Assembly: GCA_021799595.1 (NCBI GenBank)
Contig: JAJZAF010000003.1
Span: forward strand, 1 to 64,000
Reading direction: 5' to 3'
DNA: 64,000 nt
DNA from: a bacterium
GTDB lineage: Bacteria; Patescibacteriota; Saccharimonadia; Saccharimonadales; UBA4665
Within the stretch, counting starts at the first letter, position 1, and each line of letters begins with the position of its first letter. The notes under the pieces are model-generated. The model saw nothing but the letters and a program-made list of their open reading frames with translations. It was not told where the DNA came from and did no database searches. Below are positions 1 through 64,000 of the stretch, one piece after another. The position numbers were made by a program, and so were the translations under genes.

Positions 1-34
1 ATTCTTTTTCTGTCAGTTCTATTGTTTTTGGCAC
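1..34 (-). CDS. Start of a leftward ORF, probably IS481-like transposase (partial)
   Basis: Only the first eleven codons are inside the window. They read from a GTG at 34-32 as MPKTIELTEKE and continue off the left edge. An SD sequence (GGAGG on the minus strand, 43-47) lies 8 nt before the GTG, which supports a real start. The paired repeats at 78-119 lie just upstream and look like the end of an insertion sequence. An IS481/integrase-core transposase is therefore the best guess. This is inference, because the catalytic part is outside the window. Confidence 0.4.
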   Translation of the reverse strand, partial: MPKTIELTEKE

Positions 35-41
35 TAACTAT

Positions 42-67
42 TCCTCCATTATTTAATCCATGGAGGA
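42..67. repeat. 8-bp inverted repeat at the left edge
   Basis: TCCTCCAT (42-49) and ATGGAGGA (60-67) are perfect inverted arms around a 10-nt spacer. On the minus strand one arm contains the SD of the partial ORF at 34, so folding could hide that ribosome binding site. Such a fold would limit transposase translation; this is inference. Confidence 0.5.
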
Positions 68-77
68 TAGCAAAACC

Positions 78-119
78 GGACATTTCTATTTTGGAGAATT
101 CAGGACATTTCTATTTTGG
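78..119. repeat. Two direct copies of a 17-bp motif, probable IS terminus
   Basis: GGACATTTCTATTTTGG occurs at 78-94 and again at 103-119, 25 bp apart start to start. Repeated short motifs near an end are typical transposase-binding sites. They lie just upstream of the truncated leftward ORF, so the IS boundary is probably near 119-125, immediately before the promoter of the LCP gene. Confidence 0.55.
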
Positions 120-142
120 TGCGACACTGACTAACTGGATAC

Positions 143-171
143 TTTACATGGAGGTTTAAGCACGTTATAAT
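143..171 (+). promoter_or_regulatory. Promoter of the LCP gene
   Basis: TTTACA (143-148), a 17-bp spacer and a perfect TATAAT (166-171). The predicted start of transcription is near 178, leaving about 10-13 nt before the start codon at 188/191. The leader is very short and no SD is visible. Confidence 0.75.
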
Positions 172-190
172 TCTGCCAGAACCAAACGTG

Positions 191-1840
191 ATGGATGGGT
201 CAAGACAAAAAAGGCCTGCACTAAAAACACAGCGCCAAACAATAAAAATAGCCACCGGAAATTCAGTCTCTGTGCCGAGGGCAGTTTCAAAATTGCCATC
301 GAACAGCCACCATACACCACAATCGATTAAACAGCTGGGACAACATATTCTCAGTATCGCAAATATAAAGAACTTATATGTGGAGACCCCATCAGTGACT
401 GTATTGGCGCGGCATATACCAATGGATATGTCTCTTCCTGGTATGCCAAGCTCAATGCGCCCCATCGAACTATCAGGTGGTCAGCGGTGGCATAAATTGC
501 AACGAGCGACAACTTGGGCTGTAGCCTTGCTGCTAACCATAGCATTGACGGGGAGTGGCTTATTATTCTCCCAAAGCTATCTGAAACTTCATCAAATCTT
601 TAGAGGCACAGCTGGAACAGCTGCTGCATTAAAACCTAACCTTAATGCCAATGCGCTTAAGGGTGAAACAAGCGGTCGGGTCAATGTGCTCCTGCTCGGA
701 CGCGACGGGGGTGACAGAAATAATTCAAATATTACAAATTCTATAATGCTGGCGAGCATTGATGTCGTCAATGATAGCGAGACTCTTATTAGTCTGCCGA
801 GTAGCCTGTGGGTCAATGTCAATAATATTGGAGTCATGAAACTTAGTGCTGTCTGGCAGAGTGGAGCTACGAAATATCTTGGCCGAGAGCCTGCCGGGAC
901 TCTAAGTACCGGAACAATTACAGCCGGGTTTACGGCAATCGACAATACAGTGAGCCAGATTCTTGGTGTTCATGTGGACTATAACGTTCTTATTAATTTT
1001 CAAGCCTTTAAACAAGCAGTGAACACAGTAAACGGGATAAGTCTAACAGTACCAACAACGTTGAACGATCCAACTATGGCTTGGCAAAACGACAATAACC
1101 CGGTACTGGCTCAGGCCGGTGTCCAGAACCTTAATGGGCAACAAGCCTTGAATTATGTTATGTCGAAAGAGACAACAAGTGATTTTGCTCGAGACCAACG
1201 TCAACGAGCAGTGCTTATAGCGCTGGAGCAGAAGATAGAAACTCTCGGTGTTCTATCTAATCCATTAAAAATATCTAGTCTTATAGACGCTTTCGGAGAC
1301 AATATTCAAACTGATATGTCCCTCAGCAACGCCAGTCGGCTCTATGGTTTTATCCGTCGTGTATCGATGTCATCAATTGTTTCTACTGATTTTGTGACAT
1401 CACCTAATCAATATGTCATGCCAGGTAATATTTCAGGACAAGCTATTGTACTTCCTTCAGCCGGACTATTCAATTATAGTGCTATTCAAACATATGTAAA
1501 AAGCATATTAAAAAATCCGTATCTCTTGCATGATAAAGCCAAAGTGCTCATTTTAAATGGTACAACCATGCCGGGTCTGGCTGCTACCGTAGCTAGTCAA
1601 CTCGAAAAGTCTGGCATAAACGTTGTTGGTGTGGGCAATGCTCCAAGTAGCAGCTGGCCAAATACATCCCTTATAGATTTGGCACACAAAAGTGATATCT
1701 ACACTGAACATTATCTAGAAGGGGAATTTAAAGTCACAGCCACAAAACGTCTGCCAGATAATGTAGTCCCAAACAGCGCCAATTTTGTTATCATAATAGG
1801 TAACAATGAGACTCATACCTTCCAAACTAAAGCCAGCTAG
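191..1840 (+). CDS. LytR-CpsA-Psr family protein with LytR_C domain, active site degenerate
   Basis: LCP proteins transfer lipid-linked glycopolymers to peptidoglycan outside the cell. Visible here: a long basic cytoplasmic tail (about residues 1-105), one membrane helix (about 107-128), an LCP core starting at NVLLLGRD (about 165), and a C-terminal LytR_C domain beginning KAKVLILNG (about 448). The overall LCP pattern is clear, for example TTSDFARDQRQR near the end of the core. The conserved P-R-D segment, however, reads LPSSLWV, and the later Arg-x-Arg position reads MSK, so several phosphate- and metal-binding residues are missing. Transfer activity is therefore uncertain. ATG 191 is chosen over GTG 188 because both fit the short leader. 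The next gene overlaps its end by 35 bp. Confidence 0.85.
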   Translation: MDGSRQKRPALKTQRQTIKIATGNSVSVPRAVSKLPSNSHHTPQSIKQLGQHILSIANIKNLYVETPSVTVLARHIPMDMSLPGMPSSMRPIELSGGQRWHKLQRATTWAVALLLTIALTGSGLLFSQSYLKLHQIFRGTAGTAAALKPNLNANALKGETSGRVNVLLLGRDGGDRNNSNITNSIMLASIDVVNDSETLISLPSSLWVNVNNIGVMKLSAVWQSGATKYLGREPAGTLSTGTITAGFTAIDNTVSQILGVHVDYNVLINFQAFKQAVNTVNGISLTVPTTLNDPTMAWQNDNNPVLAQAGVQNLNGQQALNYVMSKETTSDFARDQRQRAVLIALEQKIETLGVLSNPLKISSLIDAFGDNIQTDMSLSNASRLYGFIRRVSMSSIVSTDFVTSPNQYVMPGNISGQAIVLPSAGLFNYSAIQTYVKSILKNPYLLHDKAKVLILNGTTMPGLAATVASQLEKSGINVVGVGNAPSSSWPNTSLIDLAHKSDIYTEHYLEGEFKVTATKRLPDNVVPNSANFVIIIGNNETHTFQTKAS

Positions 1841-2555
1841 TGGTTTTGCCTATTTTTTTCATATCATTTTAATCTGTTTACTGCCGATAATTGTATATAC
1901 ACTAGTTGTGCTTAACTTTGTTCAGCTAGCCCTCAGCATAGTTGTCTTAAGTAAATGGCGTATGTTCGCTGTCAAACCTCGTTTTTGGGCTTCAAACATT
2001 CGTGCTAATGCTGTCGATCTGATGGTAGGCTTATCTATCGTTATATTTATGACACACAGTGCCACTTGGCCAGTTAAACTTCTTTGGGCTGTTCTCTATG
2101 GTGTTTGGCTTCTCTTTATTAAACCGGCCGGCAGTATATTGATGATTTCCACGCAAGCATTTTTAGGACAATTGTGCGCCCTCATGGCTCTCTTTTTAGT
2201 CTGGGCAGCAGGACCTACATACGGACTTACTTTATTGGCAGGTCTTTTTTGTTTTTTGGCAGCTCGGCATTTTCTAGATAGTTTCGACGAACCGTATGCA
2301 CGTACGTTGGCCTACATATGGGGTTATTTTGGGGCTGCTTTAACATGGCTTCTTAGTCACTGGCTTCTTTTTTACCGTGTCGTAGCACAGCCGACTTTAC
2401 TGCTTAGTGTGGTTGGATATGGATTGGCGATACTGTACTACCTCGATCACAGCAAACGGTTAAATCCTGGCTTGCGGCGACAAATAGTTTTTGTTATGGT
2501 AGCCATTGTCGTTGTCATTGTGGCATTCTCGGATTGGGGTAATAAAGTTGTATAA
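1806..2555 (+). CDS. Polytopic membrane protein of unknown function
   Basis: A 249-residue, highly hydrophobic protein with about seven probable membrane helices and no soluble domain. No catalytic motif was recognised. Its start lies inside the LCP gene (35-bp overlap in another frame), and HtrA follows 11 bp after its stop, so the three are probably cotranscribed. That context suggests a role in the envelope, but no function can be assigned. Confidence 0.7.
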   Translation: MRLIPSKLKPASGFAYFFHIILICLLPIIVYTLVVLNFVQLALSIVVLSKWRMFAVKPRFWASNIRANAVDLMVGLSIVIFMTHSATWPVKLLWAVLYGVWLLFIKPAGSILMISTQAFLGQLCALMALFLVWAAGPTYGLTLLAGLFCFLAARHFLDSFDEPYARTLAYIWGYFGAALTWLLSHWLLFYRVVAQPTLLLSVVGYGLAILYYLDHSKRLNPGLRRQIVFVMVAIVVVIVAFSDWGNKVV

Positions 2556-2566
2556 AGGTGGGTATT

Positions 2567-3901
2567 ATGACTGAAAATGAATCGGCAAAATCGAAAGATG
2601 AAACGTCAGAACCAATGTCTTCCTTTAGTGTGTCCAGTAAACCGAATCCACCGAAGACTATTAGTTTCACAGTACCGTCACTGCCAAAATTACCGGCTGG
2701 CAGCTTTAATAAACATGGCAAGCGGTACTTGGCAGCAGCACTCGTAGTTCTTTTTGTCGTCATTGTACTTATAAGTAGCTTCTTAGGAGCATGGATTGAG
2801 AGAAATGTTAGTGGTAGCAGCGCGGTGACCGCGAGCCTTGGTAGCCAAAAACAGATTATTACTAGCAATGGAGAGCTGACAGAAAAGATTGCCAAAATTG
2901 TTGGTCAAAGCGTGGTTAGCGTCAACGTCAATATTAATAGTGGCTCTAATACTGGCTCAGCAAGCGATAGCTTCGGGCTTTTTGGTTTTTCACCGCCACA
3001 ACAATCAACCCAAGCAGCAGGAACAGGTATTATCATTTCATCCAATGGCATTGTTATGACAAATCGGCATGTGGTACCGGTTGGCACCACTAGTGTCAGC
3101 GTTACGCTAAGCGATGGTACACAACTTAATGACGTTTCGGTAATCGGTCGTACAAGTAGTAACAGTAGTCTCGATGTGGCTTTCCTAAAGATCAAAAACA
3201 CTGATGGCCATAAGCTAATACCTGCAGTACTCGGTAACTCATCGCAAGTAGAAGTTGGTGAACCGGTAGTAGCTATCGGTAATGCACTTGGTCAATTTCA
3301 AAATACTATTACAAGCGGCATTATCTCAGGTTATGGTCGTGATATTACGGCTAGCAGTAGTATCGGCAGCAGCACAGAAGGTTTAGAGGATCTATTTCAG
3401 ACTGACGCTGCTATCAATGAGGGTAACTCTGGCGGTCCATTGGTGAACCTCAACGGTCAAGTTATTGGTATGGATACTGCGACAGCTTCATCGGGGCAAA
3501 ATATTGGTTTTGCTATCCCAATCAATGATGTTATGGGTCTTATTAAACAAGTTCTCAAAACAGGTACCTTTTCTCAACCATATCTGGGTGTTCGTTATGT
3601 TCCGCTAACTCCTGATGTCGCTAATGAATACAATCTTAGTGTAAATAACGGAGCTTTTATTGCTCCAAGTAATAATCCGAGCAGTAATCCTTCAGTTATC
3701 CCTGGAAGTCCAGCTGCTCAAGCTGGTTTACAGCAAAATGACATCATTACACAAGTTAATGGTAAAAACATTAATCAACTTAACTCCTTAACAAGTCTAC
3801 TTGATAATTATGTATCCGGTGACAAGATCACGCTCACGATACTGAGAGGAAATAACACAATTCATGTTAATGTTACTCTTGGTTCAGAGCCAAGTTCATA
3901 A
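2567..3901 (+). CDS. HtrA/DegP-like membrane-anchored serine protease with PDZ domain
   Basis: A trypsin-like protease for damaged or regulated proteins on the outer face of the membrane. One membrane helix spans about residues 54-76. The catalytic triad is visible as His168 (TNRHVV), Asp203 (LDVAFL) and Ser288 (GNSGGPL). A PDZ domain fills the C-terminus, with GLQQNDIITQVNG as its recognisable part. An SD-like AAAGGTGG (2554-2561) sits correctly for ATG 2567, so the GTG at 2558 is not preferred. The gene belongs to the operon with the LCP protein. Family assignment is secure; the precise substrate is unknown. Confidence 0.93.
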   Translation: MTENESAKSKDETSEPMSSFSVSSKPNPPKTISFTVPSLPKLPAGSFNKHGKRYLAAALVVLFVVIVLISSFLGAWIERNVSGSSAVTASLGSQKQIITSNGELTEKIAKIVGQSVVSVNVNINSGSNTGSASDSFGLFGFSPPQQSTQAAGTGIIISSNGIVMTNRHVVPVGTTSVSVTLSDGTQLNDVSVIGRTSSNSSLDVAFLKIKNTDGHKLIPAVLGNSSQVEVGEPVVAIGNALGQFQNTITSGIISGYGRDITASSSIGSSTEGLEDLFQTDAAINEGNSGGPLVNLNGQVIGMDTATASSGQNIGFAIPINDVMGLIKQVLKTGTFSQPYLGVRYVPLTPDVANEYNLSVNNGAFIAPSNNPSSNPSVIPGSPAAQAGLQQNDIITQVNGKNINQLNSLTSLLDNYVSGDKITLTILRGNNTIHVNVTLGSEPSS

Positions 3902-4059
3902 AATTTTTGTTCAACAAATTGCAAAGTCTACATAGTTCAGGTTAGTGACAAAAAACTAGAGCTAATTTAGGGAGATAATGTATAGTTAGGATTTCGATGT
4001 TCATTTAGACAAGATTGAACGCTACTTAATGTAATGCCAGGCACAAAAACTCAGAACAC

Positions 4060-4932
4060 TTAGTCGTTGTCTTTATGACGAAATGCCTGCACTAAGCCAT
4101 TAGTTTCGTGCAACTGGTACCTTACCTGCTGAGCAATGTCACTCATCTCTGCGTGTTGAAACTTTAAAGATTCGGTTAATATAAACAACGGTTTTTTTGG
4201 CAAGTTACTGACTTGTTTAAAAAGTGATCTATAGATTTGTAATCCATTCGTGCCGCCGAATAGAGCTTGCTTTGGTTCGTAGGCAGCAGCCTTATTTATC
4301 TTATAATCATCTGGTAAGTAGGGGAGATTGCACAAAAGAATGTCATATTTTTTCGGAGCGTTTCTTAGTAGATTACTTTTTATGGTGCTTATGTTTAATG
4401 TAAATATATCTACATTTGTTTTTGCTACTTTTAGTGCTTCCGGATCGATATCTAATAGTGTTACCTGGCAAAGAGGAAAGGTTAGTGCAGCTATAATTCC
4501 AAGTACACCACTGCCACAACCAATGTCAGCAATTCTCAAAGAACGTTGGCTGTACATGTGTTTTAAGTCATTTTCTAAAACGTTTTGTAAAGATTCAATG
4601 AAACTTTCGGATTCTGGCCGAGGCTGCATCACGGCGGGTGTTATAACAAACTCTCTGCCATAGAATTCTTGTCGACCGCGAATGTAAGCAATTGGCTCAT
4701 GTTTTGCTCGTCGCTTGAGTAATTTTTTGAGACAGCCTGTTTCTTGGGTAGACAACTTAACTTCTGGGTGAGCACATATCCAAGCTCGATCATGTTTGAC
4801 AATATATTCAGTGAGTACTAATGTGTCTAGCCAAGCAGTTATAATGCCGGCGCTTGTAAGCTGGCGGGTAGATTCTTGTAGCCACTGGCCAAGAGTAGGG
4901 GAAGTAAATGGTTGAGATAAAACCTTTGACAT
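4060..4932 (-). CDS. prmC: Release factor glutamine N5-methyltransferase PrmC (HemK)
   Basis: Methylates the glutamine of the GGQ motif in release factors 1 and 2 using S-adenosylmethionine. The N-terminal helical domain is followed by a Rossmann methyltransferase with ADIGCGSGVLGI (SAM site). The substrate-binding NPPY motif appears as NLPY, a conservative variant. It follows prfA with only 2 bp between them, the common prfA-prmC operon, so the enzyme and one of its substrates are made together. Length (290 aa) is normal. Confidence 0.93.
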   Translation of the reverse strand: MSKVLSQPFTSPTLGQWLQESTRQLTSAGIITAWLDTLVLTEYIVKHDRAWICAHPEVKLSTQETGCLKKLLKRRAKHEPIAYIRGRQEFYGREFVITPAVMQPRPESESFIESLQNVLENDLKHMYSQRSLRIADIGCGSGVLGIIAALTFPLCQVTLLDIDPEALKVAKTNVDIFTLNISTIKSNLLRNAPKKYDILLCNLPYLPDDYKINKAAAYEPKQALFGGTNGLQIYRSLFKQVSNLPKKPLFILTESLKFQHAEMSDIAQQVRYQLHETNGLVQAFRHKDND

Positions 4933-4934
4933 AC

Positions 4935-5993
4935 TTACTCTTTATTGATTAGCTCATGTTCGGCTGTTTGCAAGGCTTCAATAAGGTCGTCGATGTCACC
5001 ATTTAGGGCACCAGTAATATTGCTGCGACTGTAGCCAATACGGTGATCAGTAATTCGATCCTGGGGGAAATTATACGTCCGAATTTTTTCTGAACGGTCA
5101 CCAGAGCCTATAAGTTTTCGCCGGGCCTCGGACAATTCCTTTTCTTCTTCATCTATTTTACGCTTTAATAGCCGTGCCCGTAGAATACTCATGGCCTTAG
5201 CCTTATTTTTTATTTGGGACTTTTCATCTTGATTGGATACGACTAAGCCTGTTGGTAGATGAGTAATTCGTACTGCCGAGTCGGTCGTATTAACGCTCTG
5301 ACCACCATGTCCACTGCTTCGGTAGACATCAATGCGCAAGTCTGATGGATTAATCTCTATGTCTGCCTCTTCCGCTTCGGGCAACACCGCGACCGTAACG
5401 GTTGATGTATGAATACGACCTTGGCTTTCTGTAACAGGCACTCGTTGTACCCGATGTACACCAGCCTCAAACTTGAGATTTTTGTAGGCATTATCTCCAT
5501 GAACAGCAAATATAATTTCCTTAAAGCCACCGACTTCATTCGGAGATTCACTAATAAGTTCTAAGCGGTAACCGTGATTCTCTGCCCAGTGAGCGTACAT
5601 CCGATACAGTTCGCTGCTGAATAAACTGGCTTCATTGCCACCAGCTGCTGCCCGTATTTCAAAAATGACGCTGCGATGATTGTTCGGATCCTCAGGAGTG
5701 AGCACATTTGCTAGCCACTCTTCATTATTAGCTATATCTTTCTTCAGTTCTTTGACTTCGGCAGTAGCTATCTCTGCTAACTCAGTGTCCTTGCTATCTT
5801 GTAGTTCGATTGCTGCCTGCAGGTCTTTCAATAATCCGGCTCTTTTATCGAAAAGGTGAAGAATACTTTCGAGTTCATTCTTGCGTTTTGCTAGCGTGGG
5901 GTATTCCTTGCTGCTATAGATAGCCGGATTCTCGAGGCGAGCGTTCAGTTTATCTAGCTCTTGGCGTAAATCATGTTCTTTCTTGTCGTCCAT
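4935..5993 (-). CDS. prfA: Peptide chain release factor 1
   Basis: Recognises UAA and UAG stop codons and triggers peptide release. The GGQ motif is present in [16 protein letters not shown], within the domain shared by all class I release factors, and the 352-aa length is normal. ATG 5993 begins [12 protein letters not shown] possible -10 box (TATACT on the minus strand, 6013-6018) lies 19 nt upstream. prmC follows directly. The RF2 gene prfB is also in this window (29372), so all three standard stop codons are served. Confidence 0.95.
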
Positions 5994-6045
5994 ATACGTA
6001 CTTTCTACTAACAGTATAAATGGTTAAGAAGGCAAGAGAGATGAG

Positions 6046-6405
6046 TTAACGGTTCGTTGATTGCGTATTTTCTGCTTTTGTCTCAGCTTTTTTGATCTTA
6101 GCAATTTTACGTTTAGCCTGTTTTTGAGCAGCAGCTGCACGTTTCTCTTTAGCAGCTGCTCCTGCGGCTGCTCGTGCTTTAAACTTATCAACGCGACCTT
6201 CAATGTCCAGTATGCGTTCCTCGCCAGTAAAAAAAGGATGAGATGCGCTTGTAATGTGTACCTTGATGAGTGGATATTCCTGTGAGTCTTCCCATTTAGT
6301 AGTTTCTTCGCTAGCTGCGGTAGAACGTGTCAAGAAACGCCAGCCGTTATTAAGATCTTCAAAAACAACTTGCCGATAATTATCTGGATGTAATCCCTTT
6401 TTCAT
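6046..6405 (-). CDS. rpmE: Ribosomal protein bL31 with a basic C-terminal tail
   Basis: Part of the large ribosomal subunit, at the bridge to the small subunit. The core is recognisable: MKKGLHPDNYRQVVFED at the start and SHPFFTGEERILD in the middle. It has no CxxC zinc motif. After about residue 80 it continues with roughly 40 residues rich in Ala, Lys and Arg, so it is longer (119 aa) than ordinary L31. Start ATG 6405 is chosen because the L31 family begins MKKG/MKxxIHP and a good promoter ends 9 nt upstream. The upstream in-frame ATG at 6447 would lie before that promoter. Confidence 0.9.
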   Translation of the reverse strand: MKKGLHPDNYRQVVFEDLNNGWRFLTRSTAASEETTKWEDSQEYPLIKVHITSASHPFFTGEERILDIEGRVDKFKARAAAGAAAKEKRAAAAQKQAKRKIAKIKKAETKAENTQSTNR

Positions 6406-6414
6406 AGTCAGTTT

Positions 6415-6444
6415 ATGATAACATGTCTCTGTTACGCAGGTCAA
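6415..6444 (-). promoter_or_regulatory. Promoter of rpmE
   Basis: On the minus strand TTGACC (6439-6444), an 18-bp spacer and TATCAT (6415-6420). The start codon at 6405 is only 9 nt beyond the -10 box, so the mRNA should be nearly leaderless. Confidence 0.65.
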
Positions 6445-6492
6445 CACGCCATATGTTTTAGTGAATAAAAAAATAATCCGCTTTAATCTCTC

Positions 6493-6522
6493 TTGTTTCT
6501 TTTACATCTGTTATGATATACT
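6493..6522 (+). promoter_or_regulatory. Promoter of the rpsB operon
   Basis: TTGTTT (6493-6498), an 18-bp spacer and TATACT (6517-6522), preceded by TGA as an extended -10. Transcription would start near 6529 and give a leader of about 95 nt. Confidence 0.6.
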
Positions 6523-6529
6523 CTGCACA

Positions 6530-6623
6530 CAGAGTAATTAAGCAGGTTGAGGATTTATCCTCCTACGGTGGCACCTTGAGCGGACCCCGTTTGGTACTCA
6601 GCCGAAGAGAAAGGGTAGTATAG
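6530..6623 (+). promoter_or_regulatory. Structured rpsB leader
   Basis: A long GC-richer leader for such a compact genome. It contains GAGGAT/ATCCTC (6549-6554 with 6557-6562), a GGTG/CACC pair, and TGAG/CTCA (6577-6580 with 6597-6600) closing a larger loop. In many bacteria S2 represses its own operon through the rpsB leader, and this leader is a candidate for the same role. SD-like AAAGGG lies about 9 nt before ATG 6624. Confidence 0.45.
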
Positions 6624-7385
6624 ATGACAACCACAGAGGTAGATATTAAGAAATTACTTGAAGCTGGGGCACACTTCGGTCATAAGACTGAGCGCTGGCA
6701 TCCTAAAATGGCACCATATATTCATAGTAAGAGGGCCGGTATACACATTATTGATCTGACTAAGACAGTCAGTAGTCTGCAAATAGCTCTCGATTTTCTG
6801 AATAAGACCGCCAGCGATGGCAAACAAATTCTATTTGTTGGCACCAAACGGCAAGCTCAAAGTATTATCCGAGAAGCTGCTGAGACAACTGGAATGCCCT
6901 ATGTTACAGAGCGTTGGCTGGGAGGTATGCTGACAAATTGGTCTACAATTGGTGGTCGCGTCAAGCACCTGCAAGAACTTGAAAACCGCATGGCTAGCGG
7001 GGAACTAGCCAACAAATATAACAAGCTTGAGGTGCAACGCTATCAGGAAGAGATAGATCAATTGAATGTGCTCTACGGTGGCGTCAAAGAACTCAACAAA
7101 AAACCTGGTGCAATTTTTGTGGCAGATATTTTGCATGATGCCAATGCCGTGAAGGAAGCTAAGAAGCTCGGCATTCCCATTGTTGCTATTGTCGATACTA
7201 ATGGTGACCCTACGCTGGTTACCTATCCAATTCCTGCAAATGACGATGCCATTAAGACTATCCAACTTATCGTAGACTATGTACAACAAGCCATCAATAC
7301 CGGCAAAAGCGCTATGAAGAAAAGTGCAGACAAAGATGAGGCGCCTGAAAAGTCATCCGTTTCACAGTCGGCTGTGAAGATATAG
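6624..7385 (+). CDS. rpsB: Ribosomal protein uS2
   Basis: Small-subunit protein at the neck of the 30S particle. The family signature is clear: LLEAGAHFGHKTERWHPKM at the N-terminus, VGTKRQAQ in the middle and GIPIVAIVDTNGDP near the end. It has 253 residues with a short polar tail after the conserved fold. It heads the rpsB-tsf cluster, with a 14-bp gap to tsf. It is preceded by an SD and a structured leader that may carry autoregulation. Confidence 0.96.
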   Translation: MTTTEVDIKKLLEAGAHFGHKTERWHPKMAPYIHSKRAGIHIIDLTKTVSSLQIALDFLNKTASDGKQILFVGTKRQAQSIIREAAETTGMPYVTERWLGGMLTNWSTIGGRVKHLQELENRMASGELANKYNKLEVQRYQEEIDQLNVLYGGVKELNKKPGAIFVADILHDANAVKEAKKLGIPIVAIVDTNGDPTLVTYPIPANDDAIKTIQLIVDYVQQAINTGKSAMKKSADKDEAPEKSSVSQSAVKI

Positions 7386-7399
7386 AAAGGGAAAAATAC

Positions 7400-7996
7400 A
7401 TGACGATAGATATTAAGGAAATCAGACAATTGAAAGAGTTAACCGGTGTCGGACTGACTGATGCCAAACGAGCCCTTGAAGATAGTAATGGTGATTTTGA
7501 TAAAGCACTAGCGGCTATGCGCAAAAAAGGTTTAACCAAGGCTGAGAAACGCAGTGCTCGAGAAGCTCGAGCTGGTTTAATTGGTACATATAACCATGAT
7601 GGCCGAATTGGTGTTCTCGTTGAGGTAAACTGCGAAACAGATTTCGTTGCTCGTAATGAACTATTTAAGACACTTGTGAAAGACCTGGCCATGCACATTG
7701 CAGCTAGCGCACCATTGTATGTTGATACTGAAGCTATGCCAACTAAAGAGAAAGAACGTTTACATGCTGAATTAACAGATAAAGCAAAAAGCGAGGGAAA
7801 ACCGACCGATCATCTGGAAAATATTGTCGAGGGACAGCTGGAGAAATACTATGAAGAGCATTGCTTACTGAAACAGCCGTTCGTTAAAAATCCTGATCAG
7901 ACCGTTAAGGGACTTGTTGCAGATTATGCTGCGCGTCTTGGCGAGAATATTGTTGTCCGACGTTTTGAGCGTATGGCTATCGGAGAGGTTGTATAA
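7400..7996 (+). CDS. tsf: Elongation factor Ts (short form)
   Basis: Exchanges GDP for GTP on EF-Tu. The N-terminal UBA-like domain (IKEIRQLKELTGVGLTDAK) and the EF-Tu-binding TDFVARNELF motif are intact. At 198 aa it is a short EF-Ts with a single compact core rather than the longer two-subdomain form of E. coli. The SD AAAGGGA lies 12 nt before ATG. The usual pyrH is absent between tsf and frr. Confidence 0.95.
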   Translation: MTIDIKEIRQLKELTGVGLTDAKRALEDSNGDFDKALAAMRKKGLTKAEKRSAREARAGLIGTYNHDGRIGVLVEVNCETDFVARNELFKTLVKDLAMHIAASAPLYVDTEAMPTKEKERLHAELTDKAKSEGKPTDHLENIVEGQLEKYYEEHCLLKQPFVKNPDQTVKGLVADYAARLGENIVVRRFERMAIGEVV

Positions 7997-8032
7997 TATA
8001 ATTTCCCGGTACGCGTGATATATTGAAAATAG

Positions 8033-8596
8033 ATGGACCCAGTCAAGTTACTTACCGACACCAAGCAAAAACTATCTCAGAGTTTAGAACGTTTTGAGAA
8101 TAGTTTAAAGACGTTAAGAACTGGCAGAGCTAACGCTAGTATGCTAGAAAGTGTTGTCGTTGAGGTATATGGCATAATGATGCCACTAAATCAGGTGGCA
8201 TCGGTCACTGCACCTGAAGCACAGTTATTACAAATTACTCCTTTCGACCCGAATAATTTAGGAGCTATCTCGATGGCTATTCGCAATAATCCAACTCTCG
8301 GGTTGAATCCGGCTGATGATGGCCGGGTGATTCGCGTACCCATTCCTCCTCTCAATGAAGAACGACGACGAGAGCTGGCAAAGCAAATAGGTTCCAAACA
8401 GGAAGAGCACATGATTACTGTACGTAATATTCGTCGTGAGGCGATGAATGATATAGAGACTGCAAAAAAAAATAAGGAACTTGGTGAAGATGAAGCAAAG
8501 CGATACATAAAGCAAATCGAAGAACTCATTAATGAGACTCATTTAAAAATAGAGAAAGCATCAAAAGCCAAAGAAGTCGAGATCATGACCGTTTAG
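8033..8596 (+). CDS. frr: Ribosome recycling factor
   Basis: Splits post-termination ribosomes together with EF-G. Full length (187 aa) with the family pattern: LRTGRANASMLESVVVEVYG near the start and a long C-terminal helical domain. It lies 36 bp after tsf, which ends in overlapping TATAAT-like hexamers that could add a weak promoter. The L,D-transpeptidase gene converges on it with a gap of 7 bp, and no intrinsic terminator is visible between them. Confidence 0.95.
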   Translation: MDPVKLLTDTKQKLSQSLERFENSLKTLRTGRANASMLESVVVEVYGIMMPLNQVASVTAPEAQLLQITPFDPNNLGAISMAIRNNPTLGLNPADDGRVIRVPIPPLNEERRRELAKQIGSKQEEHMITVRNIRREAMNDIETAKKNKELGEDEAKRYIKQIEELINETHLKIEKASKAKEVEIMTV

Positions 8597-8603
8597 AGTT
8601 TTT

Positions 8604-9794
8604 CTAAGTGTGATTAATAACCGTTGTGCCGATTGGAGCCCAGTTGTAGATCCATTCAGCCTGTGAGACTTCTACACCAATACAGCCATGTGAAGTACCG
8701 GTTACTCCAAAGACACTGGCAGGTCGCCAATAGTTACCATGAATGGCATCACCGGAGTAGTCGAAATAATTAACCCATGGCACATTCGGTTGAACGTATC
8801 CAGGTCCGATCATCGTTTGTGATGTTAGTTTGGTCCATATATGGAACTCGCCAGTGGGAGTCGGGGTTGATGGCTTGCCATCGGAAGTTAGGAACGTATT
8901 GACAAGTTGTCCGTTTTGCCAGGCATAAAGACGATTGGTGGTGACGTCTTCTTCGAGCAACTTTGGAAAATTGGCAGGAGTTAAAGATTGAAACGGTACT
9001 GTATTAAGGGGCGTATTAAATGATAGGCCTTTCGCATTCATTAGATTGGAGGCGGACTGCTCGGCTTGAGCACTCAAACCACCTGGATCACCCAAAGATG
9101 TACCATTTTTACCGGCTAGAATAACTCCTGATGGAGTGATGCCGTCAGTATGAGTGACACTGACTTGGTTAACCGGCGCGGTGACATATTGATTAGCCAA
9201 AGATAATAGAGAAGACTCCATTGCCTTGGTATTGACCTGAATATAATCTTGAACGTTGTTGGTGCTGGGAGTGATAATCAGCCAACTACGAATGGTGTTT
9301 GGACTAATAGCTATTGTTTGCGAGCCGACAGTTAGATTAGCTTGTTGTGAAGTGATTTTCTCCAGCTCTTGCGCTAGTTGGATATGAGGTATAGCTATAC
9401 TGAGACCTGCGATAGTATGCATTGATGGCTTAACAATAGCGATTGGCTTGAATTGAGCGCTAATCCGAGATGACCAATAATTACCACCAACAATTATAAT
9501 AAAAATACCAATAATAAAACCTGCAATAGCAGTACTGCCGACTTTGTAGTGCTTCAAGTATGCTACCGAGCGATGTAAATGTACGAACGAGAATTTTTTA
9601 GGAAAGTATGAGCGCCGGGTATTGTGTAGATGACCTGGCATCAAATTAAGGCTGACAGTATCTTTTAATAAAGTGCCACTGGAAAGCGACAGCGCAGGTT
9701 GGGCGATCAAAGTCGGCTCCATAGCTGAAACCGAAGTCTTTAAAGGTCGTTTGTAACCTCTAATTTGCCCGGAAATATCTTGTATCCGGTTCAT
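8604..9794 (-). CDS. L,D-transpeptidase (YkuD) with N-terminal membrane anchor
   Basis: Forms 3-3 cross-links in peptidoglycan or attaches proteins to it. The protein has a cytoplasmic tail, one membrane helix (about residues 100-120), a middle region resembling a PG4 peptidoglycan-binding domain (about 150-250), and a C-terminal YkuD domain. The catalytic motif is intact: IHGN followed by SHGCIGV, with the nucleophilic Cys. ATG 9794 has GGAG 8 nt upstream and is preferred to the GTG at 9821. Its promoter shares a -35 box with the divergent site-2 protease gene. Confidence 0.9.
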   Translation of the reverse strand: MNRIQDISGQIRGYKRPLKTSVSAMEPTLIAQPALSLSSGTLLKDTVSLNLMPGHLHNTRRSYFPKKFSFVHLHRSVAYLKHYKVGSTAIAGFIIGIFIIIVGGNYWSSRISAQFKPIAIVKPSMHTIAGLSIAIPHIQLAQELEKITSQQANLTVGSQTIAISPNTIRSWLIITPSTNNVQDYIQVNTKAMESSLLSLANQYVTAPVNQVSVTHTDGITPSGVILAGKNGTSLGDPGGLSAQAEQSASNLMNAKGLSFNTPLNTVPFQSLTPANFPKLLEEDVTTNRLYAWQNGQLVNTFLTSDGKPSTPTPTGEFHIWTKLTSQTMIGPGYVQPNVPWVNYFDYSGDAIHGNYWRPASVFGVTGTSHGCIGVEVSQAEWIYNWAPIGTTVINHT

Positions 9795-9856
9795 CACCAC
9801 AACTCCATTTGTATGTTGCACATTTTTTCAGCTTTCAATAAGCTTTAACAGTCCTA

Positions 9857-9909
9857 ATTATATATTGTGCACAAGAAGTTTGTAAACCCTAAAACGAGAC
9901 TGATACAAT
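9857..9909. promoter_or_regulatory. Overlapping divergent promoters sharing one -35 hexamer
   Basis: Rightward: TTGTAA (9880-9885), 18 bp, TACAAT (9904-9909), with ATG 9916 only 6 nt later. Leftward: the complement of the same hexamer, TTACAA (9885-9880), 17 bp, TATAAT (9862-9857), giving the L,D-transpeptidase a leader of about 55 nt. RNA polymerase cannot occupy both directions at once if both boxes are real. Confidence 0.6.
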
Positions 9910-9915
9910 AAATAG

Positions 9916-11058
9916 ATGTCGCTCATATTACTCATTGTTGGCGTTGCCTTAATTATCGGACTAATTATTAGTCACGAGTTTGGCCATTTTTTAGTAGCGA
10001 GAAAGAATGGAGTAGAGGTTGAAGAATTCGGCATTTTTTTCCCGCCTCGTCTCTATAGTCGACAGACAAAAGATGGTTGGGTATTCAGCATTAATCTTTT
10101 GCCGCTTGGTGGGTTTGTCAAACTAAAGGGAGAACATGATAGTGACACTGAACCGGGAACTTTCGGGGCGACAAATTTGGGAACAAAGGCGAAAATACTG
10201 CTCGCCGGCGTTACCGTTAATCTCATTACTGGTCTCATCTTATTTACTTTATTGGCGCTTATTGGTATGCCGAAACTGCTGAGCAATCAGTATACGTATA
10301 AAGACAACACGAAATTAATTGCCCAAAAAGTTATGGTTAACGATGTCGTGACCGGTTCACCAGCTGCGAAAGCTGGGCTGAAGGTAGGGGATCAATTAAC
10401 AGAATTATCTTTGCCTAATAATAAAAAAGTGTCCTTTGTAACTAGTGCTAATGATATGCGCTCGATTACCAAGAAATATGCAAATCAGGTGGTTGATATC
10501 CATTATTTAGATAACGGGCAGGCGTTTATTAAACAGGTTCGATTCCTGCCGAGAAGTTCAAGTTATCAACTCGGCGTAGCAACCCAGCAGCTTAACTTAT
10601 ATCGATCGACGTGGTCGGCTCCCATTGTAGCACTTGGTCTTGGAGGGCAATTAATCTGGGCTACTATTATCGGTCTCGGGCATTCTCTAGCTGGGCTTGG
10701 TAGTATTATTGCTGGAATTGTTACTCATAACGATGTGGCTCGACATAACGGCCAGACTGCAGCAGTTGCTAATCTAACCGGTCCGGTCGGCATATATGCC
10801 ATTTTATACTCCTCGTCAGCTATGGGATACCAGTTTGTACTTTTCATAGTTGCTTACATATCTTTAGTTCTCGCTTTCATGAACATTCTTCCCATACCGA
10901 TTGTAGATGGCGGCCGTCTCTACCTAACACTTATTAGTCGCTTTCTTAAGCGTCCAATCAGCGCCAAGCGTGAAGAAGCAATCAACATGGTAAGTATTGT
11001 CTTACTATTACTTTTGTTTGTCTTAATTACGATTGCTGATGTCAAACGCTACTACTAA
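9916..11058 (+). CDS. rseP: Site-2 protease, RseP/M50 family
   Basis: Intramembrane zinc protease that cleaves membrane-bound regulators or signal peptide remnants. The zinc motif HEFGH (residues 20-24) is in the first membrane helix. LLPLGGFVKLKGE follows, a PDZ domain lies in the middle (GSPAAKAGLKVGDQL), and the third zinc ligand is in NILPIPIVDGGRL near the C-terminus. Length (380 aa) is normal. The mRNA is predicted to be leaderless: TACAAT ends 6 nt before ATG. The CPBP protease gene overlaps its end by 20 bp. Confidence 0.93.
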   Translation: MSLILLIVGVALIIGLIISHEFGHFLVARKNGVEVEEFGIFFPPRLYSRQTKDGWVFSINLLPLGGFVKLKGEHDSDTEPGTFGATNLGTKAKILLAGVTVNLITGLILFTLLALIGMPKLLSNQYTYKDNTKLIAQKVMVNDVVTGSPAAKAGLKVGDQLTELSLPNNKKVSFVTSANDMRSITKKYANQVVDIHYLDNGQAFIKQVRFLPRSSSYQLGVATQQLNLYRSTWSAPIVALGLGGQLIWATIIGLGHSLAGLGSIIAGIVTHNDVARHNGQTAAVANLTGPVGIYAILYSSSAMGYQFVLFIVAYISLVLAFMNILPIPIVDGGRLYLTLISRFLKRPISAKREEAINMVSIVLLLLLFVLITIADVKRYY

Positions 11059-12157
11059 ACTGAAGTCTATTAAAGCGCCAACTCATAATGTTCATGCATC
11101 GGCAAATTCTAAAAAGTTACATAATAAAGCTACCTGGAATCCTGTTGTTGGCGTCGGCATAGGAATAGTCGTCTTTTTTGGCGCCCAACTTATCAGTGAA
11201 CTCTTGCTGTCGTATTATCGCTATCCGAGACATTGGTCTACTCAACAAGTCATAAATTGGCTCAGCAACTCCATAACTGCTCAGTTCCTCTTTATTCTCA
11301 TTGCAGAAAGTCTGGTTGTGGCTGGCGTGTGCTTTTTTGTCAGTCGCTATAAAAACGGCCTAAAGGTAATTGGTCTTCGGCGTCCTCGCTGGAGCGACCC
11401 ACTATATGGCTTAATTGCAGTACCGGTATATCTCGTCTTGTATTTTATAGCAGTCGCGGTCGTTAGCCATTTTGTGCCCAGTTTAAATGTGAATGAAAAA
11501 CAGCAACTTGGATTCAATAACGTTTCTGGAGTAGGAGAGATGACCCTGACATTTATCAGTCTAGTCGTGCTACCGCCGATAGCCGAAGAAATCTTATTTC
11601 GGGGACTTATCTACAGCAGTCTGAAAAAGAATTTACCGATAGCTGTAGCTCTTACTGGCAGCAGCTTGCTAGTTGCCTTTAGCCATTACACTGCCTCCAT
11701 CTTTTCCTTTATCTTTGGTTGTATTTTGATCTTTTTATGCGAAGTAACTGGCCGATTGTGGATCAGAAAGAGCTTACCAATTGCCATAGCTCTTACTGCC
11801 AGCAGTTTGTTGCTTGCCTTTGGGTACTACATTGTCTCTGCCGTTGCTTTTATCCTTAGTTTGATCTTGATGAGCTATTTGTGGAATGATCGGCTGTGGC
11901 TCAGAAAAATCATGCCTGTCATGGCAGTTGTCGGTACCAGTCTAACATTTGCCGTTGGTCACCTGCCGGAAGGAGGATCATCCGGTCCGCTTTACATTGC
12001 AGCCATTGATACATTTATTCTCAGTCTCGTCTTAATTTACTTACGAGAGAAAACTGGCCGATTGTGGGCGAGCATGACTCTTCATGCTCTGAAAAATACC
12101 ATTGCATACATTGCGCTTTATATTGCTTTTATTCACTTGAATACAAAGTTTGTATAG
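11039..12157 (+). CDS. CPBP intramembrane metalloprotease with tandemly repeated membrane module
   Basis: CAAX-protease/bacteriocin-processing family. The EExxxR motif is E183-E184-x3-R (EEILFRG), the last motif is H349-x3-N353 (HALKN), and the middle His is probably H308 (FAVGH) or H216 (AFSH). Between motifs 1 and 2 a unit of about 47 codons, beginning LPIA-ALT-SSLL, is repeated: starts at 11633 and 11774, with a more diverged copy near 11912. The first two copies remain similar at DNA level. This adds membrane helices and lengthens the protein to 372 aa. ATG 11039 overlaps rseP by 20 bp, so the two proteases are coupled. Confidence 0.85.
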   Translation: MSNATTKLKSIKAPTHNVHASANSKKLHNKATWNPVVGVGIGIVVFFGAQLISELLLSYYRYPRHWSTQQVINWLSNSITAQFLFILIAESLVVAGVCFFVSRYKNGLKVIGLRRPRWSDPLYGLIAVPVYLVLYFIAVAVVSHFVPSLNVNEKQQLGFNNVSGVGEMTLTFISLVVLPPIAEEILFRGLIYSSLKKNLPIAVALTGSSLLVAFSHYTASIFSFIFGCILIFLCEVTGRLWIRKSLPIAIALTASSLLLAFGYYIVSAVAFILSLILMSYLWNDRLWLRKIMPVMAVVGTSLTFAVGHLPEGGSSGPLYIAAIDTFILSLVLIYLREKTGRLWASMTLHALKNTIAYIALYIAFIHLNTKFV

Positions 12158-12183
12158 CAAAAAAGTGCCCAAGAGAGATGCGA

Positions 12184-12204
12184 ATGCCTGCTCACTAATT
12201 GGGG
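12184..12204. repeat. Left terminal inverted repeat of the IS66-like element
   Basis: A 21-bp arm identical to the complement of 13691-13711. Immediately inside it lies TGCTACAAT (12207-12215), an extended -10 that probably drives the transposase. Confidence 0.92.
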
Positions 12205-12247
12205 TATGCTACAATCGATCTCAGGTTAGTAAAAACAAAAAAGTATC

Positions 12248-13689
12248 ATGGGTCGACATAAGCTATCTGAAACTGAGATTGAGAAGCGACTGGTTCGTCT
12301 AACGAACCTGGAGCGACTACACGCTCAGGATCAGCAGATCAAGGCCGAACTACGAGCAGAGAACAAGCAACTTAAAGCTGAAATCACCGAGCTGAAAGAA
12401 TACTTCTCTGGCATTATTGAAACTCAAGCTGCCCGGATCACTGAACTAGAAACTATGGTCTACGGTCGGAAGAACCGGTTCCGTTCCGGCGGCGGCCATA
12501 AGACACCCAAGCTACCACGAGATACTGCTTCCTATCATCGGTCTCAACCATCCGAAGATGAGATAACTGCCTCAGAGCATCATGCCATTGATGCTTGTCG
12601 TCATTGTGGTGGTCCGCTCACCGACAAAGAGGAGCACACCAAGTTCGTTGAAGATATTATCCTGGCAGCATTGAATACTGCTACTCAGTTTAAAACAGTA
12701 GAGAAACACACTATTGAACGAGGTTACTGCATCCGTTGCGGTCAGTACAGTAGTGCTCAGGACCTGAGAGGCCAAGAAGTCACTATTGGCCCAATGGTTC
12801 GTACCCTCATTTGTTATCTCATAACCCTACGAGATCACAGCTATAGTCAGGTACAAAATATCCTCTGGGATGTCTACCGCTTTAAGATAACAGACGGGGA
12901 GATTACCAATATCTTGAATGCTCGGAGATTGGAGCTACTGCCAGCGTACGAAAAGCTGAAAGATAGTATCCGAGCCGGTCCAGCAGTCCATATGGATGAA
13001 TTACGCTGGAAGATTCAATCCGAGGGTGCTGGCTATGCTTGGTCAATGAGTAGCACAACTAGCTCTGATGTCGTCTTCAAACTGGCTGACAACCGCGGCA
13101 AAGGTAACGCTGAAGATTTACTGGGTGAAAACTTCCAGGGTGTTGGTATTACCGACCGCTACCGCAGTTACCAAGATCTGTTTGCTCTACACCAGATCTG
13201 CTGGGCTCATCTGCAGCGAACTGCCAAAGATCTGACTCATCTGGAATGCTTGGGTAAAGCTAAGCTCAAACACGTTACCATGTTCTACAAACAACTGGCT
13301 GCAATCTATGCTGCTATCCGGACTTACCAAGAGGAGCCGTTTAATGAAACCAAACGAAAGACTCAGGCCGAGCAGCTACTGGGCAAACCACACGACTCTG
13401 TACTCCTAACAGGTTAGATCCCAAGAAGCTGACTGACCTGAAAGCTGGTATCTTGGAGTACCGGGACTGTTTGTTCGTCTGTCTGACAGTCAATGGTATA
13501 CCAGCTGACAACAATAGGGCTGAACGAGATATTAAGCAGTTAGTCATGAAGCGAAGGAAGAGTCTAGGTAGTAAAACAACCAAGGGGGCTAGGACATTAG
13601 AAGTCCTCCTATCTATCTGTGTTAGCCTGTATAACCGAGATAGAGATAACTTCTTTCCCAACTTCCATACCTTAGCAGCCTCAAGCTAA
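12248..13689 (+). pseudogene. IS66-family transposase (tnpC) split by a frameshift
   Basis: The first reading frame (12248-13417) gives a leucine-rich coiled coil (residues 1-75), a CxxC-CxxC zinc-binding region (CRHCGG and CIRCGQ) and the first two catalytic Asp residues (VHMDELRW and GITDRYRSYQ). It ends prematurely at TAG 13415-13417. The remaining part, with the catalytic Glu in DNNRAERDIK, continues in the frame one base back to TAA 13687-13689; that frame is open from 13348. The shift therefore lies between 13348 and 13415. The DDE triad is split between the frames, so the protein works only if the shift is a sequencing error or is bypassed. No classical slippery heptamer is evident. 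Confidence 0.88.
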
Positions 13690-13690
13690 T

Positions 13691-13711
13691 CCCCAATTAG
13701 TGAGCAGGCAT
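13691..13711. repeat. Right terminal inverted repeat of the IS66-like element
   Basis: Perfect 21-bp complement of the left end. The transposase reading frame stops at 13687-13689, one base before it. Confidence 0.92.
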
Positions 13712-13759
13712 AGATGCGAGGCTTTTATTAATGAAATAATAGTTTATAATATATATATT

Positions 13760-14200
13760 ATGGATTGTTTTGTAAATCATAATTCAGTAAGGCGTAGAAG
13801 GCCGTTTCTTGCAGGAAGTCTGATTGGGGTCTTATTGTTATCATCCTGTACTAGTAACCAAAGTCGTCACTTTAACATTGCAAAACGTTTTACTTGTAAC
13901 AATCAACAAAAAGATTATCATTCATCTGACCTAGAACGACGTCTCCAATTCGTATCACCTGACGGACAACGATTTATTGGCTTATTTAACGTTATCGATG
14001 GTTCTTTAGTATGTGTGAGTAATGTGGCGGGTATAGATGCTATAGAAGAGGAAACTCGAGTTGCTCAAGACAGAAGTGGTCTAGATATTACTGATGCTTC
14101 CTTTCATTGTCTAGAGAAACCCCAACCTGAACCAGAGTTAATATGTCAAAATTCACAAATTAGCTGGGGAATCGCATGGTCAGTTGAAGGTAGTCCATAG
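13760..14200 (+). CDS. Small lipoprotein of unknown function
   Basis: A 146-residue protein with a basic N-terminus, a hydrophobic stretch and a lipobox (LLLSSC), so it should be lipid-anchored to the outer face of the membrane. The mature part has several Cys residues and no recognised domain. ATG 13760 is chosen because it puts the basic region directly before the signal helix, and an AT-rich TATAAT-like run (13746-13757) ends just before it. It sits right after the IS element in the accessory island. Confidence 0.6.
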   Translation: MDCFVNHNSVRRRRPFLAGSLIGVLLLSSCTSNQSRHFNIAKRFTCNNQQKDYHSSDLERRLQFVSPDGQRFIGLFNVIDGSLVCVSNVAGIDAIEEETRVAQDRSGLDITDASFHCLEKPQPEPELICQNSQISWGIAWSVEGSP

Positions 14201-14278
14201 CCAGATTTAAAAAACATCAGACAACAAATAGTTTCATGTAAGCCCTTATGTTATTCTAAATTCAAAGAGCAAGAAGAT

Positions 14279-15193
14279 ATGGTAAACCAAGACTGGCCCA
14301 ATATGAAAGATGTAGAAAGTGACCAATCTGCTGAAGCTATCCAATCAAACCTAAATACACCTAACCAGTCATCTTCAATGATCGATTCAAGTGTGAATAT
14401 CTACGATTATAATCGAAAATTTCAAACTGCTTTTTTATTATCTATTTTTATTGGGTTTTTAGGAGCAGATCGTTTTTACCTTGGCTATAACAAGAAAGGG
14501 ATTATTAAATTATTTACGCTTGGTGGACTTGGTATATGGTGGTTTATAGATCAACTACTTTTGCTTTTTGGAAAAATGAAAACTTCAAATGGCTTACGCT
14601 TTGCAGACTATCAGACTTCTGTAAGGCTTTCCTGGTGGTTGTTTCTTTTTATGTGGGTAGTAGTTATTCCAGGAATATATTTAGGGGCAGCAACAATATA
14701 TAGAAATCATCAGCCAGTTCTTGTATTGAACAATAGTTCAAAATTCGATAATTTATTATCACCAGCACCAGCAGATACGATTACTCCATTGGGCCATACA
14801 GTTATAGGGACGGGGGATGCAACAGGCCTTAATGTGGCCGTTGCAAAAGTTATACAGAATCCCGATGTCAACGGACCTCCTGCTAAGATTGGCAATCAAT
14901 ACCTTGAAGTTGATCTATACGTAAAGAACACCAGTAAAACTATGCTAGCAGTTCCTGACACTTTTTATTACCGGACTAGTACAGGCCAGCTAATAGGCGT
15001 GGCAGATGATAAGAGCGATGTCCAGATTGTTGGCAAACAACCTGTAATCAATCTGTATCTAGCACCTGGGCAGTATAACAATAGTCACTACCTTATATAC
15101 CAAGTACCAATAGGCGATAAAGGTGAGTTGATTTGGTTTGACGGCTACGGTCAGATCAATTCTGTCAAACTTGCTGTTTTTTCTCTTTTTTAA
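14279..15193 (+). CDS. TM2-domain protein with extracytoplasmic DUF4352-like domain
   Basis: 304 residues. A polar N-terminal stretch is followed by a TM2 domain (about 40-97: FIGFLGADRFYLGYNKKGIIKL and a second helix with WWFIDQ). Next come another membrane helix (about 117-143) and a C-terminal beta-rich domain resembling DUF4352 (YLEVDLYVKNTSK and similar), common in Gram-positive lipoproteins and membrane proteins. The role is unknown. Base composition is AT-rich like the neighbouring lipoprotein gene, which suggests the two arrived together. Spacing of 78 bp leaves cotranscription possible. Confidence 0.75.
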   Translation: MVNQDWPNMKDVESDQSAEAIQSNLNTPNQSSSMIDSSVNIYDYNRKFQTAFLLSIFIGFLGADRFYLGYNKKGIIKLFTLGGLGIWWFIDQLLLLFGKMKTSNGLRFADYQTSVRLSWWLFLFMWVVVIPGIYLGAATIYRNHQPVLVLNNSSKFDNLLSPAPADTITPLGHTVIGTGDATGLNVAVAKVIQNPDVNGPPAKIGNQYLEVDLYVKNTSKTMLAVPDTFYYRTSTGQLIGVADDKSDVQIVGKQPVINLYLAPGQYNNSHYLIYQVPIGDKGELIWFDGYGQINSVKLAVFSLF

Positions 15194-15221
15194 GCTTTTA
15201 TACAAGGCTAGGGAGCATCAT

Positions 15222-15935
15222 TTAACACGGAGCATCTACATCAAGGTCTCCCATAATGTACTGATAATAGATATTCCTGGCTCCCGTAAATTCTGTAGAG
15301 CAGTCCGTTCTGATGGTAGACGGAGAAGGAGGACCCTGACTACCCGTAGCATACCAGCCGTAATTATTGCTATGCCAGCTTCCGACAATGTATTGCCACA
15401 TATCTTGAGTTGAATAATAGCCTATAACTTTCACTCCAGCTGATTGCAAGCCAATGGCTAAGCCGTACAAAAACGTAGCATTGAGCGAATCATCTTCCTG
15501 CCAGGGGATACTTGGACCTGTCTCCACATCAATAAACCAGGTATTTGAGTATGCTCCCTGTGAGCCAGCGTAGCTGACATCCCATCTTCCAAGGTCCCAC
15601 CCACAATTAAAAGCAGTTCTTCTGCTTAGGTGTGGATTGCATTGATTAGATTGATAATTAGTATTAACATACAGAGCATAAGAATGAGCGTGCTGGAGCT
15701 CGTCCTTCAAGCAAGGGTTTATCTCCCAGTCTCCACCACCATTGACTCCAATTATGGCCCGAGAATAGTAACCAAGACCTGGAGCAACCAGCGGAGAATT
15801 TTTAGCGACACATTTGTCATGAGAAAAATCAACCATTGAAGTAGCCGCGAGTCCATTGGCTGGATTCAAGAGAGATAAAAAGAGTGTTTCAACAATTAGT
15901 CCTATCAGTAATCCAACTAACTTTCGGTAATACAT
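15222..15935 (-). CDS. Secreted GH25-like (lysozyme-type) protein
   Basis: 237 residues with a signal peptide ending near GLAA (about residue 31). The mature part starts MVDFSHDKC. It contains WFIDVETG and VIGYYSTQDMWQYI, an arrangement of Asp/Glu on successive beta strands like the TIM-barrel muramidases of glycoside hydrolase family 25 and similar domains. Several Cys residues could form disulfides. If active it would cut peptidoglycan of this cell or of a host or neighbour. The enzymatic role is inferred from the pattern only. It converges with the TM2 gene, 28 bp away. Confidence 0.6.
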   Translation of the reverse strand: MYYRKLVGLLIGLIVETLFLSLLNPANGLAATSMVDFSHDKCVAKNSPLVAPGLGYYSRAIIGVNGGGDWEINPCLKDELQHAHSYALYVNTNYQSNQCNPHLSRRTAFNCGWDLGRWDVSYAGSQGAYSNTWFIDVETGPSIPWQEDDSLNATFLYGLAIGLQSAGVKVIGYYSTQDMWQYIVGSWHSNNYGWYATGSQGPPSPSTIRTDCSTEFTGARNIYYQYIMGDLDVDAPC

Positions 15936-16006
15936 TATTTTTTCTCGTATATTTTTTGAAGATTACTTTTTAAATCAATTCCTAACAACATTACAAATAT
16001 CCTCAT

Positions 16007-16723
16007 CTATATATATCCAACCACAAAACCAATAATAGCTTCAGCCGTGATCGCCACCGTTAAACCAACTAGTGCGTATATAATGCCGTCTCTGGCCTGT
16101 TTCATTCTCTCTGGGCTACCACCCGACACCACATAACGCAGCCCCGATACCACTATCATGAGCAATGCTACTGCCCCAATAGCACCAAAAGCTATGCCAA
16201 GAACCGCTTCCACAGCAGCACTGCTAGCAGCAGTATTGGATCTATTTGGAAGGTTACCTGGAGCAGCTATGCTTATTGCACTGCTGGGTGGAGGGCTTGG
16301 GGTAGGCTTGGATGCGGCAGGAAAACTACTGCCTTTTGTAAGAGTTGCATCCGGTATGCCGGGACCACAGTGAATACTACTAGTTTGTCCACTGGATACT
16401 TGAGGTACGCCAGGAAAACAATCAGCTTTTACAATTGTGACTGCGTGATCTCCATTGGGGTTAGTTGATAAAGAGTTAACCTCAGTTTCAAATGACGGGG
16501 ATTCATTTGAGTTTGAACTAGAGCTACATGAAAGTCGCCGGTCACCCGATTTAGAATTTATCACCACATTCTCGTTAGAGGAGCAATAAAGAGCAAGGTA
16601 GCTGACTGTACCTGACGCATAAGTTACCGAAGGAGCTGACATAAGTAGAATAAGTACTGTCGCTATACCTCTGGACAGTTCTTGAGATTTACTGAGTATT
16701 AAATTTTGTTTTTTAACAAACAT
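16007..16723 (-). CDS. T4SS-pilin-type (VirB2/TrbC-like) membrane protein
   Basis: 238 residues: a signal peptide (first about 36), a Ser/Pro-rich variable extracellular region with Cys residues, then two closely spaced C-terminal helices. The second part reads MIVVSGLRYVVSGGSPERMKQARDGI, the typical short loop between the two helices of pilin-like proteins seen in CPR genomes next to type IV secretion genes. No VirB4 or other secretion ATPase is in the window. It could be an orphan surface pilin. It follows the GH25-like gene in the same direction, transcribed first. Confidence 0.75.
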   Translation of the reverse strand: MFVKKQNLILSKSQELSRGIATVLILLMSAPSVTYASGTVSYLALYCSSNENVVINSKSGDRRLSCSSSSNSNESPSFETEVNSLSTNPNGDHAVTIVKADCFPGVPQVSSGQTSSIHCGPGIPDATLTKGSSFPAASKPTPSPPPSSAISIAAPGNLPNRSNTAASSAAVEAVLGIAFGAIGAVALLMIVVSGLRYVVSGGSPERMKQARDGIIYALVGLTVAITAEAIIGFVVGYI

Positions 16724-16812
16724 GTTGATGATGTTAATTTTTTCAAACTAATTTTATCAGCTTAGGTTAATTATTACACTTAAATGTAAAATTAGCTAAC
16801 ATGAATACTATT

Positions 16813-16989
16813 TCATAATCTTTGTAGTTTAGCTTTGTGCTCAGTAGGGGTTAAATAGTTTAGGGGTTGACGTGGCTCTCCTATATGGTATGTATGACAC
16901 TTTGGACGTCCCTGAAAGTTTTTATTGTACCCGACCAAGCCATGAAATGAATTAATAGTCGAACTTCCAAAATTTCGTACGTTGCTAGA
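16813..16989 (-). pseudogene. C-terminal remnant of an integrase-core transposase
   Basis: Minus-strand translation ending at TGA 16815-16813 gives VRNFGSSTINSFHGLVGYNK, then RPKCHTYH, then PLNYLTPTEHKAKLQRL. This resembles the last residues of IS481/IS3-type transposases, where an Arg-Pro-His segment is followed by a Leu-Asn-Tyr-x-Thr-Pro motif. The frame is closed by a stop just upstream (about 16996), so only a scar remains. With the IS66-like element it brackets the accessory island. Together with the proS promoter it accounts for most of the 310-bp gap 16724-17033. Confidence 0.6.
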
Positions 16990-17010
16990 GAGCAGTCATC
17001 TCGCTACAAT
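16982..17010 (+). promoter_or_regulatory. Promoter of proS
   Basis: TTGCTA (16982-16987), a 17-bp spacer and TACAAT (17005-17010). The leader to ATG 17034 is about 17 nt and contains a weak GAGAGA. Confidence 0.65.
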
Positions 17011-17033
17011 ATGGGCATTATGTTGAGAGAAAT

Positions 17034-18290
17034 ATGAGATTGTCCCAGCTGTTTACTAAAACGTCTAAGAATATTCCAAGCGACGAAACTGCACGGAGCG
17101 CGCGTCTCCTTATTCAGGCTGGATACATTCATAAAGAAATGGCTGGTGCCTATGCATACTTACCCCTTGGTCTGGCAGTAATAGATAATATTAAAACAAT
17201 TATCAGAAAGGAAATGGATGAGCTTGGTGCGAGTGAGCTTCTTATGACTACGATGCAATCAAAAGACCTATGGCAGAAAACTGACCGTTGGGATGACCAG
17301 AAAGTAGATATTTGGTTTAAGACAGAATTGAAAAACGGCACGACTGTAGGTTTAGCATGGTCACACGAAGAGCCAATCGTGGCGATGATGAAGGACTATC
17401 TGTCAAGCTACAGAGACCTGCCGGTAGCAGTCTATCAATTTCAAAATAAGTTGAGGAATGAGCTACGAGCTAAAAGTGGTATTTTACGTGGACGAGAGTT
17501 CTTGATGAAGGACCTTTATGCTTTCTCGACAAGCGCGGAAGAATTGCAAGACTTCTATGATCGGGTTAGTGATGCATATATGCGGATTTTTGCAGCTGTT
17601 GGGCTTGGCAATGACACCTACCTTACATACGCTTCTGGTGGGGCGTTTACCCAATTCAGCCATGAGTTTCAAACTGTTACTGAAATTGGCGAAGACACTA
17701 TTTATCTTAGCAAAGCCAGACGTCTGGCTGTTAATAAGGAAGTGTACAAAGATGACGTACTGGCACAGCTCGGTCTTAATAAAGAGGACCTAGAAGAAAT
17801 GAAGGCTGCCGAGGTGGGAAACATCTTTAATTTCGGTTCAACAAAAAGTGAACAACTCGGAGTGACATTTACTGACCAATCAGGCCATGAAAAACCGGTT
17901 TACCTAAGTTCTTATGGTATTGGAATATCGAGACTAATGGGTGTTATTGCTGAGCACTTTGCTGACGATAAAGGGCTCGTCTGGCCAACAGCGGTAGCGC
18001 CTGCTCAAGTTCATCTCATTCGGCTTGGCGAAGCTAGCCAGGTGGTCAAACAAGCCGACAAACTCTATAGTAGCTTGACAGCGGCGCACGTTTCGGTACT
18101 ATATGATGACCGTGATGAGCGAGCAGGTAAAAAGTTTGCCGATGCCGATCTAATTGGTATACCAAATCGGGTGCTTGTGAGCGATAAGACGGTCAATGAC
18201 GTCAGCTATGAATGGAAATCTCGTACCAGCGATGAATCAGAGCTGATGAGCGAAGAACAGCTATTAAAAACGCTGGCTATTAAGGACTGA
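17034..18290 (+). CDS. proS: Prolyl-tRNA synthetase, short form without editing insertion
   Basis: Charges tRNA-Pro. Class II motifs are visible: MAGAYAYLPLG near the start, RNELRAKSGILRGREFLMKD (motif 2), SYGIGISRLMGV (motif 3), then the C-terminal anticodon-binding domain. At 418 aa it lacks the roughly 180-residue INS editing domain that most bacterial ProRS carry between motifs 2 and 3, so clearance of Ala-tRNA-Pro would need another factor. It would normally lie next to rseP, but the accessory island 12184-16990 separates them. Confidence 0.95.
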   Translation: MRLSQLFTKTSKNIPSDETARSARLLIQAGYIHKEMAGAYAYLPLGLAVIDNIKTIIRKEMDELGASELLMTTMQSKDLWQKTDRWDDQKVDIWFKTELKNGTTVGLAWSHEEPIVAMMKDYLSSYRDLPVAVYQFQNKLRNELRAKSGILRGREFLMKDLYAFSTSAEELQDFYDRVSDAYMRIFAAVGLGNDTYLTYASGGAFTQFSHEFQTVTEIGEDTIYLSKARRLAVNKEVYKDDVLAQLGLNKEDLEEMKAAEVGNIFNFGSTKSEQLGVTFTDQSGHEKPVYLSSYGIGISRLMGVIAEHFADDKGLVWPTAVAPAQVHLIRLGEASQVVKQADKLYSSLTAAHVSVLYDDRDERAGKKFADADLIGIPNRVLVSDKTVNDVSYEWKSRTSDESELMSEEQLLKTLAIKD

Positions 18291-18294
18291 GCGT

Positions 18295-18373
18295 TGCTAT
18301 AATGGGCAAAGCGTACGAGGATCCCATATAACTTTGTGAGACTACCATTTCGTAGTCAAGGAGGACAGGGCTA
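18295..18373 (+). promoter_or_regulatory. greA promoter and hairpin leader
   Basis: An extended -10 TGCTATAAT (18295-18303) starts a leader of about 65 nt. It contains the hairpin GACTAC/GTAGTC (18340-18345 with 18352-18357, 6-nt loop). The strong SD AAGGAGG follows directly, 9 nt before ATG 18374. The hairpin touches the SD and may tune translation. Confidence 0.55.
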
Positions 18374-18832
18374 ATGAAGAAATTGTTTCGATTGACTCAA
18401 AGCGGTGTTGATGAACTGAAAACCGAACTCGATAATCTCGTCGCTAAGCGCAGCGACATTGCCGATGCTATTAAAACTGCTCGTGAACTCGGGGACCTAG
18501 CCGAGAATGCTGAATACCAGTCGGCCAAAGCAGAGCAAGATCGAAATGAGACAAGGATCGCAGATATTGAAAACATCCTTCAAAATGTCGAGATTATTAA
18601 AAAACCCCACGGTGACAGCAAAGTACAACTTGGCTCAACCGTGAAACTGAAAAGTGGTGGGAAAATGAAGGAGTTTCAGGTTGTTGGTACCGTTGAAGCT
18701 GACCCATTGAGTGGTAAGATTTCTGATGAATCCCCGATTGGCCAGGCGCTGCTTGGGAAGAAGGTAGGCGATCGTGTCGAGATTGCCACTCCAACCGACG
18801 TTACGGCGTACAAAGTGATCAGCATCAATTAA
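18374..18832 (+). CDS. greA: Transcription elongation factor GreA
   Basis: Rescues backtracked RNA polymerase by stimulating transcript cleavage. It has an N-terminal coiled coil (residues about 1-75) with the acidic tip GDLAENAEYQSAK, which carries the catalytic acidic pair, and a C-terminal FKBP-like domain (LGSTVKLKSGG to SPIGQALLGKKVGD). The 152-aa length is normal. It has its own promoter and strong SD. lysS follows after 23 bp. Confidence 0.96.
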   Translation: MKKLFRLTQSGVDELKTELDNLVAKRSDIADAIKTARELGDLAENAEYQSAKAEQDRNETRIADIENILQNVEIIKKPHGDSKVQLGSTVKLKSGGKMKEFQVVGTVEADPLSGKISDESPIGQALLGKKVGDRVEIATPTDVTAYKVISIN

Positions 18833-18855
18833 TAAAGCCAACAGAGAAACATTTT

Positions 18856-20394
18856 ATGCAGTGGCTGAACACAATTGCTGACGATCTTATTGCCAGGCGG
18901 CCAGAGGGAGAGATTTTAATTGAATCCGGTGCCTCTCCTTCTGGCATATACCATTTAGGTCATATGCGCGAACTAATGACCGCAGATGCCATTATGCTGG
19001 AGCTGAATCGCCGTGGTCGAAAGGCCAGACATATCCATTACGTTGATGATATGGATGCTTTTCGCAAAGTGCCGCATAACGTACCACCGGAATATGAAAA
19101 ATATCTTATGATGCCACTTTGCGATATACCAGCACCAGATGGTTCCGATCAATCTTACGCCGAGTATTTTCTTCGAGATCTAATTACAGCCTGTAAGTAT
19201 CTCGGTATATCTGCCGAATTTATTCGCTCGCACGAACGTTATAGAGAAGGTTCGTTTGTATCAGTCATTGAACAAGCGCTGACTCATATTTCTGAAACAC
19301 GCCAGATTTTAAAAACTATTTCCGGACACAGTCTCCCGGAAAACTGGGGACCATTTCAGGTCCTTGAAGGAGACGGAAAGTTATATAATCGAGAATTACT
19401 TGCTCTCGATACTGCTACCCACACCATAACGTACCTAAATGGTAGCAATAGCAAACAAGTTGCCAGCTATGCAGACGGACATGTGAAGCTTGATTGGCGG
19501 GTCGATTGGCCTGGTCGATGGTGGCTTATGAAAGTCGATTGTGAACCGTCTGGTCGTGATCATATGACGAAGGGAGGGTCATACGATACAGGTGCAAAGA
19601 TCATGCATGATATCTATGGTGCAGAACCGCCATACCCTGTCAGCTATGACTTTATTAACATGGCAGGTGATACTAAAAAGATGAGCGCTAGCAAAGGGAC
19701 GGGACTATCAGTCAGTGAGGCTATCCGACTATTGCCACCGGAAGTAATTCGTTTTTTTGTCTTTCGATCGCCACCTACTAAGCGTCTCTACTTTGATCCG
19801 GTTAATGATGTTGTGCGCCTGATTGATGAGTATGCTGCCCTGGTTGCCAAAAGTAACCGAAGTGATAGTGAGGCGCAGCTATTGTACCTAACAACAAGCG
19901 GTAACGCTCATAAGCAAACAGTCAGTCAGATACCGTTCTCGCTCCTCGTCAGTGCCTACCAAACTGCTCTTAAGAATCCTGACCAAACGATTACCACTAT
20001 TCGTCGCAGCGAGTATAAGGATCTGGCAGATAGTGAAGCAGATCAAATCAGAGAAGAACTGGTGTATATTGAAGAATGGCTTAAAACTCGAGCACCGGAC
20101 AATATCAAATTTCAGTTGCTGGACTCTATCCAGCCAGCGGACTTTAGTGAAGATCAGCGCCAATTTTTAAATAAGCTGGCCGATGTGCTTACAGATGCCC
20201 CGGCCGAAGCAGACGGAAGCTGGTTCCACCAAGCCGTCTATTCCCAGAAAGATAATGTCCAGCTGTCACCGAAGGAAATGTTTCAGACGCTGTATAAAGT
20301 GCTTATTGGCAAAGATTCTGGTCCAAGAGTAGGTTGGTTCTTGAGTATTCTTCCTAGAGATTGGCTTATGAAACGGCTACGGCTTGAGGAATAA
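18856..20394 (+). CDS. lysS: Class I lysyl-tRNA synthetase
   Basis: Charges tRNA-Lys with a Rossmann (class I) catalytic domain rather than the class II fold used by most bacteria. The signature motifs are HLGHM (HIGH motif, SGIYHLGHMRE) and KKMSASKG (KMSKS motif). The C-terminal helical anticodon-binding domain follows, and 512 aa is typical. Class I LysRS is the archaeal-type enzyme, found in only some bacterial groups. The zincin gene starts 4 bp after its stop. Confidence 0.95.
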   Translation: MQWLNTIADDLIARRPEGEILIESGASPSGIYHLGHMRELMTADAIMLELNRRGRKARHIHYVDDMDAFRKVPHNVPPEYEKYLMMPLCDIPAPDGSDQSYAEYFLRDLITACKYLGISAEFIRSHERYREGSFVSVIEQALTHISETRQILKTISGHSLPENWGPFQVLEGDGKLYNRELLALDTATHTITYLNGSNSKQVASYADGHVKLDWRVDWPGRWWLMKVDCEPSGRDHMTKGGSYDTGAKIMHDIYGAEPPYPVSYDFINMAGDTKKMSASKGTGLSVSEAIRLLPPEVIRFFVFRSPPTKRLYFDPVNDVVRLIDEYAALVAKSNRSDSEAQLLYLTTSGNAHKQTVSQIPFSLLVSAYQTALKNPDQTITTIRRSEYKDLADSEADQIREELVYIEEWLKTRAPDNIKFQLLDSIQPADFSEDQRQFLNKLADVLTDAPAEADGSWFHQAVYSQKDNVQLSPKEMFQTLYKVLIGKDSGPRVGWFLSILPRDWLMKRLRLEE

Positions 20395-20398
20395 AGAG

Positions 20399-20767
20399 AT
20401 GTTTGTGGTTAGTAATGATGAATTTCAGATACTCATTGGTGAAGCTCTTGGTGAGCTGCCTGGTGAACATGCTAGAAACATTAAAAACGTTGCCATCTTG
20501 TATGAGGAGGAGCCGACACCATCGCAGCGGCAGAAGGCCAAACTTCGTGCTCATCAAACATTGCTCGGACTCTACGAAGGCGTACCGCTTAGTCAGCGCC
20601 AAGGAATGACACGCATATTGCCCGATACCATTACTCTATTCAAGCAGCCGCTTGAGGCGCTCGCCACTAATTCAACTGAACTAAAAGAACAGATTAAACA
20701 TACACTCTGGCATGAGATTGCCCACTACTACGGTCTAAATCATGATCAGATACGTGCTTTAGAGTAG
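20399..20767 (+). CDS. Zincin-type metallopeptidase family protein (PF06262-like)
   Basis: A 122-residue cytoplasmic protein with a single HEIAHYYGLNH motif (HExxH plus a third His) near the C-terminus, as in the small zincin-like metallopeptidases next to core genes in many bacteria. The substrate is unknown. ATG 20399 is chosen because GAGG within the lysS stop region serves as SD. The TTG at 20384 would overlap lysS. It is probably translated from the lysS mRNA. Confidence 0.8.
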   Translation: MFVVSNDEFQILIGEALGELPGEHARNIKNVAILYEEEPTPSQRQKAKLRAHQTLLGLYEGVPLSQRQGMTRILPDTITLFKQPLEALATNSTELKEQIKHTLWHEIAHYYGLNHDQIRALE

Positions 20768-20924
20768 GTTAGGTTAAATACGCTTATGCTATCTAGCAAC
20801 AACTTCTGATCTCGCCCTGAGAATCCTCCTCTAATCTACTAAGTATTGCTTCGAAAATAGTAAAACGCTGTATTGGCTCATTTAAAGTAGTTCCCGAAAT
20901 ATTTGAAAGCCTACACACATGCTT

Positions 20925-20930
20925 TATAAT
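20925..20930 (+). promoter_or_regulatory. -10 box of the small membrane protein gene
   Basis: A perfect TATAAT that ends 9 nt before ATG 20940. No good -35 box is seen. The predicted leader is about 3 nt. Confidence 0.5.
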
Positions 20931-20939
20931 GATGAATAG

Positions 20940-21269
20940 ATGAGTTTTTCAGTACGTGGGTCAGCCCAAACAATTAATACAAAAAACTATAAACAAAGCC
21001 TCTGGGGTAAGTTTTGGCGTGATAATGAAGGAAAGGTTGTCATCTTTCAATGGCCTAATATCTGGCTTGTTATATGGGTCATTTGTGAATTTATTGCTAT
21101 CTTGTCTTCTTCTAAGAGTATTTACAATGTTACCTGGTGGGTGGGGACCGTTGCTTTAGCAATTTGGGCGCTTCTTGAAATTGTTAAAGGAGTAAATTAT
21201 TTCCGTCGATTACTTGGTTTTCTAGTAGCTTTGCTTATTGTCATAAGTATCTTTAATATAGGGTTATAG
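20940..21269 (+). CDS. Small membrane protein of unknown function
   Basis: 109 residues. A polar start is followed by about three membrane helices (residues about 36-55, 61-80 and 87-107). The segment NEGKVVIFQWPNIWLVIWVIC suggests a short amphipathic stretch before the first helix. No motif is recognised. The DUF427 gene follows 2 bp later, so the two share an mRNA. Confidence 0.65.
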   Translation: MSFSVRGSAQTINTKNYKQSLWGKFWRDNEGKVVIFQWPNIWLVIWVICEFIAILSSSKSIYNVTWWVGTVALAIWALLEIVKGVNYFRRLLGFLVALLIVISIFNIGL

Positions 21270-21271
21270 AT

Positions 21272-21577
21272 ATGAAAGCTATCTGGAACGGGAAGGTTAT
21301 TGCGGAAGCGGATAAGCAAGACCTTATCTATATTGAACAAAACTGGTACTTTCCACCGAAAAGCGTCAGACAAGAGTTCTTAAGAAAAAGCGACACCCCG
21401 TATACTTGTCCGTGGAAAGGCAAGTGTCAGTATTTTGATGTAGGCCAAAACGACGAGTGGAGTAAAGACAATGCCTGGAGCTACCCACAGCCTAAGCCAA
21501 GTTCGTTAGATGTTGTGAAGAAAGACTATGCTAACTATGTTGCTTTCTGGCGCGACGTAAGTATTGAGGATAACTAA
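21272..21577 (+). CDS. DUF427 family protein
   Basis: 101 residues matching the DUF427 pattern: MKAIWNGKVIAEAD, IYIEQNWYFPP, TPYTCPWKGKCQYFDV and VAFWRDV at the end. The family is a small beta-rich fold widespread in bacteria, with no settled biochemical role. Its final 4 bp overlap the end of the convergent msrA, so no terminator separates them. Confidence 0.85.
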   Translation: MKAIWNGKVIAEADKQDLIYIEQNWYFPPKSVRQEFLRKSDTPYTCPWKGKCQYFDVGQNDEWSKDNAWSYPQPKPSSLDVVKKDYANYVAFWRDVSIEDN

Positions 21578-22125
21578 CTGTTTGACACCAGCAGTTTAGC
21601 AAACTCTCGTCTTAATTTGGCAAGTTTAGGAGTAATAATGGCTTGACAGTAACCAGTGTTTGGATTTCGATCATAGAAATTCTGATTGTATTCTTCGGCT
21701 GGCCAGAACTTCTGAAAGGGAACAATTTGAGTAACGACAGGGTTTTCATATTGTACGGCAGCGAAATTTTTAGTTACATCTTCGGCGACCGTTTTTTGAG
21801 AGTTACTATGATAAAAAATAATTGAACGATATTCTTCACCAACATCATTGCCTTGTGCATTGAGTGTTGTCGGATCGTGCATCACATAAAAAATCTCAAG
21901 CAATTTACGGTAGCTAATGACCTTTGAGTCAAATACAAATTGAATAACTTCGGCGTGGCCTGTATTTCCTCGATATACTTGTTCAGCAGTGGGATGCTTA
22001 ATGTAGCCGCCGCTATAGCCTGAAGTGACCAAACTTACACCATGTACTCGCGAGTAAAAAGCTTCAAGACACCAGAAACAACCCCCACCGAGAGTAACAA
22101 GATTAGCTGAATATCTAGAGCTCAT
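21574..22125 (-). CDS. msrA: Peptide methionine sulfoxide reductase A
   Basis: Reduces the S form of methionine sulfoxide in oxidised proteins. The catalytic Cys lies in GGGCFWCLEAFY near the N-terminus, and the family block GHAEVIQFVFD and the C-terminal YCQAII segment are also present. The 183-aa length is normal. It is a single-domain protein with no MsrB fusion. It is divergent from the HAD gene, 59 bp away. Confidence 0.95.
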   Translation of the reverse strand: MSSRYSANLVTLGGGCFWCLEAFYSRVHGVSLVTSGYSGGYIKHPTAEQVYRGNTGHAEVIQFVFDSKVISYRKLLEIFYVMHDPTTLNAQGNDVGEEYRSIIFYHSNSQKTVAEDVTKNFAAVQYENPVVTQIVPFQKFWPAEEYNQNFYDRNPNTGYCQAIITPKLAKLRREFAKLLVSNS

Positions 22126-22184
22126 ATAGTAGTATAGTAACGAGCTTGTTTATAAGCGTAAATATATTAGAAGTAAAAGTAAAT

Positions 22185-22811
22185 ATGAGTGCAATCATTT
22201 TTGACATGGACGGTACTATCGCTGACAGCTTTGATTACGTCATTGACTTCTTAGTCAAATATGCCAAACAGCCACCTCTTACTGAAGAAAAAAAACAGAC
22301 CCTTCGGGGACTATCGATGCGAGATATAGCTCGCCGGTTAGGTTATCACTGGTGGGACGCTCCTCGTTTGTATATCCTTGGTCGCCGTCGTATGAAAAAA
22401 ACAATTCAAAAACACTATCTACAGCCGTTTCATGGCATGCCAGAGGTTATCCAAAAGCTACACAATGAGGGCCATGAACTGTTTATTCTGAGCACTAATT
22501 CACTCAGAAATATTCACCATTTCCTAGAAGGTCAGAAAATTCGTAACTATTTTGTCGATATCTATGCTGGTATAGGGGTATTTAATAAAGCTCCGGGCCT
22601 GAAACGATTATTAAAAGAGCAGCACCTGAGGTCCGAAGATGCTATATATGTCTGCGATGAGTTACGAGACATTGAAGCTGCCCAGAGTGTTGGTGTTCGT
22701 ACTATTGCGGTTACATGGGGATTTGCTCGTCGCCGTAATCTCGTCACTATCCAGCCAACAGCCCTGGCTGATACGCCAGAAGAGCTGATGCGCATACTTG
22801 AAGAAGTCTAA
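22185..22811 (+). CDS. HAD-superfamily hydrolase, phosphoglycolate phosphatase-like
   Basis: 208 residues with the haloacid dehalogenase fold: motif I FDMDGTIADS with the nucleophilic Asp, motif II STNS, a Lys in the GVFNKAPGLKRL region and motif IV CDELRDIEAAQSVGV. The helical cap of Gph/PpaX-type phosphatases lies between motifs I and II. It probably removes phosphate from a small molecule, but the substrate cannot be read from sequence. ATG 22185 begins MSAIIFDMDG; the upstream ATG at 22146 would add an unlikely tail. Confidence 0.85.
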   Translation: MSAIIFDMDGTIADSFDYVIDFLVKYAKQPPLTEEKKQTLRGLSMRDIARRLGYHWWDAPRLYILGRRRMKKTIQKHYLQPFHGMPEVIQKLHNEGHELFILSTNSLRNIHHFLEGQKIRNYFVDIYAGIGVFNKAPGLKRLLKEQHLRSEDAIYVCDELRDIEAAQSVGVRTIAVTWGFARRRNLVTIQPTALADTPEELMRILEEV

Positions 22812-22820
22812 GATCCTCCT

Positions 22821-22829
22821 GCTACAATA
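22821..22829 (+). promoter_or_regulatory. Extended -10 of the PD-(D/E)XK nuclease gene
   Basis: TGC then TACAAT, ending 6 nt before ATG 22836. No convincing -35 at the right distance. Predicted leaderless start. Confidence 0.5.
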
Positions 22830-22835
22830 GAGATA

Positions 22836-23636
22836 ATGACAGCACGAGAACGAAGCGCACCATACCGCCCGGGTCAGACGGAGTCATATAAGGTCTCACG
22901 TTCTAAAATTGAACTTTTCATGCAGTGTCCGCGTTGTTTTTGGCTGGATATGCGTTATAAGATCAGACGCCCCAGTTCACCGCCGTTTAATATCAATAAG
23001 ACGATTGATGAACTCTTTAAAAAGGAGTTTGACATGTATAGATCGCAGAAGAAACCACATCCACTTATGAGCGACAACCAAATCAAAGCAATTCCCTATG
23101 ATCACGAAAAATTAAATATCTGGCGGGCTAATTTTACCGGTGTTAGTGTACTGCACAAACCAACTAATTTTCATGTCTTCGGTGCGGTGGATGACATCTG
23201 GATTGATGATGACGAACAGTTGATCGTGGTGGACTATAAGGCGACTTCGAAAGCCAGCGGTGTTTCTATTGATGCTGACTGGCAGCTTAGCTATAAGCGG
23301 CAAATGGAAATATATCAATGGCTACTCAGACAAAATGAATTCACTGTTAGTGATACTGGCTACTTTGTGTATACCAACGCTCGTATTGATCTTGACGGTT
23401 TCGGTGATCGGCTGGAATTTGTGACAAAATTGCTTTCATATACAGGTAGTGATACGTGGGTGGAGCCGACACTGATAAGTATGAAAGCATGTATGGAGAG
23501 TGATGATATGCCAGAAGTGGGGGAGTCAGCAATGGGTGGTTCTTGTGAGTATTGTAGCTACGCCCGGGCTCGTACTCAGCTTACCCTAAGCTCTATAAAA
23601 GAAACCCGAGTAAAATCACGCCCTCACAAGAGTTAG
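22836..23636 (+). CDS. RecB-like PD-(D/E)XK nuclease with possible iron-sulfur cysteines
   Basis: 266 residues of the PDDEXK_1 type. The N-terminal SRSKIELFMQCPRCFW motif is followed by the catalytic core: GAVDDIW supplies the metal Asp, VVDYKATSK is the D-x-K motif and QMEIYQWLL is the Gln-motif helix. C31 and C34 at the start and C237 and C240 near the end could hold a 4Fe-4S cluster, as in Cas4 and AddB nucleases. There is no CRISPR locus here. The extended -10 TGCTACAAT (22821-22829) ends 6 nt before ATG, so the mRNA is probably leaderless. Confidence 0.85.
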   Translation: MTARERSAPYRPGQTESYKVSRSKIELFMQCPRCFWLDMRYKIRRPSSPPFNINKTIDELFKKEFDMYRSQKKPHPLMSDNQIKAIPYDHEKLNIWRANFTGVSVLHKPTNFHVFGAVDDIWIDDDEQLIVVDYKATSKASGVSIDADWQLSYKRQMEIYQWLLRQNEFTVSDTGYFVYTNARIDLDGFGDRLEFVTKLLSYTGSDTWVEPTLISMKACMESDDMPEVGESAMGGSCEYCSYARARTQLTLSSIKETRVKSRPHKS

Positions 23637-23671
23637 AAAGTGACCTCTCCTTCATATATAATGGATGAGAT

Positions 23672-24967
23672 ATGCTAGATATACAGATTATACGAGATAA
23701 TCCTATGTTGGTGTCTGAGAAGGCTGCCCAAAAAGGCTACCCAGTTGATGTAGAGCAATTACTTGGCTTTGATAATGAGCGCCGTAAACTCTGGCAACAA
23801 ATTGAGGATACCCGTCGTCAGCGAAATAAGTTGAGCAGTAGCGCCAGAGGTGAAAAACCAAACCAAGAACAAATTTCTGCCGGGCGTGCTGTAAAAGATA
23901 AATTAGCCAAGCTGGAACATCAATTGGCGGCTATTGAGCAGCAATTTCAGGACCTTCTGAATACAGTTCCGAACATGCCTCTTGAGGATGTGCCGATTGG
24001 TGAAAGTGAAGAACAAAATGTCGTTGTGAGAGAATGGGGGACAAAGCCAGATTTTGACTTTCAACCGAAAAACCACTGGCAAATTGGTGAAGCCAAAGGC
24101 TGGATAGATAAAGAACGGGCGGTTAAAGTAGCAGCTGCTCGTTTCGTTTACCTCAAAGGTGATCTCGTACTCATGGAATTGGCGCTCTGGCAATTTGCAC
24201 TGAGTGTCTTGACTGACGAGGCTGCTATTAAACGTATTGCGTCTCATAATAATCTCCAGGTTAGCCACAAGCCGTTTATGCCAGTGCTGCCACCGGCAGT
24301 GGCTAAGAGGGCAGTTTATGAGGCAACCGGTCGGCTGAATAAAGAGGAGCAGACTTATAAAATAGAAAACGAGGATCTATGGCTAAATGCCAGTGCTGAG
24401 CATACACTTGCGCCAATGTACTTGAATGAAATTATTGTTGAAGCTAATCTGCCGCTCCGCTATGTTGGTTACACTACGGCCTTTCGCCGTGAGGCCGGTA
24501 CCTACGGCAAAGACATGGAAGGAATTTTGCGTTTGCACCAATTCAATAAGCTGGAGATGGAGTGTTTCACGTCTCGTGAACAATCGCTTGATGAGCATCA
24601 GTTACTAGTTGCTATTCAAGAATATCTTATGCAGCAGCTAGGACTGCCGTATCGATTACTGAATAAATGCACAGCTGAGATTGGTTTTCCCAATGCTCAC
24701 GGTATGGACATTGAGGTCTGGCTGCCCAGCCAAGGTAAATACAGGGAAACTCATACGGCCGATTATATTACTGACTTTCAAGCTCGATCCATGAAAACCC
24801 GTGTTCGTCGTACGAGCGGCGATATTGAATTTGTCCATACGAATGATGCTACGGTTTTTTCCGAACGTCCACTCATCGCTATAATAGAGAATTTTCAGAC
24901 TTCTAAGGGTAATGTCCGTGTGCCGGCGGTACTCCAACCTTTTATGGGTGGTCGTAGTGAGATATAG
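23672..24967 (+). CDS. serS: Seryl-tRNA synthetase
   Basis: Charges tRNA-Ser. The N-terminal coiled-coil arm (residues about 25-105) contacts the long variable arm of the tRNA. The class II catalytic domain shows TAFRREAGTYGKDMEGILRLHQF (motif 2 region, split here by description) and a conserved C-terminal NDATVFSERPLIAIIENFQ (motif 3). Length (431 aa) is normal. TATAAT (23657-23662) ends 9 nt before ATG 23672. hpf follows after 14 bp. Confidence 0.96.
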   Translation: MLDIQIIRDNPMLVSEKAAQKGYPVDVEQLLGFDNERRKLWQQIEDTRRQRNKLSSSARGEKPNQEQISAGRAVKDKLAKLEHQLAAIEQQFQDLLNTVPNMPLEDVPIGESEEQNVVVREWGTKPDFDFQPKNHWQIGEAKGWIDKERAVKVAAARFVYLKGDLVLMELALWQFALSVLTDEAAIKRIASHNNLQVSHKPFMPVLPPAVAKRAVYEATGRLNKEEQTYKIENEDLWLNASAEHTLAPMYLNEIIVEANLPLRYVGYTTAFRREAGTYGKDMEGILRLHQFNKLEMECFTSREQSLDEHQLLVAIQEYLMQQLGLPYRLLNKCTAEIGFPNAHGMDIEVWLPSQGKYRETHTADYITDFQARSMKTRVRRTSGDIEFVHTNDATVFSERPLIAIIENFQTSKGNVRVPAVLQPFMGGRSEI

Positions 24968-24981
24968 AGGAGCAATAAAGT

Positions 24982-25344
24982 ATGCTAGCGAAGTTTGAGG
25001 TACATGCTATTCATCTTCAGCGAGATGACAAGCTCAAACAATATGTGAACAAAAAAATTGGCACACTCGATCGTTACTTACCTCGACATACCAAAAAAAG
25101 CGCTCATGGCGAAGTCTACCTTAAAGAAATTCCAGTTAAAGGCAACAAACATAGCCAGTGCGAGGTTACATTCTTTTTGCCCAAGCAGACTGTCGTGGCT
25201 GCTGGCACAGCGAGCAGCATATATGCGGCGGTAGACCTGGCTCGAGATAAAATGAAACATCAGCTGAGAGTATATAAGGATACACATGCCAGCGGTCGTT
25301 TCCGTCGTCATATAGTGGCACGTTTACGACGTCGAAGAAGATAA
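24982..25344 (+). CDS. hpf: Ribosome hibernation promoting factor, short form
   Basis: Binds the 30S decoding centre in slow growth and keeps ribosomes inactive but intact. A single sigma54-modulation/S30EA domain is visible, with VYLKEIPVKGNKHSQCEVTF and AAVDLARDKMKHQLRVYKD. At 120 aa it lacks the dimerisation domain of long HPF, so it should behave like short HPF or RaiA. SD GAGGAG lies 9 nt before ATG. The order hpf-secA-prfB is also found in Bacillus. Confidence 0.92.
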   Translation: MLAKFEVHAIHLQRDDKLKQYVNKKIGTLDRYLPRHTKKSAHGEVYLKEIPVKGNKHSQCEVTFFLPKQTVVAAGTASSIYAAVDLARDKMKHQLRVYKDTHASGRFRRHIVARLRRRRR

Positions 25345-25373
25345 ACAGTGTCGCTTTTCAGATAAAAACCGGT

Positions 25374-25379
25374 TATAAT
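25374..25379 (+). promoter_or_regulatory. -10 box of secA
   Basis: A perfect TATAAT. TCGCTT at 25351-25356, 17 bp upstream, is a weak -35. The leader to ATG 25434 is about 48 nt and includes AGGGG. Confidence 0.5.
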
Positions 25380-25433
25380 TGGAGCCTATATTGGCAAGCA
25401 AATGTGATAGAGAGGGGCAAAAGATACCTTTGC

Positions 25434-28043
25434 ATGAACATTGTTTTTAAGAAAATTCTTGGTGATCCGCAAGCAAAAACTATTAAACGTTTACGCAAGC
25501 GGGTGGTAGCTGTCAATGCTGTAGCAGATAAATACAGCGCTATGACGGATAAGCAGCTGCGGGAACAAACGGCTGTACTTAAGAAACGGCTTAAAAAAGA
25601 AAGCCTCGATGATATTCTGCCGGACGCCTTCGGTGTGGTGCGAGAAGCTGCCACACGGACACTCAAACAACGTCACTTTGACGTACAGCTCATTGGAGGA
25701 ATTGCTCTCCATGAAGGCAGTGTCTCAGAAATGAAGACAGGTGAAGGGAAAACTCTGGTGGCCACTGCGCCAGTTTATCTGAATGCTTTAACTGAAAAAG
25801 GCGTACACGTGGTAACTGTTAACGATTATCTGGCACAGCGTGATGCGGGCTGGATGGGACAAATTTATGACTTTTTAGGCCTGAGCGTGGGGGTTATTAT
25901 TGCCGATTTATCATACATCTATGATAAGAACTACCGGAACACGCAACATGAGGATGAGCGTTTTCGTCATTTAAAACCGGCTACTCGGCAAGAAGCTTAT
26001 GCAGCAGATATTACCTATGGAACCAACAACGAATTTGGCTTTGATTATTTACGAGATAACATGGTGCGGGAAGTTGATCAGCTTCGTCAACGCGATCTGC
26101 ACTATGCTATCGTCGACGAAGTCGACTCTATTTTGATTGATGAAGCCCGTACCCCGCTCATCATTAGTGCGCCGAGTGTGACTAGTGGCACGGCCTATGC
26201 TCAGTTTGCTAAGATCGTTCGGCAACTTACAAAAGATAAACACTTTGAGACTGACGAGAAGCGGAAAACAGTCATTTTAACAGATGCCGGTGTCGAAAAG
26301 GTCCAAAAAATACTTGGCATTGCCAATCTCTACGGCTCGGAGAATATTCGTACTATCTACCATTTACAGCAGGCGCTCCGTGCCTATGCGCTATTTCACC
26401 GTGATAAAGACTACGTAGTGACTGGCAGCGGGGAAGTTGTTATTGTTGATGAATTTACTGGCCGTTTACTGGCCGGCAGACGCTACAATGAAGGGCTACA
26501 TCAGGCAATCGAAGCCAAAGAAGGTGTGGAAGTTCAACAAGAAAGTATGACGCTGGCAACTATCTCGTTCCAAAACTATTTCCGACTGTATGAAAAATTG
26601 GCCGGCATGACAGGTACTGCCATGACTGAAGCCGAAGAATTCCATCAGATATACAAACTAGCTGTAGTCGAAGTGCCATCAAATCGTCAATTGGCTCGAA
26701 TTGATCGGCCTGATCGGATTTATAGGACAGAGCAAGCAAAGTTTAAAGCAATCGTACGTGAGGTTCATACTCTTCATACGAAGGGGCAGCCAGTGCTTAT
26801 TGGAACAGTGTCGATTGAGAAAAACGAACTACTCGGACAACTACTTTCTCAAACTGGCATACCGCATCAAGTTTTAAACGCCAAGAATAATGAACGAGAA
26901 GCAAAAATTATTGCGAACGCTGGTGAAAAAGGAGCAGTGACGCTTGCTACCAATATTGCGGGACGCGGTACCGATATTGTTTTGGGTGAAGGCGTCAAAG
27001 AACTTGGCGGTTTGTTTGTGCTTGGTAGCGAGCGTCATGAGTCGCGAAGAATCGATAACCAACTGCGCGGTCGCTCCGGACGGCAAGGTGACCCTGGTGT
27101 GACACAATTCTTTGTTAGCACTGAAGATGATTTAATGCGCATCTTTGGCGGTGAACGTATTGCAGGTGTTATGTCTCGGTTAAGCGTCGATGATGAAACT
27201 CCGATAGAAAACCGTCTTATAACACGTTCACTCGAGGGAGCTCAGAAAAAAGTAGAAGGCTTCCACTTTGATCAGCGTAAAAATGTTGTGCAATACGATG
27301 ATGTCATGAACCGGCACCGGAAGGCGATCTATGCTATGCGTCGAGAGATTTTGCGTTCTGTCGATATTGCCAAACGCATCAAGATTTTAATTAAAGAAGA
27401 GGCACATGCTCTATCCACTTCCCCGCAGATAACGACTAATCAATTCGAGGATATCATTAAGGAGGTTTTTCCTTTTGATGAATCGACACTTGATTGGGTG
27501 TTTGACTCAGATGCGAGCAAGTTTGAAAAGGTTCTTGAGACGGCAGCTTTAGAGCTTTATGAAGCTCGTGAAACAGCCTTTACTCCAGAAATCATGCGTA
27601 AGGTTGAAAGAGATATTTATCTGCAAGTATTAGACAATCTATGGATGCAACACCTTGAGAACATGGATCACTTAAGGGAAGGCATCCACTGGATGAGTGT
27701 TGGTCAGCAAGATCCGTTAGTTGAATATCGCCGTCGCGGACAGCTTATATTTGAAGATATGCAGCAATCACTGCGCCATGACGTTCTTGTGCATCTCTTC
27801 CACGCCCGTCCAGTTGCGCCAGAAGATTTAGAGCGGGCTACCGAAACTGACTTGACACTAGCAGCTCGTAGCTCTGTCGATAATGCTTCTCAAATTACCA
27901 CAGCTGAGACAGAATTTGAAGCTCAAGACTTTCGAGACAAGAATGATCTAGTAGCTGCTACCAGAAAGAAACAATCCGTTAGAAAAAAAGCTAGGAAGGC
28001 TGAACGCAAACGTAAAACTGCCGCCAAGAGAAGGAGGAAATAG
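25434..28043 (+). CDS. secA: Preprotein translocase ATPase SecA
   Basis: Drives unfolded proteins through the SecYEG channel. The DEAD-type motor is complete: GEGKT (Walker A), DEVDSILIDEAR (Walker B), the preprotein cross-linking domain, the second ATPase lobe with AGRGTDI, and a C-terminal helical wing. The tail is strongly basic (Lys/Arg-rich last 25 residues) and lacks the zinc-binding SecB site. ATG 25434 (MNIVFKKILGDP) fits the family; the GTG at 25404 would add ten residues. The many secreted and membrane proteins in the window depend on it. Confidence 0.97.
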   Translation: MNIVFKKILGDPQAKTIKRLRKRVVAVNAVADKYSAMTDKQLREQTAVLKKRLKKESLDDILPDAFGVVREAATRTLKQRHFDVQLIGGIALHEGSVSEMKTGEGKTLVATAPVYLNALTEKGVHVVTVNDYLAQRDAGWMGQIYDFLGLSVGVIIADLSYIYDKNYRNTQHEDERFRHLKPATRQEAYAADITYGTNNEFGFDYLRDNMVREVDQLRQRDLHYAIVDEVDSILIDEARTPLIISAPSVTSGTAYAQFAKIVRQLTKDKHFETDEKRKTVILTDAGVEKVQKILGIANLYGSENIRTIYHLQQALRAYALFHRDKDYVVTGSGEVVIVDEFTGRLLAGRRYNEGLHQAIEAKEGVEVQQESMTLATISFQNYFRLYEKLAGMTGTAMTEAEEFHQIYKLAVVEVPSNRQLARIDRPDRIYRTEQAKFKAIVREVHTLHTKGQPVLIGTVSIEKNELLGQLLSQTGIPHQVLNAKNNEREAKIIANAGEKGAVTLATNIAGRGTDIVLGEGVKELGGLFVLGSERHESRRIDNQLRGRSGRQGDPGVTQFFVSTEDDLMRIFGGERIAGVMSRLSVDDETPIENRLITRSLEGAQKKVEGFHFDQRKNVVQYDDVMNRHRKAIYAMRREILRSVDIAKRIKILIKEEAHALSTSPQITTNQFEDIIKEVFPFDESTLDWVFDSDASKFEKVLETAALELYEARETAFTPEIMRKVERDIYLQVLDNLWMQHLENMDHLREGIHWMSVGQQDPLVEYRRRGQLIFEDMQQSLRHDVLVHLFHARPVAPEDLERATETDLTLAARSSVDNASQITTAETEFEAQDFRDKNDLVAATRKKQSVRKKARKAERKRKTAAKRRRK

Positions 28044-28053
28044 ACGCCTTCTT

Positions 28054-29349
28054 ATGCGACATACCGTATCAAAAATTAGTCTCAGAAACGGTGTTCAAGG
28101 ACTACTTATCCATATCCCTGATGCGACGGTCATGACCTTCGATTTTAATTTTCGGGCAGGTGATTACCTAGCTGAACCGAATAAATGGGAGGTGCCACAT
28201 CTGATGGAACATGTACTGCTCGGTGCTAACGAGTTAGTACCGAAAGCTCGAGATTTTCAGGCCGAGCTTGAAAAAAACGGTGCATACTCAAATGCCACAA
28301 CTGGATCATACGATATTACCTATGAGGCCGAATGTGCCGATTTTGAATGGGACCGGATTTTAGGGCTGATGATGTTGGCTATCACGAAGCCACTTTTCTT
28401 GGATGATGAATTTGCGGCTGAATTCGGAAATGTTACTGAAGAAATGGTAGCTCGATCCAATAATCATTTCCGGAGACTTTCTTTAGAAATGCGTCAGGCT
28501 TTTGGGCTAGTCGCCAAGACAGACAACGAACGTTTACAGCTGATGAAGCACATAACGGTTCAAGATGTACGTGACCACTATGCTCGAACTCACTTTTCTA
28601 ACAATATGCGTTTTGTCATTGCCGGTAACCTAACGGTTGCCCGGCAACGTATAATACACGATCTACTTGGAACTATTGATTTACCGAAAGGCAAGAAACG
28701 CCTTCAGCTACCCAATGAACGACCGCGCAGCCTGGCAGGACATCCAATTTATGTACCAAATGATACCGTTGAAAATATCTACTTCTACATTGATACCTTT
28801 GTCAGGCGGCGGCTGAAAGATCCAGAAACTGATGCACTCAGTCTCGCTAATACTATTCTGACCGAAACGTTATATTCAAGAATTCTTGGGACCGCCCGAG
28901 AGCGGGGTTTGGTCTATGGCATGAATTCGGGCTTAAGTCATACCAAAAGTGCTAGTAACTGGTGGTTTGGTGCTCAAGTATCAGACAAAAACGCTCCGGC
29001 GTTACTCAAGATTATGCTTGATGAGATTATGAAAGTTAAGCAAGGGGACATACAACTGGCTGAACTTGAAGCTGCCAAACAGTACGCTCTCGGACGGTTT
29101 CAGCGGAGTGCTCAAACAGTGGCTGGCACAGCTTCAGGCTATGCTGGTCGTTACTTCTTTGACGGAGTCATTGAAGATTATTATCGTATTCCTGAGCGTA
29201 TCCAGGCTATTAGTAAAAAACAGATGGTTCGTGTCACTAATGAAATGTTTGCTGATCAGGTATGGGGAATGGGAATTTTGGGCAATTGCGGGGAAGAATT
29301 CACGCGTAGCCTTACCCGGCAGATCACACCGCTCTGGCAGACAAACTGA
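28054..29349 (+). CDS. M16 family zinc peptidase
   Basis: 431 residues of the pitrilysin/processing-peptidase family. The inverted zinc motif HLMEH (HxxEH) lies about 50 residues in, with the downstream Glu in GNVTEEM as third ligand. The second half has the inactive M16_C domain (YARTHFSNNMRFVIAGN). Because a family member usually needs a pair or a clamshell, it may work as a homodimer. The SD GGAGGA at the secA stop is 15 nt from ATG. It sits between secA and prfB, so it may process exported or leftover peptides; that role is inferred. Confidence 0.9.
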   Translation: MRHTVSKISLRNGVQGLLIHIPDATVMTFDFNFRAGDYLAEPNKWEVPHLMEHVLLGANELVPKARDFQAELEKNGAYSNATTGSYDITYEAECADFEWDRILGLMMLAITKPLFLDDEFAAEFGNVTEEMVARSNNHFRRLSLEMRQAFGLVAKTDNERLQLMKHITVQDVRDHYARTHFSNNMRFVIAGNLTVARQRIIHDLLGTIDLPKGKKRLQLPNERPRSLAGHPIYVPNDTVENIYFYIDTFVRRRLKDPETDALSLANTILTETLYSRILGTARERGLVYGMNSGLSHTKSASNWWFGAQVSDKNAPALLKIMLDEIMKVKQGDIQLAELEAAKQYALGRFQRSAQTVAGTASGYAGRYFFDGVIEDYYRIPERIQAISKKQMVRVTNEMFADQVWGMGILGNCGEEFTRSLTRQITPLWQTN

Positions 29350-29358
29350 ACCTTGGTC

Positions 29359-29364
29359 TATACT
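29359..29364 (+). promoter_or_regulatory. -10 box of prfB
   Basis: TATACT ends 7 nt before ATG 29372, with CTGGCA (29335-29340) 18 bp upstream as a possible -35. It lies just past the M16 stop codon and predicts a leaderless prfB mRNA. Confidence 0.45.
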
Positions 29365-29371
29365 GAAGACG

Positions 29372-30457
29372 ATGGACGAACTGAAGAAACAGGTAAATGT
29401 CCTCATTCAGGCAGTTGATCAAGCCTGTCGTCAACTGTCAATTGATGAGCTTAGTAATGAACTAGATGGCTTGAAAAAGACTGTTGCCAAACAGGACTTC
29501 TGGTCAAACAGTGCCCGAGCTCAAACTACTATGCAAACGATTGCCAAGTTAGAAAATAGAGTGAAGCCGTGGCGAGATTTACAAAATAGCCTCAAAGAGG
29601 CAAAAGAGCTATTGGCGCTCAACGACACCAGTTTAGAGAGTGAACTATCTAACCAAATTAAAAAAAATAGTGAAGCATTTAGTAAATTAAAGCAAACGCT
29701 CAAATTCAACGGTCCGTATGATGATCATGATGCTGTTGTTAGTATCTATGCTGGCGCCGGCGGAACCGATGCCCAAGATTGGGCTCAAATGTTGGCTCGT
29801 ATGTATAGCCGTTTCAGCGAGAAGGAAGGCTGGCGAGTAGTGATGCTAGAGGAGACACCTGGCGAAGAAGCGGGCATAAAAAGTTTAACTTTTACTATTC
29901 ATGGGGATTATGCTTATGGCAAGTTGAAAGGTGAGCATGGCGTACACCGTCTGGTGCGACTTAGTCCATATAATGCCGATAACTTGCGCCAAACGAGTTT
30001 CGCAAAAGTAGAAGTCATGCCTAAAATTGATGCCCCTGACGAAATACTTATCAATGATAAAGATATAAAAGTCGATGTCTATAGGAGTGGCGGGCATGGC
30101 GGGCAGAGTGTTAATACGACTGACTCGGCAGTGCGAGTTACTCATTTACCAACAGGTATTAGTGTAGCGATACAGAATGAACGTAGTCAGCTACAAAACA
30201 AGGATACAGCCATGACGATTTTACGATCACGTCTGGCACAATTGCAGTTAGAACAACATCAAGACCATTTGGAAGACCTTAAAGGACCCAACCAATCAGC
30301 CGAATGGGGTAATCAAATACGAAGTTATGTATTACATCCGTATAAACAGGTAAAGGATCTACGAACTCGTTATGAAACATCTGATCCAGGATTTGTTCTT
30401 GAGGGAAACCTTGAACCGTTGATCGACGCCTACCTAGAGTATACGTTACATCTATAA
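29372..30457 (+). CDS. prfB: Peptide chain release factor 2
   Basis: Recognises UAA and UGA and releases the finished chain. The peptide-release motif is [16 protein letters not shown], and the specificity domain shows GGTDAQDWAQMLARMY upstream. ATG 29372 begins MDELKKQVN, as expected for RF2 after the usual short leader. No in-frame UGA is found in this N-terminal stretch, so the autoregulatory +1 frameshift of E. coli prfB is absent. Its presence confirms that UGA is a stop codon in this genome. Confidence 0.95.
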   Translation: MDELKKQVNVLIQAVDQACRQLSIDELSNELDGLKKTVAKQDFWSNSARAQTTMQTIAKLENRVKPWRDLQNSLKEAKELLALNDTSLESELSNQIKKNSEAFSKLKQTLKFNGPYDDHDAVVSIYAGAGGTDAQDWAQMLARMYSRFSEKEGWRVVMLEETPGEEAGIKSLTFTIHGDYAYGKLKGEHGVHRLVRLSPYNADNLRQTSFAKVEVMPKIDAPDEILINDKDIKVDVYRSGGHGGQSVNTTDSAVRVTHLPTGISVAIQNERSQLQNKDTAMTILRSRLAQLQLEQHQDHLEDLKGPNQSAEWGNQIRSYVLHPYKQVKDLRTRYETSDPGFVLEGNLEPLIDAYLEYTLHL

Positions 30458-30531
30458 CCGATTTCAGTTTACGGAGCTAATAGAGTAGGAGTTCTGATAT
30501 CTGACTGGGGGCCTGACTATAGTCGCAGTGA

Positions 30532-30537
30532 TATAAT
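30532..30537 (+). promoter_or_regulatory. -10 box of ftsE
   Basis: A perfect TATAAT that ends 8 nt before ATG 30546. The -35 region is poor. Predicted leaderless or nearly so. Confidence 0.5.
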
Positions 30538-30545
30538 AGTACATA

Positions 30546-31229
30546 ATGATTTTGCTGGATCGGGTAACAAAAAAGTATCCCAAGAGCGAGGGAGAGGCAT
30601 TACACCGGATTACGCTACATGTCGATCCGAAAGAATTTGTTATTGTCATCGGGCAGAGCGGAGCAGGCAAGACGACATTACTCCGACTGTTGACGCGTGA
30701 GGAGCGCCCAACAACAGGAAAAATTATTATCGGCGGCATCGATTACGACAAACTGAAGGATAGCGATATTCCCCAGTTGAGACGAAAAATAGGCGTAGTA
30801 TTTCAGGACTTTAAATTATTACCGAATAAGACGGTTTTCGAAAACATTGCTTTTGCCCTGGAGATTGTGGGTGCTAGTAATCACGAAATAAGGAGCACTG
30901 TTCCAAAAGTGCTCAATATCGTTAATCTGAGAGGTAAGGAGAATAACATGCCCCGTGAACTCTCGGGCGGTGAACAGCAGCGTGTGGCTATCGCACGGGC
31001 GATTGTCAGACAACCTCGTATTTTAGTGGCTGATGAACCGACTGGCAACCTTGATCCGAAGCATGCGTGGGATATTATTAAGATACTTGAAAAAATCAAC
31101 CGTTATGGAACGACAGTGCTTCTCACAACCCATAACCAGGAAATTGTGAATAAACTGAAGCGGCGAGTTGTTACCTTGCAGGGCGGAAAGGTTACTAGTG
31201 ATCGGGCGCGTGCTGGGTATAAAGTATGA
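30546..31229 (+). CDS. ftsE: Cell division ATP-binding protein FtsE
   Basis: ABC ATPase that, with FtsX, transmits ATP hydrolysis across the membrane to activate peptidoglycan hydrolases in division or elongation. Walker A is [14 protein letters not shown], the signature is [15 protein letters not shown] and Walker [14 protein letters not shown]. Length (227 aa) is normal. Its stop overlaps the start of ftsX (ATGA), so the two subunits are translationally coupled. Confidence 0.96.
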
Positions 31230-32167
31230 AGCGACGACTGATTACACTACGGCGTATTATTCATGCTGGTATCGTTAACTTTATTCGTAACTTTAGCCTG
31301 TCTGTAGCGGCCATAGCAGTAATGGTGGTAACCTTAACTATTGTTCTATTTTCAATTATTACCAATGCTGCGTTCGGTAATACCATTACTCAAATAACAA
31401 ATAAAATTGGAGTGTCTGTGTATCTAAGTAATTCAGTTAGTCAAACGCAGACACAAAACTTACTACATGAGTTGAAAAGCCTACCTAATGTTAAGACTGT
31501 TAAGTATCAGAGTCAGGCCCAGGTGCTCGCCTCCTACGAAGCGCAAAATGCAGGGAACCAAAACCTCATAACTGGTGCTGAAGAGATTAACAACCCATTG
31601 CCCGCAACTATCCTTATACAGCCGGATAACCTCAACTATATTAAAAATATAAAATCATTCCTGACCCAACCGAATGTTGTTAAGTTACAGTCTGATCCAC
31701 CAAGCTATTCTGGTAATCAGGAAGCAGCTATTAATAAGATTACTCGAGCCACAGATATTTTACGAGAGATAGGTATCACGACGGTCATCGTCTTTGCCAT
31801 TATTAGTGCACTTATTATTTTCAATACTATTCAAATGGCAATATTTAATCGAAGAGATGAGATACAAATTATGCGACTGCTTGGTGCGACTACCTGGTAT
31901 ATACGTGGGCCCTTTGTGGTGGAGAGTATGGCCTATGGCATAATATCCGGAGTTCTCTCCGTATCAATTATATATTTTCTCTTTGTTGTCAGTAGTAATG
32001 CTTTGGGTGCGAGCAGTCTTGGGATTCTAGACATTTCTTATGCCAATAACTATTTCGATAATCATTTCTGGATTCTTTTGACTATGCAGCTAGTGCTTGG
32101 TATAGTGCTAGGAGCGATATCTTCAACAATTGCGACCCGTCGCTATCTCAAATTCAAGACAAAGTAA
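31226..32167 (+). CDS. ftsX: Cell division protein FtsX
   Basis: Membrane partner of FtsE, with four membrane helices: one near the N-terminus (about residues 22-45) and three in the C-terminal half. A large extracellular loop (about 55-165) is the part that contacts hydrolases in other species. The C-terminal block FNTIQMAIFNRRDEIQIMRLLGAT is the conserved cytoplasmic coupling region. The CHAP hydrolase gene follows and is its likely partner, as with PcsB in streptococci. Confidence 0.95.
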   Translation: MKRRLITLRRIIHAGIVNFIRNFSLSVAAIAVMVVTLTIVLFSIITNAAFGNTITQITNKIGVSVYLSNSVSQTQTQNLLHELKSLPNVKTVKYQSQAQVLASYEAQNAGNQNLITGAEEINNPLPATILIQPDNLNYIKNIKSFLTQPNVVKLQSDPPSYSGNQEAAINKITRATDILREIGITTVIVFAIISALIIFNTIQMAIFNRRDEIQIMRLLGATTWYIRGPFVVESMAYGIISGVLSVSIIYFLFVVSSNALGASSLGILDISYANNYFDNHFWILLTMQLVLGIVLGAISSTIATRRYLKFKTK

Positions 32168-32356
32168 GCGAAAAGTAAACCTAGTGGAGTAAACGGAGGG
32201 TTATATGTGCTTCGGCTTTTTATCGAAGCCATTGCAGCAGGCTCTCTAATAAATATAGAAGGGGTATTAGGTAATCAAGGGGTGACAAGCTTGACTAACT
32301 GGAGTATTATTAGAACTAGCATAAGCACAAACAGCATAAGCACAAACAAAAAAGTT
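32168..32356 (+). promoter_or_regulatory. 189-nt leader before the CHAP hydrolase with an upstream micro-ORF
   Basis: A strong SD GGAGGG (32196-32201) precedes ATG 32205, which opens a 14-codon ORF (MCFGFLSKPLQQAL, stop TAA 32247-32249). The same ribosome site could start GTG 32207, in frame with the hydrolase. GCTTCG/CGAAGC (about 32209-32230) forms a hairpin inside it, and AGCATAAGCACAAAC is tandemly repeated just before the real start. It may be a translational control element, or the trace of a longer N-terminus. Confidence 0.45.
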
Positions 32357-33595
32357 ATGCCAAAAACAATTAAAAAAGATCATCGATTAATCGGCATTGG
32401 ACGTGTTCTCCTATTCGTAGTCGGAATCGGATTACTGATTGGGACGACTATTGTCTATGCCGATAGCTATCAGGCTCAGATTAATAATTTAAATAATGCC
32501 AACAATCAAGCACAGTCTGTCTTAAATAGCTTGCAATCTACAGCCAGTGGATATCAAAACGCTATTAGTCAATTACAGAACCAGATCAATGCTATCCAAG
32601 CATCTATCAACGCAAACCAAGCAGCAATTGCTGCAGACAATGCAAAAATTGCTACTGACGAGCAACAAATCGCAGAGAATAAAGCTATATTAGCTGACTA
32701 TATAAAAACAACCTATCTGAACGGGCAAATGTCGACTATAGAAGAATTAGCTACAAGCAAAAGCCTTACCGATTACATTAATTCTCAAGAGTATAATGGC
32801 CTCATTCAAGAAAAAGTTGCTAATTTATTAAAGCAAATACAACAGCTGCAAACGCAAACTCAGATACAAAAGGCGCAAATAAATACTTCATTACAGACCG
32901 AGAAGTCACAGCAAGATCAAATAGCCGCTGACCAGGCAGCAGAAAATCAATTATTGAGTGCTAATCAGGGCCAACAAAATCAATATCAATCGCAGATTGC
33001 AAGCAACAATAATCAAATTGCCGAGCTTGAAAGAGAACAGGCAGCTGCAGATGCCTCTGTAGCACAATCCGTTCATGTTAATGTTAGCGCTAGTAGCGGT
33101 GTTGGTGGAGCCTGCGACATCGGGCAGGGTAATGGCGGCTATCCGGCCTCTTGGTGTGATGCTCCGCAGGATTCAATTATTGACTCTAATGGATTTCCAA
33201 ATCGCGAATGCACCTCATTTGCATATTGGTACTTTACTTCTGTTGAAGGCCAAAGCGGTTTCCAAGTTAACAGCAATGCTGGCTGGTGGTGGGAGACCAG
33301 CAACTATGCTGCTGCTACATATCCAGATGTCAAGGTTGGGGCTATTGGTGTTGAGCCTTCAAGCTCACTTAATGCTCCGGTGCCAAGTCTGCATGGTGGC
33401 TACTACGGTCATGTTATGATAGTTCTGGCGTTGCCGGGCACCACATATAATGGTAGTTTACCGTATACGTCGGCAGCAGCAGGCACGTATGTGCCGTCAG
33501 GAGATGTTCTGGTGATGAGCATGAATGAAGATGAAGAAGGTCACTTTCTTTATAACTTATGGCCTGCTAACTATTTGATGTACATTAACCCCTAA
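32357..33595 (+). CDS. Secreted coiled-coil CHAP-domain peptidoglycan hydrolase (PcsB/CwlO-like)
   Basis: 412 residues: a signal sequence or anchor (about 15-37, ending VYADS), a long Gln/Ala/Asn-rich coiled coil (about 38-235) and a C-terminal CHAP amidase/endopeptidase domain. The catalytic Cys lies in NRECTSFAYWYF and the His in YYGHVMIV. PcsB and CwlO have the same plan: the coiled coil docks to FtsX and holds the CHAP domain inactive until FtsEX fires. The neighbouring ftsEX genes support this role. ATG 32357 puts the basic residues directly before the membrane helix, whereas GTG 32207 would add 50 residues. Confidence 0.88.
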   Translation: MPKTIKKDHRLIGIGRVLLFVVGIGLLIGTTIVYADSYQAQINNLNNANNQAQSVLNSLQSTASGYQNAISQLQNQINAIQASINANQAAIAADNAKIATDEQQIAENKAILADYIKTTYLNGQMSTIEELATSKSLTDYINSQEYNGLIQEKVANLLKQIQQLQTQTQIQKAQINTSLQTEKSQQDQIAADQAAENQLLSANQGQQNQYQSQIASNNNQIAELEREQAAADASVAQSVHVNVSASSGVGGACDIGQGNGGYPASWCDAPQDSIIDSNGFPNRECTSFAYWYFTSVEGQSGFQVNSNAGWWWETSNYAAATYPDVKVGAIGVEPSSSLNAPVPSLHGGYYGHVMIVLALPGTTYNGSLPYTSAAAGTYVPSGDVLVMSMNEDEEGHFLYNLWPANYLMYINP

Positions 33596-33617
33596 ATGGC
33601 CTGCAAATAGAGCTTGA

Positions 33618-33626
33618 TGATATAAT
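33618..33626 (+). promoter_or_regulatory. Extended -10 of the S41 protease gene
   Basis: TGATATAAT, an extended TATAAT that ends 7 nt before ATG 33634. Predicted leaderless. Confidence 0.5.
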
Positions 33627-33633
33627 TAAACAT

Positions 33634-34854
33634 ATGGGTTTTAAAACCAAAGTCTGGAGGCTCCATAGGTGTCGCTGGGGGCGATGGGTACTGTCTCTCG
33701 TGGTCATTGCTGTTGTTTTTTTGCTTGGCTTTAATTTTGGTGACGGTAATCTATCTGTGGCCTTTCCCTGGGATAATAAACCACTAACGGGTTTACCGGC
33801 TGCCTTAGATTACTCTTCTGTCAACCAGGTATATCAGGCACTAAAAGATAATTATGATGGCCATTTAACCGAAACCGAGCTTTTAAATGGGCTTAAAGAA
33901 GGTCTGGCGGCTGCACCAGGTGATCCGTATACTGAGTACTTTACCCCTTCCCAGGCCAAGGCCTTCAACAACGAACTTAATAATACATTTAGTGGTATTG
34001 GTGCAGAATTGTCTCAAGACAGCAGTGGGGATATTGAAATAATTGCCCCGATTGCCGGTACGCCGGCAGCAAGCGCTGGTTTGCAGCCACAGGACATTAT
34101 TACTGCTATCAACGGAGTAAGTACGTCAGGCATGAATGTCGACACAGCCGTGAACGACATCCGCGGTCCTGCCGGGACGAAAGTAGTACTGACAATTCTT
34201 CGTAATAACACACAGACATTGAACCTTACTATTATCCGAAAGAACATCACAGTACCGAGCGTGACGACAAAAATCCTGCCTGGCAACATTGGGTATATGT
34301 CAATTAGTACTTTTGCCGACGACACTACAAGTTTGGCCCAAAAAGCCGCTAATCAGTTTGTTGGTGATCATGTCAAGGGTATTATCCTTGATCTACGCGA
34401 TGATCCGGGTGGTTTGTTGAGTGCTGCTGTTAACGTTTCCAGTCTTTGGGTAGAACCAAACCAGATGATTTTGCAAGAAAAACGAGGCAGTACCGTAGTT
34501 CAAACCTATTATGCTGAAGGCGGTGACGTTCTTCATGGCATTCCGACTGTTGTTCTCATTAATGGTGGCAGTGCCAGTGCTTCAGAAATAACTACCGGGG
34601 CGCTACACGATAATCATGATGCATACGTCATTGGTGAAAAAAGTTTTGGCAAGGGAGTGGTTCAGCAGTTAATCAACTTTAAGGACGGCTCACAGTTGAA
34701 AGTAACTGTCGCGAGTTGGTATCGACCTGATGGACAAGATATTGAACACAAAGGTATTATTCCGGATGAGAAGGTAGCAGATAAAGGTACCGATCTTCAG
34801 GCTTCAAATGACCCTCAATTACTTGCGGCTCAATCATACCTCGCCAAGCACTAA
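33634..34854 (+). CDS. C-terminal processing protease, S41 family
   Basis: Membrane-anchored serine protease with a PDZ domain. One membrane helix (about residues 18-38), a PDZ domain (about 110-190, including GLQPQDIITAINGV), then the S41 core. The Ser-Lys dyad is visible: Ser in NGGSASASEI and Lys in GEKSFGKGVV. CtpB in Bacillus lies in the same neighbourhood after ftsEX, and such proteases also clip cell-wall hydrolases in several species. A link to the CHAP hydrolase upstream is possible but inferred. Confidence 0.93.
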   Translation: MGFKTKVWRLHRCRWGRWVLSLVVIAVVFLLGFNFGDGNLSVAFPWDNKPLTGLPAALDYSSVNQVYQALKDNYDGHLTETELLNGLKEGLAAAPGDPYTEYFTPSQAKAFNNELNNTFSGIGAELSQDSSGDIEIIAPIAGTPAASAGLQPQDIITAINGVSTSGMNVDTAVNDIRGPAGTKVVLTILRNNTQTLNLTIIRKNITVPSVTTKILPGNIGYMSISTFADDTTSLAQKAANQFVGDHVKGIILDLRDDPGGLLSAAVNVSSLWVEPNQMILQEKRGSTVVQTYYAEGGDVLHGIPTVVLINGGSASASEITTGALHDNHDAYVIGEKSFGKGVVQQLINFKDGSQLKVTVASWYRPDGQDIEHKGIIPDEKVADKGTDLQASNDPQLLAAQSYLAKH

Positions 34855-34887
34855 AGAAAAAAATGATTAAAAACTAAAGCAGTAACC

Positions 34888-34916
34888 TTGCCATATGAGG
34901 TCAGATAGAGTATCTT
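34888..34916 (+). promoter_or_regulatory. Promoter of pyrG
   Basis: TTGCCA (34888-34893), a 17-bp spacer and TATCTT (34911-34916). The leader is about 22 nt and contains AGGTG before the GTG start. Confidence 0.5.
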
Positions 34917-34944
34917 ATACAGGTTAAGTGAGGTGTAAAAAGAC

Positions 34945-36549
34945 GTGGCTGGCAAAGCTACCAAGTATGTGTTTGTAACGGGTGGGGTGCTTTCCGGACT
35001 AGGAAAGGGCATTACTGCCGCTTCTATTGGTAAGCTTCTCAAATCTCGCGGTTTACGTGTCAACCTCCAAAAGTGTGATCCTTATCTGAATGTTGATGCC
35101 GGCTTGCTTAATCCGCGTGAGCACGGTGAGGTCTTTGTGACCAAAGATGGAGCAGAAACTGATCTTGATCTTGGTCACTATGAACGATTTGTCGACGAGG
35201 AAATGACATCAGCTAGTAGCTTGATGAGTGGACAAGTACTTCTAAAACTTATTCAAGATGAACGGGCCGGCAAATTTGATGGTGACGACGTACAAATTAT
35301 TCCCCATCTGACCGGTGCTATTCAAGACTGGATCATGAGTGCCGGTGAAGGCTTTGATGTGCATATTGTCGAAATTGGCGGCACTGTCGGTGATTATGAG
35401 TCGCTAGCCTTCATTGAGGCCATCCGTGAACTTGGGGTAAGAGTCGGCCTCAATAATTGTGTGTATGTCCATGTTGTCTATTTGCCTTATCTAGGAGCAA
35501 GCAATGAAACGAAAACAAAACCGGCTCAGAACTCAGTTCGAGAACTTAGAGGGCTTGGAATTGCACCAGACATACTCGTGGGCCGGAGCGAAAAGCCTGC
35601 TAACGACGGTGTGAAAGAGAAACTAAGTCTTTTTAGTGGTGTGCCAGCAAATGCTATAGCCTTATTACCGAATGCTCGCAGCATATACGAGGTGCCATTA
35701 ACGCTTGAAGATAGCGGTATCGCTGATGTTATCACTGAACATCTAGAAGTTGTAGCCAGTAAACCAGATCTAAAAGAATGGCGCTCGGTTGTTGAACGGG
35801 CAGTTGCTCATTATGACAAAACTGTGAAAATAGGATTGGTAGCGAAGTACATGGATAACACTGACACCTATATGTCAGTGTTTGAGGCTCTCAAAGCAGC
35901 TGCTTGGCATAATGATTGCAGCGTTGATATTTCCTGGATCGATGCTGCTCAATTTGATGATCCTGGCACTGATATTCGCGAAGCTTTGCAGGGTTATAAC
36001 GGTATTGTCGTACCTGGTGGTTTCGGAAAAAGAAGTTTAGAGGGAAAGATAAAGGCGGCCCAGTATGCTTTGAAAGAAAGGTTACCATATCTTGGCCTCT
36101 GTCTCGGCATGCAGGTAGTTGTGATTGCCGCTGCCCGCAATGGCGGATTAACGGAAGCAACTACTTTCGAACTCGATCCAAATGCTAAAGACCAACTCAT
36201 TACTACAATGTCCGATCAAGTGGGTAAAATTATGACTGGGGGCACAATGAGACTTGGTAATTATGACTGTCATTTGAAGCCAAATACACTAGCTGCCCGG
36301 TTATATAATGCGGAGAATATTACGGAGCGACATAGACACCGTGGCGAGTGTAACAATGATTACGTTGAACGGTATGAAGCGTGGGGAATTCGCCCGAGTG
36401 GCATTAATCCTGATCGTAACCTCGTGGAGATTATCGAGGGCGTTGATCACCCGTTCTTACTAGCCAGTCAGTTTCATCCGGAATTTACAAGTCGACCAAA
36501 TCGGCCTCACCCAATGTTTGTTGGATTTATCCAGGCGCTACTCGCTTAA
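34945..36549 (+). CDS. pyrG: CTP synthase
   Basis: Makes CTP from UTP, ATP and glutamine. The N-terminal amidoligase domain starts KYVFVTGGVLSGLGKGITAASI, and the C-terminal glutamine amidotransferase has the nucleophilic Cys in LGLCLGMQ and the His-Glu pair in FHPEF. Full length (534 aa). The start is GTG 34945, with MAGKATKYVFVTGG matching the family. It is the only nucleotide biosynthesis gene in the window, in line with a host-dependent organism. Confidence 0.97.
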   Translation: MAGKATKYVFVTGGVLSGLGKGITAASIGKLLKSRGLRVNLQKCDPYLNVDAGLLNPREHGEVFVTKDGAETDLDLGHYERFVDEEMTSASSLMSGQVLLKLIQDERAGKFDGDDVQIIPHLTGAIQDWIMSAGEGFDVHIVEIGGTVGDYESLAFIEAIRELGVRVGLNNCVYVHVVYLPYLGASNETKTKPAQNSVRELRGLGIAPDILVGRSEKPANDGVKEKLSLFSGVPANAIALLPNARSIYEVPLTLEDSGIADVITEHLEVVASKPDLKEWRSVVERAVAHYDKTVKIGLVAKYMDNTDTYMSVFEALKAAAWHNDCSVDISWIDAAQFDDPGTDIREALQGYNGIVVPGGFGKRSLEGKIKAAQYALKERLPYLGLCLGMQVVVIAAARNGGLTEATTFELDPNAKDQLITTMSDQVGKIMTGGTMRLGNYDCHLKPNTLAARLYNAENITERHRHRGECNNDYVERYEAWGIRPSGINPDRNLVEIIEGVDHPFLLASQFHPEFTSRPNRPHPMFVGFIQALLA

Positions 36550-36559
36550 GCGATATTGC

Positions 36560-36587
36560 TTGAAGGCAGGCTATAAGTTACCATACT
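36560..36587 (+). promoter_or_regulatory. Promoter of the stand-alone response regulator
   Basis: TTGAAG (36560-36565), a 16-bp spacer and CATACT (36582-36587), only 4 nt before ATG 36592, so the mRNA is predicted to be leaderless. Confidence 0.5.
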
Positions 36588-36591
36588 TAGT

Positions 36592-37014
36592 ATGGAACCA
36601 AATCAACAAGGAAGCCAAAAAGATCAGATAGAGGCAGGCCCAAAGCAGCGTATCCTGATTGTGGAAGATGATGATGCATTGGCAAACATCTATGTGGAGC
36701 GGCTGCATGCCGAGGGCTTTGATGTCCTTCGTGTTGCCAATGGTGAGGATGCTTTAGCAGCTGCTTTGAGGTATAAACCGAGCTTGGTGCTGCTTGATGT
36801 GATGATGCCAAAAGTTAGTGGTTTTGATGTGCTGGATATCTTACGAAATACGCCAGAAACGTGTAATCTGAAGATCATTATGCTAACTGCACTTGGGCAA
36901 GAAAGCGATGTTGAGCGAGCTAAAGCACTCGGTGCTGATGATTATCTTATTAAATCTCAAGTTGTTATTGCTGATGTCGTTGACCATATACGTCATCAGT
37001 TGGAAACGACATGA
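36592..37014 (+). CDS. Single-domain response regulator
   Basis: 140 residues: a lone receiver domain with no DNA-binding output. The phosphorylation chemistry is intact: EDDD near the start, the phosphoacceptor Asp in LVLLDVMMP, Thr in IIMLTAL and the conserved Lys in DDYLIKSQ. No kinase gene is adjacent. It converges with rpmA, with 6 bp between stops. Single-domain regulators act through protein contact, so its target is unknown. It is a useful contrast with the degenerate receiver at 42959. Confidence 0.9.
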   Translation: MEPNQQGSQKDQIEAGPKQRILIVEDDDALANIYVERLHAEGFDVLRVANGEDALAAALRYKPSLVLLDVMMPKVSGFDVLDILRNTPETCNLKIIMLTALGQESDVERAKALGADDYLIKSQVVIADVVDHIRHQLETT

Positions 37015-37020
37015 GCTATC

Positions 37021-37293
37021 TTAGCGAACACTGACTTCAGTTCGCCTGACAGAGCGACCGCTAAACAGACGCACTCGTCTTTTGTTGTAAGCGACAATGC
37101 CGTCACGGGTTGCGTGGATAGTAAAGTTACGGCTCATAGCTGTTCCGTCACCTGGTCGCTTTGTCATCCCGACTTGACGAACAATTACCTGGCCATTTTT
37201 TACTTTTTGACCACCATATAACTTTACCCCTAATCGTTGACCAGGTGAGTCATGAATATTCTTGGCGGTCCCGCCGGCTTTAACGTGTGACAT
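37021..37293 (-). CDS. rpmA: Ribosomal protein bL27
   Basis: Large-subunit protein whose N-terminus reaches the peptidyl transferase centre. It starts MSHVKAGGTAKN directly with the mature sequence, so it has no cleavable N-terminal extension like the Firmicutes form. The conserved GQRLGVKLYGGQKVKNGQVIVRQ is present (shown here over its core). Length is 90 aa. It lies 2 bp after the methyltransferase gene in the same direction. The usual rplU neighbour is absent here. Confidence 0.95.
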   Translation of the reverse strand: MSHVKAGGTAKNIHDSPGQRLGVKLYGGQKVKNGQVIVRQVGMTKRPGDGTAMSRNFTIHATRDGIVAYNKRRVRLFSGRSVRRTEVSVR

Positions 37294-37295
37294 GC

Positions 37296-38531
37296 TTAAT
37301 TCCTATTCATTACCACTAATTCTCGAGCCACAAACTGCCCCGTGCGATGGTAAATTAAGGGACGTTTGGTATGCTCAAAAGTCACTTGAGTATATCCAAT
37401 ATCCTTGAGATGGTCAAGTGTGGAGAGGTGCCTGTAGCCTCCATGCGCATCTGGCCAAGCTGGGACGGCCAGACAAAGACGCTGCTTTGGTGCAAGTTGC
37501 GGGGCCAGATTGCTCAAAAAATCGTTCATTAACTGGTCACAAATTTGCATTGTCTTTTCCAGAGTCGCTGCATTGGGTATGCCGGAAAGGGGAGGGCCAA
37601 GGTACGTCTCTGAGGCAATAAAATCAAAAGGATATATCCAGGTATGACGACGTGCGTTTGCTGTTTCGAAACGGATTTCCTGATTTCCTATTGCGAAATT
37701 ATCTTTCAGCCAATGTAAGTTGGTTTTAGTAGCTTGGACCATAGCTTGTTCAATATCCGTACCATAGGCAGCATAACCCATAAGCAAAGCTTCTTGTAGC
37801 ATGACGCCACTACCGCAGAAGGGATCGAGAATGGTTTGATTAAGTTGTGGTGGCGGAATGGGGGTGCCAGCTGGAATGTCACAGATAGATTGAAGCGTCT
37901 TTGCAGGCAACCGACCGACGGCGAGATTAAGAATTATCTGTGCTAGTTTCGGTGGCAGCATACCAACTTTGCTGTTGCGTTGTGGCCGGTTGCGGTCACG
38001 CTTTGTATAGCTGGCAATATCCTGTACTTTGACTGTTTGAGCAATGATTGTCTGATGACCGTCTTTGATACACACCAGTTCCCAGCCGTTCGGACCAGTT
38101 AGATGGTTATGAATAACTTGAGCACTGGTAAGCTCTGTAGTTTTGTTGGGAATGAAACGAACTGATCGTCCGGTGGCAGTAATAGCACGTTTCAGTTGCA
38201 AGCCAGTCGCAGATAACTGCTTCAAATTTACAGGAAAATCGTAAACACTGAGGCCAAGATACATTTTGCCAGGTGGCATGCGTTGGCTCTGATCAGGTGC
38301 GACGCTAAGCAAAAACTGTTCAATTGCTTGCCAGTTGTCTGCCTGGAGTGTCGTGAGTACCTTGCAAAACTTTTTGCTTCCACCTAAACGATCAAAAGCC
38401 AGCAGACACGGATCAACACGCACAATCACTGACTGCGTGCCGACTGGGCGGATGGCTGCTGCACCATAGAGACTTTCTAGCTCCGTCAAACCAAGTTCCG
38501 GTTGGCGTCCTAACACTAAGAGACTTTCCAT
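37296..38531 (-). CDS. SAM-dependent RNA methyltransferase, Trm11/Trm14-like
   Basis: 411 residues. The N-terminal half has no strong motif and may contain a divergent THUMP-like RNA-binding fold. The C-terminal half is a methyltransferase with DPFCGSGVMLQEALLMGY (SAM motif). The catalytic motif IV position reads LGPPLSG rather than the DPPY/NPPY of tRNA guanine-N2 enzymes. A tRNA or rRNA base methylase is likely, but the target is not predictable. It is divergent from the flippase-like gene with 49 bp between starts. Confidence 0.75.
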   Translation of the reverse strand: MESLLVLGRQPELGLTELESLYGAAAIRPVGTQSVIVRVDPCLLAFDRLGGSKKFCKVLTTLQADNWQAIEQFLLSVAPDQSQRMPPGKMYLGLSVYDFPVNLKQLSATGLQLKRAITATGRSVRFIPNKTTELTSAQVIHNHLTGPNGWELVCIKDGHQTIIAQTVKVQDIASYTKRDRNRPQRNSKVGMLPPKLAQIILNLAVGRLPAKTLQSICDIPAGTPIPPPQLNQTILDPFCGSGVMLQEALLMGYAAYGTDIEQAMVQATKTNLHWLKDNFAIGNQEIRFETANARRHTWIYPFDFIASETYLGPPLSGIPNAATLEKTMQICDQLMNDFLSNLAPQLAPKQRLCLAVPAWPDAHGGYRHLSTLDHLKDIGYTQVTFEHTKRPLIYHRTGQFVARELVVMNRN

Positions 38532-38567
38532 GTACGTCCACTACTATAGCCTACAAATTTGTATCTG

Positions 38568-38573
38568 TATAAT
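38568..38573 (+). promoter_or_regulatory. -10 box of the LPG-synthase-like membrane protein gene
   Basis: A perfect TATAAT that ends 7 nt before ATG 38581. It rules out the upstream in-frame starts at 38530 and 38572, which lie before or inside the box. Confidence 0.55.
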
Positions 38574-38580
38574 GGACATC

Positions 38581-39651
38581 ATGAATCAGCCGACCTGGTT
38601 TACTCGTCGTTGGAAACTGTTGCTTAACATTATGACGCTGGTGGTGCTGTTTATTCTTATATATGCTACTAGGCACCAGCTGATTGATACTATCCGCGAT
38701 CTTCGTCATGTCGACGCCTGGGCGCTTCTGCTGCTCATTCCGATTGAAGCTGTCAATTATCATGCTCAGACAAGGATGTACCAACTGATGTTTCGGGTTT
38801 TAGGGAATAAACTCTCCTATCAATACCTCTATAAGGCTTCACTAGAACTTAATTTTGTGAACCACGTCTTTCCGAGCGGAGGCGTCACGGGTGTCTCATA
38901 TTTTGCGCTCAGGATGCGTGAAGCGCCGAAGCTGACTAGTGGTAAAGCAACGCTGATACAACTGCTTAAATTAGGCTTAACTTTTCTTTCTTTTGAGATT
39001 CTCCTTATTTTCGGTTTACTTTGTCTGGCCATTATGGGAAGAGTCAACGATTTGGTTATATTAGTATCTGGATCGTTATCGACACTATTAATTATTGGCA
39101 CGCTTAGCTTCACATATATCGTCGGTAGCAAAAAGCGAATTGATACGTTTTTTACTTCTCTCACCAAAGGCTTAAATCGGATAATTCACCTTGTCCGCCC
39201 TGCCTATCCGGAAACCATTAATATAAAACGAGCAAAGCGAGTATTCGATGATTTTCATGATAGCTATGAGGCTATTCAAACCAATCTACGCGAGCTGAAG
39301 TCTCCTTTTTATTATGCTCTTCTGGCTAATATCACTGAGGTTATGGCACTTTATGTGGTCTTTTTGGCATTCGGCAAACTGGTAAATGTAGGGGCAGTTA
39401 TATTAGCTTATGGTATTGCCAATTTTGCTGGTTTAGTGTCGGTTTTACCTGGTGGCGTTGGTATTTACGAAGCTCTTATGATCGCCGTGCTGGCGGCTAC
39501 CGGTATTTCGCCAGGAGTTAGCCTGCCAGTGGTGGTGATGTATAGGGTAGTAAATACGCTCATCCAACTGCCGCCAGGATATTACCTCTACCAAAAAGCG
39601 TTGCAGAGACGTCCGGCAATCTCCGGCAGTGGAGATAATCACAATGAGTAA
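38581..39651 (+). CDS. LPG_synthase_TM / YbhN-like integral membrane protein
   Basis: 356 residues with about eight membrane helices, of the UPF0104 family that includes the membrane part of lysylphosphatidylglycerol synthase (MprF). Family features: NHVFPSGGVTGVSYFALRM in the second part of the helical bundle and GVGIYEALMIAVLAATGI near the end. The soluble aminoacyl-transferase domain of MprF is missing, so it is probably a lipid flippase or an uncharacterised transporter. It overlaps xseA by 8 bp. Confidence 0.85.
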   Translation: MNQPTWFTRRWKLLLNIMTLVVLFILIYATRHQLIDTIRDLRHVDAWALLLLIPIEAVNYHAQTRMYQLMFRVLGNKLSYQYLYKASLELNFVNHVFPSGGVTGVSYFALRMREAPKLTSGKATLIQLLKLGLTFLSFEILLIFGLLCLAIMGRVNDLVILVSGSLSTLLIIGTLSFTYIVGSKKRIDTFFTSLTKGLNRIIHLVRPAYPETINIKRAKRVFDDFHDSYEAIQTNLRELKSPFYYALLANITEVMALYVVFLAFGKLVNVGAVILAYGIANFAGLVSVLPGGVGIYEALMIAVLAATGISPGVSLPVVVMYRVVNTLIQLPPGYYLYQKALQRRPAISGSGDNHNE

Positions 39652-40762
39652 ACCCATGGTAGAGTTTGGCGTCAGTGATTTCATAGCAGTGTTCAATCAG
39701 ACAGTAGAAGTCACGTATCCGGACGTGATTATTGTTGGTGAGCTAGCTAACTTCCGAGTCAGCCATAACAAATGGGTCTATTTTGATCTTAAAGACGAAA
39801 CGGCCAGTCTAAAATGTTTTGGCAGCATTTACGTACTTAGGGGCCCGCTGGAAGACGGCATGTTATTGAAGGTTCAAGGGCGGCCGCAGCTTCACAACTT
39901 GTATAATTTCGCGTTAATTGTAAAAAGCCTGCAGGCGAGCGGGGAAGGTAGTCTGCGCCGAGCAGCAGAGCTATTGAAACAAAAGCTGGCCGTCGAGGGT
40001 CTCTTTGATGAAACTCGCAAACGACCGCTTGTCTATCCTCCGGATCATATCGGACTTATTACTGCTAAGGACTCTGCTGCCTTTAGCGATTTTATAAAGG
40101 TCATCAGAGCTCGCTGGGAAGGTCTTATCATTGATTATATCGATGTCAGTGTGCAAGGTGAAGCTGCTCCAGCCCAAATTGTATCTGCTATTGAGCACTT
40201 TAATTTTTTAAGTAGCTTAGTCGATGTCCTCGTTATAATTCGTGGTGGTGGTTCTCCTGAAGAACTAGCGGCTTTCAATAATGAAAGTGTTACTCGAGCA
40301 GTGGCTGGTAGTCGTATTCCAACACTTGTAGCTATTGGTCATGAACGGGACGTGTCGCTGGCAGAGCTAGCTGCCGACAGACGGGCCAGCACACCAAGTA
40401 ATGCTGCTGAACTGCTTGTACCTGATCGGCATGATATCCGCCAAGTAGTCGTAGACAGTGAGCGACTGATGCGCCACCGTCTGAGCTCAACTCTTGCAAC
40501 TGCACAAGTCGAGGTGCGTCAGCAAACTTTGCTTATTGATCGCTACATATTCCAATGGCTCAAAGACCGTCGCAGTGAGATTACTCATACACAGCAGGTC
40601 TTAGAAGCGTTTAATCCATTATCAGTCTTAAAGAGGGGCTATGCTATTGTTCGCCACAATGATCAGACGGTACGTCGTAGCTCTCAGATCAAACCTGGTG
40701 TTATGATTGATGTACAATTGGCCGAAGGAGGCTTCTCTGCTGCGGTAGAGAAAGTTAAGTAA
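39644..40762 (+). CDS. xseA: Exodeoxyribonuclease VII large subunit
   Basis: Catalytic subunit of ExoVII, which degrades single-stranded DNA from both ends into oligonucleotides. The N-terminal OB fold (residues about 1-95) is followed by the catalytic domain (IGLITAKDSAAFSDF, then VIIRGGGSPEEL and AIGHERDVSLAELAADRRASTPSNAAEL, given here as landmarks) and a helical C-terminus. At 372 aa it is a little shorter than E. coli XseA. ATG 39644 has GGAGA 8 nt upstream and overlaps the preceding stop. xseB follows directly. Confidence 0.94.
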   Translation: MSKPMVEFGVSDFIAVFNQTVEVTYPDVIIVGELANFRVSHNKWVYFDLKDETASLKCFGSIYVLRGPLEDGMLLKVQGRPQLHNLYNFALIVKSLQASGEGSLRRAAELLKQKLAVEGLFDETRKRPLVYPPDHIGLITAKDSAAFSDFIKVIRARWEGLIIDYIDVSVQGEAAPAQIVSAIEHFNFLSSLVDVLVIIRGGGSPEELAAFNNESVTRAVAGSRIPTLVAIGHERDVSLAELAADRRASTPSNAAELLVPDRHDIRQVVVDSERLMRHRLSSTLATAQVEVRQQTLLIDRYIFQWLKDRRSEITHTQQVLEAFNPLSVLKRGYAIVRHNDQTVRRSSQIKPGVMIDVQLAEGGFSAAVEKVK

Positions 40763-40767
40763 GGATT

Positions 40768-40983
40768 GTGAAAAAGTCTGAGGGAAAAGATTTAAGCTAC
40801 CGTGAGTTGAGGCAAGAACTTGATAGCATCATTGCTCAGCTGCAATCTGATGATTTAGATGTTGAAACAGCGCTGGCGTTATATGCCAGAGGTCGTCAGA
40901 TCACGGACCGCATCATTAACTATTTAAAAAAAGCTGAAACAATTATACGTGAACTAAAAATGTCAGATACGAAGGGGAAATAG
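40768..40983 (+). CDS. xseB: Exodeoxyribonuclease VII small subunit
   Basis: 71 residues forming the two-helix small subunit that wraps around XseA: LSYRELRQELDSIIAQLQSDDLDVETAL then a second helix of about 30 residues. GTG 40768 is the start, 5 bp after xseA, so the two are coupled. The next gene starts at TTG 40984, directly after its stop. Confidence 0.9.
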   Translation: MKKSEGKDLSYRELRQELDSIIAQLQSDDLDVETALALYARGRQITDRIINYLKKAETIIRELKMSDTKGK

Positions 40984-41472
40984 TTGGTCTGGCCAGTCCT
41001 TATAGGCTTGCTTGTCGTCTGTTTTGGCGGCGTTCTTCTGGTTGGAGCGCCCTATTTGCCTACGCTATCTCCTCAGATTAAAGAAGCTTTAGAACTGGCG
41101 GAGCTTAAGAAAGGGCAAACGTTACTTGAATTGGGCTGCGGTGACGGTCGAGTCTTAATTGCAGCAGCAAAATCAGGTGCTCAGGTAATTGGCTATGAAC
41201 TTAATCCATTGCTTTATATGTTTGCTTGGCTCCGGACGCGTCGCTATCGATCTCAAGTATGTGTTAGATGGGGCAATTTTTGGCGAGCCAGCTGGCCGCC
41301 GGCAGATGTTATTTTCGTCTTCCTCCTACCTAAATATATGAGCAAATTGGATAAACAATGTATGCGATACCCATATATGCCGATTACACTAGTAAGCATT
41401 GCTTTTCCTATAGCTAGCCGCCAGCCACAAGCTAGCCGCCACAGTATTTACCTGTATCGTTACGGTGACTAG
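40984..41472 (+). CDS. Membrane-anchored class I methyltransferase, FAM173-like
   Basis: 162 residues: an N-terminal hydrophobic helix (about 1-22), then a short Rossmann methyltransferase with LLELGCGDGRVLIAAAKSG and VIGYELNPLLYMFAWLR. This layout and the ELNP motif resemble FAM173-type protein-lysine methyltransferases, which sit on membranes in eukaryotes and many bacteria. The start TTG 40984 has AAGGGG 6 nt upstream. The substrate is unknown. Confidence 0.75.
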   Translation: MVWPVLIGLLVVCFGGVLLVGAPYLPTLSPQIKEALELAELKKGQTLLELGCGDGRVLIAAAKSGAQVIGYELNPLLYMFAWLRTRRYRSQVCVRWGNFWRASWPPADVIFVFLLPKYMSKLDKQCMRYPYMPITLVSIAFPIASRQPQASRHSIYLYRYGD

Positions 41473-41507
41473 TTGCCAGCTCTTCATAACTGAGGTACCA
41501 TTGGAAC

Positions 41508-42191
41508 GTGATTAAGCGTAACCAAGATGGTGCGGTCAACGGCCTGATGCTCTCCCTGATAGCTACTGTTGTGCTTCTGCTAGCCGTTGCTGGTTTTGCA
41601 GTCTGGGCTTTCAGCAGTCGCCAACAGTACAAAAATGATGTCGATGCCAAAATAAACGCTGCAGTGACGGTAGCAAAAGCCCAAGCAGCTCAGGTTGAAC
41701 AGCAAGAACTTATACAAGCTGAGAAGCAACCGTACTTATCCTATAACGGACCGCCTCAATATGGCGCAATTAGCTTTCAGTATCCAAAAACTTGGAGTGC
41801 ATATATAAACACGAGTGGAATAGACTCAGGCAGCGTCTATGTCGACGGCTACTTTATGCCGTCTATTTTGTCTTCAGTCAACGACCAAACGGCGAATTTT
41901 GCACTCCGGGTGCAAATTCTTAATCAGGCATACTCTCAAGTTGTGCAACAGCTTCAATCTCAAGCACAAAATCCCAAAAGCGGTATAACGGTAACAGCTT
42001 TTAAATTACCGAAACTGCCTAATGTTATCGGTGTTGAGGCTTCTGGGTATCTGTCTGTTGCCCCCAATAATGTTGCTACTATGATTGTGATGCCCGACCG
42101 CACAAACACTATTCAATTTTGGACAGACGGCACTGCTTATCTGAGCGATTTCAATAACATCATTGTCCCCAGTTTTGACTTTTCACCGTAA
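41508..42191 (+). CDS. Single-TM exported protein of unknown function
   Basis: 227 residues: one N-terminal membrane helix (about 14-34), a short charged linker, then a soluble extracellular domain with YGAISFQYPKTWSAYI. That segment recalls PsbP-like domains, in which a Tyr-Pro-x-x-Trp motif is common. No catalytic residues are recognised. The start is GTG 41508, and TATACT at 42204-42209, after this gene, belongs to the next operon. Confidence 0.65.
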   Translation: MIKRNQDGAVNGLMLSLIATVVLLLAVAGFAVWAFSSRQQYKNDVDAKINAAVTVAKAQAAQVEQQELIQAEKQPYLSYNGPPQYGAISFQYPKTWSAYINTSGIDSGSVYVDGYFMPSILSSVNDQTANFALRVQILNQAYSQVVQQLQSQAQNPKSGITVTAFKLPKLPNVIGVEASGYLSVAPNNVATMIVMPDRTNTIQFWTDGTAYLSDFNNIIVPSFDFSP

Positions 42192-42203
42192 GACGTGAAA
42201 GGG

Positions 42204-42209
42204 TATACT
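42204..42209 (+). promoter_or_regulatory. -10 box of the pseudo-kinase/pseudo-receiver/recO operon
   Basis: TATACT, about 36 nt before ATG 42246. AGGGGA at 42223-42228 is SD-like but 17 nt from the start. No clear -35. Confidence 0.4.
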
Positions 42210-42245
42210 AAAAGAAGATAAGCAGGGGACGGATGTATTTACTCT

Positions 42246-42962
42246 ATGGCTTCAGAACGCGATTCATCTGTGACGGTTTTATCTCAACAACTACTCCTTG
42301 GGGTTGCTGAAGAATTAAAGCTGCCACTTATGCAAATAGCCAGGCAGGTTGAACTAGCTGGATTAAACACAGATGCACGTCGTCAGCTGCAAACGATAGC
42401 CCAAACAGCATTAACCCTTGTCGATAATTATATTTTAGGAGTACGTTTAACACTTGATCCCCAACAATTCCCTTTAGAAACAGTATCAATTTCCTCGGTA
42501 TTATACGATGCCGAACAACGGTTAGACAGTTTTGCCCAAAACTATGGAGTTGATCTTGAGCTTAGTCTTAGCGGACGTTATGGGCCGGTAATATCCAATC
42601 GTTTTGGCTTGCAGACAGCACTTGTTAGTCTCGGTGCAGCTCTGATTGAAGCTATGCCTGCAGTGCAGGGGACAAAACAGTTAAAGTTACAGTTGGCAAT
42701 GCATCGCAGTCGTTATGGCTTGGTGGCTGGAATCTATACTGATACCAAACAGCTTAGTGAAGCAGCCTTGAGGCACGGTCGTCGTTTGCAAGGTCATTCA
42801 CGGCAACCACTCAATGAACTTAATCATCTACATGGTGCCGGCATATTTGTCGCCGATACCATACTAAAGGCCATGAATTTGCATCTGTTTGTTAGCCGCC
42901 ATCACCGCTTATATGGATTGGGAACTGTGCTTGAGCCGAGCTCACAGTTAACACTAATATGA
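42246..42962 (+). CDS. Degenerate histidine kinase-like protein (pseudo-kinase)
   Basis: 238 residues, soluble, with no sensor or membrane segment. The first part matches a HisKA helix, but the position of the phosphoacceptor His in the H-box reads EELKLPL instead of HELRTPL. The second part resembles the ATPase domain: SLGAALIEAMP where NLLDNAIKYTP is expected, then GAGIFVADTILKAM at the G2 region. The N-box Asn and the H-box His are both missing, so neither autophosphorylation nor normal ATP use is expected. It probably acts by protein contact with the coupled receiver that follows (ATGA overlap). Confidence 0.75.
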   Translation: MASERDSSVTVLSQQLLLGVAEELKLPLMQIARQVELAGLNTDARRQLQTIAQTALTLVDNYILGVRLTLDPQQFPLETVSISSVLYDAEQRLDSFAQNYGVDLELSLSGRYGPVISNRFGLQTALVSLGAALIEAMPAVQGTKQLKLQLAMHRSRYGLVAGIYTDTKQLSEAALRHGRRLQGHSRQPLNELNHLHGAGIFVADTILKAMNLHLFVSRHHRLYGLGTVLEPSSQLTLI

Positions 42963-43345
42963 GTAAAGTACTACTTATTGAGCCGGATCGGGTGCTCGCG
43001 CGGGTATTTAAAACAGCTCTAGAAACTAGTGGAAACCGTGTTTCAGTTATGACTAGTGCCCAAGCAGCTATATTTGAGGCCGATGAATTCCAACCGGACC
43101 TTATTATTCTCGAACTACAACTGGTAGCACACTCTGGTATAGAGTTTCTCTATGAACTGCGCTCCTATCCTGAATGGCAAAGTATACCTCTTATTATTCA
43201 TACCATCGTACCGTTTAACGAATTTCAACGTAGTTGGCAATTACTTCAAAACGAACTTGGTGTTGTAAGCTACTTATATAAACCGCAGACTACCTTGGCA
43301 GAGCTAAAAAAACAGGTTCAACTTTATAGCGCAGTCACGACGTGA
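42959..43345 (+). CDS. Pseudo-receiver domain with Glu at the phosphoacceptor site
   Basis: 128 residues with the whole CheY-like fold: VLLIEPDRVLARVFKTAL at the start, PDLIILELQL where PDLILLDLML is expected, and a conserved Lys in YLYKPQ. The phosphorylated Asp is replaced by Glu, which can mimic phosphorylation in other receivers. The acidic pair is altered to Glu-Pro. Its start overlaps the pseudo-kinase stop, and recO overlaps its own end, so the three are one translational unit. Confidence 0.78.
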   Translation: MSKVLLIEPDRVLARVFKTALETSGNRVSVMTSAQAAIFEADEFQPDLIILELQLVAHSGIEFLYELRSYPEWQSIPLIIHTIVPFNEFQRSWQLLQNELGVVSYLYKPQTTLAELKKQVQLYSAVTT

Positions 43346-44034
43346 ACTATCTTCGTACGCAAGCGATAGTACTTCATCGAATTGATTACGGTGAGAGTGA
43401 TAGGATTGTCGTCATGTTGACGCCTGCTCAAGGTAAATTACATCTACTAGCTCGCGGAGTCCGTAAAGAAGGGTCACGGTTAGCGGCTGGCATAGAGCTA
43501 TTCACGGTAACAGACATCAACTACGTGAAAGGCAAGGGTGACTTAAGCATTTTAACGTCAGCTCGTATTCGTCAACATTTTGACCAGATAGTCCAGGACA
43601 TTGAAAGGGTACAACTTGGCTATGATCTAATAAAAATTATGAATCGAGCAACTGAAGATCAACCAGAGGCAGGTTACTTTACGCTCTTAGAACTGACATG
43701 TCAGGCTCTTAATAATCTCATGATTAGTACAACGCTTATTCGGTCGTGGTTTTTTAGTCAGCTGTTACGATTAGCTGGCCACGTGCCTAACTTGAAAACT
43801 GATAGCACAGGTCAGCCTCTTGAGATAACAGCTACATATAGTCTTGATGCTGAACAAGGAAGTTTGTCACGGCAGGAACATGACTCATTGTCGGCCGACC
43901 ATATCAAAGTATTGCGTTTGCTATTTGCCGACAGTACCCCGACAGTACTCTATAAAGTAGGAGGCATAGAAGATTTACTACCAGGGTGCACTCTTGCTCT
44001 GGAGACTATGCTCAAGACGTATATTCGGATATAA
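43342..44034 (+). CDS. recO: DNA repair protein RecO
   Basis: Anneals DNA and loads RecA through RecR in gap repair. The N-terminal OB fold starts YLRTQAIVLHRIDYGESDRIVVMLTP, followed by a helical domain. At 230 aa it is normal. The zinc-binding Cys cluster found in some RecO proteins is not visible. The start is GTG 43342 (GTGA overlap with the receiver). The association with a pseudo-signalling pair is unusual. Confidence 0.9.
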   Translation: MNYLRTQAIVLHRIDYGESDRIVVMLTPAQGKLHLLARGVRKEGSRLAAGIELFTVTDINYVKGKGDLSILTSARIRQHFDQIVQDIERVQLGYDLIKIMNRATEDQPEAGYFTLLELTCQALNNLMISTTLIRSWFFSQLLRLAGHVPNLKTDSTGQPLEITATYSLDAEQGSLSRQEHDSLSADHIKVLRLLFADSTPTVLYKVGGIEDLLPGCTLALETMLKTYIRI

Positions 44035-44035
44035 T
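44030..44035 (+). promoter_or_regulatory. -10 box of glyS
   Basis: A perfect TATAAT at the very end of recO, 10 nt before ATG 44046. It supports this start and a short leader. Confidence 0.5.
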
Positions 44036-44045
44036 CCCTAGAAAG

Positions 44046-45350
44046 ATGAGTAGTCCTAGTCTTGAAGATATTGTCAGTTTATGCAAACGCCGAGGCTTTC
44101 TATACCAGGGCAGCGAGATCTATGGTGGTCTGGCTGGTACCTGGGATTATGGTCCGCTCGGAGTACAGTTAAAGCGGAATATGACTGAACTGTGGTGGCA
44201 GCATTTTGTCGAAGAGCGAGGGGATATTTACGGGATAGATAGCGCCATATTAATGAACCAGAAAGTTTGGCAAGCCAGCGGTCACGTTGCTACTTTCACC
44301 GATCCGTTGGTGGAATGTAAAAATTGTCAGAGCCGGTTTCGTGCTGACAAAATAGACATGCACCATTGCCCTACGTGTGGGCAAGCAGATCCTTTCGACC
44401 AGCCGCGTCAATTTAACCTTATGTTTAAAACCCACGTCGGCCCAGTAGAAGATGACAGTGCGGTGACATACTTGCGTCCTGAAACCGCGCAAGGTATGTT
44501 TGTAAATTTTAAGAACGTTGTTGATAGTTTGTATCCAGATTTGCCGTTCGGCCTTGCACAAATCGGTCGCAGTTTTCGAAATGAAATAAGCCCGCGAGAC
44601 TTTATATTTCGCTCCCGTGAATTTGAAATAATGGAATTAGAATACTTTGTGTCACCAGGAGAATGGGAAAAATACTTTGAATTATGGCGGCAGCAATCGT
44701 GGAGTTGGTTTGATTTACTTGGTCTTGCCAAAACGAAAATTAAGGAGGTGGAAGTGCAGGAGACGGACCGTGCTCATTACAGCCAACGGACTATAGATTT
44801 CTATTATGATTTTCCTTCTTTAGGTTTTGATGAAATCGGCGGCTTGGCATATCGCAGTGATTTTGATCTAAAAAATCATCAAAAGTCATCTGGCAAGAAT
44901 TTGCAGTATCAGCCAAAAGACAAAGCTGATCCTTTTATACCTCACGTCATAGAGCCAACGTATGGTGTTGGACGCAATCTCATGGCGGTGTTAGCTGATG
45001 CGTACAGTGAAGATGAAGTTAGTGGTGAAAAACGGATTTATCTCAAATTACCGTTTGATTTGGCGCCCGTGAAAGTAGCAGTAAGCCCACTTCTTAAAAA
45101 TAAGCCGGCGCTTGTCACGCGTGCCAGAGAAATCTACAATGACCTCAAAAAAAGTTTCGGAGCAGTTGTATGGGATGATAACGGTAATATTGGTAAGCGC
45201 TATAGGCGCCAGGATGAAATAGGTACGCCATATTGTGTAACAATTGACTTTGAAACAGTTGAAGGTGACGGAAGTGTAACTTTGCGTAGCCGAGATAGTA
45301 CCGAGCAACGACGTTTTCAGCCCGATGGGTTGGCAAATCAGATCCACTGA
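44046..45350 (+). CDS. glyS: Glycyl-tRNA synthetase, homodimeric type
   Basis: Charges tRNA-Gly; the alpha-2 type rather than the alpha2beta2 type of most bacteria. Motifs: KRRGFLYQGSEIYGGLAGTWDYGPLG near the start, a CxxC-CxxC zinc region (CKNCQSRF and CPTCGQ), FNLMF, PETAQGMFVNF (motif 2 region) and EPTYGVGRNLMAVL (motif 3). Length is 434 aa. ATG 44046 is chosen because a -10 box lies just before it and MSSPSLEDIVSLC matches the family; the ATG at 43986 would lie within recO. Confidence 0.95.
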   Translation: MSSPSLEDIVSLCKRRGFLYQGSEIYGGLAGTWDYGPLGVQLKRNMTELWWQHFVEERGDIYGIDSAILMNQKVWQASGHVATFTDPLVECKNCQSRFRADKIDMHHCPTCGQADPFDQPRQFNLMFKTHVGPVEDDSAVTYLRPETAQGMFVNFKNVVDSLYPDLPFGLAQIGRSFRNEISPRDFIFRSREFEIMELEYFVSPGEWEKYFELWRQQSWSWFDLLGLAKTKIKEVEVQETDRAHYSQRTIDFYYDFPSLGFDEIGGLAYRSDFDLKNHQKSSGKNLQYQPKDKADPFIPHVIEPTYGVGRNLMAVLADAYSEDEVSGEKRIYLKLPFDLAPVKVAVSPLLKNKPALVTRAREIYNDLKKSFGAVVWDDNGNIGKRYRRQDEIGTPYCVTIDFETVEGDGSVTLRSRDSTEQRRFQPDGLANQIH

Positions 45351-45352
45351 GG

Positions 45353-45380
45353 TTGCCAGTTCAGTCCAGTAGTATAGACT
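45353..45380 (+). promoter_or_regulatory. Promoter of the NYN-domain gene
   Basis: TTGCCA (45353-45358), 16 bp, TAGACT (45375-45380), with ATG 45387 6 nt later. TATAGA overlaps it at 45373-45378. Confidence 0.45.
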
Positions 45381-45386
45381 ATAGAT

Positions 45387-45986
45387 ATGGCGCTGAAACC
45401 GAAAAAACCCACGGCCTACGCTTTTATTGATAGCCAAAACCTTAATCTAGGTACTCAACGGATGGGGTGGAAGCTTGATTGGCGTAAGTTTCGTAACTAC
45501 CTTCGCAATTCTTACGGGGTAACCAAAGCGTACATGTTCATTGGATACATGAGCGGCAACGAATCGCTTTATGAATATATGCACGAGCTAGGCTTCCTGG
45601 TTGTCTTAAAGCCAACACTGGATATTACAGCTTTTGCAGAAAGCGGGCGTGACCAAAATACTGTTCGGCGAGGAGAAGAGACCGAAAAAGAGAAACCGCT
45701 TGTGAAGGGTAACGTTGATGTTGAGTTAGTACTTTATGCGCTCAAGGAAATGACAAACTATCAGAAAGCTATTATTGTCTCTGGTGACGGGGACTTCTTT
45801 AGTTTGGCAGAATATTTAGAAGAGCAAGGGCGTCTCGGTTACATTCTGGCTCCAAACTGGCAATACTCAAGTCTGCTCAAACCATTTGAAAAAAAGATTG
45901 TACGTCTCGATTTATTGAGAAAACAACTAGCCTACCAGGATCGAAATAGAGGCAAACAGAAAGATACTGCCCAAAAAACTAAATAA
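45387..45986 (+). CDS. NYN-domain (LabA/DUF88) putative RNase
   Basis: 199 residues of the PIN-like NYN family. The acidic catalytic positions are visible: FIDSQNLNLG, KGNVDVELVLYAL and SGDGDFFSLAEYLEEQG. The basic C-terminal tail (QDRNRGKQKDTAQKTK) may bind RNA. Members cut or process RNA in several bacteria, but the target here is unknown. It stands alone, between glyS and an MBL-fold gene. Confidence 0.85.
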   Translation: MALKPKKPTAYAFIDSQNLNLGTQRMGWKLDWRKFRNYLRNSYGVTKAYMFIGYMSGNESLYEYMHELGFLVVLKPTLDITAFAESGRDQNTVRRGEETEKEKPLVKGNVDVELVLYALKEMTNYQKAIIVSGDGDFFSLAEYLEEQGRLGYILAPNWQYSSLLKPFEKKIVRLDLLRKQLAYQDRNRGKQKDTAQKTK

Positions 45987-46013
45987 ATTGTCTTGCTAAA
46001 TTAAAAACATTGC

Positions 46014-46019
46014 TACAAT
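46014..46019 (+). promoter_or_regulatory. Extended -10 of the MBL-fold gene
   Basis: TGCTACAAT (46011-46019). TTGCTA (45993-45998) lies 15 bp upstream and is a weak -35. The leader carries AGGAGG (46037-46042). Confidence 0.5.
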
Positions 46020-46054
46020 AAAAAATATAAAAGGCTAGGAGGATATTATTTGAT

Positions 46055-46681
46055 ATGAAGGTGACTAAATTTATACACTCGTGTTTGTTGGTTGAGACAG
46101 GTGATCGAACCGCTCTTTTTGATCCAGGTTCTATGAGTGCAGCGGCTATTGATGTCGATAGTTTACAAAAGTTAGATGACGTCTTCATTACACATATTCA
46201 CCAAGACCACTTTGATATTAACTTGATACAAAAAATTGTTCAAAAATTCCCTGGTATCAGAATAACTACTACAGACGAAGTTGTCGATCAACTGTCGGCT
46301 AGAAATATCCCTGCAAGCACTCAGGCACCACAGGGAGTAACGTTCTTCGTCTCGCCTCATGAAAGTGTGGCACCGCTGTTTCCACAGCCCAGCGAGATTG
46401 GCATTCATTATGAAGATATCATTAGTCATCCAGGTGACAGCCATAGTTTTAAAGAAACTAAAAAAGTTTTAGCCTTGCCGATTACAGCTCCGTGGGGAAG
46501 TACTATCCGTGCTCTTAATTTAGCGCTGGAGCTTAAGCCACAATATGTTCTTCCCATTCATGATTGGCATTGGAGCGAAGAGGCGCGTACCCAAATGTAT
46601 GATATGTTCGAAAATCAACTAGGGTCCAGAGGTATTACATTTTATAAGTTACAGACCGGTAGGCCAGTCGATATATTTTAG
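46055..46681 (+). CDS. UlaG-like metallo-beta-lactamase-fold hydrolase
   Basis: 208 residues with HIHQDHFD (HxHxDH zinc motif) and a later His in SHPGDSHSF, as in the UlaG-like branch of the metallo-beta-lactamase fold. These enzymes act as lactonases, phosphoesterases or nucleases; the substrate cannot be told. The SD AGGAGG is strong but 12 nt from ATG 46055. The AT-rich leader suggests individual regulation. Confidence 0.8.
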   Translation: MKVTKFIHSCLLVETGDRTALFDPGSMSAAAIDVDSLQKLDDVFITHIHQDHFDINLIQKIVQKFPGIRITTTDEVVDQLSARNIPASTQAPQGVTFFVSPHESVAPLFPQPSEIGIHYEDIISHPGDSHSFKETKKVLALPITAPWGSTIRALNLALELKPQYVLPIHDWHWSEEARTQMYDMFENQLGSRGITFYKLQTGRPVDIF

Positions 46682-46720
46682 TAGCAACAAACTAAACACA
46701 TAAAAACTAAGCACATAAAA

Positions 46721-46749
46721 TTGACATATTATCTATTTATTGCTACAAT
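46721..46749 (+). promoter_or_regulatory. Near-consensus promoter
   Basis: TTGACA (46721-46726), exactly 17 bp, TGC-TACAAT (-10 at 46744-46749, with an extended TGC). The start codon follows at 46761. This is one of the strongest promoters in the window. Confidence 0.85.
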
Positions 46750-46760
46750 ACTAAATTGTA

Positions 46761-47042
46761 ATGTCTAAAAATCAAAAAAACAGCAATACTTATAAATGGT
46801 TCAGAAAGCTTAGTTCACGTCTCAGCATGTTTGTTATGGCTGCGACCGCAACTATAGGTGTTATGGATATGCAAAATGATCCTCGCTTGCGGGTGATTGT
46901 GCCTAATCAGCCAACGTTTGCAGTAGAAACAAATAATACCGAATTACTTAACCCAATATTACGAGAAAAGGAAGAAACAGGTCCGCATTATGTCAGTTAT
47001 AGCGTGTCCCAGCGCACACCTAGCAGACACGGAAAAAGGTAG
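46761..47042 (+). CDS. Small single-TM protein, paralogue-like with the next gene
   Basis: 93 residues. A polar N-terminus (MSKNQKNSNTYKWFRKL) is followed by one hydrophobic helix (about 22-38) and a short exposed tail. It shares its start pattern (Ser-Asn-Asn-Thr-Tyr-Lys) with the next gene, suggesting a common origin. No known domain. It is expressed from a near-consensus promoter, so it may be abundant. Confidence 0.6.
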   Translation: MSKNQKNSNTYKWFRKLSSRLSMFVMAATATIGVMDMQNDPRLRVIVPNQPTFAVETNNTELLNPILREKEETGPHYVSYSVSQRTPSRHGKR

Positions 47043-47080
47043 CTTGATTTATTAATAATAATGTGATAATATACTAAATT

Positions 47081-47545
47081 ATGAGTAACAACAATACATA
47101 CAAAGCAACTCGTCACCTACATGTCGTACCTGGTTCCGAGTTGGAAAAATTGGAAAAAAGGGTAGAACGCCCCGCGTCAACACATAACCGGCTACGGCAC
47201 ATACCCGCCATTATGGCCATAGGTGTTTTGGCACTTGTTGGTAAAGCAACTTACAATATTGTTGAAGAGCCATCTGGTCTCGGTGTGCCATATAACTACG
47301 GTGCGCAACAGCTTGCAAAGCTCCCGCAAGTTAAAGTTACACCTGATCAAAGTCAGGCTGTTATGGGGGCAGAAGAGATAGCAGTAGTAGCTAAAGATGG
47401 CGTTGATGATTGGGTGTTTACAGGACCGGAAAGTAATACAGAACTTGGTGTTGCATTAACTAACTTTATCAGAGCACAAAGTCCTACAGGGAATATAGAT
47501 GCAGGCACAACGTACCATGTGCCTGTTATTCCGGAACCCAAATAA
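47081..47545 (+). CDS. Single-TM protein of unknown function
   Basis: 154 residues: a basic tail (MSNNNTYKATRHLHVVPGSEL), a membrane helix (about 45-60), then an exposed domain ending AGTTYHVPVIPEPK. That end recalls the last strand of LysM-like domains (a Gly-x-x-Tyr-x-Val-Pro pattern), but the similarity is weak. TATACT at 47070-47075 ends 5 nt before ATG. It is followed by the terminator at 47586-47608. Confidence 0.6.
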   Translation: MSNNNTYKATRHLHVVPGSELEKLEKRVERPASTHNRLRHIPAIMAIGVLALVGKATYNIVEEPSGLGVPYNYGAQQLAKLPQVKVTPDQSQAVMGAEEIAVVAKDGVDDWVFTGPESNTELGVALTNFIRAQSPTGNIDAGTTYHVPVIPEPK

Positions 47546-47585
47546 TAAAAATGTAAATAGCTGCCTAGTATCAGGTTGGTAATTA

Positions 47586-47608
47586 AAAACGCTACATATA
47601 GCGCTTTT
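47586..47608 (+). terminator. Intrinsic terminator after the single-TM protein gene
   Basis: CGCTA (47590-47594), loop CATA, TAGCG (47599-47603), then CTTTT. Preceded by AAAA. It should end the transcript of the genes before mraZ. Confidence 0.6.
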
Positions 47609-47635
47609 ATCATTTCTTGAGGTAGATCTGTGGAT

Positions 47636-47661
47636 AAGTGGTGTGATAAACACCACTTTTT
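47636..47661 (+). terminator. Second intrinsic terminator before mraZ
   Basis: AAGTGGTGT (47636-47644), loop GATAA, ACACCACTT (47650-47658), then TTT. The 9-bp stem is strong. The sequence TGTGGATAA (47630-47638), a match to the DnaA-box consensus, overlaps its left arm. Confidence 0.7.
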
Positions 47662-47674
47662 ATCGCTTTATTGC

Positions 47675-47726
47675 TTGCAGGGGGTTGTGGTGGGTAGTAC
47701 ACTTCATGGAAGTGGGTAGAAGTGGT
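47675..47726 (+). promoter_or_regulatory. mraZ promoter with GTGGG boxes (candidate MraZ operator)
   Basis: TTGCAG (47675-47680), 17 bp, TACACT (47698-47703). GTGGG occurs at 47690-47694 (between the promoter elements) and 47712-47716, and GTGGT at 47722-47726. The last two are separated by TAGAA, exactly 5 nt. MraZ is known in other bacteria to bind GTGGG repeats with 5-nt spacers upstream of its own operon. This is therefore a likely autoregulatory site. Confidence 0.65.
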
Positions 47727-47786
47727 ACGGCAAAATAGCGTACCAATTCAAAAAATAAAAACCACTAGCAGCTTAAAGGGAATACC

Positions 47787-48152
47787 ATGGCTAAGGTAGA
47801 CTACTTCGAAAGGAAGCTGGACGACAAGAGAAGGTTAACTTTACCTTCAGAACTTCGGAACCAGTTTTTAAGCGGGGCAGTTATAACAAGGGGGTTCGGC
47901 CAGTATCTGCATCTTTATCCAAAAGATGTATGGGATAACATTGTCGAACCAAAGCTAGCTGGAGATATTCTCGATGAGCAAATTGCCGATCTGAACGTCC
48001 AATTCCGGATGGGAAAGGTTGAGCAATTGCCCGATGGCAAGCAGGGACGTATTGTCCTCGAGCAACATTTGCTCGATTACGCAGGTATTCACCGTGACGT
48101 AGTCGTGGTAGGGGTTGGTCGGTACTGGCGCCTGATGGCTCCACACAGCTAA
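47787..48152 (+). CDS. mraZ: Transcriptional regulator MraZ
   Basis: 121 residues with two AbrB-like swapped-hairpin domains. The Asp-x-x-x-Arg motifs appear as DDKRRLTLPSELR and DGKQGRIVLEQHL. It binds DNA upstream of the division/cell-wall (dcw) cluster, and the GTGGG boxes at 47690-47726 match the known target. SD AAAGGGA lies 9 nt before ATG. It heads the cluster, but rsmH does not follow closely: a 249-nt structured gap separates them. Confidence 0.94.
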   Translation: MAKVDYFERKLDDKRRLTLPSELRNQFLSGAVITRGFGQYLHLYPKDVWDNIVEPKLAGDILDEQIADLNVQFRMGKVEQLPDGKQGRIVLEQHLLDYAGIHRDVVVVGVGRYWRLMAPHS

Positions 48153-48183
48153 CCGAATCGGCGCATGTTCCTTAACAATATAG

Positions 48184-48401
48184 CGATTAGAAAACCCTCG
48201 AGGTTAGCTAATCGACAGTCAGCATGTGGAGCATATGAGCATACCACATAAAAAAACGCTCGGCACCTTTCAAAAACACCTCCCAAAACTCCACCTCACA
48301 CATAAGTCTCTCAAACTCGACGTGGCGAATCGTAATTTACAATTTGCTGTGTCACACAAAAACAAAAACTTAACAAAAACAAAAAGCTGACTGTCGATTA
48401 G
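48184..48401 (+). promoter_or_regulatory. Structured mraZ-rsmH leader with a 16-bp long-range inverted repeat
   Basis: CTAATCGACAGTCAGC (48208-48223) is the exact complement of GCTGACTGTCGATTAG (48386-48401). The same left arm can instead pair its CTAATCG with CGATTAG at 48184-48190 to make a local hairpin (7 bp, a 2x2 internal loop, 4 more bp, 5-nt loop). The two pairings exclude each other. ATGTGG/CCACAT (48224-48229 with 48244-48249) forms another hairpin. The stretch 48356-48425 is a run of AC-rich AAAAAC repeats without structure. This looks like a conformational switch, or, less likely, a small mobile element. Confidence 0.6.
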
Positions 48402-48431
48402 GTGACCTTGCAAAAACAAAAACAAGCAAAG

Positions 48432-49337
48432 ATGCACCAAAATAAAAACCAAAATAGTCTCCAGCACGTTCCAGTTTTACTTGACGCCGTACTGAAGTAT
48501 CTTGATCCTCAGATCAATGATCGATACCTTGATCTGACAGCAGGATACGGAGGGCATGCCAAAGAAATACTAAAACGAGTTGGAAGCCTCGCACAGTCGG
48601 TCTTGGTTGATCGTGATCTTCGAGCCATTGAAGTGCTGAAAAAAAAGTTCGATGGCAACGTAGAAATCCGACACCAGGATTTTCATCAAGCAGCAGGCGA
48701 GTTGTTGCAAGCACAGCGGCAGTTCGATCTTATTTTGGCGGATCTCGGGACATCGTCACCGCACCTTAACGAGGGTCAACGTGGCTTTGCTATCAAAGTC
48801 GACGGACCACTGGATATGCGCATGGATCAGTCTCAAGAACTGACTGCCGAGATTATAGTGAATAACTACAGTGAGGCGGCCTTGACTGATCTATTGAGGC
48901 GTTATGGCGAAGAGCCACGATCAAAAGCAATAGCCAAAGCAATTGTTGAAAAACGACCGCTGACGAGGACTAGCCAACTAGCTGAACTGGTTCGAGACAT
49001 CTGGCCAGGGCAGTATCGGCTACATCCGGCTACAAGGACGTTCCAAGCGCTTCGTATTGCTGTCAACAACGAAATTGAGCTAATAGAGATAAGTCTGCCA
49101 CTCTGGCTTAAGTTATTGGCACCTGGCGGACGGATCGCTATTATTAGCTTTCACAGCCTGGAAGATCGCTTAGTAAAACAGGCGTTACAAGCGCAAGCCG
49201 GCGTCCGTTATGATGCCGAAGTTAGTCTCCTCACGAAACATCCAGTTGTTCCTACTCCCTCAGAAATAGCCCATAATCCGCGGGCTCGTAGTGCCAAACT
49301 ACGAGCCGCAGTGAAAATAAAAAAGAAAGGGAACTAA
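48432..49337 (+). CDS. rsmH: 16S rRNA (cytosine1402-N4)-methyltransferase RsmH
   Basis: Methylates C1402 of 16S rRNA in the P site. The family start HVPVLLDAVLKYLDP is followed by the SAM-binding DLTAGYGGHAKEIL, then LADLGTSSPHLNEGQRGFA (active-site region) and a C-terminal ISFHSLEDRLVK. 301 aa. ATG 48432 is preferred; an in-frame GTG at 48402 directly follows the inverted repeat and would add 10 Gln/Lys residues. The standard dcw order mraZ-rsmH is kept despite the long gap. Confidence 0.93.
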   Translation: MHQNKNQNSLQHVPVLLDAVLKYLDPQINDRYLDLTAGYGGHAKEILKRVGSLAQSVLVDRDLRAIEVLKKKFDGNVEIRHQDFHQAAGELLQAQRQFDLILADLGTSSPHLNEGQRGFAIKVDGPLDMRMDQSQELTAEIIVNNYSEAALTDLLRRYGEEPRSKAIAKAIVEKRPLTRTSQLAELVRDIWPGQYRLHPATRTFQALRIAVNNEIELIEISLPLWLKLLAPGGRIAIISFHSLEDRLVKQALQAQAGVRYDAEVSLLTKHPVVPTPSEIAHNPRARSAKLRAAVKIKKKGN

Positions 49338-49339
49338 CC

Positions 49340-49399
49340 ATGCCTATTCGGGTAAAAAGTAGCTCCCGCACCTATAAGATTCACGTTCGCGTAGTCTAA
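49340..49399 (+). CDS. 19-residue micro-ORF between rsmH and ftsL
   Basis: MPIRVKSSSRTYKIHVRVV, a small basic peptide. It starts 2 bp after the rsmH stop and has AAAGGGA 8 nt upstream, so it should be translated by coupling. Nothing similar is recognised. An 11-bp perfect hairpin (49410-49444) follows its stop and precedes ftsL. It may be a leader peptide that senses translation, or a genuine small protein. Confidence 0.45.
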   Translation: MPIRVKSSSRTYKIHVRVV

Positions 49400-49409
49400 T
49401 AGGTAAAAC

Positions 49410-49444
49410 GTTCCGGTTCTCACCAAGACGTGTAGAACCGGAAC
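49410..49444 (+). promoter_or_regulatory. Perfect 11-bp hairpin before ftsL
   Basis: GTTCCGGTTCT (49410-49420), a 13-nt loop, AGAACCGGAAC (49434-49444). The stem is GC-rich and stable, but only ACTAAAAAAC follows, with no U-run, so it is not a normal terminator. It separates the rsmH part from ftsL and could slow or partly stop transcription or protect the downstream RNA. Confidence 0.6.
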
Positions 49445-49486
49445 ACTAAAAAACAAATATAAAAACAAATAGTAAAGAGAAAAGAT

Positions 49487-49834
49487 ATGACATACTCAAG
49501 TTCGTTGGCCATGAATCGCACTCGCTTTTCAGGTCGTAACCAAAATTCTATTCATTTCCGAGCCCAAGCTCGTAGTATTGGTCCAGTCAGCAACACCATT
49601 ACGCTTATTGTGTTGGCTTGTCTGCTCGGTCTGTTATACTTGACCCAGGTTACCAAGACAAATGCCTACGGTTTCCAGATTAACAATCTACAACAAACTC
49701 AAAGTTCGCTAGAAAATCAGTACCAGAATTTGCAGGTTGCTTCTGCGCAGTTACAGTCACTAAACCGAGTAGAAAATAGCGCGGTTGCCAAAGGTCTAGT
49801 TCCAGTTACTCCGTCAGCGACAGTTCAAAACTAG
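49487..49834 (+). CDS. ftsL: FtsL-like cell division protein
   Basis: 115 residues: a basic cytoplasmic tail (about 1-34), one membrane helix (about 36-56), then an extracellular coiled coil (about 62-96). This layout and the place between rsmH and the PBP gene identify FtsL/FtsLB-type proteins, which link FtsQ to FtsW and FtsI in the divisome. Sequence conservation in the family is low, so the call rests mainly on context and topology. Confidence 0.8.
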   Translation: MTYSSSLAMNRTRFSGRNQNSIHFRAQARSIGPVSNTITLIVLACLLGLLYLTQVTKTNAYGFQINNLQQTQSSLENQYQNLQVASAQLQSLNRVENSAVAKGLVPVTPSATVQN

Positions 49835-49850
49835 AAAAGAGTGAAATAGT

Positions 49851-51638
49851 GTGTGGGATAAGCCAGGTTTAGCTCAATCTATACAGCGGGTACGAATTTG
49901 GTACGGCGCTCTTGTTGCAGTGCTTGTTATTTTTGGTGTGAGGCTCTTTTATGTTCAGGTTATCGAGTACAGTCATTACGAAGCTGCGGCTCTCAGTGAT
50001 CAGCTAAAAGAGTATCAGATTCCGTCGACACGCGGGCTGATTGAGGCGTACGATGGCAACAATGTCGTACCGTTGGTCCTTAATCAGGAGCTCTATACAC
50101 TATACGCGGATCCACCGCTTATAAAAAACGCTAACAAGGTAGCAGCTAAGCTTAGCCAAGTAGTTGGTGGTAGTGCTAGCCAGTATGCAAGCCTGATGCA
50201 TAGGCCGAACACTCAATATGTAGTACTTGCGAATAAAATTACTGCCGCTCAGAGTAATAAAATTCTTTCTTTTCAATTTCCAGGCATCAATACTCAAGGT
50301 CAGGACTATAGAGTTTACCCAGATGGCAGTTTGGCTTCTCAAGTTCTTGGCTTCGTAAATAACAGCGGGGTAGGTGAGTACGGTATTGAGCAGGCTCTTA
50401 ATAAGGAACTAGCAGGTAAGCCCGGTCGAGTAAAAGCAGTTACTGATACAGCAGGTGTGCCACTAGCGGCCAATAAAAACAACATTGAGTCTCAACCCAT
50501 AAATGGCGATAATATCGTGACAACTTTAAATTTGCCGATGCAGGAACAGATGGAAAAAATATTAAAAAATGAATATAAAGCAACAAAATCCCAGGGACTC
50601 AGTGCCATCATTATGGATCCGTATAATGGTCAAATTGATGCTATGGCTAATTACCCGACTTATAACCCCAGTAATTATGAGAACGTCACCAACGCTGCGT
50701 TGTTTCAAAACGCTGCCATTGATAATCCGATTGAACCAGGCTCTTCGATGAAAACACTAACAACGCCAGCGGCGCTAAATCTAGGTGCTATTCAACCGAA
50801 TGAAAGTTTTTATGATCCAGCTCACTGGGTAATTGATGGTTTCAATATTACGGATATCAAGCAGGATGGTGGAGCACGGGAACAAAACATTGCCAGTATT
50901 TTGGCGCTGTCGCTCAATACTGGTGCAACATGGATGTTGATGCAAATGAGTCATCCCGGTGGCACTCAAATTACTCAAAGCGGCATTAATAAGTGGCATG
51001 ACTACATGGTAAATCACTTTCATTTAGGTCAACCGACCGGGATTCAACAGGGCTATGAATCGGCTGGATTCGTACCACCAGACAATCCGAATGATCCGAG
51101 TATTGATCTCCGATTTGCCAACACCGCTTTCGGTCAAGGCGTGCAGTTGACTGCACTCCAACTCATTACCGCTCTTTCTAGTGTTATTAACGGTGGCACC
51201 TACTATCAGCCAACATTGGTATCAAAGGTCATCACCCCAAGTGGGCAAGTAATTCCCTATAAGCCGAAAGTGCTTATTCGGAATACAGTTAAACCGTCTA
51301 TAGCAGGTGAGCTTGAACCACTTATGGAGAATGTAGTTAAAACCTATCTCCATGAAGGCTTTAGCTTCATGAATTTTCCCTCAAATTACATAGTCGGCGG
51401 CAAGACGGGAACTGCCCAGATTGCTAAACCAAATGGCGGTGGTTATTACAACAATCTCTTTAATGGTACTTATATCGGCTTTGTTGGCGGGGATAGGCCA
51501 CAATACTTGATTGTTGTCTATAATATTAAGCCAGGCGTACCCGGGTATGCGGGTTCTTACGGCGGACAACCGGTCTTTGCTGATCTGGCCCATATGCTCA
51601 TAAACGACTCATATGTTACGCCAAAAACAACTCAATAA
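49851..51638 (+). CDS. ftsI: Division transpeptidase FtsI / class B penicillin-binding protein
   Basis: Cross-links septal peptidoglycan. One membrane helix (about residues 16-36), the PBP dimer domain (about 55-215) and the transpeptidase domain. The Ser-x-x-Lys motif is at S298 (GSSMKTL), the Ser-x-Asn motif is in LSLNTGA and the Lys-Thr-Gly motif at about K518 (GGKTGTAQ). 595 aa without C-terminal PASTA domains. The start is GTG 49851. Spacing of 16 bp from ftsL. Confidence 0.94.
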   Translation: MWDKPGLAQSIQRVRIWYGALVAVLVIFGVRLFYVQVIEYSHYEAAALSDQLKEYQIPSTRGLIEAYDGNNVVPLVLNQELYTLYADPPLIKNANKVAAKLSQVVGGSASQYASLMHRPNTQYVVLANKITAAQSNKILSFQFPGINTQGQDYRVYPDGSLASQVLGFVNNSGVGEYGIEQALNKELAGKPGRVKAVTDTAGVPLAANKNNIESQPINGDNIVTTLNLPMQEQMEKILKNEYKATKSQGLSAIIMDPYNGQIDAMANYPTYNPSNYENVTNAALFQNAAIDNPIEPGSSMKTLTTPAALNLGAIQPNESFYDPAHWVIDGFNITDIKQDGGAREQNIASILALSLNTGATWMLMQMSHPGGTQITQSGINKWHDYMVNHFHLGQPTGIQQGYESAGFVPPDNPNDPSIDLRFANTAFGQGVQLTALQLITALSSVINGGTYYQPTLVSKVITPSGQVIPYKPKVLIRNTVKPSIAGELEPLMENVVKTYLHEGFSFMNFPSNYIVGGKTGTAQIAKPNGGGYYNNLFNGTYIGFVGGDRPQYLIVVYNIKPGVPGYAGSYGGQPVFADLAHMLINDSYVTPKTTQ

Positions 51639-51673
51639 ATAAAGGAACATATGCAATATTGCCATAGGCAAAA

Positions 51674-51682
51674 TGCTATAAT
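51674..51682 (+). promoter_or_regulatory. Extended -10 before mraY
   Basis: TGCTATAAT (TATAAT at 51677-51682), 18 nt before ATG 51701. It would give mraY-ftsW-murG-ftsQ an internal promoter. Confidence 0.55.
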
Positions 51683-51700
51683 ACAGCGAAAGAACAAAAC

Positions 51701-52744
51701 ATGAATACGCTGCACATTACCATTACAAACCACGATCTACTCAAGATTTTGTCACTCGGATTTCTTGGTTTTATTATTAGTACGGTTATCACACCAATAT
51801 ATACGACAGTTGCCTACAAAAAGAAGTGGTGGAAACGTCAGCGAACCGATGCTTGGTCTGGTGGCACGGCAGCGGTATACGCGCGTTTACATGCAGAAAA
51901 ACATAAGCAACAAATTCCGACCATGGCTGGGTTAATCTTTGTCATTGCCATTACTGTCGTGACGCTTATTTTAAACTTGCGCCGTAGTCAAACCTGGCTA
52001 CCACTAGCTGGCTTGGCCGGTGCGGCGTGTATAGGTCTCATAGATGACTTCATGAATGTTCGCACTGTAAACAGTGTGGCCGGTATGAGTGCCCGTTTGA
52101 AGTTTAGTTTATATAGTATCTTGCTGCTACTTGGGGGATGGTGGTTCTATGAAAAACTAGGGGTTCATTCTATTTACGTGCCCTGGGTGGCGCACAATGA
52201 ATGGCATGTTGGTGTCTTTATTATTGCTCTTTTTTGGTTTGTTGTTATTGCCACGGCTATCTCGGTTGATCTGAGCGATGGCCTTGACGGACTAGCTGGG
52301 GGTTTATTAACCTCTTCATTCATGGCATACGCTATTATTGCTATCGTAGAAAACAAAATTTTCTTAGCAGGCTTCTGTTTGACGGTGGTCGGTACTTTAC
52401 TTAGTTACACATGGTTCAATATTTATCCGGCCCGTTTTTTTATGGGGGATGTCGGTGCCTTCGCACTCGGCACGGCTCTTGGCATTATTGCGGTTCAGAC
52501 CAACACCGTATATGTTCTGCCGATTATCGGGGCAGTTTATGCCATAGAAACAGGGTCAGTTATTATTAACCGGCTCTCTCGGAAACTCCGTCACGGTAAA
52601 AGAGTTTTTTTATCTTCACCGATACACCATCATTTTGAAGCCATAGGCTGGCCAGAGACAAAAGTAACTATGCGTTTTTGGATTCTCGGTCAGATAGCAA
52701 GTGTGGTTGGATTAATCATATTTCTTCTCGGCAGGCGAGGATAG
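51701..52744 (+). CDS. mraY: Phospho-N-acetylmuramoyl-pentapeptide transferase MraY
   Basis: Makes lipid I by attaching UDP-MurNAc-pentapeptide to undecaprenyl phosphate in the membrane. Ten-helix topology with the catalytic Asp segments GLIDDFMN, VDLSDGLDGLAGG and FMGDVGAFALG, and the histidine motif PIHHHFEAIGWPETKV. 347 aa is normal. The upstream ligases (murC-F) that make its substrate are not in this window. Confidence 0.95.
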   Translation: MNTLHITITNHDLLKILSLGFLGFIISTVITPIYTTVAYKKKWWKRQRTDAWSGGTAAVYARLHAEKHKQQIPTMAGLIFVIAITVVTLILNLRRSQTWLPLAGLAGAACIGLIDDFMNVRTVNSVAGMSARLKFSLYSILLLLGGWWFYEKLGVHSIYVPWVAHNEWHVGVFIIALFWFVVIATAISVDLSDGLDGLAGGLLTSSFMAYAIIAIVENKIFLAGFCLTVVGTLLSYTWFNIYPARFFMGDVGAFALGTALGIIAVQTNTVYVLPIIGAVYAIETGSVIINRLSRKLRHGKRVFLSSPIHHHFEAIGWPETKVTMRFWILGQIASVVGLIIFLLGRRG

Positions 52745-52752
52745 AAAAAAAT

Positions 52753-54000
52753 ATGCGTCCTCGTCAGCGATCAATTTTACGGTTAACACAACCTGCGCCA
52801 GTAACAATGCAGCTTGGCCGGAAGCATCGACCGGATTACTGGTTAGCTATCTGGTGTGCGATTTTGCTTGTTATAGGTTTAGTTGTAATCTACTCAATAA
52901 GTCCAGCTTTGGCATTGACCAGTAACGTCAGCAGTAGCTACTACGTGATTAAGCAGGTCATTGCAATTACGTTGAGTATTGTTGCTTTCTTTATTACAGC
53001 AAAAATACCCCTGACTACTTGGCGCCGTGCTTATAAGCCTTTATTCGCAATAGCTGCGCTTGCAACCTTGCTGGCCTTAGCCTTACCAGTCAACCCTCTA
53101 TATCCGGCTCATCGTTGGGTCCGTCTCGGTAGTTTTTCCTTTGAATCCATTGAATTGGTTAAGTTTTCAGTTCTTATTTGGGTGGCTGGTTTTTTGGCTG
53201 AACGCATCAAAAAAGGTAGTATTACTGATTTTCGTCAAACTTTTCAGCCTCTCCTGATTGCGCTCTTTTTCTTGGGTATTGTCATCGCTGGTGTTCAGAG
53301 CGATCTTGGGTCGACTGGTGTGCTAGTTATTATGATGGGCACTATGGCTTTTGTGGCAGGACTGCCAATGAAACGAATTCTCCTGATTGCTGCCGCTGTT
53401 TTAATAGGGCTCATTTTAGCCATTTCCGCTTTTCCGTATCGGCGAGCCCGACTCGAGACCTTCTTACATCCCGACTCAAACTGTCAAGGGAGTGGGTATC
53501 AGGCGTGTCAATCGCTCATTTCAGTTGGCTCTGGCGGGCTAGTTGGCTTAGGTCTGGGGAACAGTGTACAAGCCTATGGCTACGAGCCGGAGGCAGCTAA
53601 CGATTCTATTTTTGCTATTTATTCTGAGAAATTTGGTTTTGTCGGCGCCATTATCCTGATTATGATTCTTGCGTTTTTCTTTACTCGGATGAAAAACATT
53701 GCTGAACGTTTACCTGATGACTTTAGTCGCTTAATTGTAGTCGGTGTTTTGTCATGGTTTGCTACCCAAGCGCTTATTAATATTGGCGGCATGATCGGGC
53801 TACTGCCTCTCAAAGGCATTACGTTACCGTTTATAAGTTACGGGGGCACGAGCGTTGTCTTTTCAGCTGCAGCTGTTGGTTTAGTCTTTCAGGCGTCTCA
53901 GTATACAACATTGAAGCCATTGTCTACAGACCGTGGTCAGGAAGATAGTCGTCAGCAGCGTAATTTTCGTCACAATACCTTACGGAGGGCGAACTATTGA
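52753..54000 (+). CDS. ftsW: Lipid II polymerase FtsW (SEDS family)
   Basis: Glycosyltransferase that polymerises lipid II at the septum with FtsI. About ten membrane helices, with AHRWVRLGSFSFESIELVK near the middle and PFISYGGTSVVFSAAAVGL near the end, both strong SEDS landmarks. The extracellular loop contains Cys residues (NCQGSGYQACQS). 415 aa. ATG 52753 (MRPRQRS) is used rather than the ATG at 52678 inside mraY. The murG TTG overlaps its stop. Confidence 0.95.
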   Translation: MRPRQRSILRLTQPAPVTMQLGRKHRPDYWLAIWCAILLVIGLVVIYSISPALALTSNVSSSYYVIKQVIAITLSIVAFFITAKIPLTTWRRAYKPLFAIAALATLLALALPVNPLYPAHRWVRLGSFSFESIELVKFSVLIWVAGFLAERIKKGSITDFRQTFQPLLIALFFLGIVIAGVQSDLGSTGVLVIMMGTMAFVAGLPMKRILLIAAAVLIGLILAISAFPYRRARLETFLHPDSNCQGSGYQACQSLISVGSGGLVGLGLGNSVQAYGYEPEAANDSIFAIYSEKFGFVGAIILIMILAFFFTRMKNIAERLPDDFSRLIVVGVLSWFATQALINIGGMIGLLPLKGITLPFISYGGTSVVFSAAAVGLVFQASQYTTLKPLSTDRGQEDSRQQRNFRHNTLRRANY

Positions 54001-55175
54001 CTACTGTAGCTCCAAAAACAGTGGTCCTCACCGGTGGCGGTTCAGGGGGACATATAATGCCTATTTTGGCAGTAGCGGCAGCACTCAAGCAGCATCTGCC
54101 AACAGTTCATATTGTCTATGTCGGACAAAGAGGGGATAGATTTGCTGACATTGCAGCAAATGATTCACATATTGACACCGTTTACTATGTTAGGGCAGGG
54201 AAGCTGCGCCGTTTTCACGGAGAAGGGTTCAAGCAGTTACTTCATATTTCAGATGTCGTAAAAAATATTCGCGACGGGATATACGTGGTAATCGGTATCT
54301 ACCAAAGCTGGTGGCTCATGAAACGCCTGAAGCCGGCAATAGTATTTAGTCGTGGTGGTTTTGTTAGTGTCCCAGTTGCGACAGGTGCTCGACTAGGGCA
54401 TGTGCCATATATTACGCATGATTCTGATCTTGTGCCAAGCCTTGCAAACCGACTTATTGCCTCAGGAGCTCGTCTGCACGCCGTGGCTTTTGATGCGCAG
54501 ATGTATCCTTATCCGATCAAAAATACTGTAACAACTGGTGTGCCAGTCAGTACAGCTTTTCAGCCCGTCAATGATAAGATGAAGAATCAATATCGGCGCA
54601 TGCTGAACATTCCTAGTAATTCGCCGCTACTCTTTATTATTGGCGGTGGCCAGGGATCACGAGACGTTAACGAAGCTGTTGCTACTATTTTACCTGTGCT
54701 TTTCAAGGAGTTCCCAAATCTGTATGTGGTCCAAGTTGCCGGTCAAGACAATAAAGATGCTCTTATAGAACGATATCATCAGTTATTACCTACAGCCGTA
54801 GCAAAGCAGGTCATGGTTTATGGCTTTATTAAAGATGTCTATGTATACAGCGGTGCCGCTGATGTTGTTGTAACAAGAGCAGGAGCAACCAATCTGGCTG
54901 AGTTTGCGATCCAGGGTAAAGCTTGCATTGTTTTACCAAGCTCGTTTCTAGCAGGAGGCCATCAGCTAAAGAATGCTGCCTATTTGGCTGAAAAGAAGGC
55001 TGCTATAATTATTTTGCCTGAAGAACTGAAGCAACAACCAAATATATTAGCTGACCATATTAATGAACTTTTGAAAAATCCATCTGAGCGTGAAGTGTTT
55101 GAAACGGCGCTTGCTAAGCTGGCACAACCAGATGCAGCTGAACGTTTAGCTAAACTCATCTTGGAGCAAACATGA
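53997..55175 (+). CDS. murG: UDP-N-acetylglucosamine transferase MurG
   Basis: Adds GlcNAc to lipid I to make lipid II. The N-terminal glycine-rich loop reads TGGGSGGHIMPILAVA, and the C-terminal domain shows IIGGGQGSRDVNEAV and TRAGATNLAEFAIQGKACI. 392 aa. The start is TTG 53997: the SD GGAGGG (53984-53989) lies 7 nt upstream, and the codon overlaps the ftsW stop, so translation is coupled. Confidence 0.95.
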   Translation: MTTVAPKTVVLTGGGSGGHIMPILAVAAALKQHLPTVHIVYVGQRGDRFADIAANDSHIDTVYYVRAGKLRRFHGEGFKQLLHISDVVKNIRDGIYVVIGIYQSWWLMKRLKPAIVFSRGGFVSVPVATGARLGHVPYITHDSDLVPSLANRLIASGARLHAVAFDAQMYPYPIKNTVTTGVPVSTAFQPVNDKMKNQYRRMLNIPSNSPLLFIIGGGQGSRDVNEAVATILPVLFKEFPNLYVVQVAGQDNKDALIERYHQLLPTAVAKQVMVYGFIKDVYVYSGAADVVVTRAGATNLAEFAIQGKACIVLPSSFLAGGHQLKNAAYLAEKKAAIIILPEELKQQPNILADHINELLKNPSEREVFETALAKLAQPDAAERLAKLILEQT

Positions 55176-56107
55176 AGCTGAAGCCCTCTCGATCGCGTCA
55201 ACGGCTGGATAACGACGAGAGCATTCCTCGATTATCCGAGTATACCTATCGATCTCGTCGGTCTGATGAGATCTTTAATCGTGGCCGTAAAGATGATCGC
55301 AAAAGCCAAGAGCCAAACCGACCTCATTATTATGACTGGTGGGTACTTCGGACTGGGCTCATTATTGTGCTTATTATCGTTATTGTTGCGGCCAGCCGTA
55401 TTCTCAGCTTGTCATCAACCGTCGACCTTATACCACTGACTAACACTGGTAGCAGTAACTTGGCAGCTGAGTCTCTAATCGATAATAAAATGGTTTACCA
55501 GCGAGCTGCAGATAAAATAGTGGCAGCATCGATCTGGAACCGTAATAAAATAACAATTGATACAGCCAAACTGTCGCATGAGCTACAAGCACAATTTCCG
55601 GATCTTAGCGCTGTCAGTGTAACGGTTCCGGTCTTTTCTCATCAGCTGCAGGTCTATGTCGAGCCCACTCAGCTAGCTTTAGTGTTACAACTACCAAATG
55701 GGCAGCGCTACATGATTAATCAAAATGGCCGCGCTATCACAAAAAATCCTTCTTCCAGCACTGTGAACAGCTTGTCTTTGCCTGTGGTCAGTGATCAGGG
55801 AAGTATAGCAGTCAATGTTGGCAGCCAGGCTCTAACTGCCAATAGTGTTAGCTTTATCCAAACTGTTATAGCCCAGTTGGACGCCAAAGGATATCATGTT
55901 AGTTCGTTAACCATGCCTATAGCCAGCAGTGAATTGGATGTTGGGCTGAAGCAGGAGCCATATATTGTTAGATTTAACTTGGAAGAAAATGATCCTCGGC
56001 AGCAGGCAGGGACTTTTTTGGCTGCCATTAATGAACTCCGCTCGCAGAATATTACACCAGCTCATTATGTCGATGTCAGAGTAGATGGCAGAGCATATTA
56101 TCAATAA
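55172..56107 (+). CDS. ftsQ: FtsQ/DivIB-like cell division protein
   Basis: 311 residues: a charged cytoplasmic tail (about 1-60), one membrane helix (about 64-84), then a POTRA-like and beta domain outside the cell, ending with a short charged region. Position after murG (ATGA overlap) and topology identify FtsQ/DivIB. Sequence is divergent, as usual in this family. It is the last gene of the reduced dcw cluster; ftsA and ftsZ do not follow. Confidence 0.8.
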   Translation: MKLKPSRSRQRLDNDESIPRLSEYTYRSRRSDEIFNRGRKDDRKSQEPNRPHYYDWWVLRTGLIIVLIIVIVAASRILSLSSTVDLIPLTNTGSSNLAAESLIDNKMVYQRAADKIVAASIWNRNKITIDTAKLSHELQAQFPDLSAVSVTVPVFSHQLQVYVEPTQLALVLQLPNGQRYMINQNGRAITKNPSSSTVNSLSLPVVSDQGSIAVNVGSQALTANSVSFIQTVIAQLDAKGYHVSSLTMPIASSELDVGLKQEPYIVRFNLEENDPRQQAGTFLAAINELRSQNITPAHYVDVRVDGRAYYQ

Positions 56108-56768
56108 CCCCACCCCACCCCAAACGTTCGTATTTTGTTCACTTAAACCTTTTATGTTTATTTAATGAAAAATATATATCAACATATTAAGATAGGATAA
56201 AGTCAAATTTTATAAATAAGACGAAAAGGCAGGGGAAGGTTAGAAATATTTGGATTTATCAAAAAAAACATGTATTTCACGACGAACTTGTGGAAAAGTC
56301 AAATAGTGTGATATGTCACATATCAAACGCTAGGACGGAGGCTTAAGGATGACTGCATAGGCTATGTCCGTAAACTATCCCAAAGGCATATGTGGCAGAA
56401 ACAAGATCATTAAGTTCATAGAGTAGTAGAAACTTATGACCAAAACGGATAAAGGTCCGACTTACTCCCCTGCAGCAGGGTATTCTTATGTATATAATGA
56501 CAGTAGTATATGCGTCGTAAAATATACATTGTGCGACATTGTTTCTATAACTTCATTTGATGCTTATCATGACTCTGCCCGTTCGCTAAACATTCAAAAA
56601 AAGAAATTACTAATATTTTATATGATACCCTGCTTATGCTTATATAGTTGTAAGCTATCATACTTCTGCTTAAATATTATTTAGTTTTTCCCTGTCTATT
56701 CTTGGAGCTTTTGGTGTTCGTATTTTGTACTATTAATGAGTAGATATGTATAGGAGTTTAGCTTGAGG
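56108..56768. other. 661-bp AT-rich gap between ftsQ and the sigma4-HARE gene
   Basis: No convincing gene. It holds the palindrome TGATATGTCACATATCA (56309-56325), several small pairs (for example CCCTG/CAGGG around 56466-56478), and GTTCGTATTTTGT near both borders (56126-56138 and 56716-56728). An 82-codon ORF (56436-56684) has unusual composition, many Cys and Tyr, and no SD, and is not accepted. A structured RNA or an operator region is possible. Confidence 0.5.
56309..56325. promoter_or_regulatory. Perfect 17-bp palindrome, operator-like
   Basis: TGATATGT-C-ACATATCA, eight matching bases on each side of one central base. The symmetry suggests a dimeric regulator site. No known operator consensus was recognised. 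Confidence 0.45.
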
Positions 56769-57812
56769 TTACTCAGCTAGAGTGTAAGTAGCTTTTGCCA
56801 CACGCTTAAACTGGGACTTACCTTGGAGATTTAAAAGTATGGTTGTTTCTTTAACGAAACGACTTTTCAATACTCGTTTCACAATTTCATCACGGTGTAA
56901 TGGCTCGCCAGCTTGTTTCAGTACTTCAGTAATGATGTCGGCGACAGTGCCTTTGTTATAACCCCACTCTTTCAGGGCGTAAATACCTCGTCCAACGAGC
57001 ACAAAACGTTTGTCTTTAATCAGCTCATTATGGACAGCTTGTGTAGTAACGTCTTTGCGTTTAAAGTCGCTCCCTTTAATAGCGGCAGCTATCTCATTGA
57101 AATGCATATGTTTGCCGTTTTCTTTTAAGATAACGTAGATTTTATCCCGAATATTCTTTGGATTAACCATTGGCCACTTAACGAGTCCCCAACGGCTATT
57201 TAGGGTAGCAAGTTGCTTGGATGTACTGGCCAGTGCCGCGGCACGAGCTGGATCTTCAATCTTTGCAGCTTTTGCAATGGTTTTAATGTCTTTTGGCTCA
57301 CCGATTTGTTTGATGGTTTCAATGAGTGTAGACACTAGTTCCTTAATGGTTTTCTCATCATGGATAGCCAATATGCCGACACTGCTGTAGAAGTTATCGT
57401 CTTCGTTAATGACTACCAAACCGGTGCAGAGTTGGCACAAAAAAGCTACTCGGGCCTGCTCTTCTCTGTCAGCACTAGGTGTTATTTGGTTGGTGAGCTC
57501 GGTAATTCTGGATACTTGACCATGGTTTTGAAGTAGATTAACGACCCTTTCTTCAAAAGCAGAAACCTCTTCAATATTACCTTGCTCAACGGTTGCCTTT
57601 AAAGATGACATAACAGCTTTTTCCAATTGTCGGACTCGCTCACGGGTGATACCGAGCATTTCGCCTATTTGTTCTAACGTCTCTTTGCGGTCAAAAAGAC
57701 CGAAGCGACGAGAGATAATCTCTCGTTCCCGTTCTTTATCAATGGCGGCTAAGACATTGTTAACCAACTCTTTCGTTGTAACATTGGTAGTAGCAGTAGC
57801 ATCTTGAACCAT
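56769..57812 (-). CDS. Sigma-70 region 4 fused to a HARE-HTH (RpoE-delta-like) domain
   Basis: 347 residues. The N-terminal part (about 25-70) is a sigma region 4 helix-turn-helix: REREIISRRFGLFDRKETLEQ then IGEMLGITRERVRQLEKAV. There is no sigma region 2, so it cannot open a promoter on its own. The middle is all-alpha and unassigned. The C-terminus (about 220-320) resembles the HARE-HTH domain also seen in the delta subunit of RNA polymerase (KIYVILKENGKHMHFNEIA and GRGIYALKEWGY). It probably binds RNA polymerase or -35 DNA and modulates transcription. It has its own near-consensus promoter. Confidence 0.8.
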   Translation of the reverse strand: MVQDATATTNVTTKELVNNVLAAIDKEREREIISRRFGLFDRKETLEQIGEMLGITRERVRQLEKAVMSSLKATVEQGNIEEVSAFEERVVNLLQNHGQVSRITELTNQITPSADREEQARVAFLCQLCTGLVVINEDDNFYSSVGILAIHDEKTIKELVSTLIETIKQIGEPKDIKTIAKAAKIEDPARAAALASTSKQLATLNSRWGLVKWPMVNPKNIRDKIYVILKENGKHMHFNEIAAAIKGSDFKRKDVTTQAVHNELIKDKRFVLVGRGIYALKEWGYNKGTVADIITEVLKQAGEPLHRDEIVKRVLKSRFVKETTILLNLQGKSQFKRVAKATYTLAE

Positions 57813-57854
57813 TTAGTTTACACTTCCATGACTATTAACAGTTATGTTAAGTCT

Positions 57855-57882
57855 ATTATATAACTATATTTTTAAATGTCAA
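57855..57882 (-). promoter_or_regulatory. Near-consensus promoter of the sigma4-HARE gene
   Basis: On the minus strand TTGACA (57882-57877), 16 bp, TATAAT (57860-57855), both perfect. The leader is about 36 nt. Confidence 0.82.
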
Positions 57883-57999
57883 AGCATTTCTCTATTCGGT
57901 AAAACTATTGTAGCACATAGCTGACAGTTATGCCTAGTTGATGTTGTAAAAAGGCTACTTATCCACAACATTTACAGATCATCAAGTTCCCTTTTTTTC

Positions 58000-60285
58000 T
58001 TAGACAGATTGTTTATGACGACGAATCTTAGTTTTGTGGAGCGCTAACAGTTCTTTGGCCTGCTTTTCGGTCAATTTTGCTGGATTCTGTTTTGCGTTAA
58101 TGCGCGCATTCTTCTTGCCATCGGTTACGTATGGTCCATATGGTCCATTTAAAACTTTGATGCCGCTACTAAATTCCTGAATGCTTTTAGCGGCATCCTG
58201 CGCCTGTTTGTCCCTAAAAAGCTTACGGGCTTCTGTTTCAGTGATAGTGCGGGGGTCAAGAGGCTTAATCGATACAAATGTCTGACCTACTTGAATATAG
58301 GGGCCGTAGCGTCCTATATTGGCCTTAATTTCCTGTCCATCTTCCGTAGTACCGACAATCCGTGGGAGTGTAAACATATCTAAAGCTTGCTCTAAAGTGA
58401 CGCTTTCAATTGTTTGGCCAGCTGGCATAGGAGCAAAATCTGGTTTCTTGTCTTTATTTTCAGTTTCTCCTCGTTGCAGCATAGGTCCATACCGGCCATA
58501 TCGAGCATAAATAGGTTCACCATTCTTGGGATCATGACCAAGAAGATGAGCCTGCGATACTTCCTGACGGGGAATGTCTTCAGATTTTTTGACGAGCGGA
58601 TGGAAATCTTTATAAAATGATGCAATCATCTTCTGCCAGGATTCCTTCCCTCTCTCAATCTGATCAAAGTCTGTCTCTACCCGAGCCGTGAAATCATAAT
58701 CGACGATGTTTGAGAAGTGCTTGACCAAAAAATCTGTGACCACTTCGGCAATAGGAGTTGGTACGAGTTTTGCGCGATCTGCTCCAGTCGTTACAGTTAC
58801 TTGTTTGCTTGTGATGGTGCCATGTTCAAGGGTGAGTTCTGTAATTTGTCGATCAGTCCCTTCAATATCAATCTTCTCGGCATAACCACGGCTTTGGATA
58901 GTTGAGATCGTCGGCGCATAGGTACTTGGACGGCCAATACCTAAGTCTTCCAATTTTCTCACTAATGTGGCTTCTGAATAACGGGCTGAGGGCCGACTGA
59001 AAACCTCGGTAGCGGTTATGCGCTTTGTATCAAGGTTCTGTCCACTTTCTAGTTCAGGTAAGATCATATCTTCTTTTTTGCCGCCAATCACCCGTAAGAA
59101 ACCGTCAAAACGGAGGATTTCTCCTTTCGCGAGAAATTGTTCGGACTGGTTACTAATGTCGATAGTAACTTCGGTCTTCTCTACTTTAGCAGCAGCCATT
59201 TGACTTGCCACTGTGCGCTGCCAGATAATTTGGTAGAGCTTCTGCTGCTTCTGTTCGCCTCGGATGGTTGTTTTTTTTAGGTCAGTCGGTCGAATAGCTT
59301 CATGTGCTTCCTGAGCGGTGGCGTTTTTTGTTTTATATTGCCTGGTCTGGCTATATTGACCTCCATAGGTTTTGGTAATGTAATCTGCGGCTGCATGAAG
59401 GGCTATATCAGATAAATTTGTACTATCTGTTCGCATATAGGTTATATGACCTGCCTCGTATAAGCGTTGAGCTAACACCATTGTCTGTCGAACACTAAAA
59501 CCTAACCGGCGGCTGGCTTCTTGTTGCAAAGTGCTGGTCGTGAAAGGTGGACTAGGGCTGCGTCTACCAGGCTTCTTCTCTACTCTGGTGATAGTAAAGG
59601 TGGCTGCTTTGATTTTATTAAGCCACTCCTTGGTTTGGCCCGCATCTTTTAGCTTAGTAGTCAGTTCGGCAGGCACTTCATGCCCCTTCTTATCTGTAAA
59701 AATTGTTGTTACTTTGTAGCTGCTAACAGGTTTAAAGTCTTTAATCTCTCGCTCTCGCTCGACGAGCAATCGAACTGCAACTGATTGGACACGGCCAGCA
59801 CTCAAACCAGTCCGGACCTTTTTCCAAAGTATGGGCGAAAGTTCGTAGCCAACCAGACGATCGAGTGTCCGGCGTGCTTGCTGTGCATCAACCAGCTGTT
59901 GATCGACAACCCTCGGATGAGCTATGGCATCAGTAATGGCGGGTTTGGTAATTTCATGAAATACAATTCTTTTCGTTGTCTTGGGGTCTAAACCGAGGGC
60001 TTGTGTCAAATGCCAGGCGATAGCTTCGCCTTCCCGATCCTCATCGCTTGCAAGCCATACTTGCCTGTTGCGGGCGGCCTGCTTCAAATCGGCTACCACT
60101 CTTTTCTTGTCAGAGCTGATTTCATATTTAGGCTCAAAATTATGGGCAATGTCTATGTTGAGGCCCTTTTTGGGCAAGTCTCGAATATGACCGAAGCTGC
60201 TTTTGACCGTGTAATCCTCGCTCAAGAATTTCTCGATGGTTTTAGCCTTGGCTGGGCTTTCAACAATAAGCAGATTTTTTGTCAT
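58000..60285 (-). CDS. topA: DNA topoisomerase I
   Basis: Type IA topoisomerase that relaxes negative supercoils. The TOPRIM domain opens NLLIVESPAKAKTIEKFL, with the Asp pair in SDEDREGEA. The catalytic Tyr lies in ITYMRTDSTNLS. Instead of zinc fingers, the C-terminus has three Topoisom-I-repeat (Toprim-Crpt) units, each with a Gly-Pro-Tyr motif (GRYGPML, GRYGPYIQ and GPYGPYVT). 761 aa. ATG 60285 has GGAG 8 nt upstream. Confidence 0.96.
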   Translation of the reverse strand: MTKNLLIVESPAKAKTIEKFLSEDYTVKSSFGHIRDLPKKGLNIDIAHNFEPKYEISSDKKRVVADLKQAARNRQVWLASDEDREGEAIAWHLTQALGLDPKTTKRIVFHEITKPAITDAIAHPRVVDQQLVDAQQARRTLDRLVGYELSPILWKKVRTGLSAGRVQSVAVRLLVEREREIKDFKPVSSYKVTTIFTDKKGHEVPAELTTKLKDAGQTKEWLNKIKAATFTITRVEKKPGRRSPSPPFTTSTLQQEASRRLGFSVRQTMVLAQRLYEAGHITYMRTDSTNLSDIALHAAADYITKTYGGQYSQTRQYKTKNATAQEAHEAIRPTDLKKTTIRGEQKQQKLYQIIWQRTVASQMAAAKVEKTEVTIDISNQSEQFLAKGEILRFDGFLRVIGGKKEDMILPELESGQNLDTKRITATEVFSRPSARYSEATLVRKLEDLGIGRPSTYAPTISTIQSRGYAEKIDIEGTDRQITELTLEHGTITSKQVTVTTGADRAKLVPTPIAEVVTDFLVKHFSNIVDYDFTARVETDFDQIERGKESWQKMIASFYKDFHPLVKKSEDIPRQEVSQAHLLGHDPKNGEPIYARYGRYGPMLQRGETENKDKKPDFAPMPAGQTIESVTLEQALDMFTLPRIVGTTEDGQEIKANIGRYGPYIQVGQTFVSIKPLDPRTITETEARKLFRDKQAQDAAKSIQEFSSGIKVLNGPYGPYVTDGKKNARINAKQNPAKLTEKQAKELLALHKTKIRRHKQSV

Positions 60286-60371
60286 ACTAATGCTCCATCT
60301 AAGCGTACTTAACGAGAGAATGCAATATGTATATAAGACAAAGCTGTAAAATTACTAACTATTTTTAAGTT

Positions 60372-60536
60372 TTAAGGGCTAAAATAATTAACAAGGTAAT
60401 ACGCTACGAAGATACCTATAATTGCACCGACGGAACTCCAAAATAAACTCCAAAGGCTGAGACTAAAAAAACCGCCACCTAACGATCCGCCAATAGTTCC
60501 GCCAATAAGTATTCCGAGGGTAATTGCGCGTTTCAT
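60372..60536 (-). CDS. 54-residue glycine-rich membrane protein
   Basis: MKRAITLGILIGGTIGG at the start, then two hydrophobic stretches with Gly and Ser, ending YYLVNYFSP. It is too short for routine gene calls. It resembles half of a GlsB/YmgE-type small membrane protein, but the likeness is weak. It has a promoter of its own (60546-60574), which supports a real gene. Confidence 0.6.
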   Translation of the reverse strand: MKRAITLGILIGGTIGGSLGGGFFSLSLWSLFWSSVGAIIGIFVAYYLVNYFSP

Positions 60537-60545
60537 GCCATATAA

Positions 60546-60574
60546 AGTATAGCAAGCGTTAGCTTTTTTGATAA
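60546..60574 (-). promoter_or_regulatory. Promoter of the 54-residue membrane protein
   Basis: On the minus strand TTATCA (60574-60569), 17 bp, TATACT (60551-60546) with TGC as extended -10. ATG 60536 is 9 nt on. Confidence 0.6.
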
Positions 60575-60596
60575 ATATCTAAAATGTTTTAAAGTA

Positions 60597-60625
60597 TTGA
60601 CATAATGTAATACTTTTGCTAAAAT
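60597..60625 (+). promoter_or_regulatory. Near-consensus promoter of the structured RNA
   Basis: TTGACA (60597-60602), 17 bp, TAAAAT (60620-60625) preceded by TGC. It points away from the small membrane protein and toward no annotated rightward gene. Confidence 0.8.
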
Positions 60626-60631
60626 AGCAAC

Positions 60632-61055
60632 TTATGATTTCCCTATAGGGGAATTCAGCACCTTTACCCCCCCATTCTAACCCTCTATTGCACTGTTGTA
60701 ATAGAGAGATTGTTAGATTGTTTTAGAGCGTGCCATAGATAAAAGTTGTTACCCTCCACTTTCTCTTATGGATGTTTGATAGCATACCTTTTCGTATGTC
60801 TGAAACATGCTCTAAAACATACTAACCCCTTTAACTAGTATCCCCTTTATTTTTGAAGGTGGCCCCGACCAATGCGAGCCCCAACGGTAGCTGCTTTATT
60901 AAAGGCGGCTGACACGAGTCACATATATACTAGCGACATCGATGTTTCGCCGGGGTGGGTTGAAGGGACTAGGGGAAGATTTCTTTTTAAGAAAACTTCC
61001 CCACTAAAAAAGGCTGACGAGCGGTGCCCACCCCCTCTCGTCGGCCTTTTTTAGT
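60632..61055 (+). ncRNA. Unidentified structured RNA, about 420 nt
   Basis: It starts at a strong promoter and ends at a strong terminator. From 5' to 3': a 7-bp hairpin (60683-60689 with 60700-60706); a three-way junction closed by 5 bp (60712-60716 with 60822-60826), a 3x3 internal loop and 13 bp (60720-60732 with 60806-60818), enclosing hairpins 60733-60771 and 60782-60799; a less clear middle; a 13-bp hairpin with one A-A mismatch (60972-61002); and the terminator. The conserved cores of RNase P RNA, tmRNA, SRP RNA and T-box leaders were looked for by eye and not found. The 60-codon ORF at 60872 (SD-like GAAGGTGG) runs through both 3' hairpins and is unlikely to be the main product. Confidence 0.65.
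61003..61055. terminator. Bidirectional intrinsic terminator
   Basis: A 19-bp stem (61003-61021 with 61037-61055) with one G-U pair. Its A-run on the left and T-run on the right make it work in both directions: for the structured RNA on the plus strand and for pth, whose stop is at 61058-61060, on the minus strand. Confidence 0.9.
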
Positions 61056-61057
61056 GT

Positions 61058-61657
61058 TTAAAGTAAGTAATTACGAGTTTCTGCAACTAGATCACCGCTT
61101 CCGTAGATGTATTCACTGAGGATGGCACTGACTTCTCGTGTCATATTTCTTAATTGACCCGATTCATCAGATGAAAAGTTTTGTAGGACATAGTCCTCGC
61201 TTTTCATATTAGATCGTTTTGGTCCAATACCAACTCGTATTCGCTGATAATCTTCCCCGATTTGTTGACTAATTGAAGAAACGCCGTTATGGCCAGCGCT
61301 GCTGCCACCACGGCGGATGCGGATCTGACCAAAGTTAATGTCTAATTCATCATGGATGACGACAATATCTGCGGCCGTTAAGTTATAGAAGTTTGCGACC
61401 GCTATAACTGCTTCCCCGCTCTTATTCATGTAGGTTTGTGGTTTTATGACAATAACTTGCTTGTCAGCTACTTGACCGCTGGCCATGGTACACTTAAAGT
61501 TTTTTTTCTCGGTCCAGCCGCTTAAAGAGTCGTTACCGTCGACAAAGCTGTCAACGCAGAGAAAACCAACATTATGCCGGGTTTTCTCATATTTCTCCCC
61601 TGGGTTGCCAAGGCCGACAACGAGTACTGTCTTATTCAGTCCGATACTATAGTACAT
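61058..61657 (-). CDS. pth: Peptidyl-tRNA hydrolase
   Basis: Frees tRNA from peptidyl-tRNA that has dropped off ribosomes. Core motifs: VVGLGNPGEKYEKTRHNVGF with the catalytic His, HDELDINFGQIRIRRGGSSAGHNGVSS (shown as two landmarks around Asp and His) and RIRVGIGP. 199 aa. ATG 61657 (MYYSIGLNKT) is chosen because the longer frame from 61840 overlaps der and adds a sequence with no Pth likeness. The terminator lies just past its stop. Confidence 0.93.
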   Translation of the reverse strand: MYYSIGLNKTVLVVGLGNPGEKYEKTRHNVGFLCVDSFVDGNDSLSGWTEKKNFKCTMASGQVADKQVIVIKPQTYMNKSGEAVIAVANFYNLTAADIVVIHDELDINFGQIRIRRGGSSAGHNGVSSISQQIGEDYQRIRVGIGPKRSNMKSEDYVLQNFSSDESGQLRNMTREVSAILSEYIYGSGDLVAETRNYLL

Positions 61658-61751
61658 TGTCGGGTCGCTGACTTGTGGTCGTTTTTGTAACCATGCTACC
61701 ATCGCTTTCAAGTATCGCTGAATGCAGCTTTGGACGCAAGGATTATTGTTT

Positions 61752-63104
61752 TTAGGCTGGCCGACGCCCATGGGGGTGGGTTTCGTGCTTTTCAATGAGC
61801 CACAGTTTAATTGGCGTGCCACTGAATTCAAAGTGCTCACGCAGTGAGCGCTCGAGGTACCGTCGGTAACTCCAATGAACGAAGCGCGTCTGGCTACCGA
61901 ATATCTTGAAAGACGGAGTCGGATTATCAGATTCTTGTACCATATAGTTCAGTTTTGGTAGGTGCTGACCACTTCCTGCTGGTGGATGATTAGCGATAGC
62001 TTCTTGTAGCCAGCGATTCAATTCTGAGGTTGTTAATTTTGTGTGACGATGTTTGTCGATCTCACAGGCTACTTCGAGTAGCTTCGTGACATTTTGACCG
62101 GTAACAGCGCTAGTCAATATAAGCGGTGCCCAGGGCACAAAACCGAAAGTGACGGCAATTTGTCTTGCTAGTTCGTCCCTTGTGGAAGTTCTTTTATCTT
62201 TCAATGTATCCCATTTGCTTAAAACAAGGATAAGACCTTTGCCATTGCTCTTGACAAGGCCGGCAATCTTTTGATCGAGTTGGACATTCAGTTCGTTAAC
62301 ATCCATCAGCAATAGACAGATATCAGCTTGTTCAATGGCATTCATAGCTCGTATAACACTAAAACGTTCTACACCAGGTTGAATTTTACCTGAGCGCCGG
62401 ATACCAGCTGTATCGGCCAATTCAATCTCCTGTCCGTTAAAGCGTATGCTTAGTCTGTTAACGTCTCGTGTTGTGCCGGCTCGTTCGGACACGATGGCCT
62501 GTTGTTTGCGGGCTAGAGCATTGAAAAGGTGGGATTTACCAACATTTGGTCGTCCAATCAGGGCGAGGTGCAATCGATTGTTTTCATCCCGTGTTATTAT
62601 CTGATTTTTAGGAAACCGATCTGTAATTAAACCAAGTAACTCCTCGATCCCCTTCTTTTGAGTGGTACTCGTAAATACAAGTGACTTTATGCCGAGTCGC
62701 TCGAACCCTAAAGTGTATCTATCTTTGACAGTATCTACTTTATTGACAACGAGACAGACTGGTTTATGACTCTTGAGGGCAAGTTTAGCTACCCCCCGAT
62801 CTTCCTCAGTAATGGGAACGCTTGCCTCTACTACAATAATGATTACGTCAGCGTTGTCTATTGCCTGAACTATCTGTTCCTGTATGGTGAATTCGAAGCT
62901 GTCTTCAGGGTCCTTGATGCCGGCCGTGTCAACTAGCCAAAACGACCGGTCTTTGTATCTAGCTTTGGCTGTTATGCTGTCACGTGTTGTACCGGCTTCG
63001 CGTGCAACAATGGCCTCACGCTGGCTCAAAAGCGCATTGAATAAACTTGACTTGCCGACATTAGCTCGACCGACAATGGCAACGATTGGTGTCTTTTGAC
63101 TCAT
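61752..63104 (-). CDS. der: GTPase Der (EngA)
   Basis: Ribosome-assembly GTPase with two tandem G domains, required for 50S maturation. P-loops: GRANVGKSSLFNALL (first) and GRPNVGKSHLFNAL (second); switch Thr and DTAG motifs follow in each (VDTAGI and ADTAGI). The C-terminal KH-like domain ends PIKLWLIEKHETHPHGRRPA. 450 aa. The order rsuA/rluB-type synthase, der, pth on one strand suggests a ribosome-maintenance operon. Confidence 0.96.
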   Translation of the reverse strand: MSQKTPIVAIVGRANVGKSSLFNALLSQREAIVAREAGTTRDSITAKARYKDRSFWLVDTAGIKDPEDSFEFTIQEQIVQAIDNADVIIIVVEASVPITEEDRGVAKLALKSHKPVCLVVNKVDTVKDRYTLGFERLGIKSLVFTSTTQKKGIEELLGLITDRFPKNQIITRDENNRLHLALIGRPNVGKSHLFNALARKQQAIVSERAGTTRDVNRLSIRFNGQEIELADTAGIRRSGKIQPGVERFSVIRAMNAIEQADICLLLMDVNELNVQLDQKIAGLVKSNGKGLILVLSKWDTLKDKRTSTRDELARQIAVTFGFVPWAPLILTSAVTGQNVTKLLEVACEIDKHRHTKLTTSELNRWLQEAIANHPPAGSGQHLPKLNYMVQESDNPTPSFKIFGSQTRFVHWSYRRYLERSLREHFEFSGTPIKLWLIEKHETHPHGRRPA

Positions 63105-63148
63105 CGGTGGCTATTATATCAAGTAGATAAGGAGACAAATAAATAAAG

Positions 63149-63805
63149 TCATAGAAGACGGTAACTGCCTATTGGTATATTCCCGATATGGTAGTTAGCA
63201 AAATCGGTTCGGTGGAGTGTGATTACTTTGTAACCGAGACATTGAAAAGTACGCCGTATTTGACGGTTACGTCCTTCTTTAATAATAACTCGCCAGTTAG
63301 CTTGATTTTTCAATGGTTGTAATTGAAAGCGACTAGGACCATCTTCTAGTAGGACACTATGCTCAGTAATCTGTCGTTTATGATGTGGTTGTAGTGGTTT
63401 ATTCAGTCGTATGTGGTATCGCTTTTCTTTTTGAAAGCTAGGATGTGTCAACTGTTGTGCTAAAGCACCATCATTCGTTAAAAGTAACAATCCAGACGAG
63501 TCTTTGTCCAATCGGCCTACTGGCTTTAGTTCTTGGAATCGAGCAGGTAGAAGACTGTAAATAGTCAGGCTGCCTTGTCCCCGTCTAGAACAGACATAAC
63601 CAACAGGTTTATTAAGTAAGATAGTAGTGTGTACTTTAGGTATATGGATGATGTTTCCGTCCACTCGCACCATATCACTAGTTGTGACTTGCTGTCCAAG
63701 GTGGGCTGGTATCCCATTCACTTCTACTCGATGCTGAATAATGGCTTGATCGGCTACCCGACGACTCCATCCTGTTGCCAAGGCTATAAATGCGTTTAGG
63801 CGCAT
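63149..63805 (-). CDS. rRNA pseudouridine synthase, RsuA/RluB/E/F family
   Basis: 218 residues: an S4-like RNA-binding domain (residues about 1-60) followed by the synthase domain with the catalytic Asp in GRLDKDSSGLLLLTNDG. KPVGYVCS and EGRNRQIRR are further family blocks. The target uridine (16S U516, 23S U2604 or U2605) cannot be told from sequence. It lies 44 bp before der, and 21 bp after the stop of the gene to its right. Confidence 0.9.
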   Translation of the reverse strand: MRLNAFIALATGWSRRVADQAIIQHRVEVNGIPAHLGQQVTTSDMVRVDGNIIHIPKVHTTILLNKPVGYVCSRRGQGSLTIYSLLPARFQELKPVGRLDKDSSGLLLLTNDGALAQQLTHPSFQKEKRYHIRLNKPLQPHHKRQITEHSVLLEDGPSRFQLQPLKNQANWRVIIKEGRNRQIRRTFQCLGYKVITLHRTDFANYHIGNIPIGSYRLL

Positions 63806-63826
63806 ATTTTTATAAGGAAACGATCT

Positions 63827-64000
63827 TTAAAGAGCAATACTATTGAAATCTGTCTTAACTGTTTCGCCGTTGTCGTCTGATGCTTTAGTAGTCTTGTCTG
63901 TCTCTGCTGGTGTTACCACTGAACTAGGTTCGGGTACCGGTCCGATAGTCGAATCTTCAGTAGGAGTTTCTGGGGCGATATCATTGGATGGTTTCATAAC
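63827..64000 (-). CDS. C-terminal end of a further leftward gene (partial)
   Basis: The open frame runs from the right edge to TAA 63829-63827. The visible part is acidic and Thr/Pro-rich, ending ETVKTDFNSIAL. An internal ATG exists at 63997, but the frame is also open beyond it, so the gene probably extends past the window. In many bacteria scpB lies just before an rluB-type gene, so a ScpB C-terminal extension is possible; nothing in the sequence proves it. Confidence 0.5.
   Translation of the reverse strand, partial: VMKPSNDIAPETPTEDSTIGPVPEPSSVVTPAETDKTTKASDDNGETVKTDFNSIAL

Follow-up and report, generated by a model that had tools for sequence, protein, structure and literature searches.

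The window, that is, the whole stretch of 64,000 nucleotides that was analysed, carries near its end a promoter on the plus strand, TTGACA-N17-TAAAAT, at 60597–60625 (-35 box TTGACA at 60597–60602, -10 box TAAAAT at 60620–60625). It is followed by a structured non-coding RNA gene whose predicted transcribed part, 60632–61056 on the plus strand, was delimited by this promoter and by an intrinsic terminator hairpin at 61002–61056. The flanking genes, topA and pth, are located on the opposite strand, and this arrangement is kept in relatives. An earlier note on this DNA had stated that the neighbouring genes, which it named as pth and der, run the other way. Because of its promoter, its terminator and the convergent pth, the RNA was considered free-standing in this genome. 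Read from its sequence, the segment 60597–61056 thus combines a conserved promoter, a structured body and an intrinsic terminator in one free-standing RNA gene. The promoter, which the earlier note had called near-consensus, was conserved as TTGACA-N16-18-TAnnnT in 83 of the 85 homologues described below.

Some further features were observed around the promoter. Many relatives have dprA between topA and the RNA. In the window this gene is missing from 60285–60597, and its place is occupied by a small predicted membrane protein (60372–60536, minus strand). An inverted repeat, AAAGTATT-N10-AATACTTT, at 60591–60616 overlaps the -35 box, and f2 genomes show TTGAC-N5-GTCAA at the same position (f1 and f2, for families or lineages, and g46, for a genus, are working labels). 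This repeat may be the operator of some regulator. The promoter block AAAGTATTGACA was also considered as a dif-like recombination site, but it was also seen ahead of apparent promoters in viral contigs that are unrelated, so that this reading was dropped in favour of a mere extended -35 element, which is the probable explanation.

The plus strand of 60632–61055 folded at -159.6 kcal/mol, compared with a mean of -103.2 for shuffled sequences (z = -9.6), and none of 100 shuffles was as good. The reverse strand of the same segment also folded better than its shuffles (z = -9.1). As both strands fold well, the strand of the RNA was assigned from the promoter, the terminator and the U run of the terminator. 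No gene of ordinary size is present, in agreement with the earlier statement that the region holds no good gene. The 60-aa ORF at 60872 was rejected as a protein-coding gene since most relatives lack its ATG start and have indels that disrupt the reading frame.

The RNA was compared with all 4227 families of Rfam 15, as the earlier note had proposed, with the curated gathering score as the criterion. No model reached this score in the window, and the segment gave only chance-level matches. Moreover, none of 12 homologous loci came near a cut-off, the best match being 32.3 bits against a cut-off of 60. This agrees with the earlier view that the known large bacterial RNAs checked by motif do not fit. 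RNase P RNA and tmRNA were rejected because the genome has its own on contig C13 (244.7 bits) and contig C15 (70.3 bits), respectively. 6S RNA was rejected as well, as no 6S model matched at the locus and the genome has only a sub-threshold match elsewhere, and the SRP models of Rfam gave no match at the RNA locus. A cis-regulatory leader or riboswitch was rejected for this genome, given the terminator and the convergent pth here and in many relatives; small plus-strand ORFs 3' of the RNA occur in only some relatives. In the open-licence literature, no papers on such an RNA in Saccharibacteria were found.

The distribution of the RNA was determined in GTDB genome samples. When 60630–60990 was used as a BLASTN query, matches were obtained in 85 of 93 genomes of the same family; the samples include incomplete MAGs, and absence from a single genome is no evidence of loss. 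A profile search then recovered the RNA almost from end to end in each of these 85 loci. In the loci long enough to judge, the homologues lie between topA (often together with dprA) and pth, and are convergent with pth. A covariance model of the P3 core, R1, matched 200 of 393 genomes of the class and found the RNA in family f2 too; all those among the matches listed belong to the order Saccharimonadales, and absence outside the order is based on about 32 class genomes and on the sensitivity of R1. Likewise, the record titles of the scanned contigs give Saccharibacteria or Saccharimonadales as hosts. The search of Saccharibacteria genomes that the earlier note had suggested therefore gave homologues across the order. 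Together with the Rfam result and the compensatory changes described below, this supports its reading of the locus as a free-standing structured RNA that it could not identify. Being at a single syntenic locus and present order-wide, the RNA is argued to have a core rather than an accessory role. An order-wide, vertically inherited, single-copy RNA with its own promoter and intrinsic terminator is strongly supported by sequence, and the element is a predicted, previously undescribed and strongly structured ncRNA at one fixed place in almost all Saccharimonadales. As a separate observation, many relatives (L017, L020, L022, L023, L026, L028, L029, L034) have one or two of the small plus-strand ORFs between the terminator and pth. 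They encode approximately 80–115 aa with a vaguely similar N-terminus, e.g. xxIxFxxxE, and none is present in the window.

Covariation was evaluated with 121 dereplicated sequences against a null in which substitutions were placed at random along the tree, similar to that of R-scape. The pairs of the terminator stem exceeded every null alignment, and parts of P8/P9 were also significant. Single pairs of P3, P4 and P6 were too conserved for significance alone and were assessed by counts of double changes on the tree. Compensatory changes were present in P3, P4, P6, P7 and the terminator stem. In the case of P3, UGUUUUAGAGC/GCUCUAAAACA at 60719–60729/60809–60819 (the helix of model R1), most pairs showed double changes, with up to 10 double events and 96–100% canonical pairing in the 121 sequences. 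One pair of P6 showed 24 double events and one pair of P7 showed 12. The long-range helix P4, CCCUUUAAC/GUUGAAGGG at 60827–60835/60959–60967, encloses the 3' domain P5–P9; eight of its nine pairs were canonical in all 121 sequences, and several had changed on both sides. In g46, the most divergent genus examined, P4 becomes CCCUCUAAC/GUUAGAGGG and the GUUAG/CUAAC helix becomes UUGC/GCAA, both by compensatory changes. P4 had gone unnoticed in the earlier note.

The other elements of the fold in that note were recovered to different degrees. Its three-way junction closed by 18 bp was retained in part: the long stem 60712–60729/60809–60826 was found, whereas of the two inner arms only the one with the CCCUCC loop is conserved. 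This arm, P3b, has the conserved apical loop region GUUACCCUCCACUU at 60748–60761 in the alignment, which is also kept in f2. For the junction stem 60720–60732/60806–60818, where covariation had been proposed as a check, compensatory changes were seen, as in other helices. The 13-bp hairpin was located at 60972–61002, before the terminator; its sequence is not conserved, and it is absent in some relatives. The 19-bp terminator stem was found at 61002–61020/61038–61056. Moreover, the strand GUUAG (60712–60716) can pair with CUAAC either upstream at 60677–60681, forming the 5' hairpin P2 (60677–60716), the apical part of which differs between species, or downstream at 60822–60826, forming an outer helix of P3 (60712–60826). 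As both partners are well kept, this strand is a possible conformational switch. The covariation also bears on whether the segment is nothing more than an ordinary terminator region between genes, inherited from a common ancestor and with no function as RNA. A good intrinsic terminator adjoining the convergent pth would suit such an origin, but it is contradicted already by the covariation, and the long-range helices with compensatory changes, the invariant loops and the phage copies described below leave it scarcely credible.

The terminator stem changes freely, while its 17-nt loop, GCGGUGCCCACCCCCUC at 61021–61037, is fixed apart from rare one-base variants. A single occurrence per genome was found in 84 of 93 genomes of the family. 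Among 393 class genomes, 108 had the loop; all of these belong to the order, and the large family f2 is not represented among them. Because it is a single copy, it was rejected as a general terminator motif of the genome. When the 17-mer was located in bacterial genomes, it was on a stem of at least 7 bp at 69 sites, which are the RNA gene, or of at most 5 bp at 49 sites in other organisms, with none between. In f2, the terminator loop is GAUGCCCACCCUU, also on a covarying stem; this exact 13-mer occurred in 241 of 295 f2 genomes, nearly always once, compared with 2 genomes for a reversed control pattern. A few genomes have second f2-type loops, which were considered as hairpins of prophages; the examples inspected proved to be either chance matches with no stem or additional copies of the RNA. 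The f1-type and f2-type loops have UGCCCACCC in common. Its complement, GGGUGGG, lies just 5' of the 3' strand of P4 in both lineages, except in L346 and g46, where it is altered or away from its usual place and the loop is kept. In the window, GGGGUGGG at 60952–60959 is complementary to the loop core CCCACCCC, and the two, both invariant, could form a pseudoknot. As the loop core and GGGUGGG are complementary and both conserved, a cis pseudoknot is plausible. The invariant loop, its internal complement and its phage copies had been overlooked in the earlier note.

The loops were also searched in IMG/VR, by exact-pattern scans that miss variants and with some contigs overlapping in origin (e.g. 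L250/L251 and L248/L253), so that not all sites are independent. The f1-type loop was found on 36 contigs, nearly all sites being on a hairpin with a stem unrelated to that of the host; 34 phage hairpins with this loop on unrelated stems were obtained. The presence of the f2 loop in phages was then predicted before this loop was searched for. With a U-A closing pair, this loop occurred at 49 sites, of which 36 had a stem of at least 8 bp, compared with 12 of 294 random sites (approximately 4%). With a C-G closing pair, 8 of 33 sites had such a stem. A C-rich loop with other flanks, TGGTGCCCACCCCC, was rejected as a phage hairpin because it was not stem-enriched (control, 4 of 120). When whole records were checked, each phage contig had exactly one exact loop copy of its own, and the only other sites within three mismatches were three isolated three-mismatch sites and the host RNA on contig G456. 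The body of the RNA was absent from the phage hairpin loci, except for L249, which carries the host gene. What the phages carry is one isolated hairpin, whose loop is that of either the one or the other host lineage. Judging by the loop alone, the f2-type loops would belong to phages of f2 hosts.

For the 73 phage hairpins together, the upstream gene was co-directional in 56 of 70 cases and the downstream gene in 55 of 67. The positions of the hairpin vary: it was found where the portal gene ends or a scaffold-like gene is about to begin, behind a capsid-like gene, ahead of terL, within genes and in the leader of recT; portal, terminase, integrase and RecT had Pfam or PHROG support where tested, and the scaffold-like, capsid-like and some terL genes were assigned by position and appearance. 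In many related phages, the hairpin has stayed at one and the same junction between genes. A few of the hairpins resemble ordinary terminators, and U runs come after some of them. In one group of phages (L228, L234, L236, L237, L242, L243, L245), the hairpin lies 3' of a gene of approximately 80 codons. The same phages have a second hairpin, CCAGC...GCUGG, which is followed by an acidic scaffold-like gene.

One prophage connects a phage hairpin directly with a host. Contig G456 (L553 and L554; IMGVR_UViG_3300049064_000004) is a prophage with an integrase, a portal, a terminase and a RecT-like protein, bounded by direct repeats of approximately 70 bp. Its right repeat runs into the promoter of the host RNA and ends in the -35 box, with the RNA gene next, and its own hairpin is located approximately 190 nt before recT. 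As the prophage is beside an f1-type RNA gene, at least one hairpin phage lives in an f1-type host; the loop type was matched to the host in this one prophage only. Prophages and CRISPR-targeted phages of Saccharibacteria are known, with no mention of such hairpins (PMC10746230). An insertion next to the RNA gene, together with one loop copy per genome, might indicate that the loop acts as DNA, as a single-stranded or cruciform site of integration, replication or packaging common to chromosome and phage. However, the prophage lies at the promoter and not at the loop, the loop strand follows transcription, and the host loop is part of a conserved RNA terminator, so that a role as DNA is considered very unlikely.

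A role of the hairpin in cis deserves more weight, although we hold it to be a possibility on the doubtful side. Here, a factor of the host would recognise the loop hairpin as a signal for processing, 3'-end stability, antitermination or translation. The core RNA and the phage messages would each use it for their own transcript, and phages would not attack the RNA. The location of the hairpins on the transcribed strand, often in intergenic gaps of late operons, the shared junction in related phages and the U runs after some hairpins are consistent with such a signal. Nevertheless, such a signal ought to stay with one particular gene or to recur at several, and over all phages neither is the case: each phage contig has one copy, at positions from the recT leader to the portal, terL and capsid region and inside genes. 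Moreover, the host genome uses the hairpin only once.

The phage hairpin most likely acts in trans, since it is present in one copy, has the loop type of the host lineage, follows the transcribed strand at no fixed position and comes without the remainder of the RNA. One form of such action would need no protein: the phage hairpins could be targets or sponges that kiss GGGUGGG of the host RNA, which in turn may attack phage messages. The loop core and GGGUGGG are indeed complementary over 7–8 nt in both lineages. However, the lineage-specific flanks, GCGG/CCUC versus GA/UU, are common to host and phage and yet have no pairing partner in GGGUGGG. A target that does harm should moreover be lost by phages, and the GGGUGGG strand itself is out of place in g46 and changed in L346; pure kissing is thus rather improbable. 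As these flanks are shared by host and phage, a co-evolving protein fits better than a C-rich seed alone. For this reason, a decoy or hijack of a partner is preferred, with direct pairing to GGGUGGG as a variant.

The best explanation, which we would accept with about even confidence, is a core RNA whose 3' hairpin docks a partner, with phage decoys acting in trans; we infer both the partner and the function. The terminator hairpin would double as the docking element, and its loop, fixed per lineage on a free stem, would be recognised by this partner, for which an RNA-binding protein specific to the lineage is the most likely candidate. Pairing of the loop core CCCACCC with the conserved GGGUGGG might provide two states, free and paired. 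The phage hairpin would compete in trans for the partner, or pair with the G-rich strand of the RNA, and could disable or redirect the host RNA during infection. Several points speak against this explanation: only one phage was tied directly to an RNA-bearing host, the same-junction hairpins of related phages also fit a cis role, some phage hairpins resemble ordinary terminators, and g46 and L346 keep the loop although GGGUGGG is not where it usually lies.

The closest known case is the RNA anti-CRISPRs (Racrs, or solitary repeat units; Nature 2023), which copy CRISPR repeats (PMC10651486). In both cases, the phage has one isolated RNA element in which a portion of a host ncRNA is copied, with lineage matching (PMC10651486); here, the match to the host type comes from one prophage. 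Unlike a Racr, the phage hairpin copies no CRISPR repeat but the terminator loop of a single-copy, vertically inherited core RNA at one locus, and the copy is confined to the loop, with no constraint on the stem. A Racr inhibits the host system by titrating a protein, and by analogy the phage hairpin might work in the same way, like an RNA anti-CRISPR that copies a core, non-CRISPR RNA. The phage copies suggest that a core RNA machine of these bacteria is either disturbed or borrowed by their phages. That this machine lies outside the described classes, and that phages counter or hijack it with a lineage-matched one-hairpin decoy, is a proposal we believe about as much as we doubt; if true, phages would here mimic a housekeeping RNA that has nothing to do with CRISPR.

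As Saccharibacteria live as ultrasmall epibionts and have reduced genomes, an RNA of more than 300 nt that is kept order-wide at one locus is likely to be central to their biology. The phage hairpins offer a natural handle on its function, as they would indicate which nine to seventeen nucleotides matter, and the loop type would predict the host range of a phage. Cultured, genetically tractable Saccharibacteria exist (PMC10633639).

Some known RNAs resemble the saccharibacterial RNA in part. The invariant C-rich hairpin loops, here CCCUCC and CCCACCC, could reach G-rich targets as in regulatory RNAs of the RNAIII type, which have C-rich loops; however, no homology was found, and here the loop is fixed family-wide together with flanks that do not pair. 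OLE, GOLLD and ROOL are large structured bacterial RNAs of unknown or partly known function, with which the RNA shares a length of several hundred nucleotides, a complex fold and a single gene; unlike theirs, it matches no Rfam model. 6S RNA, a bacterial RNA of general purpose, might serve as a model for the role of this RNA, but differs in length and architecture. The sub-threshold 6S-like match in this genome (G000; L045) is weak, 28.7 bits, at C13:13614-13696, and may be a divergent 6S RNA of this group.
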